Shown piece after piece: positions 1-64,000 of a stretch of DNA of 64,000 nt. Each line of letters begins with the position of its first letter. Positions within the stretch are counted from its first letter, which is position 1. A program made the position numbers and the translations under genes. The notes below the pieces were generated by a model, which saw only the letters and a program-made list of their open reading frames with translations, did not search any database and was not told the origin of the DNA. Source of the DNA: Candidatus Syntrophocurvum alkaliphilum (lineage in GTDB: Bacteria; Bacillota; Syntrophomonadia; Syntrophomonadales; Syntrophomonadaceae); the NCBI RefSeq assembly GCF_009734445.1, contig NZ_CP046457.1:1854001-1918000 (forward strand), given 5' to 3'.

Positions 1-1
1 C

Positions 2-541
2 TACCCAGAAGTAGCTCCTTCTGATGCTCGTTATGCTTTAGCGGATTTAGAGCAACATGGATATGTGAAAAATATTGTAACACAAAACATTGATAACCTT
101 CACCAAAAAGCAGGAAGTAAAAATGTAATTCCTATACATGGAAATGCTGAAAGATTCAAATGCCTGGGTAGAAGGTGTGGCAAATTATATGATAAGCAGT
201 ACTTTTTAGATAGTGTTGAACAAGTACCTAAGTGCTCTGAATGTGGCTCTATTCTAAAACCTGATGTAATTTTATTTGGCGAAAATATATATAGCTATAT
301 GGATGCAGCTGATTCTATAATGTCAGCTCAATTACTAATAGTTATAGGATCATCATTAACTGTTTATCCATTAGCAGGCTTTGTCAATCATTTTTGTATC
401 CTTACTCAAGACTTAGTGATAATAAACAGAGGATCAACTGCATTAGATCACTCAGCTCAGGTAAAGCTAGACACCACTGGCACTACTACTAGTGAAATAT
501 TAACTGAAATTTGTAATCAATTAGGAATAGATTCATTTTAA
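2..541 (+). CDS. NAD-dependent protein deacylase (sirtuin, Sir2 family), 5' end cut by the window
   Basis: Sirtuins remove acetyl or other acyl groups from lysines using NAD+, in the cytoplasm. The reading frame is open to the window edge, so the N-terminal Rossmann part with the GAGxS motif lies upstream. Visible are the NAD/catalytic motif TQNIDNLHQKAG, the catalytic His in IHGN, a zinc site made of a C-x4-C pair and a CSEC pair, the LKPDVILFGE segment, and the GSSLTVYPLAGF motif that contacts NAD. The first ATG in the window (65) is internal, not the start. The gene runs opposite to the next genes and has no visible operon partner here. Sirtuin identity is firm; the acyl substrate cannot be told from sequence. 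Confidence 0.95.
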   Translation, partial: YPEVAPSDARYALADLEQHGYVKNIVTQNIDNLHQKAGSKNVIPIHGNAERFKCLGRRCGKLYDKQYFLDSVEQVPKCSECGSILKPDVILFGENIYSYMDAADSIMSAQLLIVIGSSLTVYPLAGFVNHFCILTQDLVIINRGSTALDHSAQVKLDTTGTTTSEILTEICNQLGIDSF

Positions 542-603
542 AATTAACTTATAACAAAGCAGCTTTTTGCATCAGAGTCCTTTCGTACTTATTACAAAAA
601 AAG

Positions 604-630
604 AGCGAACAGAGAGTGTACTTCTGTTCG
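604..630 (-). terminator. Putative intrinsic terminator
   Basis: Nine-base-pair stem GCGAACAGA/TCTGTTCGC with an 8-9 nt loop. On the minus strand it is followed by CTTTTTTTG. It lies about 300 nt downstream of the yjfB-like gene, so it could end that transcript. Confidence 0.5.
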
Positions 631-907
631 CCCCGGAGAAGTCTCCTAAAACAGGGGGAATAACTGAATAATAGATTTTTTGGAGATCTGTGATAAGTTT
701 TACTTCCAACATAATAAATATGCAAATAATATGCCAAATATGCATTTATAAAAAACCGCAGTCAATAGGCATTTTAGCTATAATAACACTTTAATGTTGG
801 TGCAAAGTCGCAACGCCTTGTTGCATTTTTGTAAATTAAGCACACTTAATTTGCTGTTAAACAAAGAAAATAAAGGGAAATATTGTGTTGCATAAATGCA
901 ATGAAGA

Positions 908-932
908 AGCGGTGCTAAACACCGCTTTTTAT
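908..932. terminator. Hairpin between the sirtuin and yjfB-like genes
   Basis: Stem AGCGGTG / CACCGCT with a short loop, followed on the plus strand by TTTTATT. It lies just past the stop of the minus-strand yjfB-like gene and could end transcription in either direction. The T-tract is better on the plus strand. Confidence 0.55.
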
Positions 933-938
933 TATCCT

Positions 939-1133
939 CTATCCTCGAACATCAATCTTACCACCAATATGTGGGTGTACTGATTGCTCCATAGCCTTTA
1001 CATTATCCATAAGCTCAGTCAACATTTCACAATTTTGAGTAGCAGTATCCATAGCCATTTTTAATACAGAAACACTAGCAGACTGCTTAAGTTTTGACTC
1101 ATTTAGCGATATAGATAAAGCCGCTACATCCAT
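939..1133 (-). CDS. yjfB: YjfB family putative motility protein
   Basis: A 64-residue protein matching the YjfB_motility family: it starts MDVAALSISLNES, has an amphipathic helical middle, and ends with the family signature SVHPHIGGKIDVRG. Family members are small cytoplasmic proteins found in motile Bacillota and Proteobacteria; the biochemical role is unknown. It follows the 122-residue helical gene upstream by 12 nt, so the two are probably co-transcribed. The flagellar operon lies about 20 kb away. Confidence 0.85.
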   Translation of the reverse strand: MDVAALSISLNESKLKQSASVSVLKMAMDTATQNCEMLTELMDNVKAMEQSVHPHIGGKIDVRG

Positions 1134-1145
1134 TATCCCACTCCT

Positions 1146-1514
1146 TTATGACAAAATATATGGCTTTATAGTTTTCTCAATCTCCTTTTTCCATTCCTGA
1201 AATGCAGGTAATAAACTTGACTTCATAAGTTCTAAACCCTTTGCAGGTTCCTTATTCTCATAGGTTGCTACCATTTGGTCAACTGAATCACGCATTTTTT
1301 GGCTTTTATTTTCCAAATTGTTCTCTGGAAGTTTTTCTAGCATAGGTTGCATTGCACTTTCTATGGAAGAATATCCTACAACAAGATCATTAAACATCAT
1401 AAGGGTTTCTTCAAATTTTCCTTCTTCAGTCTTTAGTTTTACTTGCTCTAAACCACTGTCCATGGTTTCTAATAATTCTAAGATTCTTACTATTACTTCA
1501 TAATACTTTTCCAT
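1146..1514 (-). CDS. Small helical protein of unknown function upstream of yjfB
   Basis: 122 residues, predicted almost entirely alpha-helical and acidic, with no signal peptide or membrane segment. The N-terminal helix MEKYYEVIVRILELLETMD and the later LLPAFQEWKKEIEK stretch suggest a helical-bundle fold like small flagellar chaperones or FlgN/FliT-type proteins, but I do not recognise a family with confidence. The 12 nt spacing to the YjfB motility gene suggests an operon and a motility-linked role (inference). It has its own ATG just upstream of which is an A/T-rich leader with no strong promoter match. Confidence 0.75.
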   Translation of the reverse strand: MEKYYEVIVRILELLETMDSGLEQVKLKTEEGKFEETLMMFNDLVVGYSSIESAMQPMLEKLPENNLENKSQKMRDSVDQMVATYENKEPAKGLELMKSSLLPAFQEWKKEIEKTIKPYILS

Positions 1515-1583
1515 AATAAATATACCTCACACACCTTGTAAAAATATTCTAAATAGATAGTTCTTATTTTTCTATAAAATTAA

Positions 1584-2054
1584 TTATCTCCTATAGTATG
1601 TATCATCGTTTTTGATGCTTTCTCCAAATTGTTTAGCTAATTTATTAAATGATTTAATTAATCCTAACATACTAAATAATAGTCCTAAAACTGTTATAGC
1701 TAATAAACTTAATAAAAATGCAAATCCATATTCTTTATCAAGTAAAAAATAAACTGTCCCTGCTATACCAATTATTATTATAAAAGACATCAATATTTTT
1801 ATTACTAGTATTATCTTTTTATCAATAGCAACATCAGGCTCTTCCTGTGACGGTTCTCTTTTATCATCAAGGGGTTCATCTTCTAGGTGCGAATTTAGCC
1901 TGAGCTGATTCTGATTATTATCATCATCTTGCTTGACTTCTTTTTTTCCATTCTGCTTAATGCTAGTATGTGCATTAACCTTAGCCATCATAAACATAAT
2001 TGTACCAGCTACTAAAAGTCCAACACCAGCAGACATAAGTATTATGGTAGTCAT
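1584..2054 (-). CDS. Hypothetical membrane protein with three transmembrane segments
   Basis: 156 residues. A hydrophobic helix at about 4-24 (IILMSAGVGLLVAGTIMFMM) is followed by a charged, Asn/Asp/Glu-rich linker (about 30-75) and two hydrophobic helices at about 81-103 and 109-132, then a short charged C-terminus. No catalytic or binding motif is visible and I do not recognise the family. It sits on the same strand as the yjfB pair with a 69 nt gap and may be the first gene of that group. Confidence 0.65.
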   Translation of the reverse strand: MTTIILMSAGVGLLVAGTIMFMMAKVNAHTSIKQNGKKEVKQDDDNNQNQLRLNSHLEDEPLDDKREPSQEEPDVAIDKKIILVIKILMSFIIIIGIAGTVYFLLDKEYGFAFLLSLLAITVLGLLFSMLGLIKSFNKLAKQFGESIKNDDTYYRR

Positions 2055-2170
2055 ATAAATCCATCCTTATAATTATTTATACCCATTTTACTACCCTTAA
2101 ATAAAGTATATCACACCCGCAAATTACATGAGTAAAACCAAAAAATATAGAATCTTTTATTTATCTTGAC

Positions 2171-3202
2171 TTACCAGCGCGTACGCTTAGTTTCACCAAA
2201 CCCCTTTATTCCTGAAAAATGCACCTTTTCTCCCTTAGGCTTTTGAAAGTATCCGGAAAACTCGCCCGGAAACTGCCGGAAAAACGTTTTTAAAAACCGA
2301 GTTTTTTTCATTTCCTTCATCTCATCATATGGGGTGAAAGTTAAAGATATAATGCCATTTTCATTAAAAGCCTTCCACTCATGCATAGGATTTAAAGGAT
2401 CATAATCAAAAATCACCCGTCCAAAACGATACCTTTCACCATCCAGCCATAAAACATTCTCAGAATAATAGGTTTCATTAGTAAATGCAGCAAAATTTCC
2501 ACCTATTGATAAATTTTCTTCCTTATCATAACCCGAGAACCCTATCCAGTACCATTCGGTTTCCCTTTTATAATAGCCAGCAGACCAGTTATAAAATAGT
2601 GTAGTATTAGATAGATCAAACTTTAGTTCTTTATCATCTAACTCAACATTGATAAAATCGGGTTTTATAAGTGAAGCTTTTTCAGTAAAGCTCCATCCAT
2701 TTTGACCTGCCGGACATAATACTCTTAAAGGGCGATTTAAATTAAAATCATAATAAAACTGACCCGCAAAAGAAAAACGATTGCCTAAATTACAATTTAC
2801 AAATAGCTCACTAGTTAAAAAATTTTTATTAATATCTATACCATTTTTGCCTTTACTATAAGCAATAGAATGTTTATCAGGATTAGCCGGGAAATCGAAT
2901 TGTTTTTGTTTTTTAAACATACCATATACCTTATGGTCAAATAGCAAGCCTTCTTTGAAATCATAAAGATAAACAAAACAGTTATAACAATAGCTTAAAT
3001 CTGTCATTGCTAGACCTAAAATATATTTATCACTAATCAAGCCTAAATAATTTAACTTATGAAACTTCCACTTCTTTTTAAAACCCTCTATTTCCCGATC
3101 AAAAAAGTCTAGTAAGCGATAATCCTGATAATTAAAGTCAATAGGATATTTGTCTATTATCCCATAATTAGCTCGACCATTTTCATTGATAATCGAAAAC
3201 AT
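2171..3202 (-). CDS. DUF2804 domain-containing protein
   Basis: 343 residues matching the DUF2804 family of uncharacterised proteins of about 330-350 residues, full length. The sequence is rich in aromatic residues and beta strands, with features such as NRPLRVLCPAGQNGWSFTEK and FYNWSAGYYKRETEWYWIGF, and I infer a lipocalin-like or carbohydrate-interacting beta fold. I place the start at the ATG at 3202 because GGGAGG lies 6-8 nt upstream; a longer version starting at TTG 3217 would put its start codon inside that ribosome binding site. Convergent with nothing, and separated from BCCT by a repeat and a terminator. Confidence 0.8.
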   Translation of the reverse strand: MFSIINENGRANYGIIDKYPIDFNYQDYRLLDFFDREIEGFKKKWKFHKLNYLGLISDKYILGLAMTDLSYCYNCFVYLYDFKEGLLFDHKVYGMFKKQKQFDFPANPDKHSIAYSKGKNGIDINKNFLTSELFVNCNLGNRFSFAGQFYYDFNLNRPLRVLCPAGQNGWSFTEKASLIKPDFINVELDDKELKFDLSNTTLFYNWSAGYYKRETEWYWIGFSGYDKEENLSIGGNFAAFTNETYYSENVLWLDGERYRFGRVIFDYDPLNPMHEWKAFNENGIISLTFTPYDEMKEMKKTRFLKTFFRQFPGEFSGYFQKPKGEKVHFSGIKGFGETKRTRW

Positions 3203-3345
3203 CCTCAATCCTCCCAATGCAAACCAGTAATTCCCCTTATTTAAGATATCGAAATCTTAATACAATACAATTAGCATAAACAAAAAAATAGATGATGTCT
3301 ACATTATAAAAGCTGTAATCCCCTAGAGCTCTGCTATAAAGAATG

Positions 3346-3393
3346 ATGCAAAAAAGCGAGTCTGACATAAATTTAGTCAGACCCGCTTTAATT
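3346..3393 (-). terminator. Rho-independent terminator of the BCCT gene
   Basis: On the minus strand an 11-bp stem GCGGGTCTGAC / GTCAGACTCGC (one mismatch) with an AT-rich loop is followed by TTTTTTG. It lies about 100 nt past the BCCT stop codon, with a family C repeat in between. Confidence 0.85.
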
Positions 3394-3403
3394 AAAAAAT
3401 TAA

Positions 3404-3490
3404 GCTTGGTTTCACTGCCAAAAGCTAAACTTAGACTTTGGAGTCAGCTGAGCAAACATGTTTATCACACCTTGCTACTTGTAGAACCAT
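3404..3490. repeat. Family C repeat, short copy (C1)
   Basis: Shares with the copies near 32.2, 37.0 and 38.6 kb the segment ACTGCcAAAAGCTAAA...TTAGACTxTGGA and the inner motif GCTGAGCAAACATGTTTATC. Only the left half is present. It ends at the 3' end of the BCCT gene. Confidence 0.75.
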
Positions 3491-3492
3491 TT

Positions 3493-5085
3493 TTATTGCT
3501 TGCGTTCTTCACGCAGATCATCTAAGGCAGCTTGCACTCGAGCACGCTCTACTGGTAGTGAACCTTCTTTAAGCTCCCCATAAAGTGCCTTAAATAAACA
3601 ATAAATCATTAGAAGCATAATAATCATGAAGGGAAATCCTCCAAGGAGAGACGCTGTCTGCAATGCAGCTAGTCCACCCGCCAATAGCAAGACAGCAGCA
3701 AACGCTCCTTCTAAAACACCCCAAGTAATGCGTAATCCCATTGGAGGTGTAGGATTACCTTCTGATGTTAACATACCTAATACATAGGTTCCTGAGTCAG
3801 AAGAAGTTACAAAGAATATTGCTACAGATATCATAGCTACAACTACTAGTAAGCTTGATAAGGGGAAGTTAGCTAGCATAGCAAAAAACCCTAACGCTTC
3901 ATCAGTTGCTACTATATCGGCAATTCCACCTGCTCCAAAGTGTTCCATGAATAATGCCGCACCACCGAATACACTAAACCAAATCATGCTTATAACTGTT
4001 GGTACTAACATTACACCTATAGCAAAACTACGTATAGTTCTTCCTCTAGAAACTCTGGCGATAAAGGCTCCTACAAATGGCGCCCATGCAATCCACCATG
4101 CCCAATAAAAGATTGTCCAAGCATCATACCAACCTTCAGTTCCAGCTCCAGCTGCATCTAAGCCAAATGACATACTTAATAAGTTTTGTAAATACTCACC
4201 GAAAGAATGAGTAAATAGGTTAACAATAAATAAAGTTGGTCCAACCACAAATACCAATAGCATAAGTGTTCCCGCAATAGTAATGTTTATTTGACTTAAC
4301 CACTTAATGCCTCGGTTAATACCTGTGGTTGTAGATACAATGGCTAAGGTTGTAACAACAACAATTATAGTTAGCCATAGTGCAGGATTGTTTTGTATGC
4401 CGAATAGTGTTTCCATTCCTCCACCAATCTGCATAACACCCATACCTAATGAGGTTGAAATTCCAAATAGTGTGGCTAAAACCCCTATTATATTTACTGC
4501 ATAGCCCCAGCCACCATTTATACCATCACGACCTAATATTGGTTCTAAGGTTGAGCTTAATAGCATTGGAAGTCCTTTGCGGTATGAAAAGTAAGCTAAT
4601 GCACCCGCAACAACAGCATAAATAGCCCAAGGGTGTAAACCCCAATGGAAAAAGGAATATTGCATAGCCATATGTAAGGATTCTGCGGTGTTAGCTTCAC
4701 CATAAGCTGGCCACATATAGTGATTAATCGGTTCTGAAACACCCCAGAATAGTAAACCAATTCCCATACCAGCACTAAATAGCATTGCAAACCACGCTTT
4801 ATTCGAATAAGCCGGTTCTTCATCATCTCGTCCTAGTTTTATTTCTCCGAGAGGACTTAATATTAAAAATATAATTAAAAATAAAAACGCACTGCCTCCT
4901 AGAATGAATGCCCAGCCTAGATTAGTAACCATCCAATCAAAGGCACCGTCAATAAATGATTCAAAGGCTTCAGGCAACATAATTCCTATGGCAACAAATG
5001 TTACAGCTAAAATAATAGAGATAATAAACACAGGAGTTTTAATCGCATCACTAAATAACGTAAGACCTTTTTGCTCTTGTTCCAA
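3493..5085 (-). CDS. BCCT family transporter (betaine/carnitine/choline type)
   Basis: A 12-helix secondary carrier for quaternary ammonium osmolytes such as glycine betaine, driven by sodium or protons. About 530 residues, full length for the family. It has the glycine-rich helix AGMGIGLLFWGVSEP (about 108-122) that forms the sodium/substrate site in BetP/OpuD, and the family signature WWIAWAPFVGAFIARVSRG (about 333-351), followed by GRTIRSF. The signature tryptophans for betaine cation-pi binding are present. Two TTG starts are possible; I prefer the second, because GGGGG lies 9 nt upstream of it but directly abuts the first (5094). It has a monocistronic layout with its own terminator. Likely role: osmoprotection. 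Confidence 0.95.
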   Translation of the reverse strand: MEQEQKGLTLFSDAIKTPVFIISIILAVTFVAIGIMLPEAFESFIDGAFDWMVTNLGWAFILGGSAFLFLIIFLILSPLGEIKLGRDDEEPAYSNKAWFAMLFSAGMGIGLLFWGVSEPINHYMWPAYGEANTAESLHMAMQYSFFHWGLHPWAIYAVVAGALAYFSYRKGLPMLLSSTLEPILGRDGINGGWGYAVNIIGVLATLFGISTSLGMGVMQIGGGMETLFGIQNNPALWLTIIVVVTTLAIVSTTTGINRGIKWLSQINITIAGTLMLLVFVVGPTLFIVNLFTHSFGEYLQNLLSMSFGLDAAGAGTEGWYDAWTIFYWAWWIAWAPFVGAFIARVSRGRTIRSFAIGVMLVPTVISMIWFSVFGGAALFMEHFGAGGIADIVATDEALGFFAMLANFPLSSLLVVVAMISVAIFFVTSSDSGTYVLGMLTSEGNPTPPMGLRITWGVLEGAFAAVLLLAGGLAALQTASLLGGFPFMIIMLLMIYCLFKALYGELKEGSLPVERARVQAALDDLREERKQ

Positions 5086-5423
5086 CTTTTTCAACCCCCT
5101 TTAAATTTTGATAATTTAGGACTACCAAATAGTCAATTTATACCAAGCCCCCTCTAAATCAAAATTAAATAAGAGCAATATTTATAATTAAAACAAAGAT
5201 AAATATATGACCAAAGGCCGAGAAAAACCGACACTTTTAGCATATTTAAATAATTAAATGACTATATGTTATTTGATATAACTATACCTATCAAACTCTT
5301 TATCCCTCTCAAATTAAGGCTCATAATCGAAGACTAGTATATTAAGTAAATTAAACTTAGCCACTTGGCATATACTATAAAATGCGCTATTTTTCTTGCC
5401 AATCTGATAAGGTTGAGCAGGGT

Positions 5424-5483
5424 GGAACAGGGGACGGTTCTCTGTTCTATCTAGTGATAGAACAGAGAACCGTCCCCTGTTCC
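5424..5483. repeat. Family A palindrome, copy A1
   Basis: Perfect 60-nt palindrome: arm GGAACAGGGGACGGTTCTCT, loop region TATCTAGTGATA. Unpartnered half-arms of the same kind (CCCCTGTTTCGCC, CCCCCTGTTTTA) follow at 5490-5535. It is the only copy that lies upstream of two divergent genes rather than just after a stop codon. Confidence 0.9.
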
Positions 5484-5548
5484 AGCTCCCCCTCCCCTGT
5501 TTCGCCTGCCGCCTCTGCCTCTCCCCCTGTTTTATAAAAAATTTTATA

Positions 5549-5577
5549 TTGAAGTATTTTTTTAATTAACTTATAAT
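5549..5577 (+). promoter_or_regulatory. Sigma-A-type promoter for the TRAP operon
   Basis: TTGAAG at 5549-5554, a 17-nt spacer, and a perfect TATAAT at 5572-5577. It lies about 220 nt upstream of the dctP start in a very AT-rich stretch. This predicts a leader of around 210 nt. Confidence 0.75.
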
Positions 5578-5753
5578 AAACATGTAGTAAAATACTTGTA
5601 GGCAAGCAAGTAGGTAGTTTGGTAGAAGTTTGGTAGTTAATCAAATGTGGTTTCAAAAGTTAAAAGGAGTAGAATGGTAGAAAAGCAGGAATATTATCTG
5701 TGCATTATTATGCATACATTTTTGTGTATTTTGTGCATATTATTTTCGCCATC

Positions 5754-5776
5754 AACTCCGCAAGGAGTTTTTTTTA
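5754..5776 (+). terminator. Terminator-like hairpin in the dctP leader
   Basis: AACTCC-gcaa-GGAGTT followed directly by a T tract, ending about 5 nt before the AAGGGGGG ribosome binding site of dctP. A short stem with a GNRA-like gcaa loop and T run is a minimal intrinsic terminator; its position between promoter and gene suggests attenuation. Confidence 0.6.
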
Positions 5777-5796
5777 TTTTAAGGGGGGTTTGTTTT

Positions 5797-6828
5797 ATGA
5801 AAAGAATAATTAGTATTTCATTATTAGTATTTCTTACATTAATCATTTTTACAATTAGTGGCTGCACTAATTCAGAGGACGAAAATCATAACCTTGATTT
5901 AGCACATTTTTTCCCATCAACTCATCCAGTTCATACACAGCTACTTGAACCTTGGGCAGATGAAATTGAATCCACAACTGATGGAAGAATAAAAATTCAT
6001 ATTCATCCAGCAGAAACTTTATTACAGGCTGATGCAATTTACGATGGAGTTGACCATAAACTTGCTGATATTGGTCTATCATGCTTTTCTTATACAAGAG
6101 GGCGATTCCCAGTTTCAGAAGTATTTGAACTACCAGGCATAACCTATGAAAGCTCAGAAGTTGCAAGTATAGTTGCATGGGAAGGAATTAATAAAATTAA
6201 TCCACAAGAAGTTCAAGACACCAAACTATTAATGCTATTTACTACAGGACCAGGACATTTGTATACTAAAGAACCTGTTAGAAGTCTTGAAGATTTAATG
6301 GGAATGGATATTCGTGCAACAGGTCTTTCAGCTAAAACTTTAACTGAATTAGGTGCAAATCCAATTCCTATGTCACAAGCAGGTGCTTATGAAGCTTTAT
6401 CTAGAGGTGTAGTCAAAGGTAATCTTGGACCAATAGAGGTGTTAAAGGGATGGAATCAAGCAAATGTAACACAGTATGTTACAAAAACACCATTTCTATA
6501 TAATAATGTTTTCTTTATTACTATGAACAAAGATTCATGGGCAGCACTAGATAACGAACTACAAGAAACAATGTTAGAGATTAATGAAAAATATTTATAT
6601 GAAGTTGCAGCAGGCTTATGGGATAAACAAAATGAAGAAGCTTTAGAGTGGATAGTAGAAGAAAAAAATATGAAAACCTTTACATTAACCGAAGAGGAAA
6701 AAGAACGCTGGAAATCTCAGGTTAATACAATACAAGATGATTTCGTAAATGAAATGAATGCCTTAGATTTGGACGGTAAGAATATTTTAAATACAGTTAA
6801 AGATTTAGTTGATAAATATAATAATTAA
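5797..6828 (+). CDS. dctP: TRAP transporter substrate-binding lipoprotein, DctP family
   Basis: Extracytoplasmic solute-binding protein that captures a carboxylate-type substrate and delivers it to the DctQM membrane pair. 343 residues; a lipoprotein signal with lipobox TISGC (Cys about 23) anchors it to the membrane. The DctP fold is visible: HFFPSTHPVHTQLLEPWADE at the N-terminus, a ligand-binding region with DIRATGLSAKTLTELGANP, and the SQAGAYEALSRGVVKG motif. The start at 5797 is set by AAGGGGGG 8 nt upstream; the frame extends 50 codons further 5' but through leader sequence with a terminator hairpin. First gene of a three-gene operon. The substrate is not known; C4-dicarboxylates are only one option. 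Confidence 0.93.
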   Translation: MKRIISISLLVFLTLIIFTISGCTNSEDENHNLDLAHFFPSTHPVHTQLLEPWADEIESTTDGRIKIHIHPAETLLQADAIYDGVDHKLADIGLSCFSYTRGRFPVSEVFELPGITYESSEVASIVAWEGINKINPQEVQDTKLLMLFTTGPGHLYTKEPVRSLEDLMGMDIRATGLSAKTLTELGANPIPMSQAGAYEALSRGVVKGNLGPIEVLKGWNQANVTQYVTKTPFLYNNVFFITMNKDSWAALDNELQETMLEINEKYLYEVAAGLWDKQNEEALEWIVEEKNMKTFTLTEEEKERWKSQVNTIQDDFVNEMNALDLDGKNILNTVKDLVDKYNN

Positions 6829-6864
6829 TCAGTATAAATAATTATATCCAGAGGGGAGAAGAAA

Positions 6865-7416
6865 ATGGTTATTTTTGAAAATTTTTTTACCAAAATTACT
6901 AAAGGAATGGATTTAATTGCAGGTGTATGTGTTTTTATAATAATGGTTGTTGTTGTTGCAAATATTATTCTCCGTTCAACTATAAACCAACCCATCTTAG
7001 GTACATATGAAATAGTAAGTTATTTAACAGCTACTGCAATAGCTTTATCACTCGCTTACTGCGCTATACAAAATGGCCATATAGCAATTGACTATATTGT
7101 GAACCGGTTATCACATCATTTTCAAAGAGTTTTAAATATAGTTATTAACTCATTTTCATTTATATTTTTGTCTATTATAAGCTACCAAATGATGATTTTT
7201 GCTTTGAGTATGAAATCCAACGGAATAATTACTGCCAATGCTCAAATACCTGTATTTCCTTTTGTTTTTATAATTGGTATAGGATTTGCAACTCTTTCTA
7301 TCGTATATGGTATTAAAGTAGTTAGTAGTCTGATAAAAATCCCATTTTCATTGCCATTTGCCATGCCTAGTTTTCCTTTATCACTACCTGCTGTGTCAAA
7401 AAGGAGTAGCAAATGA
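6865..7416 (+). CDS. dctQ: TRAP transporter small permease, DctQ family
   Basis: 183-residue inner-membrane subunit with four predicted helices, the normal DctQ topology and slightly long at the C-terminus (hydrophobic Pro/Phe/Ser-rich tail). The family pattern RSTINQPILGTYEIVSYLTA is present at about 42-61, followed by AYCAIQNGHIAIDYIV. Ribosome binding site GAGGGGAG is 8 nt upstream. It follows dctP by 36 nt and overlaps dctM by 4 nt, indicating translational coupling and a 1:1 DctQ:DctM complex. Confidence 0.9.
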   Translation: MVIFENFFTKITKGMDLIAGVCVFIIMVVVVANIILRSTINQPILGTYEIVSYLTATAIALSLAYCAIQNGHIAIDYIVNRLSHHFQRVLNIVINSFSFIFLSIISYQMMIFALSMKSNGIITANAQIPVFPFVFIIGIGFATLSIVYGIKVVSSLIKIPFSLPFAMPSFPLSLPAVSKRSSK

Positions 7417-8720
7417 GTCATTTAACTATAGGGATATTAGGCATTCTTCTGTTCTTTGTATTAATTTTCTTGAGAATACCAATTGCTTTTGCTATGGCAT
7501 TTACTGGTTTTATAGGATTTAGCATTCTAACATCATTTGACGCTGGTTATAGAATGTTAGTTACTGAGATTTATAACACATTCACTTCCTATTCTTTAAG
7601 TGTTATTATTATGTTTATTTGGATGGGTTTTTTAGCTTATTATTCAGGATTAGGTACAAGGATGTACTTATTTGCATATAGACTTGTTGGGCATCTACCT
7701 GGTGGTTTGGCTATTGCTACTCAATTTGCCTGCGGTGCATTTGGTGCCATTTGCGGCTCTAATACTGCCTCCGCAGCCACTATGGGTGCTATTGCCCTTC
7801 CAGAAATGAAAAAATACAATTATGATTCTTCTTTAGCTACTGCAAGTATTGCTGCTGGTGGAGTTCTTGGTGTTTTAATACCACCTAGTGTTATTTTTAT
7901 ACTTTATGGTATGACTACTGAACAAAATATTGGGAAGTTATTTATAGCAGGTATTATTCCCGGCATACTTCTTATGCTTTTGTATATTGCAAGTATATTT
8001 ATACTTACATTAAGAAATCCTGAATTAGCACCACCTGGTCCAAAAGCTAGTTGGAAAGAACGACTGCAAGCTCTATTTGGAGGTTTATTCGAGGCATTAA
8101 TTATTTTTTCTTTGTCAATTGGGGGACTTTTTGTAGGTTGGTTTACTCCGACTGAAGCAGGTGCAGTTGGAGCAGCAGGTATTTTTATTCTAGGTTTATT
8201 AAAAAGACAACTCAATTTCGAAAAAATTAAAAAATCACTTTTAGATACTACCAAAACTACTGCTATGATTATGTTAATTATTGCTGGTGCAATTATATTC
8301 GGACGCTTTATTGCTATTAGTAGAATACCGTCTGAACTAGCAAATTTCATAGATTCATTACTACTACCAGTCTTTTTAATAATGGGCTTTATTTTATTAA
8401 TACATTTTATTTTAGGTTGTTTTATAGATGCCTTAGCACTAATACTGCTTACTACTCCTATTTTTTACCCTATAGTAGTTACTACTTTAGGGTATGATCC
8501 GATATGGTTTGGAGTGATTATAGTGTTAATAGTAGCTATGGGAGTCATCACTCCACCTGTAGGTATTAATGTCTATATTATTAAAGGTGTTGCAGCTAAT
8601 GTTGAACTAGAAACTATTTTCAAGGGTATTTGGCCATTTTTAATAGCTATTATAATTTGTATTGTATTATTAATAGCTTTTCCTGGGCTAGCAACTTTTT
8701 TACCTAACTTGCTACAATAG
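7413..8720 (+). CDS. dctM: TRAP transporter large permease, DctM family
   Basis: 435-residue, roughly 12-helix sodium-coupled permease that moves the substrate delivered by DctP. Typical blocks are present: LRIPIAFAMAFTGFIGF near the N-terminus, GAFGAICGSNTASAATMGA, LATASIAAGGVLGVLIPPS, and near the C-terminus FGVIIVLIVAMGVITPPVGI. Length is normal for the family. It overlaps dctQ by 4 nt (ATGA). The stop codon is followed within 20 nt by a family A palindrome that may also end the transcript. Confidence 0.95.
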   Translation: MSHLTIGILGILLFFVLIFLRIPIAFAMAFTGFIGFSILTSFDAGYRMLVTEIYNTFTSYSLSVIIMFIWMGFLAYYSGLGTRMYLFAYRLVGHLPGGLAIATQFACGAFGAICGSNTASAATMGAIALPEMKKYNYDSSLATASIAAGGVLGVLIPPSVIFILYGMTTEQNIGKLFIAGIIPGILLMLLYIASIFILTLRNPELAPPGPKASWKERLQALFGGLFEALIIFSLSIGGLFVGWFTPTEAGAVGAAGIFILGLLKRQLNFEKIKKSLLDTTKTTAMIMLIIAGAIIFGRFIAISRIPSELANFIDSLLLPVFLIMGFILLIHFILGCFIDALALILLTTPIFYPIVVTTLGYDPIWFGVIIVLIVAMGVITPPVGINVYIIKGVAANVELETIFKGIWPFLIAIIICIVLLIAFPGLATFLPNLLQ

Positions 8721-8721
8721 G

Positions 8722-8838
8722 TAAAACAGGGGGCGATGAAACAGGGGGCGGGGGCGTGAAACAGGGGACGGTTCTTTGTTCTATCTAATGATAGAACAAA
8801 GAACCGTCCCCTGTTTCACGCCCCCGCCCCCTGTTTCA
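8722..8838. repeat. Family A palindrome, copy A2 (nested)
   Basis: The core GAAACAGGGGACGGTTCTTT...(inverted) is embedded in a second, outer pair of GAAACAGGGGG arms with a GC-rich spacer (GCGGGGGCGT), giving a perfect palindrome from 8737 to 8838. An unpaired third terminus, AAAACAGGGGG, sits at 8724-8734. It lies directly after the dctM stop. Confidence 0.92.
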
Positions 8839-8920
8839 CCTTTTTAAAATAGACAGCAGGAAATATGTACTATGTCGCGAACGTTAGATTTAGGAATAAT
8901 TTAAGGGGAAAGGCAATCGT

Positions 8921-11095
8921 ATGATTTCTAAAAAACACTTAACAGATAACATTAACTTCTTTTTTGATGCTAGTTTTGCAATTGATAAAGATGGTAAAGT
9001 AATTGCATGGAATAAGGCTATGGAAGAAATGACCGGAATTAAAAGAGAAGAAATAATAAATAAAGATAATTATTCATATGCTGTCCCTTTCTACGGCAAA
9101 CCTAGACCAGGGTTGCTTGAAGTATTTATAAAAAACAATGAAGATATTTATTCCTACTACCGCAATTTAAATATAGAAAAAAATAAAATAATAGCAGAAA
9201 CATATTCTGAGTTCCTAAACGCAGGACAAGGAGCTCATTTATGGGTTGTAGCAACCCCACTATATAATGAAAATAAAGAGCTGATCGGAGCTATTGAATT
9301 CATACGAGATATAAGTGAAATAAAACAACTAGAAACTGATCTAAAAAAGAGTAACGAAAAATATCGCAACTTAGTTGAACAGCTAAATGAAATAATCTAT
9401 GAAATTGATTTAAATGCTAGAGTTACTTATATTAGTCCTATTATTGAACATATAGCCGGATATAAACCAGAAGAAATAATCGGACACCGCTTTACTGACT
9501 TTGTGTACCACGATGATTTAGAAGAAAGAATGGCTCAATTCCAAAGAGTTGTAACGGGAGTTCAAGACTATACCGAATATAGAATGGTAACTAAAATAGG
9601 TAACCCAGTTTGGATAAGAACATCAGCTAAGCATATAATGAAAAATGGGAAAGTGGTAGGATTAAGAGGAATCATTTGTAATATCAATGATAGAAAAAAA
9701 GCAGAACAAAACCTGCAAAAAAGTGAAGAAAAATTCAGAGCACTTTTTGAAAATATGCAAGACGGAGTTATCATATATGAATTACTATATGATGAAAACA
9801 ATAATGCAATTGATTATAAAATAATAGATGCCAACTCTGCATTCGAAAAACAAACTGGAATATCACACAACAAATCAATAAATAAAAAAATTACCGAATT
9901 ATTAAATCTAGAAAATGCTCCATATCTAAAAGAATACGAGCAAGTAGATAAAACTAATATACCATACACTATTGAAACATATTGCAAACTATTAAACCGA
10001 CACTTTAAAATGGATGTTTTCTCAATCAAATCTGGTCAATTAGCTGCAGTTTTTGAAGATATTAGTGAACGCAAAAAAACAGAAGAACAAATTCGCCACT
10101 TAAGCTATCATGATAACCTAACAGGTTTATATAATCGATCTTACTTTGAAAAAGAATTTCCAAACATAGATAATGCAACTAATCTCCCTATTAGTATCAT
10201 CACTGCTGACCTTAATGGTTTAAAACTATTAAATGACACCTTTGGGCATATTATTGGGGATGATCTATTAAAATTTGGTGCAGATATATTTAAAAAAGTG
10301 GTTCGTAAAGATGATATTGTTGCAAGGGTTGGTGGAGACGAATTTGTTATATTGTTATCTAACACATCACAAAAAGCCGCAGAAAAAATCATTGATAGAA
10401 TACAAGCCGAATTCGACAATAAGCAGATAAAAGGAATAAAATTAGGTATATCCATTGGTGCAGCTACAAAAACCTACGAAAACGAAAATATCCAACAAAT
10501 TTTAGCACTTAGTGAAGAAAAAATGTATAAAAACAAGCTTTATGAAAGTAAAAAGACAAGAGAAAATATAATCCAAACACTGCTCGAATTTTTAAATAAC
10601 AAAAATATAGAATCTAAAGAGCACTGTGATAGGATAGCTAAATTAAGTGTACAAATAGCTAAAAAACTCAACCTACATAAAGAACAAATAGAAAAATTAA
10701 AACTATTAGCTACTATGCATGATATTGGAAACATAACAATACCCGAGAGTATATTAAATAAGCCAGAAAAACTAACTGAAAAAGAATCTGAACAAATAAA
10801 AAAACACGTCGAAAACGGCTATAAAATTGCAAGCATGGCTCCAGAGATGAGCCATATAGCAGAAGAAATACTAAGCCACCATGAAAGATGGGATGGGCTA
10901 GGTTATCCCAGAGGCTTAAAAGGTGAAGAAATCCCTCTACTATCCCGTATAATAGCAGTAGCCGATGCCTATGATGTAATGACAAATGATACACCCTATA
11001 GAAAAGCAATGACAAAACACCAAGCCTTAGAAGAGCTTTCTGCAAACGCCGGAACTCAATTTGACCCTTATATTGTAGAAGCATTTTTGAAATAG
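8921..11095 (+). CDS. PAS-PAS-PAS-GGDEF-HD-GYP sensor protein (c-di-GMP turnover)
   Basis: 724-residue cytoplasmic signalling protein with no membrane segment. Three PAS-type sensor domains (about 8-130, 145-260 and 270-385) are followed by a GGDEF diguanylate cyclase domain (about 394-545; YHDNLTGLYNRSYF start, intact VGGDEFV at about 470) and an HD-GYP phosphodiesterase domain (about 555-724; MHDIGN, HHERWDGLGYP). An RxxD inhibitory site (RKDD) lies five residues before GGDEF. Both catalytic modules look active, so it could make and degrade c-di-GMP depending on the PAS input. Ribosome binding site AAGGGGAAAGG. It stands alone, flanked by two family A palindromes; motility control is a reasonable but unproven output. 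Confidence 0.93.
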   Translation: MISKKHLTDNINFFFDASFAIDKDGKVIAWNKAMEEMTGIKREEIINKDNYSYAVPFYGKPRPGLLEVFIKNNEDIYSYYRNLNIEKNKIIAETYSEFLNAGQGAHLWVVATPLYNENKELIGAIEFIRDISEIKQLETDLKKSNEKYRNLVEQLNEIIYEIDLNARVTYISPIIEHIAGYKPEEIIGHRFTDFVYHDDLEERMAQFQRVVTGVQDYTEYRMVTKIGNPVWIRTSAKHIMKNGKVVGLRGIICNINDRKKAEQNLQKSEEKFRALFENMQDGVIIYELLYDENNNAIDYKIIDANSAFEKQTGISHNKSINKKITELLNLENAPYLKEYEQVDKTNIPYTIETYCKLLNRHFKMDVFSIKSGQLAAVFEDISERKKTEEQIRHLSYHDNLTGLYNRSYFEKEFPNIDNATNLPISIITADLNGLKLLNDTFGHIIGDDLLKFGADIFKKVVRKDDIVARVGGDEFVILLSNTSQKAAEKIIDRIQAEFDNKQIKGIKLGISIGAATKTYENENIQQILALSEEKMYKNKLYESKKTRENIIQTLLEFLNNKNIESKEHCDRIAKLSVQIAKKLNLHKEQIEKLKLLATMHDIGNITIPESILNKPEKLTEKESEQIKKHVENGYKIASMAPEMSHIAEEILSHHERWDGLGYPRGLKGEEIPLLSRIIAVADAYDVMTNDTPYRKAMTKHQALEELSANAGTQFDPYIVEAFLK

Positions 11096-11107
11096 AACTC
11101 GTAACGT

Positions 11108-11164
11108 AAAACAGGGGATGGTTGTTTATTTTATCTAAGATAGAACAAACAACCATCCCCTGTT
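11108..11164. repeat. Family A palindrome, copy A3 (diverged)
   Basis: Palindrome with arm AAACAGGGGATGGTTGTTT and loop TATCTAAGATA. The core has changed to GATGGTTGTTT in both arms, with one arm mismatch (ATTTTA against TAGAAC). A long T run follows on the plus strand, so it could terminate the GGDEF gene 13 nt upstream. Confidence 0.88.
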
Positions 11165-11179
11165 TTTTTTTTACTTTTC

Positions 11180-11263
11180 TTATAGCTTACGTTTTTTAGT
11201 TTTATTTTTAAGGATTTTATAAGATATTTTCATATAATCATCCCATAATTTTTTATCTAACAT
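11180..11263 (-). CDS. Candidate 27-residue basic small protein
   Basis: ATG at 11263 with GCAGGTG 5 nt upstream opens a 27-codon frame that begins MLDKKLWDDYMKISYKIL and ends in a strongly basic tail rich in lysine. The first part could form an amphipathic helix. I recognise no family; it is below the size where chance can be excluded, but the ribosome binding site is well placed and the amino-acid make-up is not random-looking. Downstream lies a family A palindrome. Confidence 0.3.
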   Translation of the reverse strand: MLDKKLWDDYMKISYKILKNKTKKRKL

Positions 11264-11513
11264 TTATACACCTGCTTTCTTTTGACGGTCACCTACTTTC
11301 AAAAAAATTTTAATAATGTTTTTATTTATAAACACCTTACATGTAAGTATTCAAAGTTGTTAAAATTACTTTCTTTAACCATGTGAAATAAAATTTTGAA
11401 GCTTATAGTACCTATCTTTTATTATGATTTTGTCTAACTATCTATAACCTAAATTTAAGTTAAATCCATAAGACAATTTTCATTATACCATAATAACCAA
11501 ATTTTGGCCAGTA
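11264..11513. other. AT-rich intergenic stretch, nothing recognised
   Basis: No coding frame, repeat family or strong hairpin seen in this stretch. It is very AT-rich and may contain the promoter of the small upstream-facing frame ending at 11180. Confidence 0.4.
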
Positions 11514-11574
11514 TAAAACAGGGGACGGTTCTTTGTTCTATCTAAGGATAGAACAAAGACCGTCCCCTGTTTTA
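11514..11574. repeat. Family A palindrome, copy A4
   Basis: Arms TAAAACAGGGGACGGTTCTT and its complement around TATCTAAGGATA; one base is missing in the right arm (AAAGACCG instead of AAAGAACCG). It lies 14 nt past the stop codon of the minus-strand gene ending at 11588. Confidence 0.92.
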
Positions 11575-11587
11575 CCTTGATCTCATA

Positions 11588-11977
11588 TTATGAAAAGGCT
11601 TGTCCTTTATTACTTGAAGATTTAACTTTTTCAATTATTAAACTGATTAACCTCTCTTGTTTGCGCCAACGGGTATAACTACGAGATGGATCTAATGAAA
11701 AATACGTTAAAATAGCTTTTAATGTTTGAGCATCAAACTCAATTAATTCTGAATGTAATCCTATAGCACCTTTATCATAATAAACTTTAAAAGGATCAAA
11801 TCCTTCTGGTACTCTCACCTTCTCTTTTTTTGATTTAACAGCTGGCTTAGAGGAGACTTGTATCATCTCTTCAAATGGTGCTGACAGTCGTTTTGCCATA
11901 GCTTGATTATTCTCTATCTCATTAGCTAAAAGCCTTAAAAAATCCGCCATTTGTTTTCCCATATTATCTTTTGACAT
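11588..11977 (-). CDS. Small partner protein of ParA, unknown family
   Basis: 129 residues, no signal or membrane segment. A helical N-terminus (about 5-30), a basic linker KSKKEKVR, and a C-terminal part with FDPFKVYYDKGAIGL and a basic helix SYTRWRKQERLISLIIEKVK. The start overlaps the parA 3' end by 14 nt, so the two are translationally coupled. By position it may act as the ParB-like or adaptor partner of the ATPase, but no ParB HTH or ribbon-helix-helix signature is visible. Function is inferred only from context. Confidence 0.7.
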   Translation of the reverse strand: MSKDNMGKQMADFLRLLANEIENNQAMAKRLSAPFEEMIQVSSKPAVKSKKEKVRVPEGFDPFKVYYDKGAIGLHSELIEFDAQTLKAILTYFSLDPSRSYTRWRKQERLISLIIEKVKSSSNKGQAFS

Positions 11978-12821
11978 ACTTTAAAACCTCCTCAGTTAAC
12001 TGCCTATACTCTTGATAAGGTCGATTATAACTATATTTCTCTTGTAGGTTCTGGTAGGATGCTGAATAATCCATGGCTGCAGCTGACTGATTATTTTCGG
12101 GTATTATTGTTGAGAAAACTCTCTGATAACCTAACTTTACTGCACTTGACTTTAATCTATGTAATTGCCCTTTATGCACAGATGCCTGAGCCCTATATTT
12201 ACTAACTACTAATCCCAAAGGACTAATCTTACTAGCCGTGTTCTTCTTAAAGCGATTAATACGCTGAACTATCTGGGGTATCCCATAAGTAGAAAGTATA
12301 TCAGGAACAACAGGTATTAAATAATAATCACTAATAAGTAATCCATTTTGAGTAAACAAACCTAAATCAGGTGGGCAATCAATCATAACCATATCGTATT
12401 CATTAATTCTATCTGCTATTGCATTCCTTAATTGCATAACAGAATCCTGTGTAACCCCTTTACCTTTATATAAAACCTCATCTTGAAACTCTATTAAATC
12501 AATACTTGATGGAAGTAAATCTAATCCTTTTATCCCTCCACCAACATTAGATACATCCTTTATAATAGCCTCATCAGCTGAAAAAACAGGGTATTTATTA
12601 ACACTATCTTTAAATACACTTAATAACGTTTGCCCCCGAACATTTCGCCTTTTCCACTCATGTTCGTCTATTAATGCAACAGTGGAATTTGTTTGTGGAT
12701 CAATATCTATAACTAACACCTTCAGTCCATAGACAGCAGCCATAAACTCAGCCAATGCAACAGTAAGTGTAGTCTTTCCTACACCACCCTTTAAATTTAT
12801 AAGGCTAATGACTTTAGCCAT
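11964..12821 (-). CDS. ParA/Soj family ATPase
   Basis: 285-residue deviant-Walker ATPase of the ParA/MinD group, which forms dynamic dimers on DNA and positions plasmids, chromosomes or protein cargo. Walker A LKGGVGKTTLTVALAE (about 9-24, with the signature first lysine), Walker A' region VIDIDPQTNSTVAL (about 37-50), and Walker B MVMIDCPPDLG (about 145-155) are all intact. There is no N-terminal HTH, so it is the short (Soj-like) form. It is not next to a parB or gid/rsm genes, so it is probably not the chromosomal soj; a plasmid-derived or cargo-positioning ParA is more likely. Confidence 0.92.
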   Translation of the reverse strand: MAKVISLINLKGGVGKTTLTVALAEFMAAVYGLKVLVIDIDPQTNSTVALIDEHEWKRRNVRGQTLLSVFKDSVNKYPVFSADEAIIKDVSNVGGGIKGLDLLPSSIDLIEFQDEVLYKGKGVTQDSVMQLRNAIADRINEYDMVMIDCPPDLGLFTQNGLLISDYYLIPVVPDILSTYGIPQIVQRINRFKKNTASKISPLGLVVSKYRAQASVHKGQLHRLKSSAVKLGYQRVFSTIIPENNQSAAAMDYSASYQNLQEKYSYNRPYQEYRQLTEEVLKYVKR

Positions 12822-13264
12822 AAAATCACTCTTTCTAGAAATTATAGTTTAATAATAATACGCTAATTAAATACAAATAACCTGCCTCATAAGATTAATA
12901 ATAAAAACAGCACTCTGCACAATTTATCTGCAAAAGGCTTTAGCTATGTCGAATAACTCCAGTAAAAAAGCAACATTTAAGCTTTTCGCTAAAATGCTGC
13001 TCATAATCCTCTTTATCATTAAATAAATATGCTTGTTAATTATTAAATTTAATTTATAATTAACTTAATATGTTTTAAAATTGTTCATTTTTCATATTTT
13101 TTGAAGATATTTTACTTAAATAATAGTTTTTGTAATAGAGATTTAGAATTTAAAAATTGGGAGGTGCACACTAAGTAAAGGTAGCTAGATTTCTATTTTT
13201 CAAAAACTATCTAGGACAGTAATTATCACATAATTAAAATAAGGGGTTTAAAGGAGGAGAATTA
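12822..13264. other. Intergenic region between parA and the OpuAC gene
   Basis: Divergent promoter region. It contains a hairpin at 12970-13002 (AGCAACATTT / AAAATGCTGCT) and, before the plus-strand gene, an AT-rich stretch with a possible TTGAAG-N17-TAGTTT promoter near 13100 and a leader with a weak CTAGAT/ATCTAG stem (13171-13214). No gene seen. Confidence 0.4.
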
Positions 13265-14152
13265 ATGTTTATAAAAAGCAAAAAGCTTGTTATTTCATTA
13301 AGTATTTTACTTATTTTCTCAATTACTATAATGGGCTGTGGTTTACAAGGTGATGAAGAACACAAGGGTGATGTAAGAATTGTTTATGTTGAGTGGGTAT
13401 GTGCTACTGCATCTTCTTATGTAATAGCTGATATATTAGAAAATAAAATGGGATATAATGTAGAAGTAATGCCTTTATCTGTTGGTGCTATGTTTGAAGG
13501 ACTAGTAAGTGGTGATGGGGATTTCATGACTACAGCATGGCTACCTGTTACTCATAAAAACTATATGGATACTATGGGTGATGATTTTGATTTTGTAGGC
13601 ATTAATACTGAGGGAGCTTATTTAGGTCTTGTTGTACCTGATTATGTTACAATCTCATCTATTGAAGAAATGGCTGAATATAAAGACAAATTCAAAGGAG
13701 AAATAGTTGGAATTGATCCAGGAGCTTCAATGATGGCTGCTACTGAACAACTAATTATAGATTATGATTTAGAAGGATTTAATCTAGTTGAAGGTACTGA
13801 TGCTACCATGACAGCCGCTTTAAGTAGAGCAATTGAAAGAGATGAATGGGTAGCTGTTACAGGTTGGACTCCACATTGGAAATTTAGTCGTTGGAATCTG
13901 AAATTTTTAGAAGATCCTAAAGGACTTTATGGAGAAGAAGAATACATAGGCACTATTGCAAGAAAAGGTTTAAACGAAGATATGCCAGAAGTTTATGAAT
14001 TAATCTCTAATTTTGAATGGGATGTAAATGATTTAGCTAGTGCTATTGAACTTGCTGAAGAAGAAGGCGCTACCAGTGAATCAGCTGCCGCTAAGTGGGT
14101 TGAAGAAAACGAAGATTTAGTCAACAATTGGCTTCCAGAAGCTTATAAATAA
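13265..14152 (+). CDS. Glycine betaine ABC transporter substrate-binding lipoprotein (OpuAC type)
   Basis: 295 residues. Lipoprotein signal with lipobox IMGC (Cys about 25), then an OpuAC/ProX-like solute-binding domain. Recognisable features are VYVEWVCATASSYV near the N-terminus, TTAWLPVTHKNYM, the IPG-like block IVGIDPGASMMAATE, and the tryptophan-rich hinge TGWTPHWKFSRWNLKFLEDP, which contains the aromatic residues that cage quaternary ammonium groups in this family. Start set by AAAGGAGGAG 8 nt upstream. The ATPase and permease genes are absent from the surroundings, so it must share a membrane complex encoded elsewhere. Likely role: osmolyte capture. Confidence 0.9.
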   Translation: MFIKSKKLVISLSILLIFSITIMGCGLQGDEEHKGDVRIVYVEWVCATASSYVIADILENKMGYNVEVMPLSVGAMFEGLVSGDGDFMTTAWLPVTHKNYMDTMGDDFDFVGINTEGAYLGLVVPDYVTISSIEEMAEYKDKFKGEIVGIDPGASMMAATEQLIIDYDLEGFNLVEGTDATMTAALSRAIERDEWVAVTGWTPHWKFSRWNLKFLEDPKGLYGEEEYIGTIARKGLNEDMPEVYELISNFEWDVNDLASAIELAEEEGATSESAAAKWVEENEDLVNNWLPEAYK

Positions 14153-14181
14153 AATCAATTAGAGGAAGTTAAAGAGAATGT

Positions 14182-14244
14182 CTTAGGTTCCGTGTAAATA
14201 ATAACAACTAAAAGCTAGTTTGTTCATTTATAACGGAATCTAAG
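14182..14244. repeat. Inverted repeat downstream of the OpuAC gene
   Basis: CTTAGGTTCCGT (14182-14193) pairs with ACGGAATCTAAG (14233-14244), 11 of 12 positions, around a 39-nt loop. No T run follows, so a simple terminator is unlikely; it could be an RNA-processing structure or the remnant of a mobile element. Confidence 0.55.
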
Positions 14245-14305
14245 ATATACTCAACCTATTAAGTCCCGGTCCCCTTGTCTATGTATTAGTCTTCTGCTTC
14301 GTTTG

Positions 14306-14617
14306 CTACAATTGTTCTTCAATCTTACGACCACCATACATAATACGGATAATCACAACCGTTGTTTTTGATTCAACGGGCAGATAGAACACCAAATAAT
14401 TATCCACTGGCAAAACCCGCAAGCCTTTGCTATACCAAGGTTCTTTCTCATAAAGATGATACCGCTTTGGCATTTTATTCAGCTTTGCAATTGCATCCAT
14501 GATTCGTCGTGATTGATTTTTTGCAATTTCTGGCTCAAGCAGAGCAAATGCAATATACTCAAAAATACTGCGCAAGTCTTGTTCCGCTTGTTCGGTATAA
14601 ACTACATTCCATTTCAT
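14306..14617 (-). CDS. RelE/ParE-family toxin
   Basis: 103 residues with the RelE/ParE fold: VVYTEQAEQDLRSIFEYIA at the N-terminus, a helical SRRIMDAIAKLNKMPKRYHLY middle, and the strand-rich C-terminus LRVLPVDNYLVFYLPVE...VIIRIMYGGRKI. Such toxins are ribosome-dependent RNases or gyrase inhibitors. It overlaps the upstream antitoxin gene by 4 nt, the standard TA arrangement, and the operon is expected to be autorepressed. Confidence 0.9.
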   Translation of the reverse strand: MKWNVVYTEQAEQDLRSIFEYIAFALLEPEIAKNQSRRIMDAIAKLNKMPKRYHLYEKEPWYSKGLRVLPVDNYLVFYLPVESKTTVVIIRIMYGGRKIEEQL

Positions 14618-14919
14618 ATATCATAATCCCGTGACATTTTTTCAGCTACACTTTCAGCAGAAACGACTCTTCCATCAATTAGGTCTGACAAGCCTTTCTC
14701 GATTTCAGCATTGAATTGCTCCTCAGTAAGTGCACTTATTGACTGTAGTTTACTTTGCGATAACTTCAAATCAAATGGGATACCTCGTTGAAGTGCAACC
14801 TGTCTAAGGAAAAGTTCGATTGCCTTTGACATCGGAATACCAAGCTGCTCTAAAACAAGCTCCGCCTGTTTTTTGACTTCGGGCTCAACACGAGCAAATA
14901 TGTTTGATGTTCTTGCCAT
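14614..14919 (-). CDS. RelB/DinJ-family antitoxin
   Basis: 101 residues. N-terminal ribbon-helix-helix DNA-binding part ARTSNIFARVEPEVKKQAEL followed by EQLGIPMSKAIELFLRQVAL, the DinJ/RelB pattern; the C-terminal half would wrap the toxin. I set the start at the ATG at 14919, with AAGGAGGTG 6 nt upstream; a GTG three codons earlier lies inside that ribosome binding site. First gene of the TA pair. Confidence 0.9.
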   Translation of the reverse strand: MARTSNIFARVEPEVKKQAELVLEQLGIPMSKAIELFLRQVALQRGIPFDLKLSQSKLQSISALTEEQFNAEIEKGLSDLIDGRVVSAESVAEKMSRDYDI

Positions 14920-15043
14920 AACGGGCACCTCCTTTTAATTAAAATATACTAAATTGTATTGCGATATGCAAGATGCCCGCTAGCAATCCGAAATCATATC
15001 TAGATATTATTAAAACCAGACAAGGGACAGGGACTTGTCTGGT

Positions 15044-15364
15044 TTATATTATTTTGCTAAGTTCATCTATAAATGCTGGTTTGTTTTTGTAATTAATTTT
15101 TAGCTCATTAACCATATCTTTTTGTTTATCCTTGCCAGCTATCTTTCTATACCTTTTCAGTATTTCACATACTCCTCGGTAATCTGTTCTTTTTGATGAA
15201 TTATTTGCTTTTGTTCTAATATGTATTTTATATAAATCAACAACTTCTTCACTAAACCTATCATTTAATAAATATGCAAATTCTTCTATTCTACTCGGAT
15301 CATCTCTTACAAATTCAATTAACGCGTCTAAATCATTTTCTTCTAGTATTAGCTTAAGGTACAT
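15044..15364 (-). CDS. Short protein resembling the C-terminus of SWIM-type zinc-finger proteins
   Basis: 106 residues. The pattern TDYRGVCEILKRYRKIAG followed by NYKNKPAFIDELSKII resembles the extreme C-terminus of larger uncharacterised (SWIM zinc finger) proteins, where a Y-x2-VC and a Y-x-x-(R/K)PA-x-x-DEL motif close the protein. No N-terminal domains are encoded upstream, so this is either a stand-alone derivative or a remnant. It is flanked by toxin-antitoxin pairs. It has an ATG but only a modest ribosome binding site (CGTGGGAGG about 6 nt upstream). Confidence 0.55.
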   Translation of the reverse strand: MYLKLILEENDLDALIEFVRDDPSRIEEFAYLLNDRFSEEVVDLYKIHIRTKANNSSKRTDYRGVCEILKRYRKIAGKDKQKDMVNELKINYKNKPAFIDELSKII

Positions 15365-15446
15365 ATTCCTCCCACGCCAACTCTTATTGTTTTTTAATCT
15401 CCCCTGTACCTTTTTAAACTTTAGTTTGTGTCTGGCATATGCTCAG

Positions 15447-15761
15447 TTATAAGAAATTCTGCCAGTCCCTTCTATTATAAAGCACCCTAATTATTGTAAC
15501 GATTTTACTCTCTTCATCTACAATATAAAAAACAATGTAATTATTAACTACTATCTTTCTAATCCCTTTTTGAGCAAGTAATTCATGACTTACTAATGCA
15601 TGTCTAAATTGCATACTTCCTAATGATATAATTGCATTTGAAATTCTAGAAATCACTCTTTGTGCCGTTTCAGGCTCTAATAACTCCTTAGATATATACC
15701 ATATTATTTCTAGCAAATCACTTTCTGCAGGTTTAGTAATTTGAATATCGTACGTTGCCAT
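15447..15761 (-). CDS. RelE/ParE-family toxin (second pair)
   Basis: 104 residues, RelE/ParE fold: TYDIQITKPAESDLLEIIWY, ISKELLEPETAQRVISRIS, and the C-terminal strands IRKIVVNNYIVFYIVDEE...IIRVLYNRRDW. It begins 1 nt after the antitoxin stop codon with AAAGGA just upstream, so I use ATG 15761 rather than an earlier in-frame start inside the antitoxin gene. It is paralogous to the toxin at 17865-18185 (shared ISRELxxE and NNYIVFYxVDEE blocks). Confidence 0.9.
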   Translation of the reverse strand: MATYDIQITKPAESDLLEIIWYISKELLEPETAQRVISRISNAIISLGSMQFRHALVSHELLAQKGIRKIVVNNYIVFYIVDEESKIVTIIRVLYNRRDWQNFL

Positions 15762-15762
15762 A

Positions 15763-16020
15763 CTATAAATCCTTTTGTATATCTGACAATGCATCTTTAA
15801 AAGATCTTACCTTCTTCTCTTGCATTGCATCCATCCCCTCGTCAAGCAATTTATATAGCTCAAACTTACCCACAAGCTTTTCATAAGTTTCAATACTCAT
15901 AACAGCAAGATCTCCCTGACCATTTCTAGTAATAAAAACTGGCTCATTATATTCATTGCAAAACTCAGAAATCTCATTATATTTATTTCTTAAATCTGAG
16001 CTAGGTCTGATTACAGGCAT
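15763..16020 (-). CDS. Phd/YefM-family antitoxin (second pair)
   Basis: 85 residues with the Phd/YefM DNA-binding fold: VIRPSSDLRNKYNEISEFC, the turn NEPVFITRNGQGDLAVMS, then IETYEKL, and an acidic helical C-terminus for toxin binding. The start at 16020 follows AAAGGAGGTG by 6 nt; a GTG inside that site is not the start. Pairs with the toxin directly downstream and is paralogous to the antitoxin at 18175-18438. Confidence 0.9.
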   Translation of the reverse strand: MPVIRPSSDLRNKYNEISEFCNEYNEPVFITRNGQGDLAVMSIETYEKLVGKFELYKLLDEGMDAMQEKKVRSFKDALSDIQKDL

Positions 16021-16131
16021 TAAAAACACCTCCTTTAGGTTATCAATATTATATCATAAAAAAGATATGTATTTGAAATTACTCCTTATTTAATATATTC
16101 TTTGCTTTGTTATATTTCATTATATTCATAG

Positions 16132-16175
16132 AAAAAGACTTCTACACCATCACTATTAGTAAGAAGCCTTTTAAT
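16132..16175 (-). terminator. Terminator hairpin, copy in the decayed duplicate
   Basis: On the minus strand GGCTTCTT...(17-nt loop)...AGAAGTCTTTTTC. Nearly identical to the hairpin at 16822-16863, as both belong to a duplicated segment. Confidence 0.6.
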
Positions 16176-16395
16176 GACTTATATAATTTTTACTTTTTTC
16201 ATCTAGATCGTTTACTTCACTCTCTAACTTTTTAAACTCCCTATTAATCTTCTATTTGCTGCTGAGTTAGATTGCCTTCTTGTACCAGTTCAGCTAATTG
16301 TTTCATTTGGTATAGTTTTTCTTCTATTTCATCTAATACCTGCAGTCTATTATTTACCCAATCTAATAATTTTTTGTAATAGTTATTAACTAATA
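16171..16395 (-). pseudogene. Decayed copy of the 82-residue coiled-coil gene at 16861-17109
   Basis: About 90 percent identical by eye to 16861-17093 at the DNA level, including the terminator hairpin. Relative to that copy it has an inserted base near 16385 (TTAATAAC for TTATAAC) and a small deletion near 16248 that brings a TAA in frame (GAAGATTAATAGGG for GAAGATATAAATAAAG). Its 5' end now runs into the end of the gene at 16396-16641. Clear sign of segmental duplication followed by decay. Confidence 0.8.
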
Positions 16396-16641
16396 CTATT
16401 CTTCAACCATTGCATTCATAAAAGCTCCCTTTTCTTTTGACTGGAGCTTTTCATTTTTATAGCTTCCTAGCACACCACGCACTTTTTTGCTGTGTTGCTT
16501 TTTTATATCGGCATTTTCTATGTTTTCATATGGTAAAATTATTATTTCAACTTTTTTGTTTTTAAGCTCATCAGGAATGTCTATAATACTAGCTAATACA
16601 TCACTATTGGCAACTTTCCTTACAATCTTCAAATTTTTCAC
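16396..16641 (-). CDS. Small antitoxin-like protein, orphan
   Basis: 81 residues. The N-terminal half, with IIDIPDELKNKKVEIIILP, matches a common type of short protein that often precedes a PIN-domain toxin; the fold is probably a swapped-hairpin or similar DNA-binding antitoxin. The C-terminal half, VRGVLGSYKNEKLQSKEKGAF, fits a toxin-binding tail. No toxin gene follows; instead the decayed duplicate begins at its stop codon. Likely an orphan antitoxin. Family identity is tentative. Confidence 0.6.
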   Translation of the reverse strand: MKNLKIVRKVANSDVLASIIDIPDELKNKKVEIIILPYENIENADIKKQHSKKVRGVLGSYKNEKLQSKEKGAFMNAMVEE

Positions 16642-16821
16642 TCCTAACGATATTTAAGAAAAATACTTTAAAAGTATTATACCTTGTATCTTAAATCAAT
16701 AAAACAACAGGATCTATTTTCCATTTGATAGTTATTTTCGTTTTACTAATATATAACATTTACTCTATTATAATTATATCATATTTTCAATTTAATGGAA
16801 TTTATCTTGATTCTGAATACA

Positions 16822-16863
16822 AAAAAGACTTCTACACCATCACTATTAGTAAGAAGTCTTTTA
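16822..16863 (-). terminator. Rho-independent terminator after the coiled-coil gene
   Basis: Minus strand: AAGACTTCTT, 17-nt loop, AGAAGTCTTTTTTG. It overlaps the stop codon region of the gene at 16861. Confidence 0.75.
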
Positions 16864-17109
16864 ATGACTTATATAATTTTTACTTTTTTCATCTAGCTCG
16901 TTTACTTCACTCTCTAACTTTTTAAACTCTTTATTTATATCTTCTATTTGCTGCTGACTTAGATTACCTTCTTGTACCATTTCAGCTAATTGTTTCATTT
17001 GGTATAGTTTTTCTTCTATTTCATCTAAAACCTGCAGTCTATTGTTTACCCAGTCTAATAATTTCTTGTAATAGTTATAACTAATACTATCCTTCCTCCA
17101 TCCAGGCAT
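16861..17109 (-). CDS. Coiled-coil protein with flagellin-like helical motif
   Basis: 82 residues, almost all helical. The segment LDEIEEKLYQMKQLAEMVQ followed by NLSQQQIEDINKEFKKLESE has the same pattern as the N-terminal helices of flagellins and hook-associated proteins (x-x-M-x-x-LA then a second helix), suggesting kinship with a flagellin-type D1 helix pair. The start overlaps the end of the gene at 17087-17314, so the three frames here may be pieces of one ancestral operon. A second, dead copy lies at 16171-16395. Function unknown. Confidence 0.6.
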   Translation of the reverse strand: MPGWRKDSISYNYYKKLLDWVNNRLQVLDEIEEKLYQMKQLAEMVQEGNLSQQQIEDINKEFKKLESEVNELDEKSKNYISH

Positions 17110-17314
17110 CTAGTTTTTGCATTACTAAATCATAGGTTTGCTCTGATACTTCGGGTAGACCTCCTAAGGCAGCTGATGCTGCTTCAAATCCTTGTTTAAT
17201 TGCATCTTTTAATAGTTCTATTTTATCCTTATCTCCACCTGATATAGCTTTGGCAAAATCTACTATGCGATCACTTACTTTTTCTGCACTTAGTTTGCCG
17301 CCTTCTTTTATCAT
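17087..17314 (-). CDS. Fragment similar to the C-terminus of DUF5610-like proteins
   Basis: 75 residues. The pattern KVSDRIVDFAKAISGGDKDK, then IKQGFEAASAALGGLPEVS and TYDLVMQKLDAW, is what I recall at the C-terminus of larger clostridial proteins encoded near flagellar genes. The frame is open a little further upstream (about nine codons to a TAG), with residues that also fit the family, so this looks like a 5'-truncated remnant now starting at an internal ATG 4 nt after the preceding stop. It may still be translated by coupling. Confidence 0.55.
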   Translation of the reverse strand: MIKEGGKLSAEKVSDRIVDFAKAISGGDKDKIELLKDAIKQGFEAASAALGGLPEVSEQTYDLVMQKLDAWMEEG

Positions 17315-17318
17315 AGCT

Positions 17319-17809
17319 TTAGCTTCTGCCCGAAAACCAAATTGCTATACCACACCATAATTCAACAGCTTTAAATTTATCATTATCTAAAAGATCCATT
17401 AACATCTTAGCTATAAATTCAAATTGTTTAATTCTTTCATTTCTATTTTGTACTTGATTCTCATCTTCTTTTTTTCTCCTAAGATGTTTTTTACCACTTT
17501 ATAACCTGAAAAATTATTTACTTTCTGAGTCATTTCTTTATAACCTAACTTTTGATCAACATCTATAGGCCACAAAACCTTTAAATTCACTTCAGGTATA
17601 TCATTCCTATCACAGCCATCAATGAGATTAATATAGTATTCTATTATTTTATCACTTACATCGTTTGGAACAGGTACTACTACAGAAGGATATTTCTTGG
17701 CCACACCACTTATAGAATTTGAAAGTCTGTCATGAAAAATTTGGTCATTTCCTCCACTAACCCTTGAAAGACCAAATGTTTTAACGCTTTTTGGTAATAT
17801 TCCCTTCAC
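17319..17809 (-). pseudogene. Frameshifted (and probably 5'-truncated) gene of unknown function
   Basis: The first frame gives 111 sensible residues from GTG 17809 (with NLKVLWPIDVDQKLGYKEM) and then runs into a basic, unlikely tail. At 17468-17476 the codons GAA AAA AAG form an A-AAA-AAG heptamer; shifting -1 there opens a frame that continues with EDENQVQNRNERIKQFEFIA and FKAVELWCGIAIWF and stops at 17319. The upstream side is open without an ATG to a TGA at 17855-17857, so the true N-terminus seems lost. Either a decayed gene, a homopolymer sequencing error, or programmed -1 frameshifting. Confidence 0.6.
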
Positions 17810-17864
17810 TTTAATACAGGTTTTGGTTAATTCGTCACCTTTTTCCTCATATGATCAGATGCTC

Positions 17865-18185
17865 TTAAAGTAAACTTTGATATTTTTGTCTTCCGTATAA
17901 AACTCTCATGATGTTGACTTGCTCTTTCTCTTCATCAACCAGATAAAATACAATGTAGTTATTGATAGTAAGCTTACGGTATCCTTTATTTTTTAGAAAT
18001 TCATCCTCTACATAATTGCAGGAGAAAGGATAATCTTTAAGCCGCATAACACTGTGTTCGATTTTCTCCATAAGAGTTACTGCCGCCCCTTCAGCATGTA
18101 ATTCTCTTGAGATATGGTAATAAATTCCATCTAAATCTTCACTGGCAATAGGTGTGAATTTAATCTGATAATTTTTATTTTCCAT
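17865..18185 (-). CDS. RelE/ParE-family toxin (third pair)
   Basis: 106 residues, RelE/ParE fold: YQIKFTPIASEDLDGIYYHI, SRELHAEGAAVTLMEKIEHS, and C-terminal YRKLTINNYIVFYLVDEE...NIMRVLYGRQKY. It overlaps the antitoxin gene by 11 nt. Closest relative in the window is the toxin at 15447-15761. Confidence 0.9.
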   Translation of the reverse strand: MENKNYQIKFTPIASEDLDGIYYHISRELHAEGAAVTLMEKIEHSVMRLKDYPFSCNYVEDEFLKNKGYRKLTINNYIVFYLVDEEKEQVNIMRVLYGRQKYQSLL

Positions 18186-18438
18186 ACTTATCCTTTAATC
18201 TCTTAAAGACATCTGCTGCATCTTCCAGGGGCTTTCCATTTTCAAGCTGCTCTTCTGCTTTTGCTAGTTTCTCATAGAGTTCTGCTTTAGCTAGTTTTTT
18301 CTCATAGGTTTCCATGCTCATTACAACCATGTCACCATAGCCATTTTTCGTAATAAAAATCGGCTCTTTATTCTCATGACATAGTTTTGAAATCTCCGTT
18401 GTGTTTCTTAAATCTTTAATGGGTCTAATATCAGGCAT
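18175..18438 (-). CDS. Phd/YefM-family antitoxin (third pair)
   Basis: 87 residues: PDIRPIKDLRNTTEISKLCH, then KEPIFITKNGYGDMVVMSME and TYEKKLAKAELYEKL, the Phd/YefM pattern, with a charged C-terminal helix for toxin neutralisation. The ATG at 18438 has AAGGAG 8 nt upstream; the longer version would begin in the leader. Paralogue of the antitoxin at 15763-16020. Confidence 0.9.
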   Translation of the reverse strand: MPDIRPIKDLRNTTEISKLCHENKEPIFITKNGYGDMVVMSMETYEKKLAKAELYEKLAKAEEQLENGKPLEDAADVFKRLKDKYGK

Positions 18439-18910
18439 AATTACCACTCCTTCCACATGTTTATATCGTGGCTTAATTATAGCATAATTATGTCTGATAT
18501 TATATAGACTGCATCTAATTTATAAAATCTCATCAATATAAGTTGTCTCCTGACTCAGCTTTCTTCGCATCATTTTTAGGTATAACTTAAAAATACCCTA
18601 AAACAATAATTGAAAAGTACTCCACCATAAAATAGAATCCTATGTATATTATTACATAGGAGGTTGGGGAGTTGATAAGCTTGCTTAATAAACGTAAGCG
18701 TCAAAATCTTAACACCTATATTTAAAGACTAAATCCATGCCATAATTCTAATAGATAAAAATTAAAGGATGTGAGCTATGGATTTACTTTTTTACAGTAA
18801 ATAAATAAGCTCCAATCTAATCCTTATTAAAGGAATAACTGGAGCTTTATTATATATTGATGTATTAAATTGGAGATTACTTTATTCTTCATCTTTATTA
18901 GGCATTCTGC
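18439..18910. other. Intergenic region with hairpin and possible mobile-element debris
   Basis: No gene of useful size. It has a two-part hairpin at 18804-18847 (AAGCTCCA...CCTT/AAAGG...TGGAGCTT) with TTATTA after it on the plus strand and, just upstream, a short frame MDLLFYSK at 18778 with a weak ribosome binding site. I suspect debris of an insertion element but see no recognisable ends. Confidence 0.35.
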
Positions 18911-19033
18911 TTAAGTATCAATGCTACCATTTTGAGGTGCGATTTCATCACTAAGTTTTTCTCTTAGATATTCTACTGCTTCTTCCATGGTATTTAGTGA
19001 TATTAGTATATTATCAGTTAGTTCTTTTTCCAT
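18911..19033 (-). CDS. Candidate 40-residue small protein
   Basis: ATG at 19033 preceded by GCAGGTG (6 nt spacing) opens 40 codons, beginning MEKELTDNILISLNTMEEAV with an acidic, amphipathic helical character and ending NGSIDT. No family recognised. The composition and ribosome binding site look real; its position next to the transposase gives no functional hint. Confidence 0.4.
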   Translation of the reverse strand: MEKELTDNILISLNTMEEAVEYLREKLSDEIAPQNGSIDT

Positions 19034-19119
19034 TTCTTTCACCTGCTTTTGCCATCACTTTGTGGTTCATAATGTATGAGAGAATTAATTTATATTTTTG
19101 AAAAGGAGTTGAGCAAACA

Positions 19120-20220
19120 TTGCATATCAATTTTACTGCTTTATTTAAATTCATTAAAGAATGGTTATATTATGTTTATTGCTTTTTATCAACTTATTTT
19201 ATGACCAAAAAACAACTCCAACATGAAGTCATTGCTTTGCGCTCAATAGTTGCATTAAGTGAACATGATATTAAAACAAAAAAACGCCCCAAACCTAAAG
19301 CTACTCCAGCTTTCCGCCAACTATGGGTGTTGCTTTCTAAAACTTATGATAAATGGGACTTTACTATAGCTTATTTTAAACCTGCAACAATTATAAAATG
19401 GCACAAAACAGCATTTTCTTTTTACTGGTTTAAAAAATCTAAAAAGAAGGGAAGATCACCAATAAAGCTAGAGGTTATAAATCTTATAAAAAAAATACAT
19501 AAAGAAAACCCTCTATTATCTCCCGAAAAAATACATGAAAAGCTAATTCTTTTAAATATTAAAAATGCTCCCGCTCCAAATACTATCGCTAAGTATCTTC
19601 CCCAAACAAAAAAACCTCCCTCAAAAAAACAGGTTCAATCTTGGAGAACATTTCTAAAAAACCATGCAAAAAATACTTGGGCAATGGACTTTTTTACTAT
19701 GCCCACTTTAACTTTTAAAATTCTTTATGTTTTAGTAATAATTAATCACGGCAGCCGAAAAATTGAACACTTTGCTGTAACTACTAATCCAAACGCAGAT
19801 TGGTTAAAGCAACAATTAAGAAATACAACACCTTATGATCATAAACCTAAATATATTATTCATGATAATGATCCTGTTTTTCTAGCTAAATCTGTACAGG
19901 AATTTTTGAATTTTTCAGGTATAAAAGCTAAAAAAACCTCTATAAAGTCTCCTTGGCAAAATCCTTATGCCGAAAGAGTTGTTGGCATTTTACGGCAAGA
20001 GCTTTTAAATCACATAATTCCTTTAAATGAAAAACATCTTAATAATTTACTAAAAGAATACATAGAAGATTACTATAATACCCATCGCACCCACCAAGGA
20101 ATTAATGGCAATACACCAATTCCTTCACCTACTTATTTACCTACAAAAGCTAAAAATTCCAAGCTTAAATCAACTCCAGTCCTAGGCGGGCTATACCATA
20201 CATATAATAAGGCCTCTTAA
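19120..20220 (+). mobile_element. DDE (rve/integrase-core) transposase, single-ORF insertion sequence
   Basis: 366-residue transposase with the retroviral integrase fold that cuts and joins element ends. Catalytic triad visible: Asp in NTWAMDFFTMPT, Asp in YIIHDNDPVF, Glu in WQNPYAERVVGI. The C-terminus, RTHQGINGNTPIPSPTY and LGGLYHTYNK, is intact, so the protein looks full length and of the IS481-related integrase-core type without a separate HTH ORF. The frame starts at TTG 19120, with AAAAGGAG about 11 nt upstream; ATG 19201 is an alternative. The right end of the element is probably at about 20415 (reads TGTCCACTTC from that end inward), exactly where the flagellin homology stops. I could not find a matching left end. 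Confidence 0.85.
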
Positions 20221-20289
20221 GTTGTTATTTGTAATATTATTGTATTTTTTCTATGCAACTTTCGGATAAGTGTGGCATAACATGGATAT

Positions 20290-21633
20290 TTATTGAATAT
20301 TTTTTATTATTTGTAACTTAAAAGCTTGTTTTTTATGTAATGTTTTTTGTATTTTATTGTATTCTTGTAGTTTAATGTTAATTTTGGTGTTTAGATATGT
20401 TTTTTGAAGTGGACACCCATCAGAACCATCGAAGAACTCAATGGTTTCTTGGCCAATGGTAAATCCAGTACCCTCTAAGTGTTTTACTAAGCCATCAACG
20501 GAAAGAGCCCCTGCCGCTGTAAAGTAATCTGTATTGTCTTCACTGATACCTTGGTTTAAAACTTGGTTTTTAATTGTATCAAGATCGAAATCAACAGTTG
20601 CTTCTGAATATTTTCTTATAGCGTTTAATCCTGTTCCTGTTACATCACTAGCTGTAAAGCTAGCTGCTGTTAAAGAGCCACCCGCAGAGTAGTTCATTAA
20701 GTCTGCAGCTTCAATTCCACCAGCATTGTCATCTAATAAACCAGTTGCCTGAATTTCTTGACCTGCACCAGTTGCTACAGTAGCAATAGTTAATGCATTC
20801 TCATCTCTAGAAATATTGTAATCTTCAGCATCTATCGATTCATTAACCGCAATTGCTTGATTTAAAGCTTCTTCTGCAAGTCTTGTAATTTGTTCTTTTG
20901 ACATTCCATCTTCGATGTAGATATCTACATCGTCTCCAGCGTCATTGATATTAATGTCTCCAGTAGAAAAAGTCGTACTATCATCTTCATTTTTAAAGTT
21001 TAGTTTAATATCTTGTCCGTTTAGGCTAACTGTTATGTCTTCATCTAACACTCTGTTAGTGTCATCAGTTGATGACTCAACTGCATCCTGAGCAAACTGA
21101 ATCTGAATAGCTGCTTTTTTCGCAGGAATAAATTCCCCACCCTCAAGATATGCTGGCACATCATCTAGACCTGCTTTTGGAAGATTTAAGTCACCTTTTA
21201 GTTCCGGATCTACCCCTTCACCTTGAAGTATCTTTTGGGTGTTGAACTCGGTGGTGTTTCCTATTCTATTTATTTCTGATGTTAGCTGATTCATTTCGTT
21301 TTGCATTGCTTGGCGATCAACTTCTACGTTACTGTCATTAGCTGCCTGGGTTGCTAGCTCTCTCATTCTTTGTAAGATATCATGGGTTTCGTTTAGTGCA
21401 CCTTCTGCGGTTTGGATTAATGAGATACCGTCTTGGGCGTTTCTTTCTGCTTGTTGCAGTCCTCTGATTTGGGCTCTCATTTTTTCTGAGATGGATAGAC
21501 CGGCTGCATCGTCACCAGCACGGTTGATTCTTAGTCCTGATGATAGTTTCTCTGTTGATTGTGCACCTTCTGCGTTGTTGAGTGTCAACTGACGGTGGGT
21601 GTTCATTGCCATCATATTGTTATTAATAATCAT
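20290..21633 (-). pseudogene. hag: Flagellin gene with the 3' (C-terminal D1/D0) part missing
   Basis: The N-terminal flagellin domain is intact: [40 protein letters not shown], and [18 protein letters not shown], followed by a variable acidic central region. Flagellin homology ends near residue 405 at [10 protein letters not shown]; the last 41 codons (20293-20415) encode an unrelated basic tail, rich in Lys and Ile, read from insertion-sequence DNA. The conserved C-terminal helices that pair with the N-terminus in the filament are absent, so the product should not assemble. The promoter, CsrA site and ribosome binding site upstream remain intact. It lies last in the flagellar operon, after fliD. 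Confidence 0.88.
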
Positions 21634-21640
21634 ATAATTA

Positions 21641-21677
21641 TTCCTCCTTGAATAATAAGCTCCTACGTCCTTGTAGG
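21641..21677 (-). promoter_or_regulatory. CsrA-binding hairpin and second GGA site in the hag leader
   Basis: On the minus strand the leader contains CCTACAAGGACGTAGG (21662-21677): a 5-bp stem presenting AAGGAC in its loop, close to the CsrA consensus RUACARGGAUGU. A second GGA site is the Shine-Dalgarno AAGGAGGAA (21641-21649), 12 nt downstream. This copies the two-site hag leader arrangement of B. subtilis, where CsrA blocks translation until FliW removes it. Confidence 0.75.
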
Positions 21678-21792
21678 GCGTTTTTTTTCAACACATTTAG
21701 TACTGTGGAGTCGATGAAGTAGTATCGACCTTTAGACTATTTCAACTCTCCCCCCTTTGCTTTGGAGTAGTACTTTTTGTGCCTTATTTTAT

Positions 21793-21819
21793 ATATCGGA
21801 TAATTTGGCAGGAAGTTTA
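21793..21819 (-). promoter_or_regulatory. Sigma-D (sigma-28) promoter of the flagellin gene
   Basis: Minus strand TAAA (21816-21819), a 15-nt spacer, TCCGATAT (21793-21800); consensus TAAA-N15-GCCGATAA. It gives a leader of about 150 nt that includes the CsrA hairpin. FlgM, the anti-sigma factor for this promoter, is encoded in the same locus. Confidence 0.8.
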
Positions 21820-21900
21820 TAGGTAAATTTGAAATTTTGTCATTTTTTTAGTGAATAGATACAGGTAAGCATAGACTTTAACGAACTTTGACAAGGTTTT

Positions 21901-22024
21901 AATTTTGAATTCTTAATTTTTAATTATGGTTAGGAAACTTGCGTTTCCTTTTTTATTAAAATTAAAAGGGAAAGCTTTGCTTTCCCTTCGTTAATTAAGA
22001 ATTCAAAATTTAAAATTAAGAATT
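21901..22024. repeat. Family B AT-rich palindromic element, copy B1
   Basis: Left end AATTTTGAATTCTTAATTTT, right end AATTAAGAATTCAAAATTTA; between them two small hairpins, GGAAACTTGCGTTTCC and GGGAAAGCTTTGCTTTCCC. It lies between fliD and hag. Confidence 0.9.
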
Positions 22025-22054
22025 GCTTCAGTCAAGCTTGCTTGACTGAAGCTA
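22025..22054 (-). terminator. Hairpin at the fliD stop codon
   Basis: GCTTCAGTCAAG-cttg-CTTGACTGAAGC, a perfect 12-bp stem starting at the fliD stop codon. There is no T run, so it may act in mRNA protection or processing rather than as an ordinary terminator. Confidence 0.5.
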
Positions 22055-23881
22055 GCCCATTTGTCCTAGTTGTGAGGCTAGCCAGTCGCTTTGGCTGTTC
22101 ATTTCTGCCACGGCTCTTTCCATGGCTGAGAATTGGCTCCATAGTCTTTCTTCGGTTCTTATCATTCTTTGTTTCATGTCTGCTATACGTTGTTCTTCAC
22201 GACTTATTTGTTGACCTAGAAAACTTGGATCATGGGATAGTCCATCTATGCCGGCTCTTTGTCTGATACTGTCTATGGCGTTGCCTGCTGCTTCATGCAA
22301 TGCACGTGCGATTCCAGGGCCTTTTTCAACTACTTCATTTCCGTTTTCGTCTTCTTCAACTACTCTATCCTGAGTAAATAATTGGATAACACCTTCTAAA
22401 TCATCAGATAATGCTGCTCTTAACTTGTCTTCGTCTACGTGGAGTTTGCCTTGTTCTTGCCAATTTTGAGTACTTATGCCTATGGCAGATAGTTGTTGAT
22501 AGTCACCTTCTATGCCTTCTACTGGTGAGGATGTAGCCATACGAAGGTTTGAAGCTATGCTATTTAAAAGAGGGTCAGCTCTAAAGTGTCCACTTCTAGC
22601 TTTTTCTTCCCACATTTCTATTTCATCTTCACTCATGGCTCTTCTTTGTTCATCTGTTAATGGTGGAAAATCACGATGCCTTTCTTCACCTAGCTTAGTG
22701 CTTATGTTTTCTATAATTTTATTGTATTTATCTACAAATCCGGTTATTTTTTCTACTACTGCGTCAGTGTCGTTGCTGACTGTTAGGTTTACGGTTTCAC
22801 CAGCTTGTTGTAGGTTCATGTTTATGCCCATGATTTCTACATCATTGCTTTGGAATTCCAGATCCTCCATGTCATTGAAGTTTATTTTAGAGTTTACACC
22901 TGTTTCACTGCTCATTTGTAGTTTGAATATGTTGGTTAGTAAGCCTTCTTCATCGGACAAGATGGAGACGTTATTTTCTTCGTCACCATTGATACTAAAT
23001 TTATTATCATTAAAACTAGCTACATCTTCCCCTAATTTATCATTTATTTCATCTATAATAGTATCGATATTATCATTGGCACCAAAACTTAATTCCTCTA
23101 CATCTTTGCCTATTTTTATTGAAATATTAAATACATCTGATTCACCAACTAATTCGGGGAATATTTCCTTTAACTTTTCATCTGTATTGATACTTTCACC
23201 TAATGATTCTGTACTTTGTAAAGTAGTACTTTCATCCAAATTAAGCTTTAGTTGGTCCGACAAAAAGCCATCATCTGTCAAAACTGATAGTTCTGAATTA
23301 GTACCAGTATCAGTTGTCATTAAGAAGAATCTATCTATATTAGCATCGTAGTTAGCGCGGATGCCTAGGTTAGCATTGTTTATTTCTCTTACTACATTGT
23401 GTATGCTAACTTCTTCAGTATTAAATGTAAATGCTTGTTCACCTGATTGACCTTTTAAAGTGAATGATACTTCATCACCAATATCTTCCCCAAACTGAGC
23501 TTTAAGATTGGATATGTCATCATTTGACTGTAAAACATCACTAGTTTTATTTACTCCACGAGCTAATTCTTTTATTTCTACTTCATAATTTCCTTCTATG
23601 GCACTTGATCCTGCGGTTGCGCTTAGAGCTGATTCGTTTGATGATGAAACTTCCCTGCTCATGTAGCTGCTTTGTAATCGCATATCAAAGGCTTCGTTTC
23701 TTAGGTTTAGAAATTTTGAGTTTAGTTCGCGATAGTCTTCTCTTTTCCATTCGAGAACTTGTTTTTGTTGGTGGTGGCGGTCTACCTTCATTTTTTCTAT
23801 TTTCATCATCTGATTTACGATGTCTTCGGTATCGAGGCCGCTGGCTATGCCGCCGAATCTTATGTTGTTTACGCCGTACAC
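22052..23881 (-). CDS. fliD: Flagellar filament cap protein FliD (HAP2)
   Basis: Forms the pentameric cap that folds flagellin at the filament tip. 609 residues, longer than the roughly 500 of B. subtilis. FliD_N begins at the start (IRFGGIASGLDTEDIVNQMM) with a coiled segment after it, a large acidic variable middle (about 150-400), then FliD_C with VSNDTDAVVEKITGFVDKYN, the SAIGISTQNWQEQGKLHVDE block and a terminal coiled coil to SDWLASQLGQMG. The start has AGGGAGGGG upstream. It follows csrA and precedes hag; fliS, normally next, is not present here. Confidence 0.95.
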   Translation of the reverse strand: MYGVNNIRFGGIASGLDTEDIVNQMMKIEKMKVDRHHQQKQVLEWKREDYRELNSKFLNLRNEAFDMRLQSSYMSREVSSSNESALSATAGSSAIEGNYEVEIKELARGVNKTSDVLQSNDDISNLKAQFGEDIGDEVSFTLKGQSGEQAFTFNTEEVSIHNVVREINNANLGIRANYDANIDRFFLMTTDTGTNSELSVLTDDGFLSDQLKLNLDESTTLQSTESLGESINTDEKLKEIFPELVGESDVFNISIKIGKDVEELSFGANDNIDTIIDEINDKLGEDVASFNDNKFSINGDEENNVSILSDEEGLLTNIFKLQMSSETGVNSKINFNDMEDLEFQSNDVEIMGINMNLQQAGETVNLTVSNDTDAVVEKITGFVDKYNKIIENISTKLGEERHRDFPPLTDEQRRAMSEDEIEMWEEKARSGHFRADPLLNSIASNLRMATSSPVEGIEGDYQQLSAIGISTQNWQEQGKLHVDEDKLRAALSDDLEGVIQLFTQDRVVEEDENGNEVVEKGPGIARALHEAAGNAIDSIRQRAGIDGLSHDPSFLGQQISREEQRIADMKQRMIRTEERLWSQFSAMERAVAEMNSQSDWLASQLGQMG

Positions 23882-23904
23882 AATTACCCCTCCCTTTGGT
23901 CGGT

Positions 23905-24057
23905 AATTTTGAATTCTTAATTTTTAATTTTTAATTATGGTGAGGAAACTTCGTTTCCTTTTTTATTTTGTTTTTCTCGCTTCGCGAGTTGTTTATTGGG
24001 AAAAGCTTTGCTTTTCCTTCCTTAATTAAGAATTTAAAATTAATAATTAAAAATTAG
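23905..24057. repeat. Family B element, copy B2
   Basis: Ends AATTTTGAATTCTTAATTTT and AATTAAGAATTTAAAATTAA; inner hairpins GGAAACTTCGTTTCC, CTCGCTTCGCGAG and GGGAAAAGCTTTGCTTTTCC. It separates csrA from fliD. Confidence 0.9.
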
Positions 24058-24061
24058 AAGT

Positions 24062-24295
24062 TTACTTCTTATAGTCTTTTAGTTTGTCTAGGTTTTTACC
24101 TAGGTTGCTTATGTTTTGGGTTGCTTGAATGTTTTCTTGTATTATTTGGTCGTAGATTTCTTTTCGGTATATTTTTACGTCTTTGGGGGCGTTTACTCCT
24201 ATTTTTATGGAATCTCCCTGTATGTCGATTATACTTATTTCTATGTTGTCCCCTACTATAATGCTTTCGCCTTTTTTTCTACTAAGTACTAGCAT
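24062..24295 (-). CDS. csrA: Carbon storage regulator CsrA
   Basis: RNA-binding translational regulator; in Gram-positive bacteria it represses hag by binding its leader. 77 residues, normal length, with MLVLSRKKGESIIVGDNIEI at the N-terminus (Arg6 and neighbouring residues contact RNA), IGVNAPKDVKIYRKEIYDQI with the conserved second RNA-binding region, and an extended polar C-terminal tail. It starts 3 nt after fliW, so the antagonist and regulator are translated together. Its target site is visible at 21641-21677. Confidence 0.97.
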   Translation of the reverse strand: MLVLSRKKGESIIVGDNIEISIIDIQGDSIKIGVNAPKDVKIYRKEIYDQIIQENIQATQNISNLGKNLDKLKDYKK

Positions 24296-24298
24296 AGG

Positions 24299-24772
24299 CT
24301 ATGGTCCTTCATTTACAGCCGCTTTTTGGGGCTGGTCTTTAGTTTGATTGAAAATATAGTGCTTAGTAGTATATTCGGATTTTTCAGAGACAAACTGAAG
24401 TCCTTTTTTTGTTTTATGGTTAATGGCTATAGGGGCCAATAAGTTTGCTGTTGATTTTTTGAAGTCTTCGGGTATTGTTAGTATACAGTAGACTGCGATT
24501 ATTGGTGTTTCGTCTTTTTTTACTTCTAGTTTTTCTAGGTGTTCATCATCTAGCTTTACTTTGTAGTCGGAGAAAAAGCTAAATGGGTCGGTTAGTATTA
24601 AGCATAATTCTGGGTTTCTTATAGCTTGGAGATAGAAAAATGGGCTGTTATCGTCCATGGGGATTAGCGCAAATTGAGTTTGGTCTTCGAAGCCGGGAAT
24701 GCCGGATTCGAAGGTGATTAGGTTTTTTTCTTCTATTTCTATTTGGCCTAGGATTGGGCTGTTTATTTTCAC
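24299..24772 (-). CDS. fliW: Flagellar assembly factor FliW
   Basis: Binds either flagellin or CsrA, releasing CsrA repression when flagellin is depleted. 157 residues from the GTG at 24772, which has AAAGGAG 7 nt upstream; a longer ATG version would place its first 19 codons in a dispersed repeat (family D) and is unlikely. Features: GIPGFEDQTQFALIPMDDNS, the PFFYLQAIRNPELCLILTDP block, and the C-terminal TANLLAPIAINHKTKKGLQF motif that binds partners. Directly upstream of csrA with a 3-nt gap. Confidence 0.95.
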   Translation of the reverse strand: MKINSPILGQIEIEEKNLITFESGIPGFEDQTQFALIPMDDNSPFFYLQAIRNPELCLILTDPFSFFSDYKVKLDDEHLEKLEVKKDETPIIAVYCILTIPEDFKKSTANLLAPIAINHKTKKGLQFVSEKSEYTTKHYIFNQTKDQPQKAAVNEGP

Positions 24773-24803
24773 TTTAGGTCTCCTTTCTGAGTTGGGGTTT
24801 TTT

Positions 24804-24960
24804 AATAGACGCTGGTTCGCTTTGCTCACTCACTGACTTTTTGGACTTACGCAGACTTTTTTTTGTTTTTTACGAGCTTCGCTCGTTTTTTCTGTGTCTA
24901 TTTTTTATTTCTGAGTCGCTGCGCTATCTGGTTTAATGTCTAGCCGCTTCGCCATTCATA
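24804..24960. repeat. Family D repeat, copy D1
   Basis: Contains ATAGACGCTGGTTCGCTTTG, CTGACTTTTTGGACTTACGC and GAGCTTCGCTCG, all shared with 25537-25679. On the minus strand its edge lies just upstream of the fliW ribosome binding site. Confidence 0.85.
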
Positions 24961-24961
24961 G

Positions 24962-25516
24962 CTATGCTGTTATTTGTTTTTTGGGGATGAAGTTTATTTC
25001 TAGGTAGTTTTTTTGGTTTAGGTATATGTCTACTTTTCCCCATTGGAAGTCTTGTTGTATTGTTCCTTGGTTTATATTTATGTCTAGGGTTCCTTTTTGG
25101 GGTATTATTTCTACTGGGTGTTTTTCAAAGTTTATGTTTGGTCTTTGTTTTGGTATTGCTTCTACGTTGAAGTCTTTTTGGGTGTCCATGGCTCTTTTTG
25201 CTAGGTCTTGAACGGTTATGTTTCCTTCTATTTTAGCCAGCATATCACCTTCGGCGGCTATTTTGCCGATGGCTTGGATGCCGGATGATTTTGCTTTCTG
25301 AGAGTGATAGTTAACAAATTCTATCGGTGCTCTTTTGTTGAAGTCGGCAAAGCATTGGGATTGGTCTATGTGAACTTTTGGTTGCTGTTTTTGTATTTGT
25401 ACTTCTGGTTTTTGGGTATTTATTTGTAGTTGGGGTTGAACCGTATTCAGCCCTAGGAATGGTTTTGTTGTGTTTATTCCTATTTGGGCGAATTGTTGAT
25501 TTATGTTTATTTGCAT
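24962..25516 (-). CDS. yviE: DUF6470 family protein (YviE-like)
   Basis: 184 residues. Low-complexity N-terminal half with repeating short units such as LQINTQKPEVQIQKQQPKVH, then a conserved middle IEFVNYHSQKAKSSGIQAIG and IAAEGDMLAKIEGN, then a strand-rich C-terminus. This is the DUF6470/YviE protein that sits between flgL and fliW in many Bacillota; the function is unknown, with a link to the late flagellar operon by position. The start is set at ATG 25516 with AAAGGTGG 9 nt upstream. Confidence 0.9.
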   Translation of the reverse strand: MQININQQFAQIGINTTKPFLGLNTVQPQLQINTQKPEVQIQKQQPKVHIDQSQCFADFNKRAPIEFVNYHSQKAKSSGIQAIGKIAAEGDMLAKIEGNITVQDLAKRAMDTQKDFNVEAIPKQRPNINFEKHPVEIIPQKGTLDININQGTIQQDFQWGKVDIYLNQKNYLEINFIPKKQITA

Positions 25517-25536
25517 TTTGGGCAACCACCTTTTTT

Positions 25537-25679
25537 ATAGACGCTGGTTCGCTTTGCTCACACACTGACTTTTTGGACTTACGCTGACTTCTTTTTTTGT
25601 TTTTTTAAGCTTCGCTCGTATCTTTTATTAATTTTCTGTGTAAGTCTGTTACGTCTGTGGGAGTCTGTGTCTATTTTTT
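25537..25679. repeat. Family D repeat, copy D2
   Basis: Same blocks as D1 (ATAGACGCTGGTTCGC, GACTTTTTGGACTTACGC, AGCTTCGCTCGT, CTGTGTCTATTTTTT) with extra CTGTTACGTCTGTG sequence. It lies between the flgL stop codon and the yviE ribosome binding site. Confidence 0.85.
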
Positions 25680-26608
25680 TATCTTAAGAAGTCTACTAAG
25701 CTGGGTTGGATTATTCTGGCTCCTGCGGAGAGGGAGGCTCGGTAGACGTTTTCTTGCATTTTTAGTTCCATTATTACTTTTGCCATATCGGCATCTTCGG
25801 TTTGTGATAGTAGTTCGTTATATGATATCTGGGTATCTTCTAGACGATTTTTTTGTAGTTCTAGTCTATTTACTCTGGCTCCTATGGTTGAGCGAGCTGA
25901 AAGTAGGTCATCTATTTTAACATCCAGATCTCCTAAGGCTTTGTCCATTGCGTCAGAGTCACCTTCACGAATAGACTCTACTAATCCATCTAGTAAATCA
26001 AATACACCCTCTTTTCCATCAGTATCTTCTGTTTCTTCAACTCCCATGAAAAAGTGGGACATATCTTTATCATTTAAATTCATAGGCATGGTTATACCAG
26101 CTGATATTTCAACTTCGATTGATCTATCATTGCCATTCCATTGATGGGGGTTATCTGGATCTTCGCCCTCTTTGTAAGGTGCTTCGGTTACATTTGTGCC
26201 GGCAAATACGTGTTTAGTTCCATAGGTAGTATTTGCTAGCATTTTTAGTTCGTCATTGAGTTCTTCTATTTCATCAGCAAGAGCTCGAAGTGCTCCGGTA
26301 TCGTTGGTGCCTGTTTTGGCTTTTACTGTTAGTTCACGGGCTCGGTGCATTATCTGGGTAGTGTTGTTTAGTGCTGAGTCGGTTGTTTCCATGAAGTTTA
26401 TGGATTCACCTAAGTTTGATATATATCTTTCACCTTCGTTTATGTTTGTACGCAGGCGCAAGGAGTTAACCAAGCCACCAGGGTTATCTGATGGGAGGTT
26501 TAGTTTTTTACCAGTTGATAGTTGGCGCTGGGAATTTTCCATTTGGCGCATGTTGTTGTTTAGATTTCTGTTTAGGTCGTTTACTAGCATTGTGTTTGTT
26601 ACTCGCAT
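25679..26608 (-). CDS. flgL: Flagellar hook-associated protein FlgL (HAP3)
   Basis: Junction protein between the hook and filament, joining FlgK to flagellin. 309 residues. Flagellin-like N-terminus: RVTNTMLVNDLNRNLNNNMR, QRQLSTGKKLNLPSDNPGGL; C-terminus with QTEDADMAKVIMELKMQENV and YRASLSAGARIIQPSLVDFL. Both terminal helices are intact, unlike in hag. The length is normal. Downstream of flgK on the same strand, separated by a family B element. Confidence 0.97.
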   Translation of the reverse strand: MRVTNTMLVNDLNRNLNNNMRQMENSQRQLSTGKKLNLPSDNPGGLVNSLRLRTNINEGERYISNLGESINFMETTDSALNNTTQIMHRARELTVKAKTGTNDTGALRALADEIEELNDELKMLANTTYGTKHVFAGTNVTEAPYKEGEDPDNPHQWNGNDRSIEVEISAGITMPMNLNDKDMSHFFMGVEETEDTDGKEGVFDLLDGLVESIREGDSDAMDKALGDLDVKIDDLLSARSTIGARVNRLELQKNRLEDTQISYNELLSQTEDADMAKVIMELKMQENVYRASLSAGARIIQPSLVDFLR

Positions 26609-26624
26609 AATTCACCCTCCGGGT

Positions 26625-26776
26625 TAATTTTGAATTTTTAATTCTTAATTTTTAATTGTGGGTAGGAAACTTTCGTTTCCTTTTTTATTATAATTTATTG
26701 CAATGCAATTTTTTAAATTAGAAAAGCTTTGCTTTTCCTTCCTTAATTAAGAATTCATAATTAATAATTAAAAATT
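26625..26776. repeat. Family B element, copy B3
   Basis: Ends AATTTTGAATTTTTAATTCT and TTAATTAAGAATTCATAATT; inner hairpins GGAAACTTTCGTTTCC and GAAAAGCTTTGCTTTTC. It lies between flgK and flgL. Confidence 0.9.
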
Positions 26777-26782
26777 ATATAG

Positions 26783-29008
26783 TTATCTTCCTACTAAGCC
26801 CATTCGGTTTACTATGGTTTCTATGGCTTCGTCTATTGTTGTTATGTATCTTGAGGCTGCGTTGTAGGCGTGTTGGTATTTTATCATGTTGGTCATTTCT
26901 TCATCTAGGGACACGCCTGAGTATGATTGTCTTTTGTTTTCTAGTTCTCCTAGTAGTTGTTCTTGGTTTGTTACCATTCTTTTGGCTTCTTGTGATTTTA
27001 CTCCTACATTAGCCGCTACTGAACGCCAGAAGTCGTCGGTGGTAGCGTTTTTGATAAGGTTTTCGTTTATGTTGGTTATTTGCACTTGGTTTATTTCAAC
27101 TGGTTCATCATCACCAAATAAGAAGTCATTTCCATCTTCATCTCCATCTCCATCAATTACCCCTTTAAAATCAGGGTCTTGGGAGTAAAAAAGTAAGGTG
27201 TCACCATCTGCGCGGACGTTTACGTTTATTTCATCTTCATCTAACTTTTCTTGTATGGCTACAACTAAATCGTTAATATCGTCAAAATCATCCTCATTTA
27301 TATTTATACTTATTGTTTCATCCTCTTCACCATCAAATTGAAAGGTTAGGGCTCCATCAATATTTTCTCCAAATTCTAAATCTGTCTCACTAGCAAACAC
27401 GGTATAATTAGAGTTAAGTACTGCTTTGATGTCATCTGTATCAAAATTCGCTAATAAGCCATCATCATTTTCACCATCTTCTACTCCATGAAATCTTGAG
27501 TTTGGTGATTCAAATATAATGGTGTTTCCATCTAGTCTGACATTTATTTTTATGTCTTCATTTCTTAATGTTTCATTATTGTCTAGTTGCTGCTGTATGG
27601 CTGTCGCTAGTTCGTTTAGATCTTTTATTTCTTGTTCGGGTATTTCTATTTTTATAAGGTCTTCAATGCCTTGAATGTTAACTAGCATCTCTCCACCTAT
27701 TTCTTTTGGAAAGTTATTACCTTCAAATTCACCAGTTTTAAACGCATTTTTATCAGTTTTCATATGTTGTTTTAACTGAGCAATTTTTAATGCATTGGAG
27801 CCATCACCAAAGTTTACTTTTTCTCCGTCTTCCCATGTTCTGTTGCTAGCTGCTGCTATGTTATTAGAGTCGTTTTTTATAGTGGTGTCTAAGCTCATTA
27901 GTTGTGCCCAGTTTTCAATGTCGTCAGGGTTTTTAGGCATTTTGAAAAAATTAGTTCCATCTGGAGTACCTGATTTGTTGTTTAGGCTATAGCCTCCACG
28001 ATGAACATCGTTGGTTCCGATTATTACTGTTTTGGCTAGTTTGTTTAAGTCATCTATCATTTCTTGGATAATGCCTTTATAGTTTGAGTTTGCATCTTGT
28101 TCTAAATCTGTTTTACCTCGGGAGTCTAGAAGGCCTCTTAGTTCCCCACCATTTATATTAGCTTTAGCCCCTGTATCACTCCAAACAGGCATGTGCATGC
28201 CGTTTTCATCTTGTTTTGTTGATAGTGGGGTGTAATTGTGACCTTGTACTAGGGTTCTGCCACCAATTTGGACAGTAACCATTCCACTATAGCTTTGAGT
28301 TTGTCCACCGTTTTCATAGTGCGGCTCTTCGTATACGTTTATGTCTGTTATTTGACTAAGTTCTTCTAGTAGCATGTCTCTTTTGTCTAATAGGTCGTTT
28401 GGTTGTTTACCTGCTATGCTAATTCCTTGTATTTGTTCATTCAAATCAGTTATTTGATCGGCTAAGGAGTTTATTTCATCTATTTTTATTTTTACGTTGC
28501 TGTTTACGTCTTCTTTTAGTTCAAATAGTTGTCTATGGGTATTGTTAAAGGCATCAGCAACTGTTTCCCCTAGCTCAGCTACTACTGCTCTAACTGATTC
28601 ACTTTCTGGATTTACTGATAGGTCTTGCCATGATTCCCAGAACATATCCATAACTGCTCTTAGCCCTTCTTCTGAGGGTTCGTTAAGGATTACTTCTACC
28701 CTTGATAGGTTTTGCTGGACAGAGTCCCAGTAACCTGCGGTTTTGTTCTCGTTGCGAATTTGGTAATCGAGGAATGCATCGCGCATTCTTTGGATGTCTT
28801 CTACTTTTACTCCTGTGCCTATTTGACCAGCTGGAGCATTGCCTGCAAGCATGGGAGCATGCCAGGGGCGATTTGTTGTTATGTTAGCCACCTGCCGAGA
28901 GTAACCGGGGGTGTTGGCGTTGGAAACGTTGTGACCGGTTACGCTAAGGGCTGTTTGGTGGGTCATTATTGATCTTTTGCCGATTTCTAGACTCATAAAA
29001 TTTGACAT
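26783..29008 (-). CDS. flgK: Flagellar hook-associated protein FlgK (HAP1)
   Basis: First hook-filament junction protein. 741 residues, much longer than the roughly 500 of B. subtilis owing to an acidic insertion (about 390-660) with two related segments, each with a DELATAIQQQLDxNE-like/DLVVAIQEKLDEDEI motif and an RxDGxTxxFxSxxxxFxGVxDG motif, which look like a duplicated surface domain. Conserved ends: SLEIGKRSIMTHQTALSVTG with NVSNANTPGYSRQ, and YSGVSLDEEMTNMIKYQHAY with NAASRYITTIDEAIETIVNR. Ribosome binding site GAGAGG. Part of the flgM-N-K-L operon. Confidence 0.97.
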   Translation of the reverse strand: MSNFMSLEIGKRSIMTHQTALSVTGHNVSNANTPGYSRQVANITTNRPWHAPMLAGNAPAGQIGTGVKVEDIQRMRDAFLDYQIRNENKTAGYWDSVQQNLSRVEVILNEPSEEGLRAVMDMFWESWQDLSVNPESESVRAVVAELGETVADAFNNTHRQLFELKEDVNSNVKIKIDEINSLADQITDLNEQIQGISIAGKQPNDLLDKRDMLLEELSQITDINVYEEPHYENGGQTQSYSGMVTVQIGGRTLVQGHNYTPLSTKQDENGMHMPVWSDTGAKANINGGELRGLLDSRGKTDLEQDANSNYKGIIQEMIDDLNKLAKTVIIGTNDVHRGGYSLNNKSGTPDGTNFFKMPKNPDDIENWAQLMSLDTTIKNDSNNIAAASNRTWEDGEKVNFGDGSNALKIAQLKQHMKTDKNAFKTGEFEGNNFPKEIGGEMLVNIQGIEDLIKIEIPEQEIKDLNELATAIQQQLDNNETLRNEDIKINVRLDGNTIIFESPNSRFHGVEDGENDDGLLANFDTDDIKAVLNSNYTVFASETDLEFGENIDGALTFQFDGEEDETISININEDDFDDINDLVVAIQEKLDEDEINVNVRADGDTLLFYSQDPDFKGVIDGDGDEDGNDFLFGDDEPVEINQVQITNINENLIKNATTDDFWRSVAANVGVKSQEAKRMVTNQEQLLGELENKRQSYSGVSLDEEMTNMIKYQHAYNAASRYITTIDEAIETIVNRMGLVGR

Positions 29009-29085
29009 GGAATAACCTCTCTTTTAATTGTTCTATTATAATTAGATTAGACCCATCTTTGCTGACGGGTTTACATTGTATTTAT

Positions 29086-29225
29086 AATTTTAAATTTTTA
29101 ATTTTTAATTCTTAATTGTGGTGGAAACTGCTGTCGCAGTTTCTTTTTATTTTTCTTTTTCTGTTTTTGTGGTTGTTTTTACTATAGAGATTAGTAGTCT
29201 AATTAATTCGTTTGCCTCTTTTTTT
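29086..29225. repeat. Tandem copy of family B left end plus the 3' tail of the four-helix gene
   Basis: 29086-29225 and 29226-29365 are near-identical direct repeats: family B left end, hairpin GAAACTGCTGTCGCAGTTTC, then the last ~75 nt of the four-helix-bundle coding region. The outer copy of the coding tail is slightly diverged and not connected to a start. Confidence 0.85.
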
Positions 29226-29705
29226 TAATTTTAAATTTTTAATTTTTAATTCTTAATTGTGGTGGAAACTGCTGTCGCAGTTTCTTTTTATTTTTCCTGT
29301 TCTGTTTTTGAGGTTGTTTTTACTATAGAGGTTAGTAGTCTGACTAATTCGTTTGCCTCTTCTAGTAATTTATTTCCTTCTTCTTCATCAATAAGGCCAC
29401 TGTCTTTTAATAACCTTATCCAATAAGAACTTTCCCTTGCTTCCTTTGATGCTAGAGTCATTTTATGAATGAAATCTTTTCTGCTACCTGCTGCTAATGC
29501 TTCTTCGATGTTTGCTCCTATACTAGTACCTGATCTCATTAATTGCCTAGATATAACATATTCATTTTCTTTTTTAGCTAAATACCGGCAAGTTTTAATA
29601 ACCTGCAATGCAAAGTAATAACTTTTGTCTTTAATAATATTTCGTTTTATATTCATATTTTTTTAGTCCTTAATTAAAAATTCATAATTAAAAATTAAAA
29701 ATTAT
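29226..29705. mobile_element. Family B element carrying a four-helix-bundle gene
   Basis: Left end (29226-29285: AATTTTAAATTTTTAATTTT then TTCTTAATTGTGGTGGAAAC), the four-helix-bundle gene (29288-29656), and right end (29668-29705: CCTTAATTAAAAATTCATAA). The ends match those of the empty copies at 21.9, 23.9, 26.6 and 42.8 kb. This appears to be a gene-bearing version of the same element, inserted between flgN and flgK. Confidence 0.7.
29288..29656 (-). CDS. Four-helix-bundle protein (S23 / 23S rRNA intervening-sequence-protein family)
   Basis: 122 residues with the TIGR02436/S23-type pattern: YYFALQVIKTCRYLAKKENE, VISRQLMRSGTSIGANIEEA, RKDFIHKMTLASKEARESSY and WIRLLKDSGLIDEEEG. The family was first seen in intervening sequences of 23S rRNA and is related in fold to Avd of diversity-generating retroelements; it binds nucleic acid, but the role is unclear. 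It has no business in a flagellar operon: it interrupts flgN-flgK and is bounded by family B repeat ends, so it most likely arrived with the element. No strong ribosome binding site is visible. Confidence 0.9.
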   Translation of the reverse strand: MNIKRNIIKDKSYYFALQVIKTCRYLAKKENEYVISRQLMRSGTSIGANIEEALAAGSRKDFIHKMTLASKEARESSYWIRLLKDSGLIDEEEGNKLLEEANELVRLLTSIVKTTSKTEQEK

Positions 29706-29715
29706 TAACAGTAAT

Positions 29716-30228
29716 TTACCCCTTTGTATCTATTATATTTTTTTTGGGGCGGGAGGGGGTTTCGTCGGATTGGGTGCCTTTTTGGGAGTAGGTTCCGGCT
29801 ATGTCCCCTTCTATGGCCGCCTGCATTGAGAATATGTAGTCTAGGGATTGGTTTATTAGTTCGTTGTTTTCTTCGTTTAGGGCTCTTAAGCGCGCTAGGT
29901 TATAGTCTAGGCGTTCTATTGCTTCTTTTAGGTCTATATATAGGACATGATTGTTTTTTTGTAAGGCTGTTATTATGAATTCTGCATTCATTTGTTCGGT
30001 TTTTAGTTTTAATTTGCTAGCAATTTGCTCTTGTAATTTAAAACGGGCACCTTCGGTTTTCTCTAGATTAGAGACTATGATGCCCTCTTTTTGTATGAGT
30101 TTATCTAGTTCTTGTATTTTTCCTAGTATTATAGATTCGCGTTTTTCCTCTGCTAGTTGAACTAGCTGATCAAAGATTTTGTTTTGTTTGTTTATTGTAT
30201 CTATAAATACTTTTAGGAGATTATGCAT
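29716..30228 (-). CDS. flgN: Flagellar export chaperone FlgN
   Basis: Cytoplasmic chaperone that keeps FlgK and FlgL unfolded for export. 170 residues; helical throughout, with QLVQLAEEKRESIILGKIQE and LIQKEGIIVSNLEKTEGARF, the FlgN pattern, then a helix LNEENNELINQSLDYIFSMQ that binds its clients, and a polar unstructured tail. 12 nt after flgM. Normal length for Bacillota FlgN. Confidence 0.92.
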   Translation of the reverse strand: MHNLLKVFIDTINKQNKIFDQLVQLAEEKRESIILGKIQELDKLIQKEGIIVSNLEKTEGARFKLQEQIASKLKLKTEQMNAEFIITALQKNNHVLYIDLKEAIERLDYNLARLRALNEENNELINQSLDYIFSMQAAIEGDIAGTYSQKGTQSDETPSRPKKNIIDTKG

Positions 30229-30240
30229 TATCTCACTTCC

Positions 30241-30540
30241 TTAGATAAGCTTATCTATTATGGCTTGCTCTATCATTTTCTCCGCAACTTCATCATTTGA
30301 TTTGGTGTAGGTTCCAGTAGATATTTTTTGTTTTGCCGCATCTATTTTGTCTTGACGTAAGTCATCTGATTTTTTGATTGATTGCATAGCTTTTTGCTTG
30401 GTTTTACTTTCATTTGATATAGCTATTTTATCTTTTTTGGCAGCACCTTTTACTTCAGTGGTTTTTTGGATGTTTTTGTTTTTGTTGTCTTTACCATATG
30501 TTTTTAAAAGGTTTTGCACTTGTGCTTTTGATATAAACAT
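30241..30540 (-). CDS. flgM: Anti-sigma-28 factor FlgM
   Basis: Holds sigma-D inactive until the hook is complete. 99 residues from ATG 30540, which has AAGGTGGG 7 nt upstream; a GTG four codons earlier overlaps that site. N-terminal part MFISKAQVQNLLKTYGK, disordered basic middle, and C-terminal sigma-binding helices DLRQDKIDAAKQKISTGTYT followed by SNDEVAEKMIEQAIIDKLI, the FlgM signature. First of the flgM-flgN-flgK-flgL string. Confidence 0.95.
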   Translation of the reverse strand: MFISKAQVQNLLKTYGKDNKNKNIQKTTEVKGAAKKDKIAISNESKTKQKAMQSIKKSDDLRQDKIDAAKQKISTGTYTKSNDEVAEKMIEQAIIDKLI

Positions 30541-30589
30541 TGTTTTTCCCACCTTAGTGTGTTTTTCTTATTATTTTATATTTTCGCAT

Positions 30590-30621
30590 AAAAAAACGCA
30601 AAGCTTAATAGCAATTGCGCT
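30590..30621 (-). terminator. Terminator between yvyF and flgM
   Basis: Minus strand AGCGCAA, 12-nt loop, TTTGCGTTTTTTT. It would end or attenuate the comFC-yvyF transcript ahead of flgM. Confidence 0.6.
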
Positions 30622-30698
30622 TGTTTATATTTATTATTCTTTTATTTTCGTTCTATTGCTCTTTTTTTCGGTGTGATATACATGCTAAATGCTTGATA

Positions 30699-30734
30699 GT
30701 TAATTTTGAATTCAAAATTAAAAATTAAAAATTA
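30699..30734. repeat. Family B element, minimal copy
   Basis: TTAATTTTGAATTC directly joined to AAAATTAAAAATTAAAAATTA: the left and right ends meet without a central hairpin. Just past the yvyF stop codon. Confidence 0.75.
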
Positions 30735-31148
30735 GCCCTCATCTTTTCCCCTAGTATATATCCTATCTGTTTGGCGGCGTTTTGGTTCGGGTTCTTGTTT
30801 TCTTGGTTTTTTTGGTTGGGCTACTTTTTGGAAATCTGCTGCTAGTTGGTTAGTACAGTTGTCACAAAATCTTCCTTGGGATATTTTTTGCCCACAGCTT
30901 ACACATTCAAGTACGTTTTTAAAACCTCTTGATTGTAAGCGACCATCACGTAGAAATTGAAGGATTTTTTCTTCCTCTACATCGGTTGCCTCTGAAGTTT
31001 CAAAAACACTAGCTCCTGGATGCTCTCTAATGTATCTTCTAACAATTAAGTATTCTTCTTCTTCATTTTCTTGGCATTTGCGACATCGGTTTTTTCCTTG
31101 GTAAGCGAAAAGTCTACCACACTCCTGACAGTTTCTAAGGTCTGCCAT
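30732..31148 (-). CDS. yvyF: Flagellar operon protein YvyF (TIGR03826 family)
   Basis: 138 residues with two zinc-ribbon pairs: CQECGRLFAYQGKNRCRKC at the N-terminus and CVSCGQKISQGRFCDNC at about 88-104. Between them is a small winged-helix-like part (VRRYIREHPGASVFETSEAT). The C-terminal tail is basic. Members sit between comFC and flgM in B. subtilis and relatives; a regulatory role in flagellar gene expression has been suggested by position and fold. Same arrangement here. Confidence 0.93.
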   Translation of the reverse strand: MADLRNCQECGRLFAYQGKNRCRKCQENEEEEYLIVRRYIREHPGASVFETSEATDVEEEKILQFLRDGRLQSRGFKNVLECVSCGQKISQGRFCDNCTNQLAADFQKVAQPKKPRKQEPEPKRRQTDRIYTRGKDEG

Positions 31149-31167
31149 CCGTAAACCCTCCTCTGTT

Positions 31168-31887
31168 TTAGTTGCCTTTACCAGTAGCCCAAGTTAGTAC
31201 AGATACTCTTTGTGCTCCCCCTTCTAGTAATACACGAGTACATTCTTTACTAGTTGAACCAGTAGTATAGACATCATCTATCAATAATACATTCTTCCCC
31301 TTAACTTTGCTATTATCCTTCAATTGAAATGCACAAAGTAGATTTTTTTCTCTTTCTTCTCGAGATAGTTCTCTTTGGGAAGGAGTTTCTTTAACTCGAA
31401 TTAGGCTTTTGCTATCAACTTTTGTTTTTATATGTTTGCTAATTTCCTTAGCTAAAACTTCTGTTTGATTGAATCCTCTTTGCTTAAGACTTCCCTCAGA
31501 TATGGGTACTGGTACTAGTATATCTATAGGCCAAAATTCTGGCTCAGCTCTAGCTACCTCTGCCATCATATATCCCATTATTATAGAAAGGTGTTTTCGG
31601 CCTAAGAATTTAAGAACTTTTATTGCTATTCTATATGTGTCTTCATATGGACCAACAGCGCGTGCTATGTGGAATGTAGGGTTCATTGTTGAACAATCAA
31701 TACATATAGTTTTTTCTTCACATAAGTATTTACCACATTTTTGGCATATTGGAGCAGTTGTTTGCAGATCTCGAAGTTTCTTAAGGCACTCATTGCACCA
31801 AGGTTGTCTACGTTTGTAGTTCCCTGGTGTTCTGCACAAACAACATATTTGTTGAGGTATTAAAATGTCTAATAAAAAGTTTATCAA
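31168..31887 (-). CDS. comFC: ComF family phosphoribosyltransferase-like protein (ComFC)
   Basis: 239 residues. N-terminal zinc ribbon (CCLCRTP...CNEC and CQKCGKYLC), then a phosphoribosyltransferase fold with VPVPISEGSLKQRGFNQTEV and the PRPP-binding loop NVLLIDDVYTTGSTSKEC near the C-terminus. Needed for DNA uptake in naturally competent bacteria; often kept in species not known to be competent. comFA, the helicase partner, is absent. First gene of the group leading to yvyF. Confidence 0.93.
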   Translation of the reverse strand: MINFLLDILIPQQICCLCRTPGNYKRRQPWCNECLKKLRDLQTTAPICQKCGKYLCEEKTICIDCSTMNPTFHIARAVGPYEDTYRIAIKVLKFLGRKHLSIIMGYMMAEVARAEPEFWPIDILVPVPISEGSLKQRGFNQTEVLAKEISKHIKTKVDSKSLIRVKETPSQRELSREEREKNLLCAFQLKDNSKVKGKNVLLIDDVYTTGSTSKECTRVLLEGGAQRVSVLTWATGKGN

Positions 31888-32271
31888 TTAACCCACCCCA
31901 AACAACTACCCTTACGATATAATATTCAAATCTTAACTTATCTGATTGTCGTGACAAAACAGTCAAACAATCATCTTATCTCTCTCCCTCTTCGATAAGT
32001 ACAGGATTTTAAATGATTCAAGCAGTCTCAAATATAGAAAATGTATACATGATTTTTGTTTGATTTTATCTTAATATGTTTAATTATATCATAATATAAT
32101 AGGTTAATAGCGTCTTCCCCTAAAATAATGTCAATCATTTGTTGGTGATAATTGGTTTTTAATTCTTGGTTTCAGTGCTCAAAGCTAAAGTTAGACTATG
32201 GAATCGGCTGAGCAAACATGTTTATCACGCCTTAAGTTCTTTGTAGTTATTTTTTGCAGCAGAAGCATTAT
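31888..32271. other. Intergenic region between degU cluster and comFC
   Basis: AT-rich, no gene. It holds a family C repeat at 32163-32268 and must contain the promoter for comFC-yvyF; the stretch TTGTTTGATTTTATCTTAA near 32055 and AATTATATCATAATATAAT near 32085 are possible elements but in uncertain register. Confidence 0.4.
32163..32268. repeat. Family C repeat, internally deleted copy (C2)
   Basis: Left part TTTCAGTGCTCAAAGCTAAA, inner motif GGCTGAGCAAACATGTTTAT, then directly the right end TTTGTAGTTATTTTTTGCAG. The roughly 120-nt central part present in C3 and C4 is missing. Confidence 0.85.
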
Positions 32272-32580
32272 TTAATTTGTTATTATTGATTCTGGGTATT
32301 GTATTATGATTGATGGGTTTTTTCTTAGGATTCGATTTGTGATTAATCTTGCTTGGTAGTTATATCGGTGTTTAGGTAGGGTTTCAATTATCAACCTGTC
32401 CTTTTCATTTAGTTTTCTGAGTGCACCTCGTATAAACATTTCAATATCTTCATCATCATCTATCTGTAGCTTAACCTTATTTACCGGAGATTCTTTTATT
32501 GATTTGCTGGCTATTATCAAAACAATCATTATTGTCAACCATATGCAAAAACTGGCCACCTTAAGAAGAATTACCACCAT
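32272..32580 (-). CDS. Small single-span membrane protein downstream of degU
   Basis: 102 residues from ATG 32580 (AAGGGGAGG 4 nt upstream). One transmembrane helix at about 2-22 (VVILLKVASFCIWLTIMIVL), then an acidic IDDDEDIEMFIRGALRKLNE segment and a basic C-terminus. Family not recognised. It follows degU by 61 nt on the same strand, so it is probably in the degSU operon; a link to DegSU signalling is only inferred. Confidence 0.7.
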   Translation of the reverse strand: MVVILLKVASFCIWLTIMIVLIIASKSIKESPVNKVKLQIDDDEDIEMFIRGALRKLNEKDRLIIETLPKHRYNYQARLITNRILRKNPSIIIQYPESIITN

Positions 32581-32641
32581 TAGACCTCCCCTTAGCCCCT
32601 TTGTATATACTATGCTGAGGGGAGGGGGGTTGATTCCTGGA

Positions 32642-33283
32642 TTATTCTTCACTTACAATTCCATTTTTTAGAGCATGTACCGCAGCCTGAGTTCTATCCT
32701 TTACTCCTAGCTTTCTAAATATGCTAGTAAGGTGATTTTTTATGGTCTTTTCGCTGATAAACATTGTTTCAGCCATTTCTCTATTGGAAAATCCTTTTAC
32801 TAATAAAATAAGGACATCTTTTTCTCTTTTGGTTAATTTGACTTCATCTTTTTTGCGTTCAGATTTAGAAAGTTCTCTAACTAATCTATTAGCCACTTTA
32901 GGGTGAATTACAACTTCTCCTTCAAGAACTTTATACAAGGTATCAATTAATTCACTTCCTGCAACATCCTTTAAAACATAAGCTGAGACCCCTGCTTTTA
33001 CCATTTCAACTACTTCTTCATCTTCATAAATGGTTAAAGCAACAACTTTAACATCTGGTAATTCTCTTTTTATTATCCTAGTCGCTAATATACCATCCGT
33101 ACCGGGCATGTTTACATCCATTAAAATAATGTCAGGTTTCGCTTTTCGTGCAATATTTATAGCACCCTGTCCATCCCCAACTTCATCGATTACTTCTAAT
33201 TTTTCATCAAGCTCTAATAGTTTTCGTAGTCCTTCCCTTACTAAAGCATGATCATCTGCTATTAGTACTTTGATTTTGTCCAT
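32642..33283 (-). CDS. degU: Response regulator DegU (NarL/FixJ family)
   Basis: 213 residues. Receiver domain (about 4-120) with the acidic pair D10/D11, phosphoacceptor D56 in IILMDVNMPG, T/S and K positions in VVALTIYEDE and SAYVLKDV, then a LuxR-type HTH (about 145-210): LTKREKDVLILLVKGFSNRE and SEKTIKNHLTSIFRKLGVKD. Activated by the adjacent DegS. In Bacillota DegU controls motility, competence and exoenzymes; the flagellar operon downstream is a likely target. Coupled to degS with no gap. Confidence 0.95.
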   Translation of the reverse strand: MDKIKVLIADDHALVREGLRKLLELDEKLEVIDEVGDGQGAINIARKAKPDIILMDVNMPGTDGILATRIIKRELPDVKVVALTIYEDEEVVEMVKAGVSAYVLKDVAGSELIDTLYKVLEGEVVIHPKVANRLVRELSKSERKKDEVKLTKREKDVLILLVKGFSNREMAETMFISEKTIKNHLTSIFRKLGVKDRTQAAVHALKNGIVSEE

Positions 33284-34447
33284 TTACCTCTCCCCTTCTA
33301 TTGGTACCTCTATTATAACTTGGGTTCCCGATCCTATTTTGGATATTATATCTATCTTGCCACCGAATAGTTCTACTCGTTCTCTCATACCCATTATTCC
33401 GTAGCTTTCCTTATCAGAGTGTAAAACTTCTTCAGTATCAAAACCCTTACCTGTATCTTTGATAATTAAAAGTAGGTTTTTTCCATTATCCTGTATTTTT
33501 ACTAATACACGGTTTACTCCTGAGTGTTTTCTAGCATTGGTTATAGCTTCCTGCACTAGGCGAAAAAGAGCAATTTCTAGGGATGAATCATATTTATGTT
33601 CTTCTCCAAAAACAACAAATTCTATATACATATTGTATTTAGCTTCATAGTCATCAAAATATTGCCTAAGAGAATTAATAAGGCCTGTCTCATCAAGTGG
33701 AGTTGGTTTTAAGTCAAACATTACTCGGCGTATATCTCCTAGACTTTCTTTAGCCATTTTTTTCACATTATCAGTTTCATCACTTATTTTATTTGTATCA
33801 TTTTCTATAAAGTGTTTTACTAAATCTAATCTGATTAGCATACTTGCTAGTATCTGAGCAGGGCCGTCATGAAGCTCTCTTGCTATTTTTCTCCTTTCGG
33901 ATTCTTGAGCTTCTATAATCCACATACCTATTTGCTGTCTTCTATATGTTTCTTCAATGCTTTCAGATATTTTTTCGACATTTCCCTGTAAAATCTTTAG
34001 TGCGTATCCAGTATTTTTTAAATAGTCATCTGCTTTTTTTGTTATTTCTTCATACCTGCGTATTTCTCGAGAGAGGTCTTCGCGTTTTTGGCGTAAGTTA
34101 TATTCTTCATGTCTTAAACTATTTAATTTTAGTTGAAGATCTTGGGCATTATTATATGCCTCTTTTATATCTGGTTCTGAGTAAGACCTAAAATTGCGAC
34201 TTACCTCAACTAATCTATGGCGGGCTAGTCGCTCTTGTTTTTCAGCTTCATCTACTTCATTTATTTTTTCATTTATTTGTATTCGTAAGTTTTCAAGTTC
34301 TGTTTTAAGGCGGGTTAGTTGTTTGGTACAGTTATCAGCTATTTCAAATATATCATCCTGACCTTTATTCAGGACGTCTACCACCTGTGACAATACCTCA
34401 TCTAGGTGTATGAGTTCTGCTGCATTATTATGTTCTTTATGTGACAT
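33284..34447 (-). CDS. degS: Sensor histidine kinase DegS (cytoplasmic, HPK7 type)
   Basis: 387 residues from ATG 34447, preceded by AAAGGTGG (5 nt). There is no membrane segment: a long coiled coil (about 30-170, DegS sensory domain) is followed by HisKA_3 with phosphoacceptor H193 in RKIARELHDGPAQIL, and an HATPase_c domain with EAITNARKHSGVNRVLV (N box) and IKDTGKGFDTEEV (G1). The last codon abuts degU's ATG. Domain order and length match B. subtilis DegS. Confidence 0.95.
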   Translation of the reverse strand: MSHKEHNNAAELIHLDEVLSQVVDVLNKGQDDIFEIADNCTKQLTRLKTELENLRIQINEKINEVDEAEKQERLARHRLVEVSRNFRSYSEPDIKEAYNNAQDLQLKLNSLRHEEYNLRQKREDLSREIRRYEEITKKADDYLKNTGYALKILQGNVEKISESIEETYRRQQIGMWIIEAQESERRKIARELHDGPAQILASMLIRLDLVKHFIENDTNKISDETDNVKKMAKESLGDIRRVMFDLKPTPLDETGLINSLRQYFDDYEAKYNMYIEFVVFGEEHKYDSSLEIALFRLVQEAITNARKHSGVNRVLVKIQDNGKNLLLIIKDTGKGFDTEEVLHSDKESYGIMGMRERVELFGGKIDIISKIGSGTQVIIEVPIEGER

Positions 34448-34532
34448 AGAAACCACCTTTTTGCTAGAGTAAGTAATTTGTTATATAGTTTTATTTTATT
34501 ATTAGGTATTGTTTTTGGTACTTGTAGAGATT

Positions 34533-34591
34533 TAGTTTTGATTTCACTGCAAAAATCTAAACTATTTATATTTAGCCGTGATCTATATATA
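34533..34591. repeat. Family C repeat remnant (C5)
   Basis: TTTTGATTTCACTGCAAAAA (left end) joined to TTTAGCCGTGATCTAT (internal part of C3/C4). A short deletion remnant upstream of degS. Confidence 0.6.
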
Positions 34592-34640
34592 AAGTTATCC
34601 ATTTTTTCCAAAAATCCTTCTTTTTTGTCTGAATTGCATG

Positions 34641-34666
34641 AAAAAACCTGACCTTTGGTCAGGTTT
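34641..34666 (-). terminator. Rho-independent terminator after the phosphohexomutase gene
   Basis: Minus strand AACCTGACC-aaa-GGTCAGGTTTTTTC: a 7-bp GC-rich stem and T run 20 nt past the stop codon. Confidence 0.9.
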
Positions 34667-34684
34667 TGGCGAAAAGTCTTGTTT

Positions 34685-36124
34685 TTATTTTCTCGTTAGC
34701 CCTAAAGCTTCTAGGACTTCTTGTTGAATTTCTTTTAGTTTGTTTTCTCCATTTGACTCTACGGCTTCTACATATATTCTAAATAAAGGTTCTGTCCCGG
34801 AGGGGCGTATTAGCACCCAGCTACCATCATCTAACACTATCTTATTTCCTTCTTTGTCACTATAGGTGTCTACTTTTACTCCTGCAATTGATTTAGGGTG
34901 ATATGCTTTCATATTGGCCAATATTTCATCTTTTTCTTTTGGTCTAACTGCAATATCTAAACGTTCGCTAACAACACTTCCATATTCTTCATAAAATTCT
35001 TCAGATAGCTCATCAAAGGTTTTTCCTGTTTTAGCTAACATTTCTGCTGCTAATAGGCATGCAAGTATTCCATCCTTTTCAGGAATGTGACCAAATATGC
35101 TTAGTCCTCCACTTTCTTCTACTCCTAAAATACAGGCTCTATCTCGCATGGCTTCACCAATATATTTAAATCCTACTGGTGTCTCTATTACACTTAATCC
35201 ATTGCGTTTTGCTACTCTGTCTAGCATATGGCTAGTTGCTATAGAGCGACTTACCGGACCACGGAATGATCGGGTTTTTAGTATGTGATTTAATAATAAA
35301 TATGAAAAACGGTTAGGGGTTACAAAATTGCCCTCTTTATCAATAATTCCAAATCGATCTGCATCTCCATCTAGTGCTAAGCCTAAATCAGCAGAATATG
35401 TTCCTACCGAGCGTTTTAAGTCAGATAGTATATGTACGGTTGGCTCTGGCATGCTACCTCCAAAAAGGGCATCACGATAATTGTTTATAGTTCTTACTTC
35501 ACAGCCTAGCTCTAATAATATTTTATCTAGGTAACCCACACCTGCACCAAACATCGGATCAGCTACAACTTTTAGGTCATTTTCTTTAAAGCTTTCTACA
35601 TCGATTATTTTCATTAGATGTGCAATGTATTCTTTATCTACATCTATATCCTCTAATAGTTCAAGCTTTCTAGCCTCTTCAAGTTCAAGCTCATAAACAC
35701 GAGCTCCTTCAATTACTCGATTAACTTCTTCTTCAATCGCATCCGTTTCATCCGGTAATGCCGGTCCTGCATATTCGGGTATAAATTTTATACCATTGTA
35801 ATTGGGTGGATTATGACTTGCTGTAAGCATAATCGCTCCACCAGCTTCGTTTACACGAATTGCAAATGCTGTAACTGGTGTAGGTGCTGTTTTTTTAAGA
35901 AGAAATACCTTTATTCCGTTACCTACTAAGACTTTGGCACATTGAGCTGCAAAATCTTCGGACATGAAACGATTATCATAGCCTATTACTATTCCCTTTT
36001 TGCCTAAGTTTTTACTATTTGCATAACTAGCTATACCTTGTGCTACTATTTTTACATTTTCAAAGGTGAAATCCTTAGCTATAATAGCCCTCCAACCATC
36101 AGTTCCAAACTTGATTATAGACAT
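34685..36124 (-). CDS. Phosphoglucomutase / phosphomannomutase family enzyme
   Basis: 479 residues, alpha-D-phosphohexomutase superfamily: isomerises hexose-1-phosphate and hexose-6-phosphate for polysaccharide synthesis. Four domains visible: phosphoserine loop LTASHNPPNYNG (Ser 103), metal-binding loop LALDGDADRFG (Asp 252, 254, 256), sugar-binding loop GVEESGGLSIFGH, and phosphate-binding C-terminal loop RPSGTEPLFRIY. All intact. Substrate preference cannot be told. Preceded by the DUF421 gene with a 33 nt gap. Confidence 0.95.
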   Translation of the reverse strand: MSIIKFGTDGWRAIIAKDFTFENVKIVAQGIASYANSKNLGKKGIVIGYDNRFMSEDFAAQCAKVLVGNGIKVFLLKKTAPTPVTAFAIRVNEAGGAIMLTASHNPPNYNGIKFIPEYAGPALPDETDAIEEEVNRVIEGARVYELELEEARKLELLEDIDVDKEYIAHLMKIIDVESFKENDLKVVADPMFGAGVGYLDKILLELGCEVRTINNYRDALFGGSMPEPTVHILSDLKRSVGTYSADLGLALDGDADRFGIIDKEGNFVTPNRFSYLLLNHILKTRSFRGPVSRSIATSHMLDRVAKRNGLSVIETPVGFKYIGEAMRDRACILGVEESGGLSIFGHIPEKDGILACLLAAEMLAKTGKTFDELSEEFYEEYGSVVSERLDIAVRPKEKDEILANMKAYHPKSIAGVKVDTYSDKEGNKIVLDDGSWVLIRPSGTEPLFRIYVEAVESNGENKLKEIQQEVLEALGLTRK

Positions 36125-36157
36125 ATAAATCCTCCTTAATGACTGGGTATGGATAAA

Positions 36158-36892
36158 TTAATCTGAAATATCAATAATATCATCTAATCGATCTCTATCT
36201 TCATCAACATATAAGTTTTTATCTTTATCTATGGCTGCATAAGTAATGCCTTGTGGTCCATTGTAACCTAATCTTTTTAGTTCACTCATTAACCATGCTT
36301 CATCAATGTTATTTTGCTTTAAATTTTGGTATATAATCTCCCCATCTATTATAAGTTCTGAAGGTATTCCTTCATAGTCTGGTGATATATTTAAGTCTGA
36401 AGGATTAACTGGTCGCTTTTCAGCCTTCTTCTGAACACTTAAAACTCCATCAGTTTCTGCTATAGCAAATTCTACATCATTTAAATCAAAAACATCCTTT
36501 TCTCTCAATTGCATTAAAAGGTTTTCCATATTATACCTTGCTTTTGCCATGTTATGTTCTAATATTTTTCCATTATGAATAAGTATAACTGGCTCACCTT
36601 CTATTAGTTTACGTGCAGCTCTGTTTTTTTCAGTTACTACACCCATTAAGTAGTTAAAAAATGCAAAAACAGTTAATATCCATAGGTATAAAAACACGTT
36701 TTCATAACCTGGGTCTACAGCTATCATAGCTGCTATATTACCAAATGTAATACCAGTTATATAGTCATAAAATGTCAGCTGACTCATTTGTTGTTTCCCT
36801 AAAATTCGTGCATAAACTAGGATACCAGCAAATGCCATTGCTGTTTTAAATACTGCTGCAATGTAAGGGTCCATTGCCTGTTCTAGTTGCAT
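36158..36892 (-). CDS. DUF421 family membrane protein (YetF/YrbG type)
   Basis: 244 residues. Three N-terminal transmembrane helices (about 12-90) with LGKQQMSQLTFYDYITGITF, then the cytoplasmic DUF421 domain with NRAARKLIEGEPVILIHNGK and the characteristic NMAKARYNMENLLMQLREKD and VEFAIAETDGVLSVQKK. In spore-formers these proteins are tied to the spore envelope or stress; the function here is open. GGGAGG ribosome binding site. Probably first of a two-gene operon with the phosphohexomutase. Confidence 0.92.
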   Translation of the reverse strand: MQLEQAMDPYIAAVFKTAMAFAGILVYARILGKQQMSQLTFYDYITGITFGNIAAMIAVDPGYENVFLYLWILTVFAFFNYLMGVVTEKNRAARKLIEGEPVILIHNGKILEHNMAKARYNMENLLMQLREKDVFDLNDVEFAIAETDGVLSVQKKAEKRPVNPSDLNISPDYEGIPSELIIDGEIIYQNLKQNNIDEAWLMSELKRLGYNGPQGITYAAIDKDKNLYVDEDRDRLDDIIDISD

Positions 36893-36975
36893 AAACTAAC
36901 CTCCCTGGAAATAATAAAAAAACCCCTATATTAGTCTGCCAGAGAGGATGTAAATTATACAAAAAGCTATGCTTT

Positions 36976-37343
36976 TAATTTTGAATTTTGATTCCACTGC
37001 AAAAAGCTAAAATTAGACTATGGAATCGGCTGAGCAAACATGTTTATCACGCCACTCATCGGTCTTTACCTTCATTTTAGCTTAGCACTTATTATCTAAA
37101 ATGATTTTTTATTTATACTTAGCTGTGATCTATGCACCACGCCTTGCTATTCGGGACTTAGATAAACATGTTTGCTCAGCCTTAAGCTTGTTGTAGTTAC
37201 TTTTTGCAGCAGAATCAATTTTAAATTCTTAATTTTTAATTAATGTAAAAAACTAAGCATTTTTATTATATTTTTTGTTTAGCTATTTATGATGATAAAA
37301 AAGCAATTAGCATTCATATCCTTAATTAAGAATTTTTTAATTT
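36976..37343. repeat. Composite repeat: family C element (C3) inside a family B element
   Basis: B fragment (TTTTAATTTTGAATTTTG), then C3 36994-37217: outer ends ATTCCACTGCAAAAAGCTAA and TTACTTTTTGCAGCAGAATC, inner inverted repeat GGCTGAGCAAACATGTTTAT (37028) / ATAAACATGTTTGCTCAGCC (37154), then the rest of B (TTAAATTCTTAATTTTTAAT ... CCTTAATTAAGAATTTTTTA). Same orientation and order as 38551-38939. Confidence 0.85.
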
Positions 37344-38476
37344 AGGTTTCCTATTCTTACATATAAAAATTCTTTTATTGTTTTTATTATTCTTTTGGCG
37401 GCTTTGCCGTCACCGTAGGGATTAATGGCTTTAGCCATTTTTTCATATTCTTGTGTATTTGTTAATAATTGCTTGGTATCATTGTATATATGCTCATGTA
37501 CTGTTCCTGTTAGTTTTACTGTCCCTGCTTCTACTGCTTCTGGACGTTCTGTGGTGTCTCTTAAAACTAAAACTGGTTTTCCTAGTGAAGGTGCTTCCTC
37601 CTGCATCCCTCCTGAATCAGTCAATATAATATGTGATGCATTCATTAAATTGGCAAATGGTTCATAGTCTAGTGGTTCGATTAGGTGTATACGCTCTTTA
37701 TCTCCTAACATTTCATGGGCTATATCTTTTACTATGGGGTTTTTATGCACTGGGAAAACAACTTCTATATCTGTAAATTCTTCAACCAGGTCAATTAATG
37801 CACCGTAAATCTGACGCATTTTTTCTCCCCAGTTTTCTCTTCTGTGGGTTGTTACTAGTAAAATCCGGTTATTAAAATTTATTTTAGATAGTTCTTTAGG
37901 AAACTGATAATCATCTTTTATTGTTGTTAATAGAGCATCAATTACAGTATTCCCTGTTACCCATATTTTAAAGTTAGCTGCTGCTTCACGGAGTAGGTTT
38001 TCCCTTGATGTATCTGTTGGAGCAAAATGTAGCTCTGCTAGTTTTCCAGTTAGGGTTCGGTTCATTTCCTCTGGAAAAGGAGAGTATTTGTTCTTGGTAC
38101 GTAACCCTGCTTCTACATGCCCAACCGGTATTTTTTGGTAAAACGCAGCTAAAGCTGCAGCAAAGGTTGTTGTCGTATCACCATGTACTAATACTAGACT
38201 AGGCTTTTCTTTTTCTAGTATTTCTTTCATCCCAGTAAGAACTTCTGAGGTTACACTATATAAGTCCTGTTGTTGTTTCATCAGGTTTAAGTCATAGTCG
38301 GGTTTTATATTAAAAAGGTTTAAAACCTGATCTAGCATATCTCGGTGTTGAGCAGTTACAGCAACAATAGTATTTATATCCTCTTCCATCTTTAACTCAT
38401 TTATCACTGGAGCCATCTTTATAGCTTCAGGTCGGGTACCAAAAACCACCATTACTTTTCCTAGATGTATACCCAT
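37337..38476 (-). CDS. wecB: UDP-N-acetylglucosamine 2-epimerase (non-hydrolysing)
   Basis: 379 residues; interconverts UDP-GlcNAc and UDP-ManNAc for cell-surface polymers. GT-B fold signatures: VFGTRPEAIKMAPVI, VHGDTTTTFAAALAA, PVGHVEAGLRT, FPEEMNR, HRRENWG, and the UDP-binding TDSGGMQEEAPSLGKPVLVL with RDTTERPEA. Catalytic Asp/Glu residues in these motifs are intact. The gene stands alone between two same-orientation composite repeats that could recombine and remove it. The stop codon lies inside the edge of the repeat. Confidence 0.97.
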   Translation of the reverse strand: MGIHLGKVMVVFGTRPEAIKMAPVINELKMEEDINTIVAVTAQHRDMLDQVLNLFNIKPDYDLNLMKQQQDLYSVTSEVLTGMKEILEKEKPSLVLVHGDTTTTFAAALAAFYQKIPVGHVEAGLRTKNKYSPFPEEMNRTLTGKLAELHFAPTDTSRENLLREAAANFKIWVTGNTVIDALLTTIKDDYQFPKELSKINFNNRILLVTTHRRENWGEKMRQIYGALIDLVEEFTDIEVVFPVHKNPIVKDIAHEMLGDKERIHLIEPLDYEPFANLMNASHIILTDSGGMQEEAPSLGKPVLVLRDTTERPEAVEAGTVKLTGTVHEHIYNDTKQLLTNTQEYEKMAKAINPYGDGKAAKRIIKTIKEFLYVRIGNLN

Positions 38477-38550
38477 TGCTTTGCACTTCTCCTTTTTTTA
38501 TTAAAACTTAGCATGTCTATAAGATCATAACTACCTACGCCAGTAAGGTT

Positions 38551-38939
38551 TTTAATTTTGAATTTTGAGTTCTGGTTTTACTGCGAAAAGGTAAAGTTAG
38601 ACTATGGAATCGGCTTAGCTAACTTGTTTATCACGCCACTCATCGGTCTTTACCTTCATTTTAGCTTAGCACTTATTATCTAAAATGATTTTTTATTTAT
38701 ACTTAGCCGTAATCTATGCACCACGCCTTGCTATTTAAGGACTTAGATAAACATGTTTGCTCAGCCTTAAGTTTGTTGTAGTTACTTTTTGCAGCAGAAT
38801 CAATTTTGAATTCTTAATTTTTATTTAATGTTAGAAAACTTGTGTTCCTTGATTATCATATGTTTTGTTAATTGTTATGTGAACAAAGCTCTCTTTCTTT
38901 TCCTTAATTAAGAATTAAAAATTAATAATTAATAATTAC
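38551..38939. repeat. Composite repeat: family C element (C4) inside a family B element
   Basis: Same structure as 36976-37343: B fragment, C4 with GGTTTTACTGCGAAAAGGTA and TTACTTTTTGCAGCAGAATC outer ends, the shared 100-nt core beginning CACTCATCGGTCTTTACC, then the B right part ending CCTTAATTAAGAATTAAAAA. The left inner repeat has mutations (GGCTTAGCTAACTTGTTTAT). Confidence 0.85.
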
Positions 38940-39343
38940 CGTTTCAGCATAGAAACGGGTAGTATCTTTGTCACCTTAAACACCCAGCAATTTTTCAGTT
39001 CAAAATTACAATATTTAGTTTGGTCTAGGCGTTTTTTTATACGGTCGTAGTATTCACCCTGGGTTTGATCTTCCTTTAATTCAACATATACTCTTATACC
39101 ATCTTTTGTTCTTTCATTATCTGTTAATAATACTAAAAATACTCCCTTTCCGGTTTCTTTTAGGTTAGCATGCGTTAAATCTGCTCCAAAGCGTGCACAG
39201 ATAATTGTTTCATCATCTATCATTTCCATTATTGATATTACTGCTATGTTAACATTATATTCCTTATCTACAGTACTGAGGGTTGTCGAGATATAATTTG
39301 CATTAATAAGCTCTTTTGCCTTTAGAATTAATTCTTGATTCAT
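38936..39343 (-). CDS. Pyridoxamine 5'-phosphate oxidase-fold protein
   Basis: 135 residues of the split-barrel flavin-binding family. N-terminal LINANYISTTLSTVDKEYNV with NIAVISIMEM, then FGADLTHANLKETGKGVFLV, where flavin contacts are expected, and a C-terminal strand ending WVFKVTKILPVSML. Closest to small general-stress or flavoreductase-like PPOX-fold proteins; the substrate is unknown. Good ribosome binding site (AAGGAGG). Monocistronic. Confidence 0.85.
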   Translation of the reverse strand: MNQELILKAKELINANYISTTLSTVDKEYNVNIAVISIMEMIDDETIICARFGADLTHANLKETGKGVFLVLLTDNERTKDGIRVYVELKEDQTQGEYYDRIKKRLDQTKYCNFELKNCWVFKVTKILPVSMLKR

Positions 39344-39447
39344 ACAATTCCTCCTTTTCTTATTAGAGGATAATATACTATTTAGGCATATAGTAATATA
39401 TTCCCAACATTAAGTCAAAACAAAACACGGAAACGCGGACACACGGA

Positions 39448-39515
39448 GGAAGCACGGGGACGGTTCTTTTGCTTCCTTTTAAAAAAGGAAGCAAAAGAAC
39501 CGTCCCCGTGCTTCC
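39448..39515. repeat. Family A palindrome, divergent copy A5
   Basis: Arms GGAAGCACGGGGACGGTTCT...TTTTGCTTCC, with the termini changed from GAAACAGGGG to GAAGCACGGGG and the loop-side from TTTGTTCTAT to TTTTGCTTCC, in both arms. The conserved core GGGGACGGTTCTTT remains. 14 nt past the stop codon of the subtilase gene. Confidence 0.9.
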
Positions 39516-39528
39516 GCGCCCGCGCTTC

Positions 39529-42500
39529 TTAATTTGAGTTTACTTTTTGTATATTAAATGTTAAGGTATTTCGTTCTAGGTTTTTGTGTACTAGGACTTT
39601 GCCGTCTTTTGCTCGGTATAGTCTATCATTTATCAATAAGGTTCCGGTATAGGGTTGTTTAGTTTCAGCTTCTATTATGTTTAATACAATGGTATCCGGA
39701 AGTGATTCTTCCTTTTTGTAGGCAGCCCCTATTATAAATTCATTATCAATATAACTAGTTCCCCTATCTCCACCTTTTATTTGTGAAACTAATAAATAAT
39801 CACTGGTTTTTTTATCGTATAGGCTTAATGTTGCTGAACTGTAAACCACTACTTCCCACATACCTGCATCAGGCTCTTCTATATCAAGCTCTAACTCGCG
39901 TTCTGCACGTAATCCAGGTGGAGTTATACCTACATAGTTGGTTACATCATAAAGTTCTCCATTTGGCTTATATATATGAAGCCTTGCACGCCCTTGTAAA
40001 TTATCTAGAATTCCTAAAATCCTAAGCTGAAAATACAGACTATCAGTATCCTCCGGGACATCAAAATAATATCTTTTCATTTCTCCAGAAGGTAGATTAT
40101 CATAACTCATATATTCTCCCCTAGAGTTGTATTTATGTGGAACTATAAGGGTTGATAGGATTTCGATTTTTTGGTCACTATCAACAATATTTCCCTTTAC
40201 CAATCCAGTATGTAATCCAGATTCTTCTGGTATAGTAAAATCAAAATTTATATTTCTATAGCCATTACCAGCAATCTGAGTAGTCTTCCTATTTATATTT
40301 ATCCAATCAGCTTGACTCTCCCATTCTATGTAAGCACTTTGGCTTCTATCGTTTGCCACCTCAGTTTTACTGATCCCTGGAAGATATTCACGTATAAATA
40401 CACCTGCGCTCGATCCATCTAATGTTGTTTTGGTATCTATATGTAAGTGATTAGGTAGCCTTTCATAGTCTTGTATTATCTCCCATGCCTTATATACATC
40501 CAAAGCACCAAATCCCTGTTCAATATTACTTAAGTTTTCTAACTGTCTGGCACTATCTTTTAAAGCATTTTTCACCATTAAACTATTTACTGGTTTACCA
40601 CTCATCCACATGTTTTCAATTAATAGGGCTCCCGCTCCCGATACAAATGGAGCGGCCATACTTGTACCTTCCTTTAGGTAGTAATTTGAACTCATCCATG
40701 TCGGATAAGTAGAAATTGCCGAACCTGGTGCAAGTATATCTGGCTTTAATGTACCATCTGCTGAGGGACCAACTGAGTTAAAATACCAAAGACTTTCGGT
40801 TTCAGTTCGCCATCCATAATCAGTTTCCCATAAATCTGGGGAAATATAGGCACCTACAGATAATACATTATTCACATCTCCGGGAGTTGCTAAAGTCCCT
40901 AGACCCGGACCATTATTTCCTACTGCTATGCAAATAAGTCGGTTTTTTGCTAGTTCATTTATCCGTCTAGTAATGTTTTCAAATTCAGCACCATTAACTG
41001 GATAATGACCTAAACTAATGTTTATAATATCCGCCCCATTATTTACTGCATATTCAACTGCTTGGATAATCTTATCTTCACTAGTAAATCCTGCACTATC
41101 AACAACCTTTATGGCCATTAAATGTGCATTTGGAGCAACACCTTTTACCTTTCCATTACCAGCTAAGATTCCAGCAACATGAGTTCCATGCCCATCACTA
41201 TCATATCCAAAATGTACCTGACTTCCATCTGTAGCTATATCAGTCAAAATAAAAGGAAAACCAGATGGAAGATCCTCTGTAGCTGAAAATGAGGCATAGC
41301 TATGTCTATTGTCTCTATATGTTCTTAAAGGAACTTCATCAGATAAATCCATATTTCCATTAGTATCAACAAAAACCGTATCATAAACTCCAGCCTGTTT
41401 AGAGTCTACTAATAGCACCATAATCTTATCATCTGTTTTCTCACTTCCAGTAAAATCTATATCATGTACATATGCTATCCAGTCTTCATACCAATACCCA
41501 TATTTATAGTTACCACTTACTGAACTAACATTAGGTAAAGTCACTTGCCCTTCACTAGTTGTTATTGTTTGTTGGTTGGAATCAGCTTGTGCGGTATTAG
41601 AAATTTGTACTCTGCCTTCATCACTTAAATTAACCCAATCTAATATTTTGCGTGAGTTAGACTCAGTTCTTTGCAGGTCTCTATGTAATGGGTCAATACC
41701 GGTATCAATTACTGCTATAGTCACACCTTCACCTGTTGCACCGGTTTCAGATTGCAATTGGTTAATACCTGATATTTGTTTACTATGTTTTAAGCTAAGT
41801 TCTAGATTTTCCTCAGATTTAGGTTGTGGCTCGGTAAAGTTTCTACTAAATAAATGATTATCTGTTTGGGGTTTGGTATAAGCAGTTATGCTTATATCAT
41901 CCATTTGTCTTATGTTTACATCATAGTATGTATCTTCATAATGGAGGAAACCACTGACTATTTCACCCTGTGAATTTACATTAAAACTAAAGCGGGTATT
42001 GGTTTTATCTGATAAGGAATCTATCACTTCTCCTCTATCCATAAAAGCTGCACCATCAGCTACGGTAAAAATATGATTTTTACCACTTATTCTAATATCT
42101 ACAGTAGAATCTTCGGCACTTCTAATAATACCGTTAAACTGATATAATAAGCCTTTTTTATCCATTAATTGCATAAGGATTGATGCTGCTTGTTCACGAA
42201 TAAGGTTATCCTGAGGCTTAAAGGTTTCATCAGGGAAACCAGAGATAATTCCAAGTGTTAATGCCACTTTTATTTCTTCTAAAGCCCAGTCAGCAATATC
42301 TTCATTATCTTTAAATTCTAGTTCTTCTAACTCATCTTCTTGCAGTTGGGAAGCTCTAACCACTATAGCAGAGGCTTCCTCCCGAGTTATAGGTGCTTCA
42401 GGGTCAAATTGGTCATTTCCACGTCCATTAATGATTTCTAACTCTTGAGCTAAAAGGATGTAGCCCTTGGCCCAGTGGTAATCTGCTACATCATTAAATG

Positions 42501-42789
42501 TGGAATCTCCACCTGAAAGCAGATGAGCCTCTTGGTCTTCTTCTAAAGCATGTATTATAAGCTTTGTAAATTCAGCACGACTAATTTCATGATGGGGTCT
42601 AAATGAACCATCATTATAGCCATTTAAAACTCCAATAGATTCAAGCTGGGTAATCTCTCCTTTTGCCCAGCTATACTCGATATCCCAGAAGCTAGCATCT
42701 ACTGGGGAAGTTATGTATGTTATAGTTGCAAAGGCAATAAAAAAGATTAACACTAAACTTTTTACTGCTTTATTTATATTAAAGATCAT
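39529..42789 (-). CDS. S-layer-anchored subtilisin-like serine protease
   Basis: 1086 residues, secreted (signal peptide about 1-32). Three SLH domains (about 33-210) attach it to the cell wall; each has the pattern of ITQLESIGVLNGYNDGSFRP. Peptidase S8 triad: Asp in VIDTGIDPLH (about 364), His in GHGTHVAGILAG (534), Ser in GTSMAAPFVSGAG (about 709). The Asp-His distance of about 170 residues is far more than the usual 40, leaving room for an inserted domain. The C-terminal 300 residues form beta-rich domains. Role: extracellular protein degradation or surface processing. Confidence 0.94.
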   Translation of the reverse strand: MIFNINKAVKSLVLIFFIAFATITYITSPVDASFWDIEYSWAKGEITQLESIGVLNGYNDGSFRPHHEISRAEFTKLIIHALEEDQEAHLLSGGDSTFNDVADYHWAKGYILLAQELEIINGRGNDQFDPEAPITREEASAIVVRASQLQEDELEELEFKDNEDIADWALEEIKVALTLGIISGFPDETFKPQDNLIREQAASILMQLMDKKGLLYQFNGIIRSAEDSTVDIRISGKNHIFTVADGAAFMDRGEVIDSLSDKTNTRFSFNVNSQGEIVSGFLHYEDTYYDVNIRQMDDISITAYTKPQTDNHLFSRNFTEPQPKSEENLELSLKHSKQISGINQLQSETGATGEGVTIAVIDTGIDPLHRDLQRTESNSRKILDWVNLSDEGRVQISNTAQADSNQQTITTSEGQVTLPNVSSVSGNYKYGYWYEDWIAYVHDIDFTGSEKTDDKIMVLLVDSKQAGVYDTVFVDTNGNMDLSDEVPLRTYRDNRHSYASFSATEDLPSGFPFILTDIATDGSQVHFGYDSDGHGTHVAGILAGNGKVKGVAPNAHLMAIKVVDSAGFTSEDKIIQAVEYAVNNGADIINISLGHYPVNGAEFENITRRINELAKNRLICIAVGNNGPGLGTLATPGDVNNVLSVGAYISPDLWETDYGWRTETESLWYFNSVGPSADGTLKPDILAPGSAISTYPTWMSSNYYLKEGTSMAAPFVSGAGALLIENMWMSGKPVNSLMVKNALKDSARQLENLSNIEQGFGALDVYKAWEIIQDYERLPNHLHIDTKTTLDGSSAGVFIREYLPGISKTEVANDRSQSAYIEWESQADWININRKTTQIAGNGYRNINFDFTIPEESGLHTGLVKGNIVDSDQKIEILSTLIVPHKYNSRGEYMSYDNLPSGEMKRYYFDVPEDTDSLYFQLRILGILDNLQGRARLHIYKPNGELYDVTNYVGITPPGLRAERELELDIEEPDAGMWEVVVYSSATLSLYDKKTSDYLLVSQIKGGDRGTSYIDNEFIIGAAYKKEESLPDTIVLNIIEAETKQPYTGTLLINDRLYRAKDGKVLVHKNLERNTLTFNIQKVNSN

Positions 42790-42819
42790 ACTCTCTCCCT
42801 AAAAAAAACGATGTTTTTT

Positions 42820-42943
42820 AATTTTAAATTTTGAATTTTTAATTCTTAATTATGGTGAGGAAACTTGCGTTTCCTTTTTATAAAATTAGGAAAGCTGTGC
42901 TTTCCTTCCTAAATTAAGAATTGAAAATTAATAATTAAAAATT
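42820..42943. repeat. Family B element, copy B9
   Basis: Ends AATTTTAAATTTTGAATTTT and AAATTAAGAATTGAAAATTA; inner hairpins GGAAACTTGCGTTTCC and GGAAAGCTGTGCTTTCC. It lies directly past the tetR stop codon. Confidence 0.9.
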
Positions 42944-43523
42944 ATTTCGCTTTTATTCCATTCATAATTAGATCGGTTACTTCTTGGGATAGTTTTTGGA
43001 TGTTGAATTCTTTGTTTTCTAAAACTATAGGAGCCCACATGGCACCTAGAACACCTGTAATTATTTGAGTTACTAGGTTTGCGTCGATATCTCTTAGCTC
43101 TCCTTCAGAAATAGCTGACTGTATCAGGTCTTGCATTACACTCTCTTTTTCTTTACGTAAATTGTACGCCCAATCTTTCAGTTCTTCATCAATTATTTCT
43201 GTATCCCAAAAAATAATTCTTGTTAACTCTCTATTTTCAACACAAAATTGAAAGTGTCCTTGTAAAAGCATCTGAATTCTTTTTTCCATTGGTATCTTTT
43301 CTAGGGAATCTATAACAACTTTGTTAAAGTATTTATTTAAGCTTTGATCCATCATTTCTTGGAATAATTGGAGCTTGCTACTAAAGTATTCATAAATAGT
43401 TCCTTTACCTATTCCCGCTTCAGCAGCTATCTCACCCATTTTTGCATTATGATATCCTTTTTTAGCAAAAACCTTAGCCGCAGATTCTATAATTAAATCT
43501 TGCTTACTTATACTGTCAGACAT
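42942..43523 (-). CDS. TetR/AcrR family repressor of the efflux operon
   Basis: 193 residues from ATG 43523, set by GGGAGG 6 nt upstream. N-terminal TetR HTH: IIESAAKVFAKKGYHNAKMG with EIAAEAGIGKGTIYEYFSSK; C-terminal ligand-binding and dimerisation helices with LLQGHFQFCVENRELTRIIF. Last gene after MFP-RND-TolC, so it probably represses its own operon at the palindrome upstream of the MFP gene (49248-49267). The inducer would be a drug-like or lipophilic compound, as is common in the family. Confidence 0.92.
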   Translation of the reverse strand: MSDSISKQDLIIESAAKVFAKKGYHNAKMGEIAAEAGIGKGTIYEYFSSKLQLFQEMMDQSLNKYFNKVVIDSLEKIPMEKRIQMLLQGHFQFCVENRELTRIIFWDTEIIDEELKDWAYNLRKEKESVMQDLIQSAISEGELRDIDANLVTQIITGVLGAMWAPIVLENKEFNIQKLSQEVTDLIMNGIKAK

Positions 43524-43577
43524 TACATGCCTCCCTGAATTAACATTTATGATCATTGACTTCTAGTTTCTTTCCTA

Positions 43578-43609
43578 TAAATCGTAACAGAGATTTTATT
43601 CTCTGCTAC
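43578..43609. other. Strong hairpin between tolC and tetR
   Basis: ATCGTAaCAGAGA / TCTCTGcTACGAT, a 12-bp stem with one A-C mismatch and a 6-nt loop. No T run follows on the minus strand, so it may tune expression of tetR (partial termination or RNA processing) rather than end the transcript. Confidence 0.6.
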
Positions 43610-43613
43610 GATA

Positions 43614-44783
43614 TTAAAAGCCTCCACCTGCAACTGGACCATAAATTCCATATTTAAGACGAGATTTTAAAACATTATAATTATGTATGCATTCTGATAA
43701 ATCTGCTTCTGCTTGCTTTAACTCATCTGATGCCTCTTGAACTTCGGTTAGTGTTGCCATACCTAGCTCATAGCTAAGTTCCTTTAGCCTGTATGCTTCT
43801 TCCCTTAGTTCTACAGTTGTTTGTGCATATTGGTACTGTTCTTCTAGTGTTAAGTGACCATGATACATTTTGGTTGCAGCTGATAGTATGCCATCTTTAG
43901 TTTGTTGTAAGGAAAGCTCTGCTCTTATCATATCCTGTTTGCCTGGCTGAGCATCTCTATACCTCTCATCATAATAGTTAATGTCAAATTCATAGTTCCA
44001 TTTAGCCATCTTGTAACCATCTCTTGCTCTAATAATACTTATATCATTTTCTTTCGCATCCTCAATAAGCTCATCTAATGCGAAGTGTTTCTTTTCAAAT
44101 TTAAACGCGCCTCTTGGATTTATTACTGTATCAATATCTATTCCCATTACACTATTTAAAGCCATCATCTTTTGTGTATGTTCACTTCTAGCTCCACTTA
44201 ATCCCATCCTTGCGGCACTCTGCCCAGCTTCAGCACCTAATACTTCAGCCCTAGCTACCATACCTAATTCATAGTTTAATTCTGCTATTCTTAGCAGTTC
44301 ATCAGCTCTTTTTAAAGCATTTTCAGCAATAATTTTTTGTTCCTCTGCTTGAATTAAATTATAAAATGCTTCTTCTACATTAATTTTTACTTCATTTATT
44401 TGTGCTTGGTAAATTTTTTCTGCTTGTTTATATTCACGTTCTGTTAATTTTGGTAATAAATATATAGCTCTCTGACCATCATAGGTAGCACTTGGACTAG
44501 GTAATGTTATTGGAACACCCATATATTCAATAGTTTGTGATTGAGCATCAGAATAATCTTTACTGGTATCTTGTGCCCGTGAATACTGTAGTGACTTTTG
44601 CTTCTTCTCAGCCTCAGCTATTCCTATACCCGGATTGTTTTCCATGGCTATTTCTACTGCTTCTTCTAGTGTTAAGGTTAACTCATCAGGCTTTTCCCCA
44701 TCAGCCTGTCCTGGCATTATAGCTACCCCAAATAGTAGGGTTGCCATAACAAAAACCGATACAAATTTCCGTCCCCAACTCAT
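43614..44783 (-). CDS. TolC-family outer-membrane-factor-like protein
   Basis: 389 residues. Signal peptide (about 1-28), then the TolC helical repeat: TLEEAVEIAMENNPGIGIAE and INEVKINVEEAFYNLIQAEE in the first half and a second repeat with ELSLQQTKDGILSAATKMYH and LRLKEL-like YELGMATLTEVQEASDEL in the second. In didermic bacteria such proteins form the exit duct; single-membrane Bacillota carry shorter, duct-like or periplasmic-type versions without a known outer membrane. It lies in one transcript with MFP and RND genes, separated from RND by 165 nt. Confidence 0.85.
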   Translation of the reverse strand: MSWGRKFVSVFVMATLLFGVAIMPGQADGEKPDELTLTLEEAVEIAMENNPGIGIAEAEKKQKSLQYSRAQDTSKDYSDAQSQTIEYMGVPITLPSPSATYDGQRAIYLLPKLTEREYKQAEKIYQAQINEVKINVEEAFYNLIQAEEQKIIAENALKRADELLRIAELNYELGMVARAEVLGAEAGQSAARMGLSGARSEHTQKMMALNSVMGIDIDTVINPRGAFKFEKKHFALDELIEDAKENDISIIRARDGYKMAKWNYEFDINYYDERYRDAQPGKQDMIRAELSLQQTKDGILSAATKMYHGHLTLEEQYQYAQTTVELREEAYRLKELSYELGMATLTEVQEASDELKQAEADLSECIHNYNVLKSRLKYGIYGPVAGGGF

Positions 44784-44904
44784 GAAAATACCTCCTGCCT
44801 CTTTTTATTTCGGATTTTAATTCCGTTTCTAACCGTCAAATGAATCCGCATTGCTCAATATAATTATGTAACAAGGAGGGAAAACGAATAGTTTTTCCCA
44901 CCTC

Positions 44905-44938
44905 AATTAAAAATTAAGAATTTATAATTAATAATTAC
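44905..44938. repeat. Family B element, right half only
   Basis: AATTAAAAATTAAGAATTTATAATTAATAATTA resembles the right end of the family. Located between the RND and TolC genes, it shows that elements also enter this operon. Confidence 0.7.
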
Positions 44939-44948
44939 TATATAACTA

Positions 44949-47900
44949 TTACGACTCTATACTTGCTTCTTCCTCTTCTGTATCCTTAGAAAATCTTTTT
45001 CTAATTCTAATCCCTAAGTCATCGAATATGCTGTAGACTACGGGAACTAAGACTAGGGTTACTAGAGTTGACACAAGTAATCCACTAATAACTACTATAG
45101 CCATTGGTGCTTGGAATTCAGTACCTTCGCCCATACCTATAGCAAGTGGTAACATCGCTAAAACCGTACTTAATGTAGTCATCAGAATTGGTCTTAATCT
45201 TATTCTCCCTGCTTCAATTATAGCTTCGTTTCGTTCCATACCCTCAGCTCTTAGGCGGTTTAGATAGTCTACTAGTATAATAGCATTAGATACTACTATA
45301 CCAACCATCATAATTAACCCAACAAAGGCTGGCACACTAAATGCTTTACCAGTTATCACAAGGCCTAGCACAACCCCTATAAAGGCTACTGGGACTGAAA
45401 ACATGATAACAAACGGGTTAAAGAATGATTCATATTGTATTGCCATAACCGCATATGCTAGCACAATAGCTAACATTAGGGCCATAGCTAGAGTTTTGAA
45501 GCTTTCCTCCATTTCCTGAGTCTCTCCACCATATTCTATGGTATATCCAGCTGGTAAGTTTAACTTATTAGCTTCTTCTCGTATTTCTTCCATAACACTA
45601 GCAAGATCGCGCCCTACTAAGTGGGCATTAATATCTGCTAACCTGACTTGATCCACACGGCTTATTTGTACAGGCCCCTGTTCTACTTCAAAAGTAGCAA
45701 CTTCTGATAGCCTAACAATTGCCCCAGTTTGACTCATAATGGGTAGATTGCTCAAATACTCAACATCCTTATAATCTTTTGAATCGTAGGTTACTCTTAC
45801 ATCTATTTCAGAGCCTTCAAAGCTGTATTGGGTAGCAACCCTACCTTCCATAACATTTTGTATTTCATTTGATATTTGCATTGGTGTTAAACCATATTGA
45901 GCTGCTCTTTGTCTATCTACTTTTATTTGGAGTTCTGGGTTTCCATCCATTAGTGATGATGATACTTCTCTAGTACCTGAAACATTTTCAATAATATTAA
46001 CTAGTTCATAGGAAATTTCCCTTAATATATCTAAGTCATCTCCACGCACCTGAACATTTATAGGTCCGGATGTACCTCCAAAACTAAATACGTCAAAAAC
46101 TGTAGCATTTATTTTTGCACCAGGGATATAGTTTACTTTATTTCTAATCTCCTCTGTTACTTCCTCAACACTACGATCGCGTTGATCAAGGGGAACTAGC
46201 TTTGTATATATTGTAGTCCTATCAGGCTGACCTGAATCATCCATCATATTGCCTGAACTACCAATAGTACTGAAAATTGTTTCTACCTCAGGTATTTGAC
46301 GCAGCTCTTCCTCTACCTGACTTGTTACTTCGTCTGTATGGCCAATAACTGAGCCTTTATCGGTTTCTATAGTAACTGAAATTTCACCCGTATCCATTGT
46401 AGGTAAGAATTCAGCTCCGATAAATGGAACCCCCGAAAATGAAGCAACGAATAGGAACGTTACTGCTGCTACCACTGTTTTGCGACGTCCTAAAGCCCAT
46501 TTTAGCAAAGCTTTGTATTTTTCACTTATTTTTTCTAACAACTCTCCAAATTTATTAGTTGCATTAGCTATCCTACCAGTCTTTTCCCTTGTTTTCTTCA
46601 TTGATTCATCAGTTAATAACTTTGAAGACATTAGTGGTATAACTGTTAGAGCAATAACCAATGAACATATTAGAGCAAAACATACTGTAATTGCTAATGG
46701 TAAGAAGAATATTGCTGCTATTCCCTCAACAAATAACATGGGAGCAAAAACTGCTAAAATTGTTAGGGTTGTAGCCAATACGGCAGTTCCAACTTCAGAA
46801 GCTCCTTTTTTGGCAGCTTCTTTGGCTGACAAGCCCAGCGATCGATGTCGATAAATATTTTCAAAAACAACAATCGAGTCATCAACCATTCGCCCTAATC
46901 CAAGTGCCAAAGCCCCAAGGGTTATCATATTAACTGTATAGTTAGTAAAGTACATTAATATGAATGCACTGACTATTGATAATGGTATAGCTGTAAATAT
47001 AATTAAGGTACTACGAGCATTTCTTAAGAATACGAACAAAATAAGCATCGCTAATATAGCACCTTGAATTATTAGCCTTTGGGTATTATTAAGAGCTTCA
47101 TGTATGAATTCAGATTGATCAAAGGCTATATCAAATTGTATATCAACCCCAAGCTCCTGATTTATCTTGTCTAATTCAGCAACAACTGCTGCACAGGTAT
47201 CAGCAGTATTTGCATCTGTCTGCTTTAAAACATTTACTGCTACCGCGGGATCACCATTCACCCTAGTTAATTGGTTTTGGTCCTTGTAGCCATCAACTAT
47301 GGTAGCTATTTCTCTAAGCTGCAAAATATGTCCGGCAGGTGTTGCTATTGTAACATCTTTTATCTCTTCAACTGTTTCAAACTCCTGTAGTGTACGTACA
47401 TAATATTCACGTTCACCCTGAGCAACCTGACCACCTGACATAGCAAAGTTTTCAGTCTGTAAAACCTGAACTACCTGTGACATGGCAAGTCCGTAGTTTT
47501 CAAGCTTTACTGGGTCAACTTCTACCTTTACTTCACGCTCAAGCCCTCCTAGTGTCATTACTGATGCTACACCAGGAATCCTAGCTAAACGTGGTTCAAT
47601 AACATCCTCTGCTATGGTTTGTACCTGAGCTAAATCATCACCACTAATACCCATTTGCAGGATAGGCATCATTGTGGGGTCCATCCTAACTATTAATGGG
47701 TTTTCCGCACCATCGGGGAGAAAACGTTCAACCATGCCAACTTGATCTCGCATGTTGGCCATAGCCTCATTCATATCTGTACCCCAGTTAAATTCAATAA
47801 TAATCATTGAACTTCCAGCACTTGAAGTAGAATGAAGGTTTGTAACATTAGATACAGTTGCTAGCATTCCTTCCATAGGAATACTAACCTGGGACTCAAC

Positions 47901-48074
47901 TTCCTCGGGTCCTGCACTAGGATAGGAAGTAATTACCGCTGCTACCGGAAGATTTATATCCGGATATAGTTCTATTGACATTCGTGATAAAGTAAAAAAA
48001 CCAAGGATAACTAAAACAGCTACTATTATAGTTATGGTTACCGGCCTTTTTACTGAGAAATCTACTATTTTCAT
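44949..48074 (-). CDS. RND-family efflux pump (AcrB/HAE1 type)
   Basis: 1041 residues, full length, a proton-driven trimeric pump with 12 helices and two large extracytoplasmic loops. The N-terminus VKRPVTITIIVAVLVILGFF, the paired Asp of helix 4 in LGRMVDDSIVVFENIYRH (proton relay), the internal duplication (both halves with FxGF-like and GxxAxNAIxLVD signatures, for example GIVVSNAIILVDYLNR), and SLARIPGVASVMTLGG-like porter motifs are visible. Substrates are likely drugs, solvents or lipids. Its start shares a base with the MFP stop (TAATG), so the two are coupled. Confidence 0.96.
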   Translation of the reverse strand: MKIVDFSVKRPVTITIIVAVLVILGFFTLSRMSIELYPDINLPVAAVITSYPSAGPEEVESQVSIPMEGMLATVSNVTNLHSTSSAGSSMIIIEFNWGTDMNEAMANMRDQVGMVERFLPDGAENPLIVRMDPTMMPILQMGISGDDLAQVQTIAEDVIEPRLARIPGVASVMTLGGLEREVKVEVDPVKLENYGLAMSQVVQVLQTENFAMSGGQVAQGEREYYVRTLQEFETVEEIKDVTIATPAGHILQLREIATIVDGYKDQNQLTRVNGDPAVAVNVLKQTDANTADTCAAVVAELDKINQELGVDIQFDIAFDQSEFIHEALNNTQRLIIQGAILAMLILFVFLRNARSTLIIFTAIPLSIVSAFILMYFTNYTVNMITLGALALGLGRMVDDSIVVFENIYRHRSLGLSAKEAAKKGASEVGTAVLATTLTILAVFAPMLFVEGIAAIFFLPLAITVCFALICSLVIALTVIPLMSSKLLTDESMKKTREKTGRIANATNKFGELLEKISEKYKALLKWALGRRKTVVAAVTFLFVASFSGVPFIGAEFLPTMDTGEISVTIETDKGSVIGHTDEVTSQVEEELRQIPEVETIFSTIGSSGNMMDDSGQPDRTTIYTKLVPLDQRDRSVEEVTEEIRNKVNYIPGAKINATVFDVFSFGGTSGPINVQVRGDDLDILREISYELVNIIENVSGTREVSSSLMDGNPELQIKVDRQRAAQYGLTPMQISNEIQNVMEGRVATQYSFEGSEIDVRVTYDSKDYKDVEYLSNLPIMSQTGAIVRLSEVATFEVEQGPVQISRVDQVRLADINAHLVGRDLASVMEEIREEANKLNLPAGYTIEYGGETQEMEESFKTLAMALMLAIVLAYAVMAIQYESFFNPFVIMFSVPVAFIGVVLGLVITGKAFSVPAFVGLIMMVGIVVSNAIILVDYLNRLRAEGMERNEAIIEAGRIRLRPILMTTLSTVLAMLPLAIGMGEGTEFQAPMAIVVISGLLVSTLVTLVLVPVVYSIFDDLGIRIRKRFSKDTEEEEASIES

Positions 48075-49207
48075 TATCTAACCCCCCCGGTAACTCCTCG
48101 TACCAGGCTTCCATCACTGACAAGTGTATTGCCCCTAGTAATAACCTTTTGACCTTCTTCCATTCCATTTAGTACTTCAATCCATTGACTGCTTTCGACT
48201 CCGGTTTCAACTTCGATTTGGCGGGCGCGGTTTTCTTCATCAACTATAAACACCACCTGTTGACCGCCCCTTGGAATAACTGCATTTCTGGGCACACATA
48301 AAACATCATCAGCACTAATTGTATTGATTCTTAATTGGGCAAACATTCCCGATTTTATAAGATTATCTTCGTTTTGAAGTGAAACTTTTACTGGATAGCT
48401 TTGCTTCATAGGGTCTGCTGCACTTGCAACACTGGTTATAGTTCCTGTAAAAGGCTCCTCTCTCGCTGCACGAATATATACATCAACTTCACTATCTTTT
48501 TGTATATGAGATATTTCATTTTCACCTACTAATACCTCTACTTCTAAGTGTGAAGTTTCAGTAACTATTGCTGCAGGTTCATTAGGATTGGCTGTATCAC
48601 CTAAGGAAAGGCTTATGTTGCCAACAACACCATTTATAGGTGAAGTAATAATAGTATTTTCAAGTTGATTATTAGCCTCCATCAACGCTGCTTCTGCCTG
48701 TGCTACAGCAGCATCAATAGAGCCACTATCTAGGCTTTCATGTTCATCTCTGGCCATTTCAAGCTGTTGGTCAGAAATTGCACCTTCCTCATGAAGTCTT
48801 TGCATTCGCTCATAATTCTTTTTTGCAGCTTCTAAAGCTATCTCGCTTTGCCGCTTATTAGCTTTAGCACTTGCTAAACCAGCTTCAGCTTGTTTAATGG
48901 CAGCATCAAAATCACTACTGTCTAAAGTTAATAACTTTTGACCATTTACAACATGGTCACCCGGTTGAACATGAACATTCGTGACTCGTGCTGGCACCTT
49001 TGGCATAATATAAACTTCATTTTGTCCTCTAACCGCACCTGTATAGCTCATGCTTCTAGCTATATCACGTTTTTCAGCATTAGCTATTGTAACTGTTAAC
49101 TCCGATTCTTGTATAACCTCTTCATCTTGTCCACAACCTGATATAAATAAGGATAGGATTAATAACAAGCACAACATTAGATAAACTGGTGTTTTTAAGC
49201 GATTCAC
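48074..49207 (-). CDS. Membrane fusion protein (HlyD/AcrA family) lipoprotein
   Basis: 377 residues. Lipoprotein signal with lipobox FISGC. Lipoyl/hairpin regions: RVTNVHVQPGDHVVNGQKLL, a long alpha-hairpin (about 100-190) rich in Ala/Glu with EEGAISDQQLEMARDEHESL, the second lipoyl half GVVGNISLSLGDTANP, then beta-barrel and membrane-proximal domains ending RGNTLVSDGSLVRG. It links the RND pump to the TolC-like protein. It starts at GTG 49207 with GGAGGG 6 nt upstream. First gene of the efflux operon, behind the TetR operator. Confidence 0.95.
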   Translation of the reverse strand: MNRLKTPVYLMLCLLLILSLFISGCGQDEEVIQESELTVTIANAEKRDIARSMSYTGAVRGQNEVYIMPKVPARVTNVHVQPGDHVVNGQKLLTLDSSDFDAAIKQAEAGLASAKANKRQSEIALEAAKKNYERMQRLHEEGAISDQQLEMARDEHESLDSGSIDAAVAQAEAALMEANNQLENTIITSPINGVVGNISLSLGDTANPNEPAAIVTETSHLEVEVLVGENEISHIQKDSEVDVYIRAAREEPFTGTITSVASAADPMKQSYPVKVSLQNEDNLIKSGMFAQLRINTISADDVLCVPRNAVIPRGGQQVVFIVDEENRARQIEVETGVESSQWIEVLNGMEEGQKVITRGNTLVSDGSLVRGVTGGVR

Positions 49208-49247
49208 TTAGTACCCTCCTGCATAATAGAATATGTATATAAATTTT

Positions 49248-49267
49248 GACCGACCAGTTGGTCAGTC
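49248..49267. promoter_or_regulatory. TetR-type operator upstream of the efflux operon
   Basis: GACCGACCAGTTGGTCAGTC: a 20-bp near-perfect palindrome (8 of 10 positions per arm). It lies about 40 nt upstream of the MFP start, where repressor binding would block transcription. It fits the TetR gene at the end of the operon. Confidence 0.75.
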
Positions 49268-49326
49268 TCATAATTGAATTATACATTTCTATTTAAACAC
49301 AGGCAACAAAAAAAATTTGAGTGAAG

Positions 49327-49447
49327 TGAAACAGGGGGGACTGGGTGAAACAGGGGGGACGAGATGAAACAGGGGACGGTTCTTTGTTCTATTTCGGTAG
49401 AAATAGAACAAAGAACCGTCCCCTGTTTCATCTCGTCCCCCCTGTTT
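49327..49447. repeat. Family A palindrome, nested copy A6
   Basis: Perfect palindrome 49347-49447: outer GAAACAGGGGGG, spacer ACGAGAT, inner GAAACAGGGGACGGTTCTTT, loop TATTTCGGTAGAAATA. A third, unpaired terminus GAAACAGGGGGGACTGG lies at 49328-49344. 12 nt past the stop codon of the beta-propeller gene. Confidence 0.92.
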
Positions 49448-49458
49448 TATCTTTTCTT

Positions 49459-50925
49459 TTAGTTTCGTATATCTACTGTGCGGGTTAGATTATCCCAGCT
49501 TACGGTTCCACCTAGGGCTTCTGAAACGAATCTTAGTGGTATCATAGTTCTGTCTACTTCTGGTAGTATTTCTGGTGGTGCATCTAGTTCTACTGGATTG
49601 CCATTTACATAGGCAATCTCATTTCCTATATATAACTTAATAGTATTTGAGCCTCTTTCCGCAGTTACACTTCGCTCCTCATTATTCCAGCTAATGTCTG
49701 CTCCTAGTATTTCAAATATGCGGCGCATTGGTACCATTGTGCGATCATTTTTTATATATGGATTAGGATTCATGTAGTAACGGGTTCCGTTAATAAATAC
49801 CCTTATTTCTTGGTCTTCCACACCGGTTAAGCTTTGAACATAAAGATGAGCCACATTACCACTTAATATAAACCAACTAATTTTATCATAACCTAATGCA
49901 GGTTGTACTTCATAATCTCTTGATCTAGCAATTTTGCTTAAATCATCTGTATTTAAGTCTAGCAAATAAATATCGGGATTTCCGTCTTGAGCATCAACCC
50001 AGGCAACATAGTTTTTCCATATAGTTGGCTGAACTTGATTTGCATTACTATCTGTTAGTTGAGTTAATTCTTTACTAGATAAATCGTATAACCATATGTC
50101 TGATGCTGAGCTGTGCTGTACACTTTGTCCCCATATAGTTTCAAAGTAACTCTCATAGGACGGGGACTCTTTCTTTTTATCTTTATCCCCTTCGTTGTTT
50201 TGTTCTTCTTCAGTGCCTTGCCTAGTGTGGATGCCAGTATTAAAACTTGCACTTCCACTTCTTAACTCAGCCCATACAATTTTGCCATTACTTATAGTTA
50301 AATTGTTTTTATCATTTCTAGTATCACGCACAGTTGATATTTCACCACTGTTAATGTTATATGCTTTTATTTCCTTTTTACCTTGAACTTCTTCGAACCA
50401 AACAATATATTCCTCATCTATATCAGGACTAGTCTGTGGATTATTATTAGGATTCAATACTTCCTTAGATCCTGTATCTAGGTTATACATAACAATATGC
50501 GACCTTCCACCACCATGGTCTTCCCATACTACAATATCGTTACTAATCTTAACATTTGACTTTTGTGATAAACTATTATCTATTACACGAGATTGTCTGT
50601 TTTCTAAATTATATAAATGAACATCTACTGTAAACCTTTGGTTGGTAAACACTAAATTAGTACCATCAACATCAAAAGAGCTAATGTTTCTTTGTGTAAT
50701 ATTCAAACGGTTAAAGCTATTTGTCTCTTTATCCCAAACTTTAAAATATCTATCTTGTCCCTGCTGTTGTAAACTAACCCCACCGTCCTCTGTAAGCACC
50801 ATCTGTAAAGGATTAGCATTCCGCTGAATCACCTCTGCCTTTATATCGGCAGGACTTGCTAAAATTGCTGTAAACATTACTGCAATTCCTACAAAAGCTG
50901 CTAAAAGAAATCTATGAATTCTCAT
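49459..50925 (-). CDS. Secreted TolB-like beta-propeller protein with copper-amine-oxidase-N (stalk) domain
   Basis: 488 residues with a signal peptide (about 1-30). The middle (about 50-370) has repeated propeller blades with motifs like DIWLYDLSSKELTQLTDSNA and DIYLLDLNTDDLSKIARSRD. The C-terminal stalk domain (about 380-488) contains NDRTMVPMRRIFEILGADIS and DRTMIPLRFVSEALGGTVSW, the copper amine oxidase-N-like signature common in Clostridia, which binds the cell surface rather than copper. The role is probably protein or ligand display at the wall. Confidence 0.88.
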   Translation of the reverse strand: MRIHRFLLAAFVGIAVMFTAILASPADIKAEVIQRNANPLQMVLTEDGGVSLQQQGQDRYFKVWDKETNSFNRLNITQRNISSFDVDGTNLVFTNQRFTVDVHLYNLENRQSRVIDNSLSQKSNVKISNDIVVWEDHGGGRSHIVMYNLDTGSKEVLNPNNNPQTSPDIDEEYIVWFEEVQGKKEIKAYNINSGEISTVRDTRNDKNNLTISNGKIVWAELRSGSASFNTGIHTRQGTEEEQNNEGDKDKKKESPSYESYFETIWGQSVQHSSASDIWLYDLSSKELTQLTDSNANQVQPTIWKNYVAWVDAQDGNPDIYLLDLNTDDLSKIARSRDYEVQPALGYDKISWFILSGNVAHLYVQSLTGVEDQEIRVFINGTRYYMNPNPYIKNDRTMVPMRRIFEILGADISWNNEERSVTAERGSNTIKLYIGNEIAYVNGNPVELDAPPEILPEVDRTMIPLRFVSEALGGTVSWDNLTRTVDIRN

Positions 50926-51011
50926 CGCTATAATTCCTCCACTTCTAAATATTACTAATTACATTCTAATACTATTTGGTTTATAAATCTATAAGAAGAA
51001 TATACCAAAGG

Positions 51012-51079
51012 ATGAAACAGGGGACGGTTCTTTGTTCTAACTGTCGGCAGTTAGAACAAAGAACCGTCCCCTGTTTCAT
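51012..51079. repeat. Family A palindrome, copy A7
   Basis: Arms ATGAAACAGGGGACGGTTCT, loop TAACTGTCGGCAGTTA. It is followed 14 nt later by the terminator at 51093-51120. Confidence 0.93.
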
Positions 51080-51092
51080 TCTCTTTTTCCAT

Positions 51093-51120
51093 AAAAAAAG
51101 GCAAAGCTTTACGCTTTGCC
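51093..51120 (-). terminator. Rho-independent terminator of the PrcB-like gene
   Basis: Minus strand GGCAAAGC-gtaa-GCTTTGCCTTTTTTT: an 8-bp stem, tetraloop and seven T's, 20 nt past the stop codon at 51140. Confidence 0.92.
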
Positions 51121-51139
51121 AATAACAAGGTGTTGGATT

Positions 51140-52963
51140 TTATTGGACAAATATTAATCTAGAGTCGTGATCATAGTCTACTTCTGCTTGTAAGGTTTCA
51201 GATATAAATCTAAGGGGAACTAGGGTGCGTCCGTCTTCAATAACAGCAGCACAATCTAATTCTTTTTCTTCACCATTTACAAAAGCAGTCTCACTATCTA
51301 TCGGTAATTCAATTATTAAATCATCACGAGTTATTTTTACTATTTGGGTGTCCGGACACCAATCTACTTCAGCACCTAAGGACTCAGTTAATGCCCTCGC
51401 AGGCACTATGGTTCTATTATTTGCAACTCTAGGTTTTACATCATATACAGGTTGTAATCCATTTACAAAGGTTTTAAGCTCTGTGTTTTGATAGCGTAAA
51501 TGGGCATCAATCAGAAGTTCCTTATACTCGTCACTTCCTTGCATTTTAGCAAACATTAACTCGTACATATTTAGTACTCTTTCATTACCAAATTTTTCGA
51601 ATACTGAAGCTAAGTCTTTATATGCCTGTGCTACTTCATCTTTATTTAATTCAACTTCATCATCTAATTCATCTAGCTCTTCTATAATACCGTTTGCCAC
51701 TTCTTCGATTAATTCTTTATCTAAATCTTCATCTTCGTTAGCCTTATCGCGTAAATTTTTTGCTACTTCAGAAGGACTTCTTCCCTCTATTAAAGCCTTT
51801 ATTACACTTTCAGCTGGATTTCCTCTTACGTTTTCTAACGCTCTTTCAAGACCACGTTTTTTACCTCTGTCTTTTTCTTCATCCTTAGTTTCTTCTTCAT
51901 CTTTATCGCCATTTTCATCTTTATCTTCATCAACATTTATGGCAACTACTTGCTGCTCCATTCTAACTAATGCTTCATATCTAGCAGGTTCTGGTGCTTC
52001 TCCAACCCATGCATCAATTGTTACTATAGTATCTTCTAAATCACTAAAGTCAACTTCAAAGGTGGTAGTAGCATCCCATCCATTTTCAATTGTAAAGCCG
52101 GAAGATGGTCCAAAGTAGCCAAGATAATAATCAAGGTCTAGTACTCTGTTTAATGTAAAACTTAGATCATCACCATAAGAAACAGTAATACTATCTTCTT
52201 CTAGATCATCTACTTTAACCATCATTGCATATCTAGCATTTTCATAGTCTGTTCCTGTGTTAGTTACTGTTACTGTTAAACTTACAATTCCTTCATCAAC
52301 TGTTACTTCATCAACTTCAAAGTCTATTATAGGTTCGGTAACCACTTCTTCATAATTTAGTAAAACAAATAAGTAATCTTCATATTCTTGTAAATCTTCA
52401 GGAATTTCTTTTTCTAAACGAGGATTAGTAATTACCTGAGCAACAAAGTCATCATCACCGGGGATTTCTAACTCGTACTCTATGACTAAAATATTTTCTT
52501 CATCTAAATACATATCTACTATTTCAATACCATAACCAGCTGTATTGCGGGTTCCCATATCAATAACAACAGTGTCATCTTCAATATAGCATTTTACACC
52601 CTCAATTAATTCTTCTTCTGGCTTCTTATCTTCTTTTTCTTCTTTGTCATCCTTTTCTTCCTCTTCAAATTCGATACCATCTAATTTTTTTAAGATACCA
52701 TAAGGTAAGTTTTCTAATTGTGCTTCTAAATCTCCAGAGAAATCAAGTTGTTTTAAAATTCCTGGGGGTAAAGCCTTTCTTATTTCTTCATCTAATGCAT
52801 CTATATTAGATAAATCCAACTGCTTGCCTATTCCTGGCGGAAGACCTCTTAAACTATCCTGTGATTCCTCTGCCGCAATCGCTGCTACACCCGTTAGAGT
52901 AAATGTGAATATTAACAATGTGATAATACTCAATCTTCTAAGCAGCATACTCTTCTTGAACAA
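51140..52963 (-). CDS. Secreted protein with PrcB-like and stalk domains
   Basis: 607 residues, signal peptide (about 1-31). Then three short related units, LPPGIGKQLDLSN, LPPGILKQLDFSG and LPYGILKKLDGIE (about 41-96), an acidic linker, a PrcB_C-like domain (about 125-200; GTRNTAGYGIEIVDMYLDEE and DDFVAQVITNPRLEK), a beta domain, a long acidic/basic linker, and a C-terminal copper-amine-oxidase-N type stalk with NNRTIVPARALTESLGAEVD and DGRTLVPLRFISETLQAEVD. It starts at TTG 52963 with GGAGG at 7-8 nt. PrcB is a subunit of a surface protease complex; here a protease gene lies directly upstream (S41). Confidence 0.78.
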   Translation of the reverse strand: MFKKSMLLRRLSIITLLIFTFTLTGVAAIAAEESQDSLRGLPPGIGKQLDLSNIDALDEEIRKALPPGILKQLDFSGDLEAQLENLPYGILKKLDGIEFEEEEKDDKEEKEDKKPEEELIEGVKCYIEDDTVVIDMGTRNTAGYGIEIVDMYLDEENILVIEYELEIPGDDDFVAQVITNPRLEKEIPEDLQEYEDYLFVLLNYEEVVTEPIIDFEVDEVTVDEGIVSLTVTVTNTGTDYENARYAMMVKVDDLEEDSITVSYGDDLSFTLNRVLDLDYYLGYFGPSSGFTIENGWDATTTFEVDFSDLEDTIVTIDAWVGEAPEPARYEALVRMEQQVVAINVDEDKDENGDKDEEETKDEEKDRGKKRGLERALENVRGNPAESVIKALIEGRSPSEVAKNLRDKANEDEDLDKELIEEVANGIIEELDELDDEVELNKDEVAQAYKDLASVFEKFGNERVLNMYELMFAKMQGSDEYKELLIDAHLRYQNTELKTFVNGLQPVYDVKPRVANNRTIVPARALTESLGAEVDWCPDTQIVKITRDDLIIELPIDSETAFVNGEEKELDCAAVIEDGRTLVPLRFISETLQAEVDYDHDSRLIFVQ

Positions 52964-53122
52964 ATTATCGCCTCCTTTTAATTCTCTTCCAGTATATGCT
53001 TTGTATATTTAAATATTAAACATTTGAATTGTCAAAATAAATGGGGCAGGAGTCCTGTTTTCTCTGCGGCATTATACCAAATTTTTTTAAAGGAGTTTCG
53101 GGGAAGGATATTTGCAAGTCCT

Positions 53123-53207
53123 AGTGAAACAGGGGGGGAGTGAAACAGGGGACGGTTCTTTGTTCTATTTCTACCGAAATAGAACAAAGAACCGTCCCCT
53201 GTTTCAC
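53123..53207. repeat. Family A palindrome, copy A8
   Basis: Palindrome 53140-53207 with loop TATTTCTACCGAAATA, the exact reverse complement of the A6 loop, so A6 and A8 are the same sequence in opposite orientation. An outer unpaired terminus GTGAAACAGGGGGGGA precedes it. It ends 4 nt before the S41 protease stop codon. Confidence 0.92.
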
Positions 53208-53210
53208 CCC

Positions 53211-54803
53211 TTATTGAGCTATTCTTGCAACAGCTATCAATGGGTTGTCTAATGAATTGCCGTTTTTATATTTAACTGTTTCGTGGACTACTAACCAGTA
53301 TTCAGTTAGTGGCTCTAGGTCTTCTTGTGGTTTTATCTTTATAGTATCTGAGGATTTTTCTCCTATACTAATAGATACTGCTTTACCACTATGTGATTCA
53401 ATTAATTCAATAGAATCCTCATTAACAGTATTCATATCAACATTTACACCTAGGTTTATAGAAAACTGCTGATCTGTCGGCACATTATTAAAGAAACCAG
53501 TCTGTCTGTAATTAGGAAAATACATTGGCCAGCGCAAATTTTGGTGTGCTTGTAAAAAATGCATCTCTCCCCATTCTCCAACTGCCGTTAACTGATCGGG
53601 TGAGGTTTCATTAAAAACAGCCCCCCAAGCATCCCAATACTTAGGTTTTCTAACTTTATCAAAATCAATAGTAAATTCCTTGATATTATTTTCAAAAACA
53701 ACATAAGATGCTTTATCTTCCGGTTCGGATAAAAGTAATTTAGCAACAGTCTTAGGGTTAGCACTACGAACTACTAAGTCTGGCATCACCCCTACACCAT
53801 CAATTTCATCATAATTAGGTGAGTAAAAACGATTTATAGTTGCCTTTAGCTTATCACCATTAGAAAGTGAAAAAATCTGCTGAACAGTTCCTTTGCCATA
53901 GGTTCTAGTACCAATTAAAAATGCTTTCTCGTGGTCTTTTAACGCAGCTGCTAAAATCTCTGAAGCACTAGCACTAAACTCATTCATAATTAAAATAGTT
54001 GGTTTATCCACCTCAGCACCACCGGGCAGTGCTTCATAAGGATTTTTTTCACTTGAAGACTCCACCTGCAAAGCTACCTCATCACCAATAAAGCTTCCAG
54101 CAATCTGGCGAGCAGAACTAAGATAGCCTCCTGTATTATAGCGCAGGTCTAATATTAGGCTTTCTGCAGACTCTTTTTTAAGATTTTCAAAAGCATTATC
54201 AAATGCCCTATTTGTAGTGCGGCCAAAAGAATCAATATCAATATAGCCAATACTATCATTTACTATTTCACCTGTAACATTAGGCACATCTATAACATCG
54301 CGGACTACAGAAACATCTAAAACCTGCTCATCTCTTTTAACCTTTAAATCAACCACACTATCAATAGGTCCTTGCAAAATACTCACAGCTTCTTCCGAAA
54401 TCATCCCCGCTAGGCTTTTTCCATCAGCCTTAGTTATAAGGTCACCCGCCTTAAGACCTGCAGCTTCGCCCGGAGAATTTTCAATAGGTCTTATAACTCG
54501 TACCCCTTCTGGTTCCATTTGAATATGTATTCCAATACCAGTAAATGACTCATCAAGATTAGATATATATCTATCATATTCCTCAGCAGTTAAATACTCA
54601 GTATGTGGGTCATCTAGTATTTGTAAAATTTCATCTATAGATTCAGCATGGTGAATATCCTCTGGAGGTTTTTCAACATACCTTTCCTCCAGTAACAACT
54701 TAACCTCAGAAACAATATCATCAGCATATACCGGTGCTGCAAAACCACCAACTAATAATGCAACTACAACTATAATACCTAGCAACTGTCTAAATCTACT
54801 CAT
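53211..54803 (-). CDS. S41 family C-terminal processing peptidase with PDZ and Ig-like domains
   Basis: 530 residues, signal peptide (about 1-27). The N-terminal helical part with ILDDPHTEYLTAEEYDRYIS, a PDZ domain (about 70-155; GIGIHIQMEPEGVRVIRP and SPGEAAGLKAGDLITKADG), and the protease core (about 165-340) with Ser in NEFSASASEILAAAL and Lys in GTRTYGKGTVQQIF. The C-terminal 110 residues form a Big_5-like domain (VNVDMNTVNEDSIELIESHS). It cleaves near the C-terminus of exported substrates. Upstream ribosome binding site AAGGAGGAAG. Confidence 0.95.
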   Translation of the reverse strand: MSRFRQLLGIIVVVALLVGGFAAPVYADDIVSEVKLLLEERYVEKPPEDIHHAESIDEILQILDDPHTEYLTAEEYDRYISNLDESFTGIGIHIQMEPEGVRVIRPIENSPGEAAGLKAGDLITKADGKSLAGMISEEAVSILQGPIDSVVDLKVKRDEQVLDVSVVRDVIDVPNVTGEIVNDSIGYIDIDSFGRTTNRAFDNAFENLKKESAESLILDLRYNTGGYLSSARQIAGSFIGDEVALQVESSSEKNPYEALPGGAEVDKPTILIMNEFSASASEILAAALKDHEKAFLIGTRTYGKGTVQQIFSLSNGDKLKATINRFYSPNYDEIDGVGVMPDLVVRSANPKTVAKLLLSEPEDKASYVVFENNIKEFTIDFDKVRKPKYWDAWGAVFNETSPDQLTAVGEWGEMHFLQAHQNLRWPMYFPNYRQTGFFNNVPTDQQFSINLGVNVDMNTVNEDSIELIESHSGKAVSISIGEKSSDTIKIKPQEDLEPLTEYWLVVHETVKYKNGNSLDNPLIAVARIAQ

Positions 54804-54879
54804 ACTTCCTCCTTGTTATACTATAATTAATGCCATTCTATAACAAGTATCGAAATCTGTCACTATATAACAGGTGGGC

Positions 54880-54909
54880 GAAACAGGGGACTTCGAAGTC
54901 CCCTGTTTC
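54880..54909. repeat. Family A palindrome, truncated copy A9
   Basis: GAAACAGGGGACTTC / GAAGTCCCCTGTTTC, only 30 nt: the family terminus joined directly to its complement, lacking the CGGTTCTTTGTTC core. It ends 4 nt before the stop codon of the gene at 54914. Confidence 0.85.
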
Positions 54910-54913
54910 ACTC

Positions 54914-56791
54914 CTATCTCATTCTTAGGTTATATGTATATTCAGTACCTAACGAATCTAGTGCTATGTATCTATCGCCTGATATTATTAGACTTTCAGT
55001 GGCTAATCCTTCTAGTGAGTCATCATACTTAACAAAGGGTCTACTATTTATGAAGCGCAAGCTAGGATTTTCCTGCACCATTTCTCCATTTACATATAAT
55101 GAAGGAATTGGCCTGCTACTATAATAATCAATAAGCTCCTTAGATAAAGTACCTATTATCTTATCAGCTTCCTCTAATTTGATTGATTCACGTTCTTTAT
55201 CCTCTATTACTATAGTTAAAGCTATTGGCTCACGGTGAGGAAAGTAAACTAATGCCATATCACCCGACATTCGTGACAATACCCCAATTTTATTGGCAAC
55301 CACTACATTATCAGGGGCATAACGGCCTATTTTATTTTTATCTGCTGTATCCTCTAAAAAACTAATTCCCTTACTAGACAGGTAATCACTAACTACTTGC
55401 CGATTTTCTAGCAAAACAAGCTTTCGAGTCAAATCAACAGTTGTTGAATAATTATATGATTTATTTGTTGAAAAGTCATAAAACTTTCTAAAAACCCTAG
55501 TATCGTTCAGATAATGTCTAACAGCAAACGAGTTCACCCTATCCGTACCCAAAGCATCTAGGACTATGTTTGAAGCTACATTATCACTAATACTAATCAT
55601 TAATGATAAAAGCCTATCAAAAGTGTAACTAGTTCCTTCTTCTTGATGTTGCAATGAGCCTGTTCCTGCCACCTTTTCTTCATCTATGTATTTATCACTT
55701 TCCTTTAACTTATAGGTACTATTTAAATATTTATTACCTCGTTCAACTTCCTCTAAATAGCACAGTAAATTTAAAACCTTGGTCAAACTAGCCGGATAAA
55801 ATCTTTGGTTTCCATTGTAATTTACCGTAGTATTTGTAGCAAAATCATAGACACTAGCTCGTAGCCTATTATCACTTTTTTTTGCTTCCTCTGCAGCCTT
55901 ATTTATAATCGCTAATACTTGGTCATTGCTAAGATTATTTGCTTCACCTGGTAAATCGGGCTTTTCTTTTAAAACTTTTTTAAACTTTTCTAAAATATTT
56001 TTAACCTCACTTAAACTAACCTTTTTAAAAGGATCAAAATCACCTCTATTAATTTCCAATAAGCCTAAATGAGCAGCTAAATTAGCATTATAATATGCAT
56101 GTTTAGGAATCTTTTGGGCATCAGGAAACATATAGTAATCTGCCTCCGGAATAACTAAATTATGAAACCTAGAAATATGCCCCACTAATATTTGAGCGAT
56201 TTTCCAACGCTCGATACTTTCATCTTCATACGATTCCTGCCTAATCTGTAATGCAACAAAATCGGTATATATATCTACTAGCTTATCTTTATTAAATCCT
56301 TTTAATGAATTATTAATCTCAGTTACCTTTATTAATCGATTCAAATAAGAAACATTATTATCAAATATTTCACTTATAGCTCTAAGCGGCACATATAATC
56401 GGTCATTCATTATTTTAGCTGGTACATCCAAAGATAGTTTTTCATTATCAACTTTTATTACTGAACTATCTGGTCTACAAGTTATTGACATATCGTCTTT
56501 AGCCAAAATAGCCTTCCGTTCATCCTCTTTCCAATCAACTTCAAACTTTAGACTTTCCGAAATAAATCTGATTGGAACTAGTGTACGACTTTCTATAATC
56601 ACTGGCCTTATATTAGAGTTTTCCGGATCTATTAAAACAAACTCATCATTAATCTTTGCATAGGGACTCCCCACCTGAAGCAGCATGGTTCTACCCTCTC
56701 CCTCAGCTTCTACACTCTCTTGTGCCTGAACACTACTTATTAAAATAATATTAAAAACCAACATCAAAATAACTACTAAAACCTTTTTCAT
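54914..56791 (-). CDS. Secreted stalk-domain protein with class A beta-lactamase-like serine hydrolase domain
   Basis: 625 residues with a signal peptide (about 1-23). A stalk domain (about 35-160) with ESRTLVPIRFISESLKFEVD and NDRLYVPLRAISEIFDNNVS is followed by a helical part and a beta-lactamase-like domain (about 295-520): the SLTK active-site box in FYPASLTKVLNLLCYLEEVE, the SDN-like motif in ISISDNVASNIVLDALGTDR, and the KIG (KTG-like) in VVANKIGVLSRMSGDMALVY. It could be a penicillin-binding or peptidoglycan hydrolase rather than a resistance enzyme; that is inferred from the wall-attached layout. Confidence 0.85.
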   Translation of the reverse strand: MKKVLVVILMLVFNIILISSVQAQESVEAEGEGRTMLLQVGSPYAKINDEFVLIDPENSNIRPVIIESRTLVPIRFISESLKFEVDWKEDERKAILAKDDMSITCRPDSSVIKVDNEKLSLDVPAKIMNDRLYVPLRAISEIFDNNVSYLNRLIKVTEINNSLKGFNKDKLVDIYTDFVALQIRQESYEDESIERWKIAQILVGHISRFHNLVIPEADYYMFPDAQKIPKHAYYNANLAAHLGLLEINRGDFDPFKKVSLSEVKNILEKFKKVLKEKPDLPGEANNLSNDQVLAIINKAAEEAKKSDNRLRASVYDFATNTTVNYNGNQRFYPASLTKVLNLLCYLEEVERGNKYLNSTYKLKESDKYIDEEKVAGTGSLQHQEEGTSYTFDRLLSLMISISDNVASNIVLDALGTDRVNSFAVRHYLNDTRVFRKFYDFSTNKSYNYSTTVDLTRKLVLLENRQVVSDYLSSKGISFLEDTADKNKIGRYAPDNVVVANKIGVLSRMSGDMALVYFPHREPIALTIVIEDKERESIKLEEADKIIGTLSKELIDYYSSRPIPSLYVNGEMVQENPSLRFINSRPFVKYDDSLEGLATESLIISGDRYIALDSLGTEYTYNLRMR

Positions 56792-56930
56792 TTACTACCT
56801 CCTTATCAATATAAGAGTTAAAATTTATTCTACACTAGTATACGTAAAATTTATGAAAATTATTGTCACTAAGTTATTTTTTCTTTAGCATAATGGTATG
56901 TGGGATTTAATACTAATGAAAATAAGGGTG

Positions 56931-57032
56931 AAACATGGGGCGGCACTGGTGAAACAGGGGACGGTTCTTTGTTCTACCGCTAGCGGTAGAACAAAGAACC
57001 GTCCCCTGTTTCACCAGTGCCGCCCCATGTTT
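56931..57032. repeat. Family A palindrome, nested copy A10
   Basis: Perfect 102-nt palindrome: outer AAACATGGGGCGGCACTG, inner GTGAAACAGGGGACGGTTCT, loop TACCGCTAGCGGTA. 9 nt before the stop codon of the SLH gene at 57041. Confidence 0.93.
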
Positions 57033-57040
57033 GAGAGCTG

Positions 57041-59023
57041 TTAGTCAATAAAAATTACGGCAGCGTAATCAATACCATTTACTCGATCAACTTCTACATA
57101 TACTATATCTCCTTCAAGCAAATCATCTATATCTACCCATCTATCACCAAGCATTACAATGGTACAATCATCAAATCTAATTCTATCTCTGTTTCTATTA
57201 TCTAACCTAAAATCAGAACGATTTACTTCATAGACTTCTTCATTAGATATAAATCTACGACTATCCTCTAGCACCCTGATTTTAACTACTTCATCATTAT
57301 ACTCATCATAAAGAACATATACTGTATCATCTATATGGTCATCACTTAAATCATATAAATCAATTTCACTACCACAACAATATATTTCAGCTCTTCTTTC
57401 CACATATAAAGTTTCTCTACTAGACTGGCTACGCCAACGACTTCCTGACCAATAATCTACATCAGTTAGTCTAATCTCATCACTACGAGTATATACATCA
57501 TCTAACTCAGCCCTATATACTATATAATCATCACCATACCCTCTATCACTACGTCTAGGGTCAATAATTACTACAGCCGCATTAAAATCAGAAGGCCAAT
57601 TAATCCTATCAGCTACTAAATAAACATCATCATCTCTTCTCAAATCATCAATATCTAATAATTCACCATTGTGCACTACAATCGCACAATCATCATAATC
57701 ATAAGTTCTTGTTGAATTAGATAAACTAAATGTTTGCCTGGAAGTATTTAAAGTCCTTATATCACTGCTTTCAGTAGTTTCACTGCCATCACGAGTTCTA
57801 ATCTGAACAGCTTCCCTACGATGCTCATCATAGGCAACATAAACCGTATCCCCTCTTCTTAAACTTCGCAAACTAATATCGCGTTCATCTTTATAAATAT
57901 CAGCCCTACTAGCGACATCCATAGTCTTACTTCCTGATTCACTACGCCAACGTGTGCCATCTATATATTCAACACTTCCTGACCTTAGCTCTATTCGATC
58001 ACGACTACTATCAACAGAGCTAATATCTCCTTTATAAACAACAATATCTCCATCCCTATAATCATCACGATCCCTATCATATCTATCAATTACATCTATA
58101 TATGTAACATATCCATTTATAAGCTGGACTTCTACATCATCTCCAAACCTATAAGGTAACTGCCAAGAATAATTAACTCCAAACTGAGATAAATAGTTAG
58201 TAGCTAAATCAAGCTTTAAATAATTTCCTCTTTTTATTATTTCTAAGGTATCATTTTCAAAATCAATATCATAAAACTCCCCTGTTAGATAAACGGTATT
58301 AGACGGCGTACTGGGCGCAGGGTCATATATACCATCAGTAGGCAACCCACCAAAGAATGGATCTTGTCCGTATGAAGGTGGACTAATCGTGCTTCTCTCA
58401 GTATATCTACCATCTACTCGATTTAGCAGTGCCGCCATTTCTCCACGCATTATTGCATCTCTAGGCTTAAAATAACCATCAGCACCTACAATCACACGAT
58501 CATTTATCAAAGGAGCAATATAAGGGGCCTTTTGTACTGCTATCTGGCCACCATCTTCAAATTGCACTAAACTACTATGATAATTACTAACTGGAGGTAG
58601 CTTCAATGCTTTACTCAACCATATAGCAACCTCTTGCCTCTCCACCGGACCACGCCAATTTGATATGCGAACATCACTAGAATCTATAATTCCCTCTTGC
58701 ATAGAAACATATAAATACCCCTTAGCCCATTCCGCTGCATTATTAGGACTAAAGGTAGTTGAACTGCTCGGAACATTAGCTGTATCAGCCTCGTCATCTA
58801 AACCTACTAATCGCAGAATCATCGCCAAGGTTTCCTGACGGCTTAAAGATACGTTTGGAAAAAAATAACCTTCACCATCACCTTCGATAATCCCTACAGC
58901 ATTCATCCTTAAAATATCATGTTCCGCCCAATGTCCCCTAATATCATCAAATGCCAAAACATTACTAGGTAAAACAAAACATAGTAAAAAAAGGCCAGTT
59001 GTTAAAATAGAAATTAACCTTTT
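57041..59023 (-). CDS. S-layer homology protein with two tandem beta repeats
   Basis: 660 residues, signal peptide (about 1-24), starting at TTG 59023 (GGGAGG 7 nt upstream; an ATG nine codons earlier would begin before that site). Three SLH domains (about 25-210), for example DDIRGHWAEHDILRMNAVGI and RQETLAMILRLVG, are followed by a beta-rich part (about 240-660) with two tandem blocks of about 170 residues, each with an SGxRWRSxSxxxTxxVxxRAxIY core and a DDxxxDDTVYVxYDExxxExVxIR core. It is surface-bound and may be a minor S-layer or adhesion protein. No enzyme motif is visible. Confidence 0.88.
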   Translation of the reverse strand, partial: KRLISILTTGLFLLCFVLPSNVLAFDDIRGHWAEHDILRMNAVGIIEGDGEGYFFPNVSLSRQETLAMILRLVGLDDEADTANVPSSSTTFSPNNAAEWAKGYLYVSMQEGIIDSSDVRISNWRGPVERQEVAIWLSKALKLPPVSNYHSSLVQFEDGGQIAVQKAPYIAPLINDRVIVGADGYFKPRDAIMRGEMAALLNRVDGRYTERSTISPPSYGQDPFFGGLPTDGIYDPAPSTPSNTVYLTGEFYDIDFENDTLEIIKRGNYLKLDLATNYLSQFGVNYSWQLPYRFGDDVEVQLINGYVTYIDVIDRYDRDRDDYRDGDIVVYKGDISSVDSSRDRIELRSGSVEYIDGTRWRSESGSKTMDVASRADIYKDERDISLRSLRRGDTVYVAYDEHRREAVQIRTRDGSETTESSDIRTLNTSRQTFSLSNSTRTYDYDDCAIVVHNGELLDIDDLRRDDDVYLVADRINWPSDFNAAVVIIDPRRSDRGYGDDYIVYRAELDDVYTRSDEIRLTDVDYWSGSRWRSQSSRETLYVERRAEIYCCGSEIDLYDLSDDHIDDTVYVLYDEYNDEVVKIRVLEDSRRFISNEEVYEVNRSDFRLDNRNRDRIRFDDCTIVMLGDRWVDIDDLLEGDIVYVEVDRVNGIDYAAVIFID

Positions 59024-59103
59024 CAATGCATTTCCTCCCACCATTACCACGTTATACTATTTATTATATCGTATAAATACAAAAAAAAATTAGTAAATTG
59101 AGT

Positions 59104-59224
59104 AAAACAGGGACAGCAGGACGCAGGTGAGTAAAACAGGGGACGGTTCTTTGTTCTATTTCAGTAGAAATAGAACAAAGAACCGTCCCCTGTTTTACTC
59201 ACCTGCGTCCTGCTATCCCTGTTT
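59104..59224. repeat. Family A palindrome, nested copy A11
   Basis: Outer AAACAGGGACAGCAGGACGC, inner GTAAAACAGGGGACGGTTCT, loop TATTTCAGTAGAAATA, almost perfectly palindromic over 121 nt. It ends 4 nt past the stop codon of the Y1 transposase gene. Confidence 0.93.
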
Positions 59225-59228
59225 CACC

Positions 59229-59990
59229 TTAGGCTCTATAAACCTTATTTACGGTCAATCCAGTTAATCTAACCAGCTGCCTTAATGAGCTTCCCTCGAT
59301 TTCCTTTAAATATTTCAAAACCTCTTTTTGCATTTTAGGATCCTCATTTTGCAGTGAAGCTAATTCAATATTATATTTGTTTAACACCAAACTCCTTATT
59401 TCTTTGTCGGAAACAGTTTTCTTTTCTGGAGTTATTTCTAGACATTGATCATCATTAACTGCCACATTAAATTCTTTAAACATATCAATAGCCTTTTCCT
59501 TATCTTCATCAAACATTGCCAAAGCAAAATCTACATCAACAATCTTTGCTTCGGTAATGTATTCCTTATAACTACTCCACTTATATGACTCAATATTATC
59601 AACCAAACCTGCTTTTAACGGATTCTGATGTATGTATCTTAATACTGTTAAAAAATAAGTGTCATCTTCTACTGGTTCGCTTCTATATCGGTCCTGAAAC
59701 AAGTGTCCTTTCCTATTATACTGCCAATTGTACCAGTACACGTAACTTGCCCCTATTCGCCTCATGGTATTTCCCAACTCTTCATTCCCTTCCTTTATAA
59801 GCAAGTGAATGTGATTACCCATCAAACAGTAAGCATAAATTTCATATTCAATTTCTTTGCGGTATTTAGCAAGTGTTTTAATAAATTTTTCATTATCCTC
59901 ATCATCTACAAATATATTCTGCTGATTTATACCTCTCAACATTATGTGATATATGTTTGTCTCACTTTTCCTTCGCGCTACTCTTGGCAT
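59229..59990 (-). CDS. REP-associated tyrosine transposase (RAYT, Y1_Tnp family)
   Basis: 253 residues, HUH-type Y1 transposase that nicks and joins single-stranded DNA at hairpin ends. The HUH pair is in YCLMGNHIHLLIKEGNEE, the KGHLFQDRYRSEPVED block is intact, and the likely catalytic Tyr lies in LTVLRYIHQNPLKAGLVDN; WSSYKEY follows. The C-terminal extension (about 180-253) contains an HTH-like end, SLRQLVRLTGLTVNKVY. RAYTs move REP palindromes; this one is bracketed by family A copies (59104-59224 and the half copy at 60037-60061), so it is the likely mobiliser of family A. Confidence 0.93.
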   Translation of the reverse strand: MPRVARRKSETNIYHIMLRGINQQNIFVDDEDNEKFIKTLAKYRKEIEYEIYAYCLMGNHIHLLIKEGNEELGNTMRRIGASYVYWYNWQYNRKGHLFQDRYRSEPVEDDTYFLTVLRYIHQNPLKAGLVDNIESYKWSSYKEYITEAKIVDVDFALAMFDEDKEKAIDMFKEFNVAVNDDQCLEITPEKKTVSDKEIRSLVLNKYNIELASLQNEDPKMQKEVLKYLKEIEGSSLRQLVRLTGLTVNKVYRA

Positions 59991-60036
59991 AAAAAATCAC
60001 CCCACCGTTAGTTTAATTTACCAGTAGGGTAATGTC

Positions 60037-60061
60037 AAACAAAGAACCGTCCCCTGTTCTA
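60037..60061. repeat. Family A half-copy A12
   Basis: AACAAAGAACCGTCCCCTGTTC: one arm only. On the minus strand it starts in the stop codon of the vanZ-like gene (TAG then AACAGGGGACGG), so it lies between that gene and the RAYT gene. Confidence 0.88.
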
Positions 60062-60559
60062 TGTTTTGAATTTTCGCAAGCTTAAAACAATAAAGGCTAA
60101 AATTATATATCCAACTACATCTATAATTACATCTTCAATACATCCTGTTCTGCCATCTGTAAAGTACTGATGAGTCTCATCAGCCACTGCTACAGCTAGC
60201 ACCAATAAGCCTGCTATAATCCACGATCGTAGTCCATTTACACCAAAGCCCTTTAACACCCAAACAAATGATAAACCTAAGAACCCATACAATACCATAT
60301 GAGCACTTTTACGCATGGTAAACTGTGCAAATTCAATTGGATTGGCATAACTATCATGGAAGCGCCCTGCATAGTGAAATTGAATTTGCGGTAAGGTCAT
60401 TACTATTTGTTCTATCCTCTCACTATCTTGAACTACAGGATACACGTACTCTTTCTCTAACTCATTATTGGGAACTAATATAATTATCCCCAACCAAAAA
60501 AACATAAGTGCAACCCTTGTTATATTTTTTATAAAACCTTTCTCGATACCTATTATCAT
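60059..60559 (-). CDS. VanZ family membrane protein
   Basis: About 166 residues with four or five transmembrane helices. VanZ signatures: the FAQFTMRKSAHMVLYGFLGL block, a GLRSWIIAGLLVLAVAVADE helix, and ETHQYFTDGRTGCIEDVIID, which ends in the family's E-x2-Q-x4-R motif. VanZ proteins modulate teicoplanin sensitivity in enterococci; in Clostridia the role is unknown. The stop codon coincides with a half palindrome, so the last residues may be shortened. The start is uncertain: the ATG at 60559 has AAAGG adjacent; GTG 60580 is possible. Confidence 0.85.
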   Translation of the reverse strand: MIIGIEKGFIKNITRVALMFFWLGIIILVPNNELEKEYVYPVVQDSERIEQIVMTLPQIQFHYAGRFHDSYANPIEFAQFTMRKSAHMVLYGFLGLSFVWVLKGFGVNGLRSWIIAGLLVLAVAVADETHQYFTDGRTGCIEDVIIDVVGYIILAFIVLSLRKFKT

Positions 60560-60600
60560 CCTTTCGGCACCCTGCACCACATCTAGTTTTTCCTTTTAAC

Positions 60601-60691
60601 AGTGAAACAGGGGACGGTTCTTTGTTCTATTTCATTGGAAATAGAACAAAGAACCGTCCCCTGTTTCACTGCACCAGCACCCTGTTTCACC
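60601..60691. repeat. Family A palindrome, copy A13
   Basis: Perfect palindrome 60601-60670 (AGTGAAACAGGGGACGGTTC, loop TATTTCATTGGAAATA) plus an unpaired terminus CACCCTGTTTCACC at 60678-60691. It ends 2 nt from the CotH gene stop codon. Confidence 0.92.
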
Positions 60692-60692
60692 T

Positions 60693-62411
60693 TCACCTCA
60701 AGTCTACTTCAATTGTTGAATCCTTTAAATAGCCATCAATAATTGTAACTTTATTAGAATAAGGGTTCACTTTGGTTTCTAGATACTCTTCACTGCCTAC
60801 ATACCTAGCCTTTAAATCCCATTGGTTGTAGTTTTCATCACTAACTGGTTGTGAAGATATAAACCAATTTAGGTCTTCAGGGTCATGTCCATAAGCAACA
60901 TCATTTCTACAAAACAATGATAAGTTTCCTTTTATACCACAACCATCACTGCTAATATTCCACACCTTATTCAACCCTTTATGTTCACTATTTTCATGGG
61001 GTTTAATAGAAATACTAACATTACCCGGTTCATCTATACTAGTAATTTCAAACTTAGCTATAACCCAACCTATAGCATCTGTAAAGAAAACCGTATCACC
61101 TATATCATAGTCATTAACATCTATAACAACCAATTCATCAGTTATTGGATTTAACTGGCGGTTAAGATTTTCATAGCGTAAATTAACAAAATCAATTAAC
61201 GCTTCTACTTGATAATCAAAATCCTTTGGGGTACTGTGATGGTTAGCTTGATGTAAATGAAAGTTTTCTTCACTTGGCTCTATTTGCATCTGCTCACCAA
61301 TAATAGCTTCTAAATATTCAATCTCAGTCTTAAAATAATCTATAGTAAAAACCTCATTCATCAGCTCTTCTATCCGCTCAAATAACATAAGTCGCAAATC
61401 TTTAGTATCTAAAAATTTTAAAATAAGTTCATTATTCCAATTCCAGCCTCCTTTTATGGGGTGTTCATAAAAGAAATAATCATTAGCAGTAGTATTTCTC
61501 GTATGTGAACCAAAGGTTAAATCCTTATCCCAAGGAATAACCTTCCATTTAGAAGACTCATCAAAATGATCCTTATATAACCAATAATCATCAGCATAAA
61601 AATCAACATCCCCAATGAGATAATGTACAGCTAACCAATCAATAAAATAATCAATATCAAACCTTTCAATAAAACCCTTGTAATACTCCTCACCTGCTGG
61701 TGTATTATATACCCATCTTAATAGCTCCTCTACTTCATCCCAATTGGGATTGCCCCTATAATCCAAATTATCCTTTAAAAACTCCTCTGCATCTACTACA
61801 GAATCAATATCAAAAGCAAACATAGAGTAATTATCAATCTCCGGCTTATAAATATTTTGCCTAAACCTATCCCTTACTAATGTTCCCCTACCATGTAAAC
61901 CATGATATTCTAAAAGGTCACTATCTACCCTCTCCACCTGCACATAAGTACCTTCAAATACATCATTTATATGCAGCTCAAAATACCTGGTTCTAGGAGC
62001 TACTTGTCCTAAATGTAAAAACATATCCATAGATAATTTCTCTCTCATCATAGTGGGATCAGTATATGTTGCATTTAAATTCATTCGATTGCTACCATAC
62101 AAAAAATCCTGTTCTTGATCAAAAATTATATTAAATGATTTCTTAGGTTGATCCCTAGCACTATTGCCTCTAAACCTAAATCCATCTAAATGCAAAACCT
62201 CTCCATCTTTCCCTAGTTTTATATAACCATCAATTCTATTATTAGCATGTGGATCTGCATATAACCTTTGTAATGCAGTATCTTCTGCATAAAGATACAG
62301 TGGTATTAACTTCTCATCAAAACTCTCTTTTCCATGATCAGTATAACTAACCCCAACAATTGCAAATAACAATAATATAGTAGGCCCTAGTATAAAAACA
62401 TGCTTTTTCAT
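60693..62411 (-). CDS. CotH kinase family protein
   Basis: 572 residues from ATG 62411 (GGGGG 5 nt upstream). N-terminal membrane or signal helix (about 4-22), then the CotH kinase domain: FRFRGNSARDQPKKSFNIIF, MSMDMFLHLGQVAPRT-like text, the YVQVERVDSDLLEYHG block, and the catalytic region DWLAVHYLIGDVDFYADDYW with KWKVIPWDKDLTFGSHTRNT. CotH kinases are secreted, atypical protein or glycan kinases tied to spore coats and cellulosomes. The C-terminal 170 residues are beta-rich. It lies in a cluster with LRR, DUF4956 and VTC genes. Confidence 0.9.
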   Translation of the reverse strand: MKKHVFILGPTILLLFAIVGVSYTDHGKESFDEKLIPLYLYAEDTALQRLYADPHANNRIDGYIKLGKDGEVLHLDGFRFRGNSARDQPKKSFNIIFDQEQDFLYGSNRMNLNATYTDPTMMREKLSMDMFLHLGQVAPRTRYFELHINDVFEGTYVQVERVDSDLLEYHGLHGRGTLVRDRFRQNIYKPEIDNYSMFAFDIDSVVDAEEFLKDNLDYRGNPNWDEVEELLRWVYNTPAGEEYYKGFIERFDIDYFIDWLAVHYLIGDVDFYADDYWLYKDHFDESSKWKVIPWDKDLTFGSHTRNTTANDYFFYEHPIKGGWNWNNELILKFLDTKDLRLMLFERIEELMNEVFTIDYFKTEIEYLEAIIGEQMQIEPSEENFHLHQANHHSTPKDFDYQVEALIDFVNLRYENLNRQLNPITDELVVIDVNDYDIGDTVFFTDAIGWVIAKFEITSIDEPGNVSISIKPHENSEHKGLNKVWNISSDGCGIKGNLSLFCRNDVAYGHDPEDLNWFISSQPVSDENYNQWDLKARYVGSEEYLETKVNPYSNKVTIIDGYLKDSTIEVDLR

Positions 62412-62429
62412 CCTATCCCCCAAATCAAA

Positions 62430-63095
62430 TTAAAAATCCTTTTCCTCTATATAATCATAATAACTAGCTACTGGTGAAAAATCTCCAATTATATTACCTT
62501 CTAAATACAGCCTTTGGTACAAACTAGGCAAATCCTCTAAAGGACCTATATCTTCAATATAATTATACCTAATATTCAAATCCTTAAGTAACTTAAAATT
62601 AGATAATACCGATATATCCTCAATACTATTATCTCTAATATTAAGCTCTCTCAGTAAAACTAAATTCTCTAGTGGTGATATATCAGAAATAAAATTCCCC
62701 CGTAAATTTAAATCCTCTAAATTAGTTAGATTTCTCAGTGGATATATATCTGAAATAATATTACCTCTTAAATCTAAAACCTGCAGACTATCCAGCTCAC
62801 TAAGCGGAGTTATGTCAACTATATCATTATCACGCAGTATTAATTTCTCTAAATTCTTGAAATTTTCCAAACCAGTTATATCCCTTATACCATAACCCTC
62901 TAAATCAAGAACGGTAATATGCTCTATTTCCTGTAAATAAATATTACCATCTAATTTCCCTACTGCTTCACGTACTGCATACTCTAAAGCATCATCTTTA
63001 AACTGTATTGCCTCATTCCTAATAAAATTAAGGGGAATAACTATCGAGATGCTAATCATTAATATAAACAATACTGCTATTACATATTTTTTCAT
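62430..63095 (-). CDS. Internalin-like leucine-rich repeat protein
   Basis: 221 residues, N-terminal signal or anchor helix (about 4-24). About six 22-residue LRR units of the internalin type run from about 75 to 205, for example DSLQVLDLRGNIISDIYPLR, TNLEDLNLRGNFISDISPLE, and LLRELNIRDNSIEDISVLSN. It probably binds a protein partner outside the cell. The start is set by GGGAG 5 nt before the ATG at 63095. 18 nt upstream of cotH, so co-transcribed. Confidence 0.88.
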   Translation of the reverse strand: MKKYVIAVLFILMISISIVIPLNFIRNEAIQFKDDALEYAVREAVGKLDGNIYLQEIEHITVLDLEGYGIRDITGLENFKNLEKLILRDNDIVDITPLSELDSLQVLDLRGNIISDIYPLRNLTNLEDLNLRGNFISDISPLENLVLLRELNIRDNSIEDISVLSNFKLLKDLNIRYNYIEDIGPLEDLPSLYQRLYLEGNIIGDFSPVASYYDYIEEKDF

Positions 63096-63162
63096 CTTTG
63101 CTCCCATCCCCTACTAAATTCTTTTATAAATATATTAACAAAATAACTAATACCTTAAAACA

Positions 63163-63202
63163 AAAAGCATCCATTAAGCACACCACTTAACAGATGCTTT
63201 TA
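63163..63202 (-). terminator. Rho-independent terminator after the DUF4956 gene
   Basis: Minus strand AAAAGCATCTGTTAAG, loop TGGTGTG, CTTAATGGATGCTTTTTGTTT: a long stem with two mismatches and a T tract, splitting DUF4956 from the LRR-CotH pair. Confidence 0.85.
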
Positions 63203-63237
63203 AATCTAACTTTCATAACATCTAACATAACTCCCAC

Positions 63238-63915
63238 TTAAAACGTCCCACTAGCCAAATTAATAGAAACCTTTAAGTTTGAATTACGCTCTCTAATAGC
63301 ATCTAAAAACTCCTTGTGTTCTACTCCCTCTTTACTCTTAACCAAATATACTAATTCAAACATAGTTCCTAAATTTGTTGTCTCTACACGCTGCAAAGTA
63401 TATTCCTCTAAATACTTTTCGAAAATATCATCAAATATATTTTCATAGTTTAAATTCTCTGGTACTGATATCCTAACAATCTGTTTATGTTGGGTTTTCT
63501 TCCCATAATCAAAATAATACATAACATATATAATAATACATAAATAAAATGTTAATGAAATTGCCACAGTATAAAAGCCTGTCCCACATGCTAACCCAAC
63601 AGCCATCGCAAAAAATATATACGCTATATCTTTAGGGTCAGTCATAGCCATCCTAAACCTAATAATAGAAAGTGCCCCCACCAAACCAAATGCTCTAGCT
63701 AAATTATTTCCTATAACAATCATTACAACAGATACTACTACACCCATAATAATGACTGTATGGACAAAAGATTGAGAATACGTATTCCCCTTATAGGTTT
63801 TTTGATAAACCAAAGTTATTATATATACTAAAACAAAACTTAATCCTATAGCTAAAAATACCTCAGTTAACAAAACATTATTAATAATAGGCTCATTATT
63901 TAACAACTCTGTCAT
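63238..63915 (-). CDS. DUF4956 family membrane protein
   Basis: 225 residues, four predicted transmembrane helices in the first 135 residues, with LVGALSIIRFRMAMTDPKDI and AYIFFAMAVGLACGTGFYTV as the DUF4956 signature, then a cytoplasmic ferredoxin-like part (about 145-225). These proteins are almost always next to a VTC-type polyphosphate polymerase and often CotH; the function is unknown. It overlaps the upstream gene by 4 nt (ATGA). Confidence 0.93.
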   Translation of the reverse strand: MTELLNNEPIINNVLLTEVFLAIGLSFVLVYIITLVYQKTYKGNTYSQSFVHTVIIMGVVVSVVMIVIGNNLARAFGLVGALSIIRFRMAMTDPKDIAYIFFAMAVGLACGTGFYTVAISLTFYLCIIIYVMYYFDYGKKTQHKQIVRISVPENLNYENIFDDIFEKYLEEYTLQRVETTNLGTMFELVYLVKSKEGVEHKEFLDAIRERNSNLKVSINLASGTF

Positions 63916-63998
63916 ACCACATCTCCTCTACCCAACAACTGCTGCTCATATAAATAAGGCTTTTCAAAAGCTAACCTATATTTAGAAACCCTTTGCTT
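63912..63998 (-). CDS. VTC-domain polyphosphate polymerase, 3' end only
   Basis: The last 28 codons of a minus-strand gene enter the window: residues KYRLAFEKPYLYEQQLLGRG then DVV and stop. This tail is typical of the VTC-domain proteins that precede DUF4956; the rest of the gene is outside. It shares four bases with the DUF4956 start (ATGA). Confidence 0.6.
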   Translation of the reverse strand, partial: KQRVSKYRLAFEKPYLYEQQLLGRGDVV

Positions 63999-64000
63999 AA

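Follow-up and report, generated by a model that had tools for sequence, protein, structure and literature searches.

S23 four-helix-bundle genes between inverted heptad arrays: a probable mobile element with dispersed gene-less copies

Intervening sequences and other related systems

Proteins are commonly annotated as 'four helix bundle protein' with no role assigned, and the function of the open reading frame (ORF) of intervening sequences (IVSs) has been a question since at least 1993. In Leptospira and Coxiella, the 23S rRNA IVS carries this S23 ORF in a short element with complementary ends and is sporadically distributed, and 23S rRNA IVSs that have no ORF are known. The 23S rRNA IVS has been described as a selfish element, and its mobility has already been suggested (PMC4990558). 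The S23 protein Xcc0516 has been reported to be a homopentamer (PMC4990558, PMC3936711), and S23 genes in cas loci have been proposed to be CRISPR-associated (PMC3936711). Here we describe the S23 gene of a 64,000-nucleotide stretch of DNA (the window), positions 1854001-1918000 of a closed 2.36-Mb bacterial genome (G000). The 23S rRNA IVS is the nearest known system, and the S23 element is its dispersed form. As in the IVS, the ends of the window copy are complementary (29226-29258 and 29672-29704, inverted arms of 33 nt, 88% complementary), but this copy is sited between flgN and flgK, in a spacer between protein genes rather than in a 23S rRNA helix, and it has terminal arrays of AATTNNN heptads, extra hairpins and approximately 39 dispersed gene-less copies. 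To what is known of the IVS, the present analysis adds ends made of heptads, dispersed derivatives that have lost the gene, and presence or absence at orthologous sites outside rRNA; among open-access papers, none was found that links S23 to heptad ends or reports their periodicity.

As with MITEs and their insertion sequence parents, short gene-less copies share their ends with a gene-bearing parent. Unlike these, the S23 parent encodes no transposase, with only the S23 gene fitting between its arrays, and no target-site duplication of fixed length is seen at its junctions. REP/BIME-RAYT systems are likewise small dispersed palindromes in spacers, but S23 ends are tandem heptads, and the Y1 genes of G000 have different repeats. 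Avd of diversity-generating retroelements is a pentamer, as reported for S23, and has the same four-helix-bundle fold; its sequence identity to S23 in structural alignment is approximately 11%, and the genomes richest in gene-less copies are without an RVT_1 reverse transcriptase. Intergenic 7-nt arrays are known in their own right as the heptamer repeats of Xanthomonas (GGGAATC), often in convergent inverted pairs, and the orphan heptamer repeat of Nostoc, GGGGA(T/C)T (PMC4692102), and as the TAACTGA arrays of Beggiatoaceae, nearly all of which are direct repeats (PMC4679880). These papers draw no link to S23. X. campestris encodes the S23 protein Xcc0516 (2gsc); S23 elements, if mobile, would offer an origin for orphan heptamer repeats, and those of Xanthomonas and Nostoc may have the same origin as the arrays of the S23 element.

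The S23 element between flgN and flgK and its gene-less copies

We consider it probable that the S23 element is a mobile element of approximately 450 bp, with inverted arrays of about 4-5 heptads and S23 as its sole gene, and that deletion derivatives of it have spread. The S23/IVP gene of the window is the single S23 gene of the whole genome. As the original prediction had it, the gene is complete, lies between the two ends of an element (29226-29705) and breaks a conserved flgN-flgK order, S23, flgN and flgK all being on the same strand. The features of the locus are as follows.

26783..29008, minus strand: flgK, downstream neighbour of the S23 gene (ORF and profile match)
29069..29209, no strand: tandem duplicate of 29210-29350 (141 bp, 91%), with a truncated S23 3' end and a second left end
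29226..29258, no strand: left terminal array (AATTNNN heptads), on the downstream side of the S23 gene (sequence)
29265..29284, no strand: subterminal hairpin GAAACTGC-TGTC-GCAGTTTC, directly past the S23 stop codon (read from sequence, alignment)
29288..29656, minus strand: S23/IVP four-helix-bundle gene, 122 aa, sole gene of the element (profile matches, AlphaFold)
29672..29704, no strand: right terminal array (AATTNNN heptads), with TTAATTAAGG at its end (sequence)
29716..30228, minus strand: flgN, upstream neighbour of the S23 gene (ORF and profile match)

The encoded protein matches PF05635 (E 9.4e-27, 93.8 bits, curated cut-off 33.8) and TIGR02436 (E 1e-31, 109.3 bits, curated cut-off 24). 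Its AlphaFold monomer model has a mean pLDDT of 93, and this model matches the solved S23 structures 2rld (Z 20.8) and 2gsc (Z 17.1), in agreement with a four-helix bundle. The AAGG of TTAATTAAGG could be used as the ribosome-binding site of S23, and the hairpin past the stop codon is the counterpart of the left hairpin in gene-less copies. The element had been correctly placed, although the start first proposed for the locus, 29086, falls in the 141-bp tandem duplication. The left and right ends are common to gene-bearing and gene-less copies, as had been claimed, but are AATTNNN arrays of variable number and not fixed sequences.

Four gene-less copies already recognised (21.9, 23.9, 26.6 and 42.8 kb) are real, all being matched by a covariance model built from the gene-less family, and further copies lie in the window near 37.2 and 38.8 kb, with a weak one at 44.8 kb. 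Strands are those of the S23 sense.

21894..22024, minus: gene-less copy (covariance model)
23905..24055, minus: gene-less copy (covariance model)
26626..26776, minus: gene-less copy adjoining the flgK stop codon (covariance model)
37217..37334, minus: diverged gene-less copy (word search and alignment)
38795..38937, minus: gene-less copy adjoining a GCAGCAGAATC repeat (alignment, covariance model)
42820..42943, minus: gene-less copy (covariance model)
44806..44936, plus: weak, one-ended gene-less copy, E 0.0099 (covariance model)

Across the 2.36-Mb genome the model finds gene-less copies at approximately 39 places in both orientations (E<=0.01; matches on the two strands merged, places and strand tallies merged by hand), and the right-end word CCTTAATTAAGAATT, with one mismatch allowed, has 32 matches as against 10 for the reversed word, a control for chance. 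Aligned gene-less copies have a common anatomy of heptad array, GGAAAC..GTTTCC-type hairpin, variable middle, GGAAAGC..GCTTTCC-type hairpin, CCTTAATTAAGAATT and heptad array, and in some hairpin pairs both sides vary. Nearly half of the places (19/39) lie 110 kb or less from the S23 gene (p 3e-10). Some copies lie beside 5S rRNA or inside the 16S-23S spacer, and one copy differs by exactly three heptads between paralogous rRNA operons. When three such spacers were compared (L003, L005 and L197), one had, at the same position and within the same arrays, a core that differs from the others and appears to be inverted, and no intact empty site was found among the three operons seen. Apart from the element, the three spacers are almost the same in sequence, and a tRNA-like stretch is confined to the operon with the different core. 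At G000:C1 1945937-1951024, each of several consecutive spacers has a gene-less copy, in uniform orientation and with the S23 sense opposing the neighbouring genes. AATT elements also have another dispersed repeat (TTTGCAGCAGAATC / GGTAGTGGAATC and its complement) next to them or on their flanks, as at approximately 37.2 and 38.8 kb of the window and at L010-L012, L018, L020, L171, L174, L182 and L191; where this repeat stands on both sides, as it does in places, the AATT elements look as if inserted at its centre. Elsewhere in the window (59250-60650) is a Y1 transposase gene, one of the three of G000, with GGGGACGGTTC/GAACCGTCCCC repeats on its flanks, apparently a RAYT with its own REP-like repeats.

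In the family to which the window belongs, two spacers are occupied in different ways.

flgN-flgK, G000, G009 and G025: S23 element, frameshifted in G025
flgN-flgK, G075: gene-less copy
flgN-flgK, G026: remnant
flgN-flgK, G007 and G017: unrelated GxxExxY elements
flgN-flgK, about a dozen other relatives: no insert of any kind
leuC-leuD, G007: gene-less copy
leuC-leuD, G076: solo array
leuC-leuD, G000 and G022: nothing

These flgN-flgK comparisons are at family-level divergence, among genomes of other genera. The gene-less model has 53 matches in G009 (both strands), 32 in G075, one in G025, one place in G007 and none in 12 others; gene-less copies are thus present in each of the four genomes that have this S23 type, G000 included, as against 1 of 13 without it (p approximately 0.002, calculated by hand), the exception being G007, which has a gene-less copy despite having no S23. 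Ends and hairpins are common to gene-less and gene-bearing copies in G000, G009, G025 and G075, and the gene-bearing copies of G025 and G075 have both hairpins at the positions seen in gene-less copies, which fits an origin of the latter by internal deletion.

Heptad arrays as a property of S23 loci

Eighty S23 loci from a scan of named genomes of many phyla (among them Bacteroidota, Planctomycetota, Verrucomicrobiota, Gemmatimonadota, Nitrospirota, Chloroflexota, Acidobacteriota and Gammaproteobacteria) were tested together with 17 loci from relatives. A 7-nt-periodic array is present in at least one flank at 87 of these 97 loci and in both flanks at 65, and detectable heptads are absent at 10; S23 genes other than that of the window thus almost always carry such ends, and the chance link that would have refuted the original prediction is not borne out. 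Lag-7 self-similarity in the two S23 flanks averages 16.0 and 16.1, whereas lags other than 7 and 14 give 3.4-4.5; control windows 740-900 nt away have no peak (3.6/4.7). As a stricter control, windows that follow long ORFs other than S23 in the same loci have a mean of 8.7 and are positive in 17% of cases, possibly raised by neighbouring arrays in some windows, and S23 flanks still score higher (p 1.5e-9). Complementarity of the flanks is 19.4 within one locus as against 9.8 between different loci.

The repeat word varies between loci but is common to both ends of one locus. In the S23 subfamily of the window gene the words are AATTACG, AGTTTTG and AATTAGG, and in the other subfamily GTGAGGA, GACGGAG and CAGGAGT; the latter subfamily includes four copies inside 23S rRNA genes (L036, L040, L041 and L051, from relatives, their location recognised from flanking sequence), whose ends are 7-nt-periodic like those of dispersed copies. 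Word similarity tracks S23 protein similarity (Mantel r 0.62, the same after GC is removed; 0.46 within subfamily; both p 0.001). The two arms share the word but not the order or number of units (0.830 vs 0.823, p 0.23; Spearman 0.15, p 0.20), so that arms acting as a faithfully paired stem were rejected, and repeated sites would matter more than a perfect stem. Arrays have a median length of about 4.6-4.7 units, which together with the five-subunit ring reported for S23 suggests that there may be one heptad per subunit; L218 and L219, on cyanobacterial plasmids, have perfect arrays of four units on each side. Q38, R41, S45, N49, E52, S58, D/E61 and E75 are conserved across both S23 subfamilies, extending the GxxRxxxSxxxNxxE motif noted earlier (PMC3936711). 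One locus, L039 (G020:C1:801538-801846), has S23 with 11-nt-periodic inverted ends, AACGATAGTTA.

We infer that S23 recognises the arrays, because of its near-universal pairing with them, the covariation of word and protein, and arms that share a word without matched order or number of units, and that it probably also drives movement. It could be argued instead that a host or other transposase, such as a RAYT/IS200-like Y1 enzyme, moves the palindromes with S23 as passenger or modulator. Y1 transposase genes are indeed present in G000 (3), G009 (2) and G075 (2), and the subterminal hairpins superficially resemble REP sequences. However, each of the three Y1 genes in G000 has GGGGACGGTTC/GAACCGTCCCC-type repeats of its own on its flanks and not the AATTNNN family, and neither the near-universal pairing of S23 with 7-nt ends nor the covariation of protein and word would be expected of a passenger, making this explanation rather improbable.

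A local role for S23 in the host, in flagellar, CRISPR or polysaccharide operons, with the heptads as regulatory sites, would account for the recurrence of S23 in flagellar operons of the window's family and for its reported presence in cas loci (PMC3936711). We regard such a role as very improbable, as S23 genes occur in unrelated contexts across phyla, gene-less ends are dispersed over the genome, and the presence/absence data below, which include an S23 gene that breaks a methyltransferase gene and a cas6-cas4 locus, 98.8% identical, that has no S23, already weaken it. S23 elements also recur in the same operon spacers of different hosts (L091, L094, L117, L146, L158 and L141). The trpD-trpC spacer of Flavobacteriaceae is such a recurrent site, in some cases with the trpD stop codon inside a heptad.

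Filled and empty sites and a proposed mode of movement

Orthologous sites with and without the element were found on cyanobacterial plasmids, which lie outside the lineage of the window. In a spacer of a conjugative plasmid, S23 is present in L224 and L225, which differ by exactly two heptads, and absent from six plasmids that are approximately 98% identical; L228/L229 are empty, L230 has a truncated S23, and L237 (81% identical) has at the same point a gene-less element with CAGGAGT-type arrays. At a single site, therefore, versions with the gene, with a truncated gene, without the gene and with no element are all found. Where the empty version reads AAAAAGTAATTAACAAATAA, the filled one reads AAAAAGTAATaAA [element] GTAATTAACAAATAA, with a near-duplication of 8 bp, and precise loss of the element could also explain the empty versions. 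In the Nostoc plasmids L219/L241/L242, S23 breaks a gene for a DNA cytosine methyltransferase, which L234/L235 have intact; approximately 320 bp of the target is missing in the filled version, two filled copies have 4+4 heptads and the third 3+3, and it is solely at this site that the polarity of insertion is certain. Plasmid A of Nostoc C052 contains S23 at a place where it is absent from other plasmids of that strain, and approximately 200 bp of the target is missing. In Anabaena 90, S23 lies between cas6 and cas4 and is absent from the corresponding Dolichospermum locus, which is 98.8% identical. At this site at least, insertion better explains the presence of S23 in a cas locus, and if S23 marks a mobile element, caution is needed before S23 genes are classed as CRISPR-associated. 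Further filled and empty pairs were also seen. S23 elements lie between cas1 and cas2, cas6 and cas4, and DISARM and BREX genes on the cyanobacterial plasmids L220, L227 and L216. The Calothrix plasmids L222/L223, considered as a case of recent transposition, were rejected as plasmid duplication because their flanks are shared.

Gene-bearing and gene-less copies belong to a single family, and orthologous sites are polymorphic for the element. The view of the original prediction that the gene copy is the parent and the gene-less copies its derivatives is supported by the shared ends and hairpins, their co-occurrence in genomes, the four states of the plasmid site and the near-universal ends. 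Deletion of the gene would leave non-autonomous hairpin copies that still spread. We propose that the five-subunit ring of S23 would bind the heptad arrays, perhaps with one unit per subunit in a TRAP-like manner, and pair the two ends of the element, and that S23 would recruit host replication or repair enzymes, by which the element would be joined to another site, often one close by. Junctions vary, with an 8-bp near-duplication at one site and losses at two others, and are better accounted for by repair-type joining than by a transposase of fixed stagger; they point to host repair or replication for the predicted joining step. S23 has no known catalytic site.

Variable junctions also recall retro-insertion, and a reverse transcriptase might copy the transcript of the element, which RNase III may release in the way known for rRNA IVSs, with S23 in an Avd-like role. 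S23 gene copies are co-directional with both neighbours at 53:5, in sense with transcription, and homology of S23 and Avd has been proposed from a published structural alignment (PMC10053308). In our structural comparison Avd came next after the solved S23 structures (Z about 14), but unrelated helical bundles almost reach this score, so that the likeness to Avd is a lead only; the resemblance originally predicted holds for the fold and goes no further. RVT_1 is absent from closed G000, G009 (99% complete) and G075, three genomes rich in gene-less copies, and the gene-less copies have no strand bias relative to neighbouring genes (12:11, hand count), although later inversion of these copies may be the source of this balance. 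Retro mobility is therefore unlikely, and insertion solely in sense via RNA was rejected on the 12:11 ratio. The sense bias of gene copies would instead reflect dependence on host transcription, because of which they are kept in sense within operons.

For mobility by way of S23, the reading we prefer, the consequences are practical: if S23 marks a mobile element with readable ends, its binding to heptads and its movement become testable, and the end signature is a genome-wide marker of insertion polymorphism. Mobility in the absence of a recognisable recombinase would add to the known ways in which DNA moves. More tentatively, and with some doubt, S23 elements might be a class of transposase-free mobile DNA across phyla, with the pentamer as mobility factor (one subunit per heptad of an approximately 5-unit array at each end), many bacterial heptamer repeats as their footprints, and GxxExxY elements as a second class with 9-10-nt units.

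Targeting of palindrome tips, as in rRNA helices, was suggestive in single cases and was rejected as a general rule (3.58 vs 3.35 +- 0.11; 12/300 shuffles equally high). CAATTCG is present near the junction at the methyltransferase site in both filled and empty versions, as might be expected if a heptad were copied from the target, but other sites have nothing similar. GxxExxY genes (TIGR04256; L063, L065 and L203-L210) have inverted short-repeat ends with a 9-10-nt period (ACACAGATNN, ATCCGTGTA) and look like a second class of the same design as S23 elements; two of them occupy the same flgN-flgK spacer as S23 elements.
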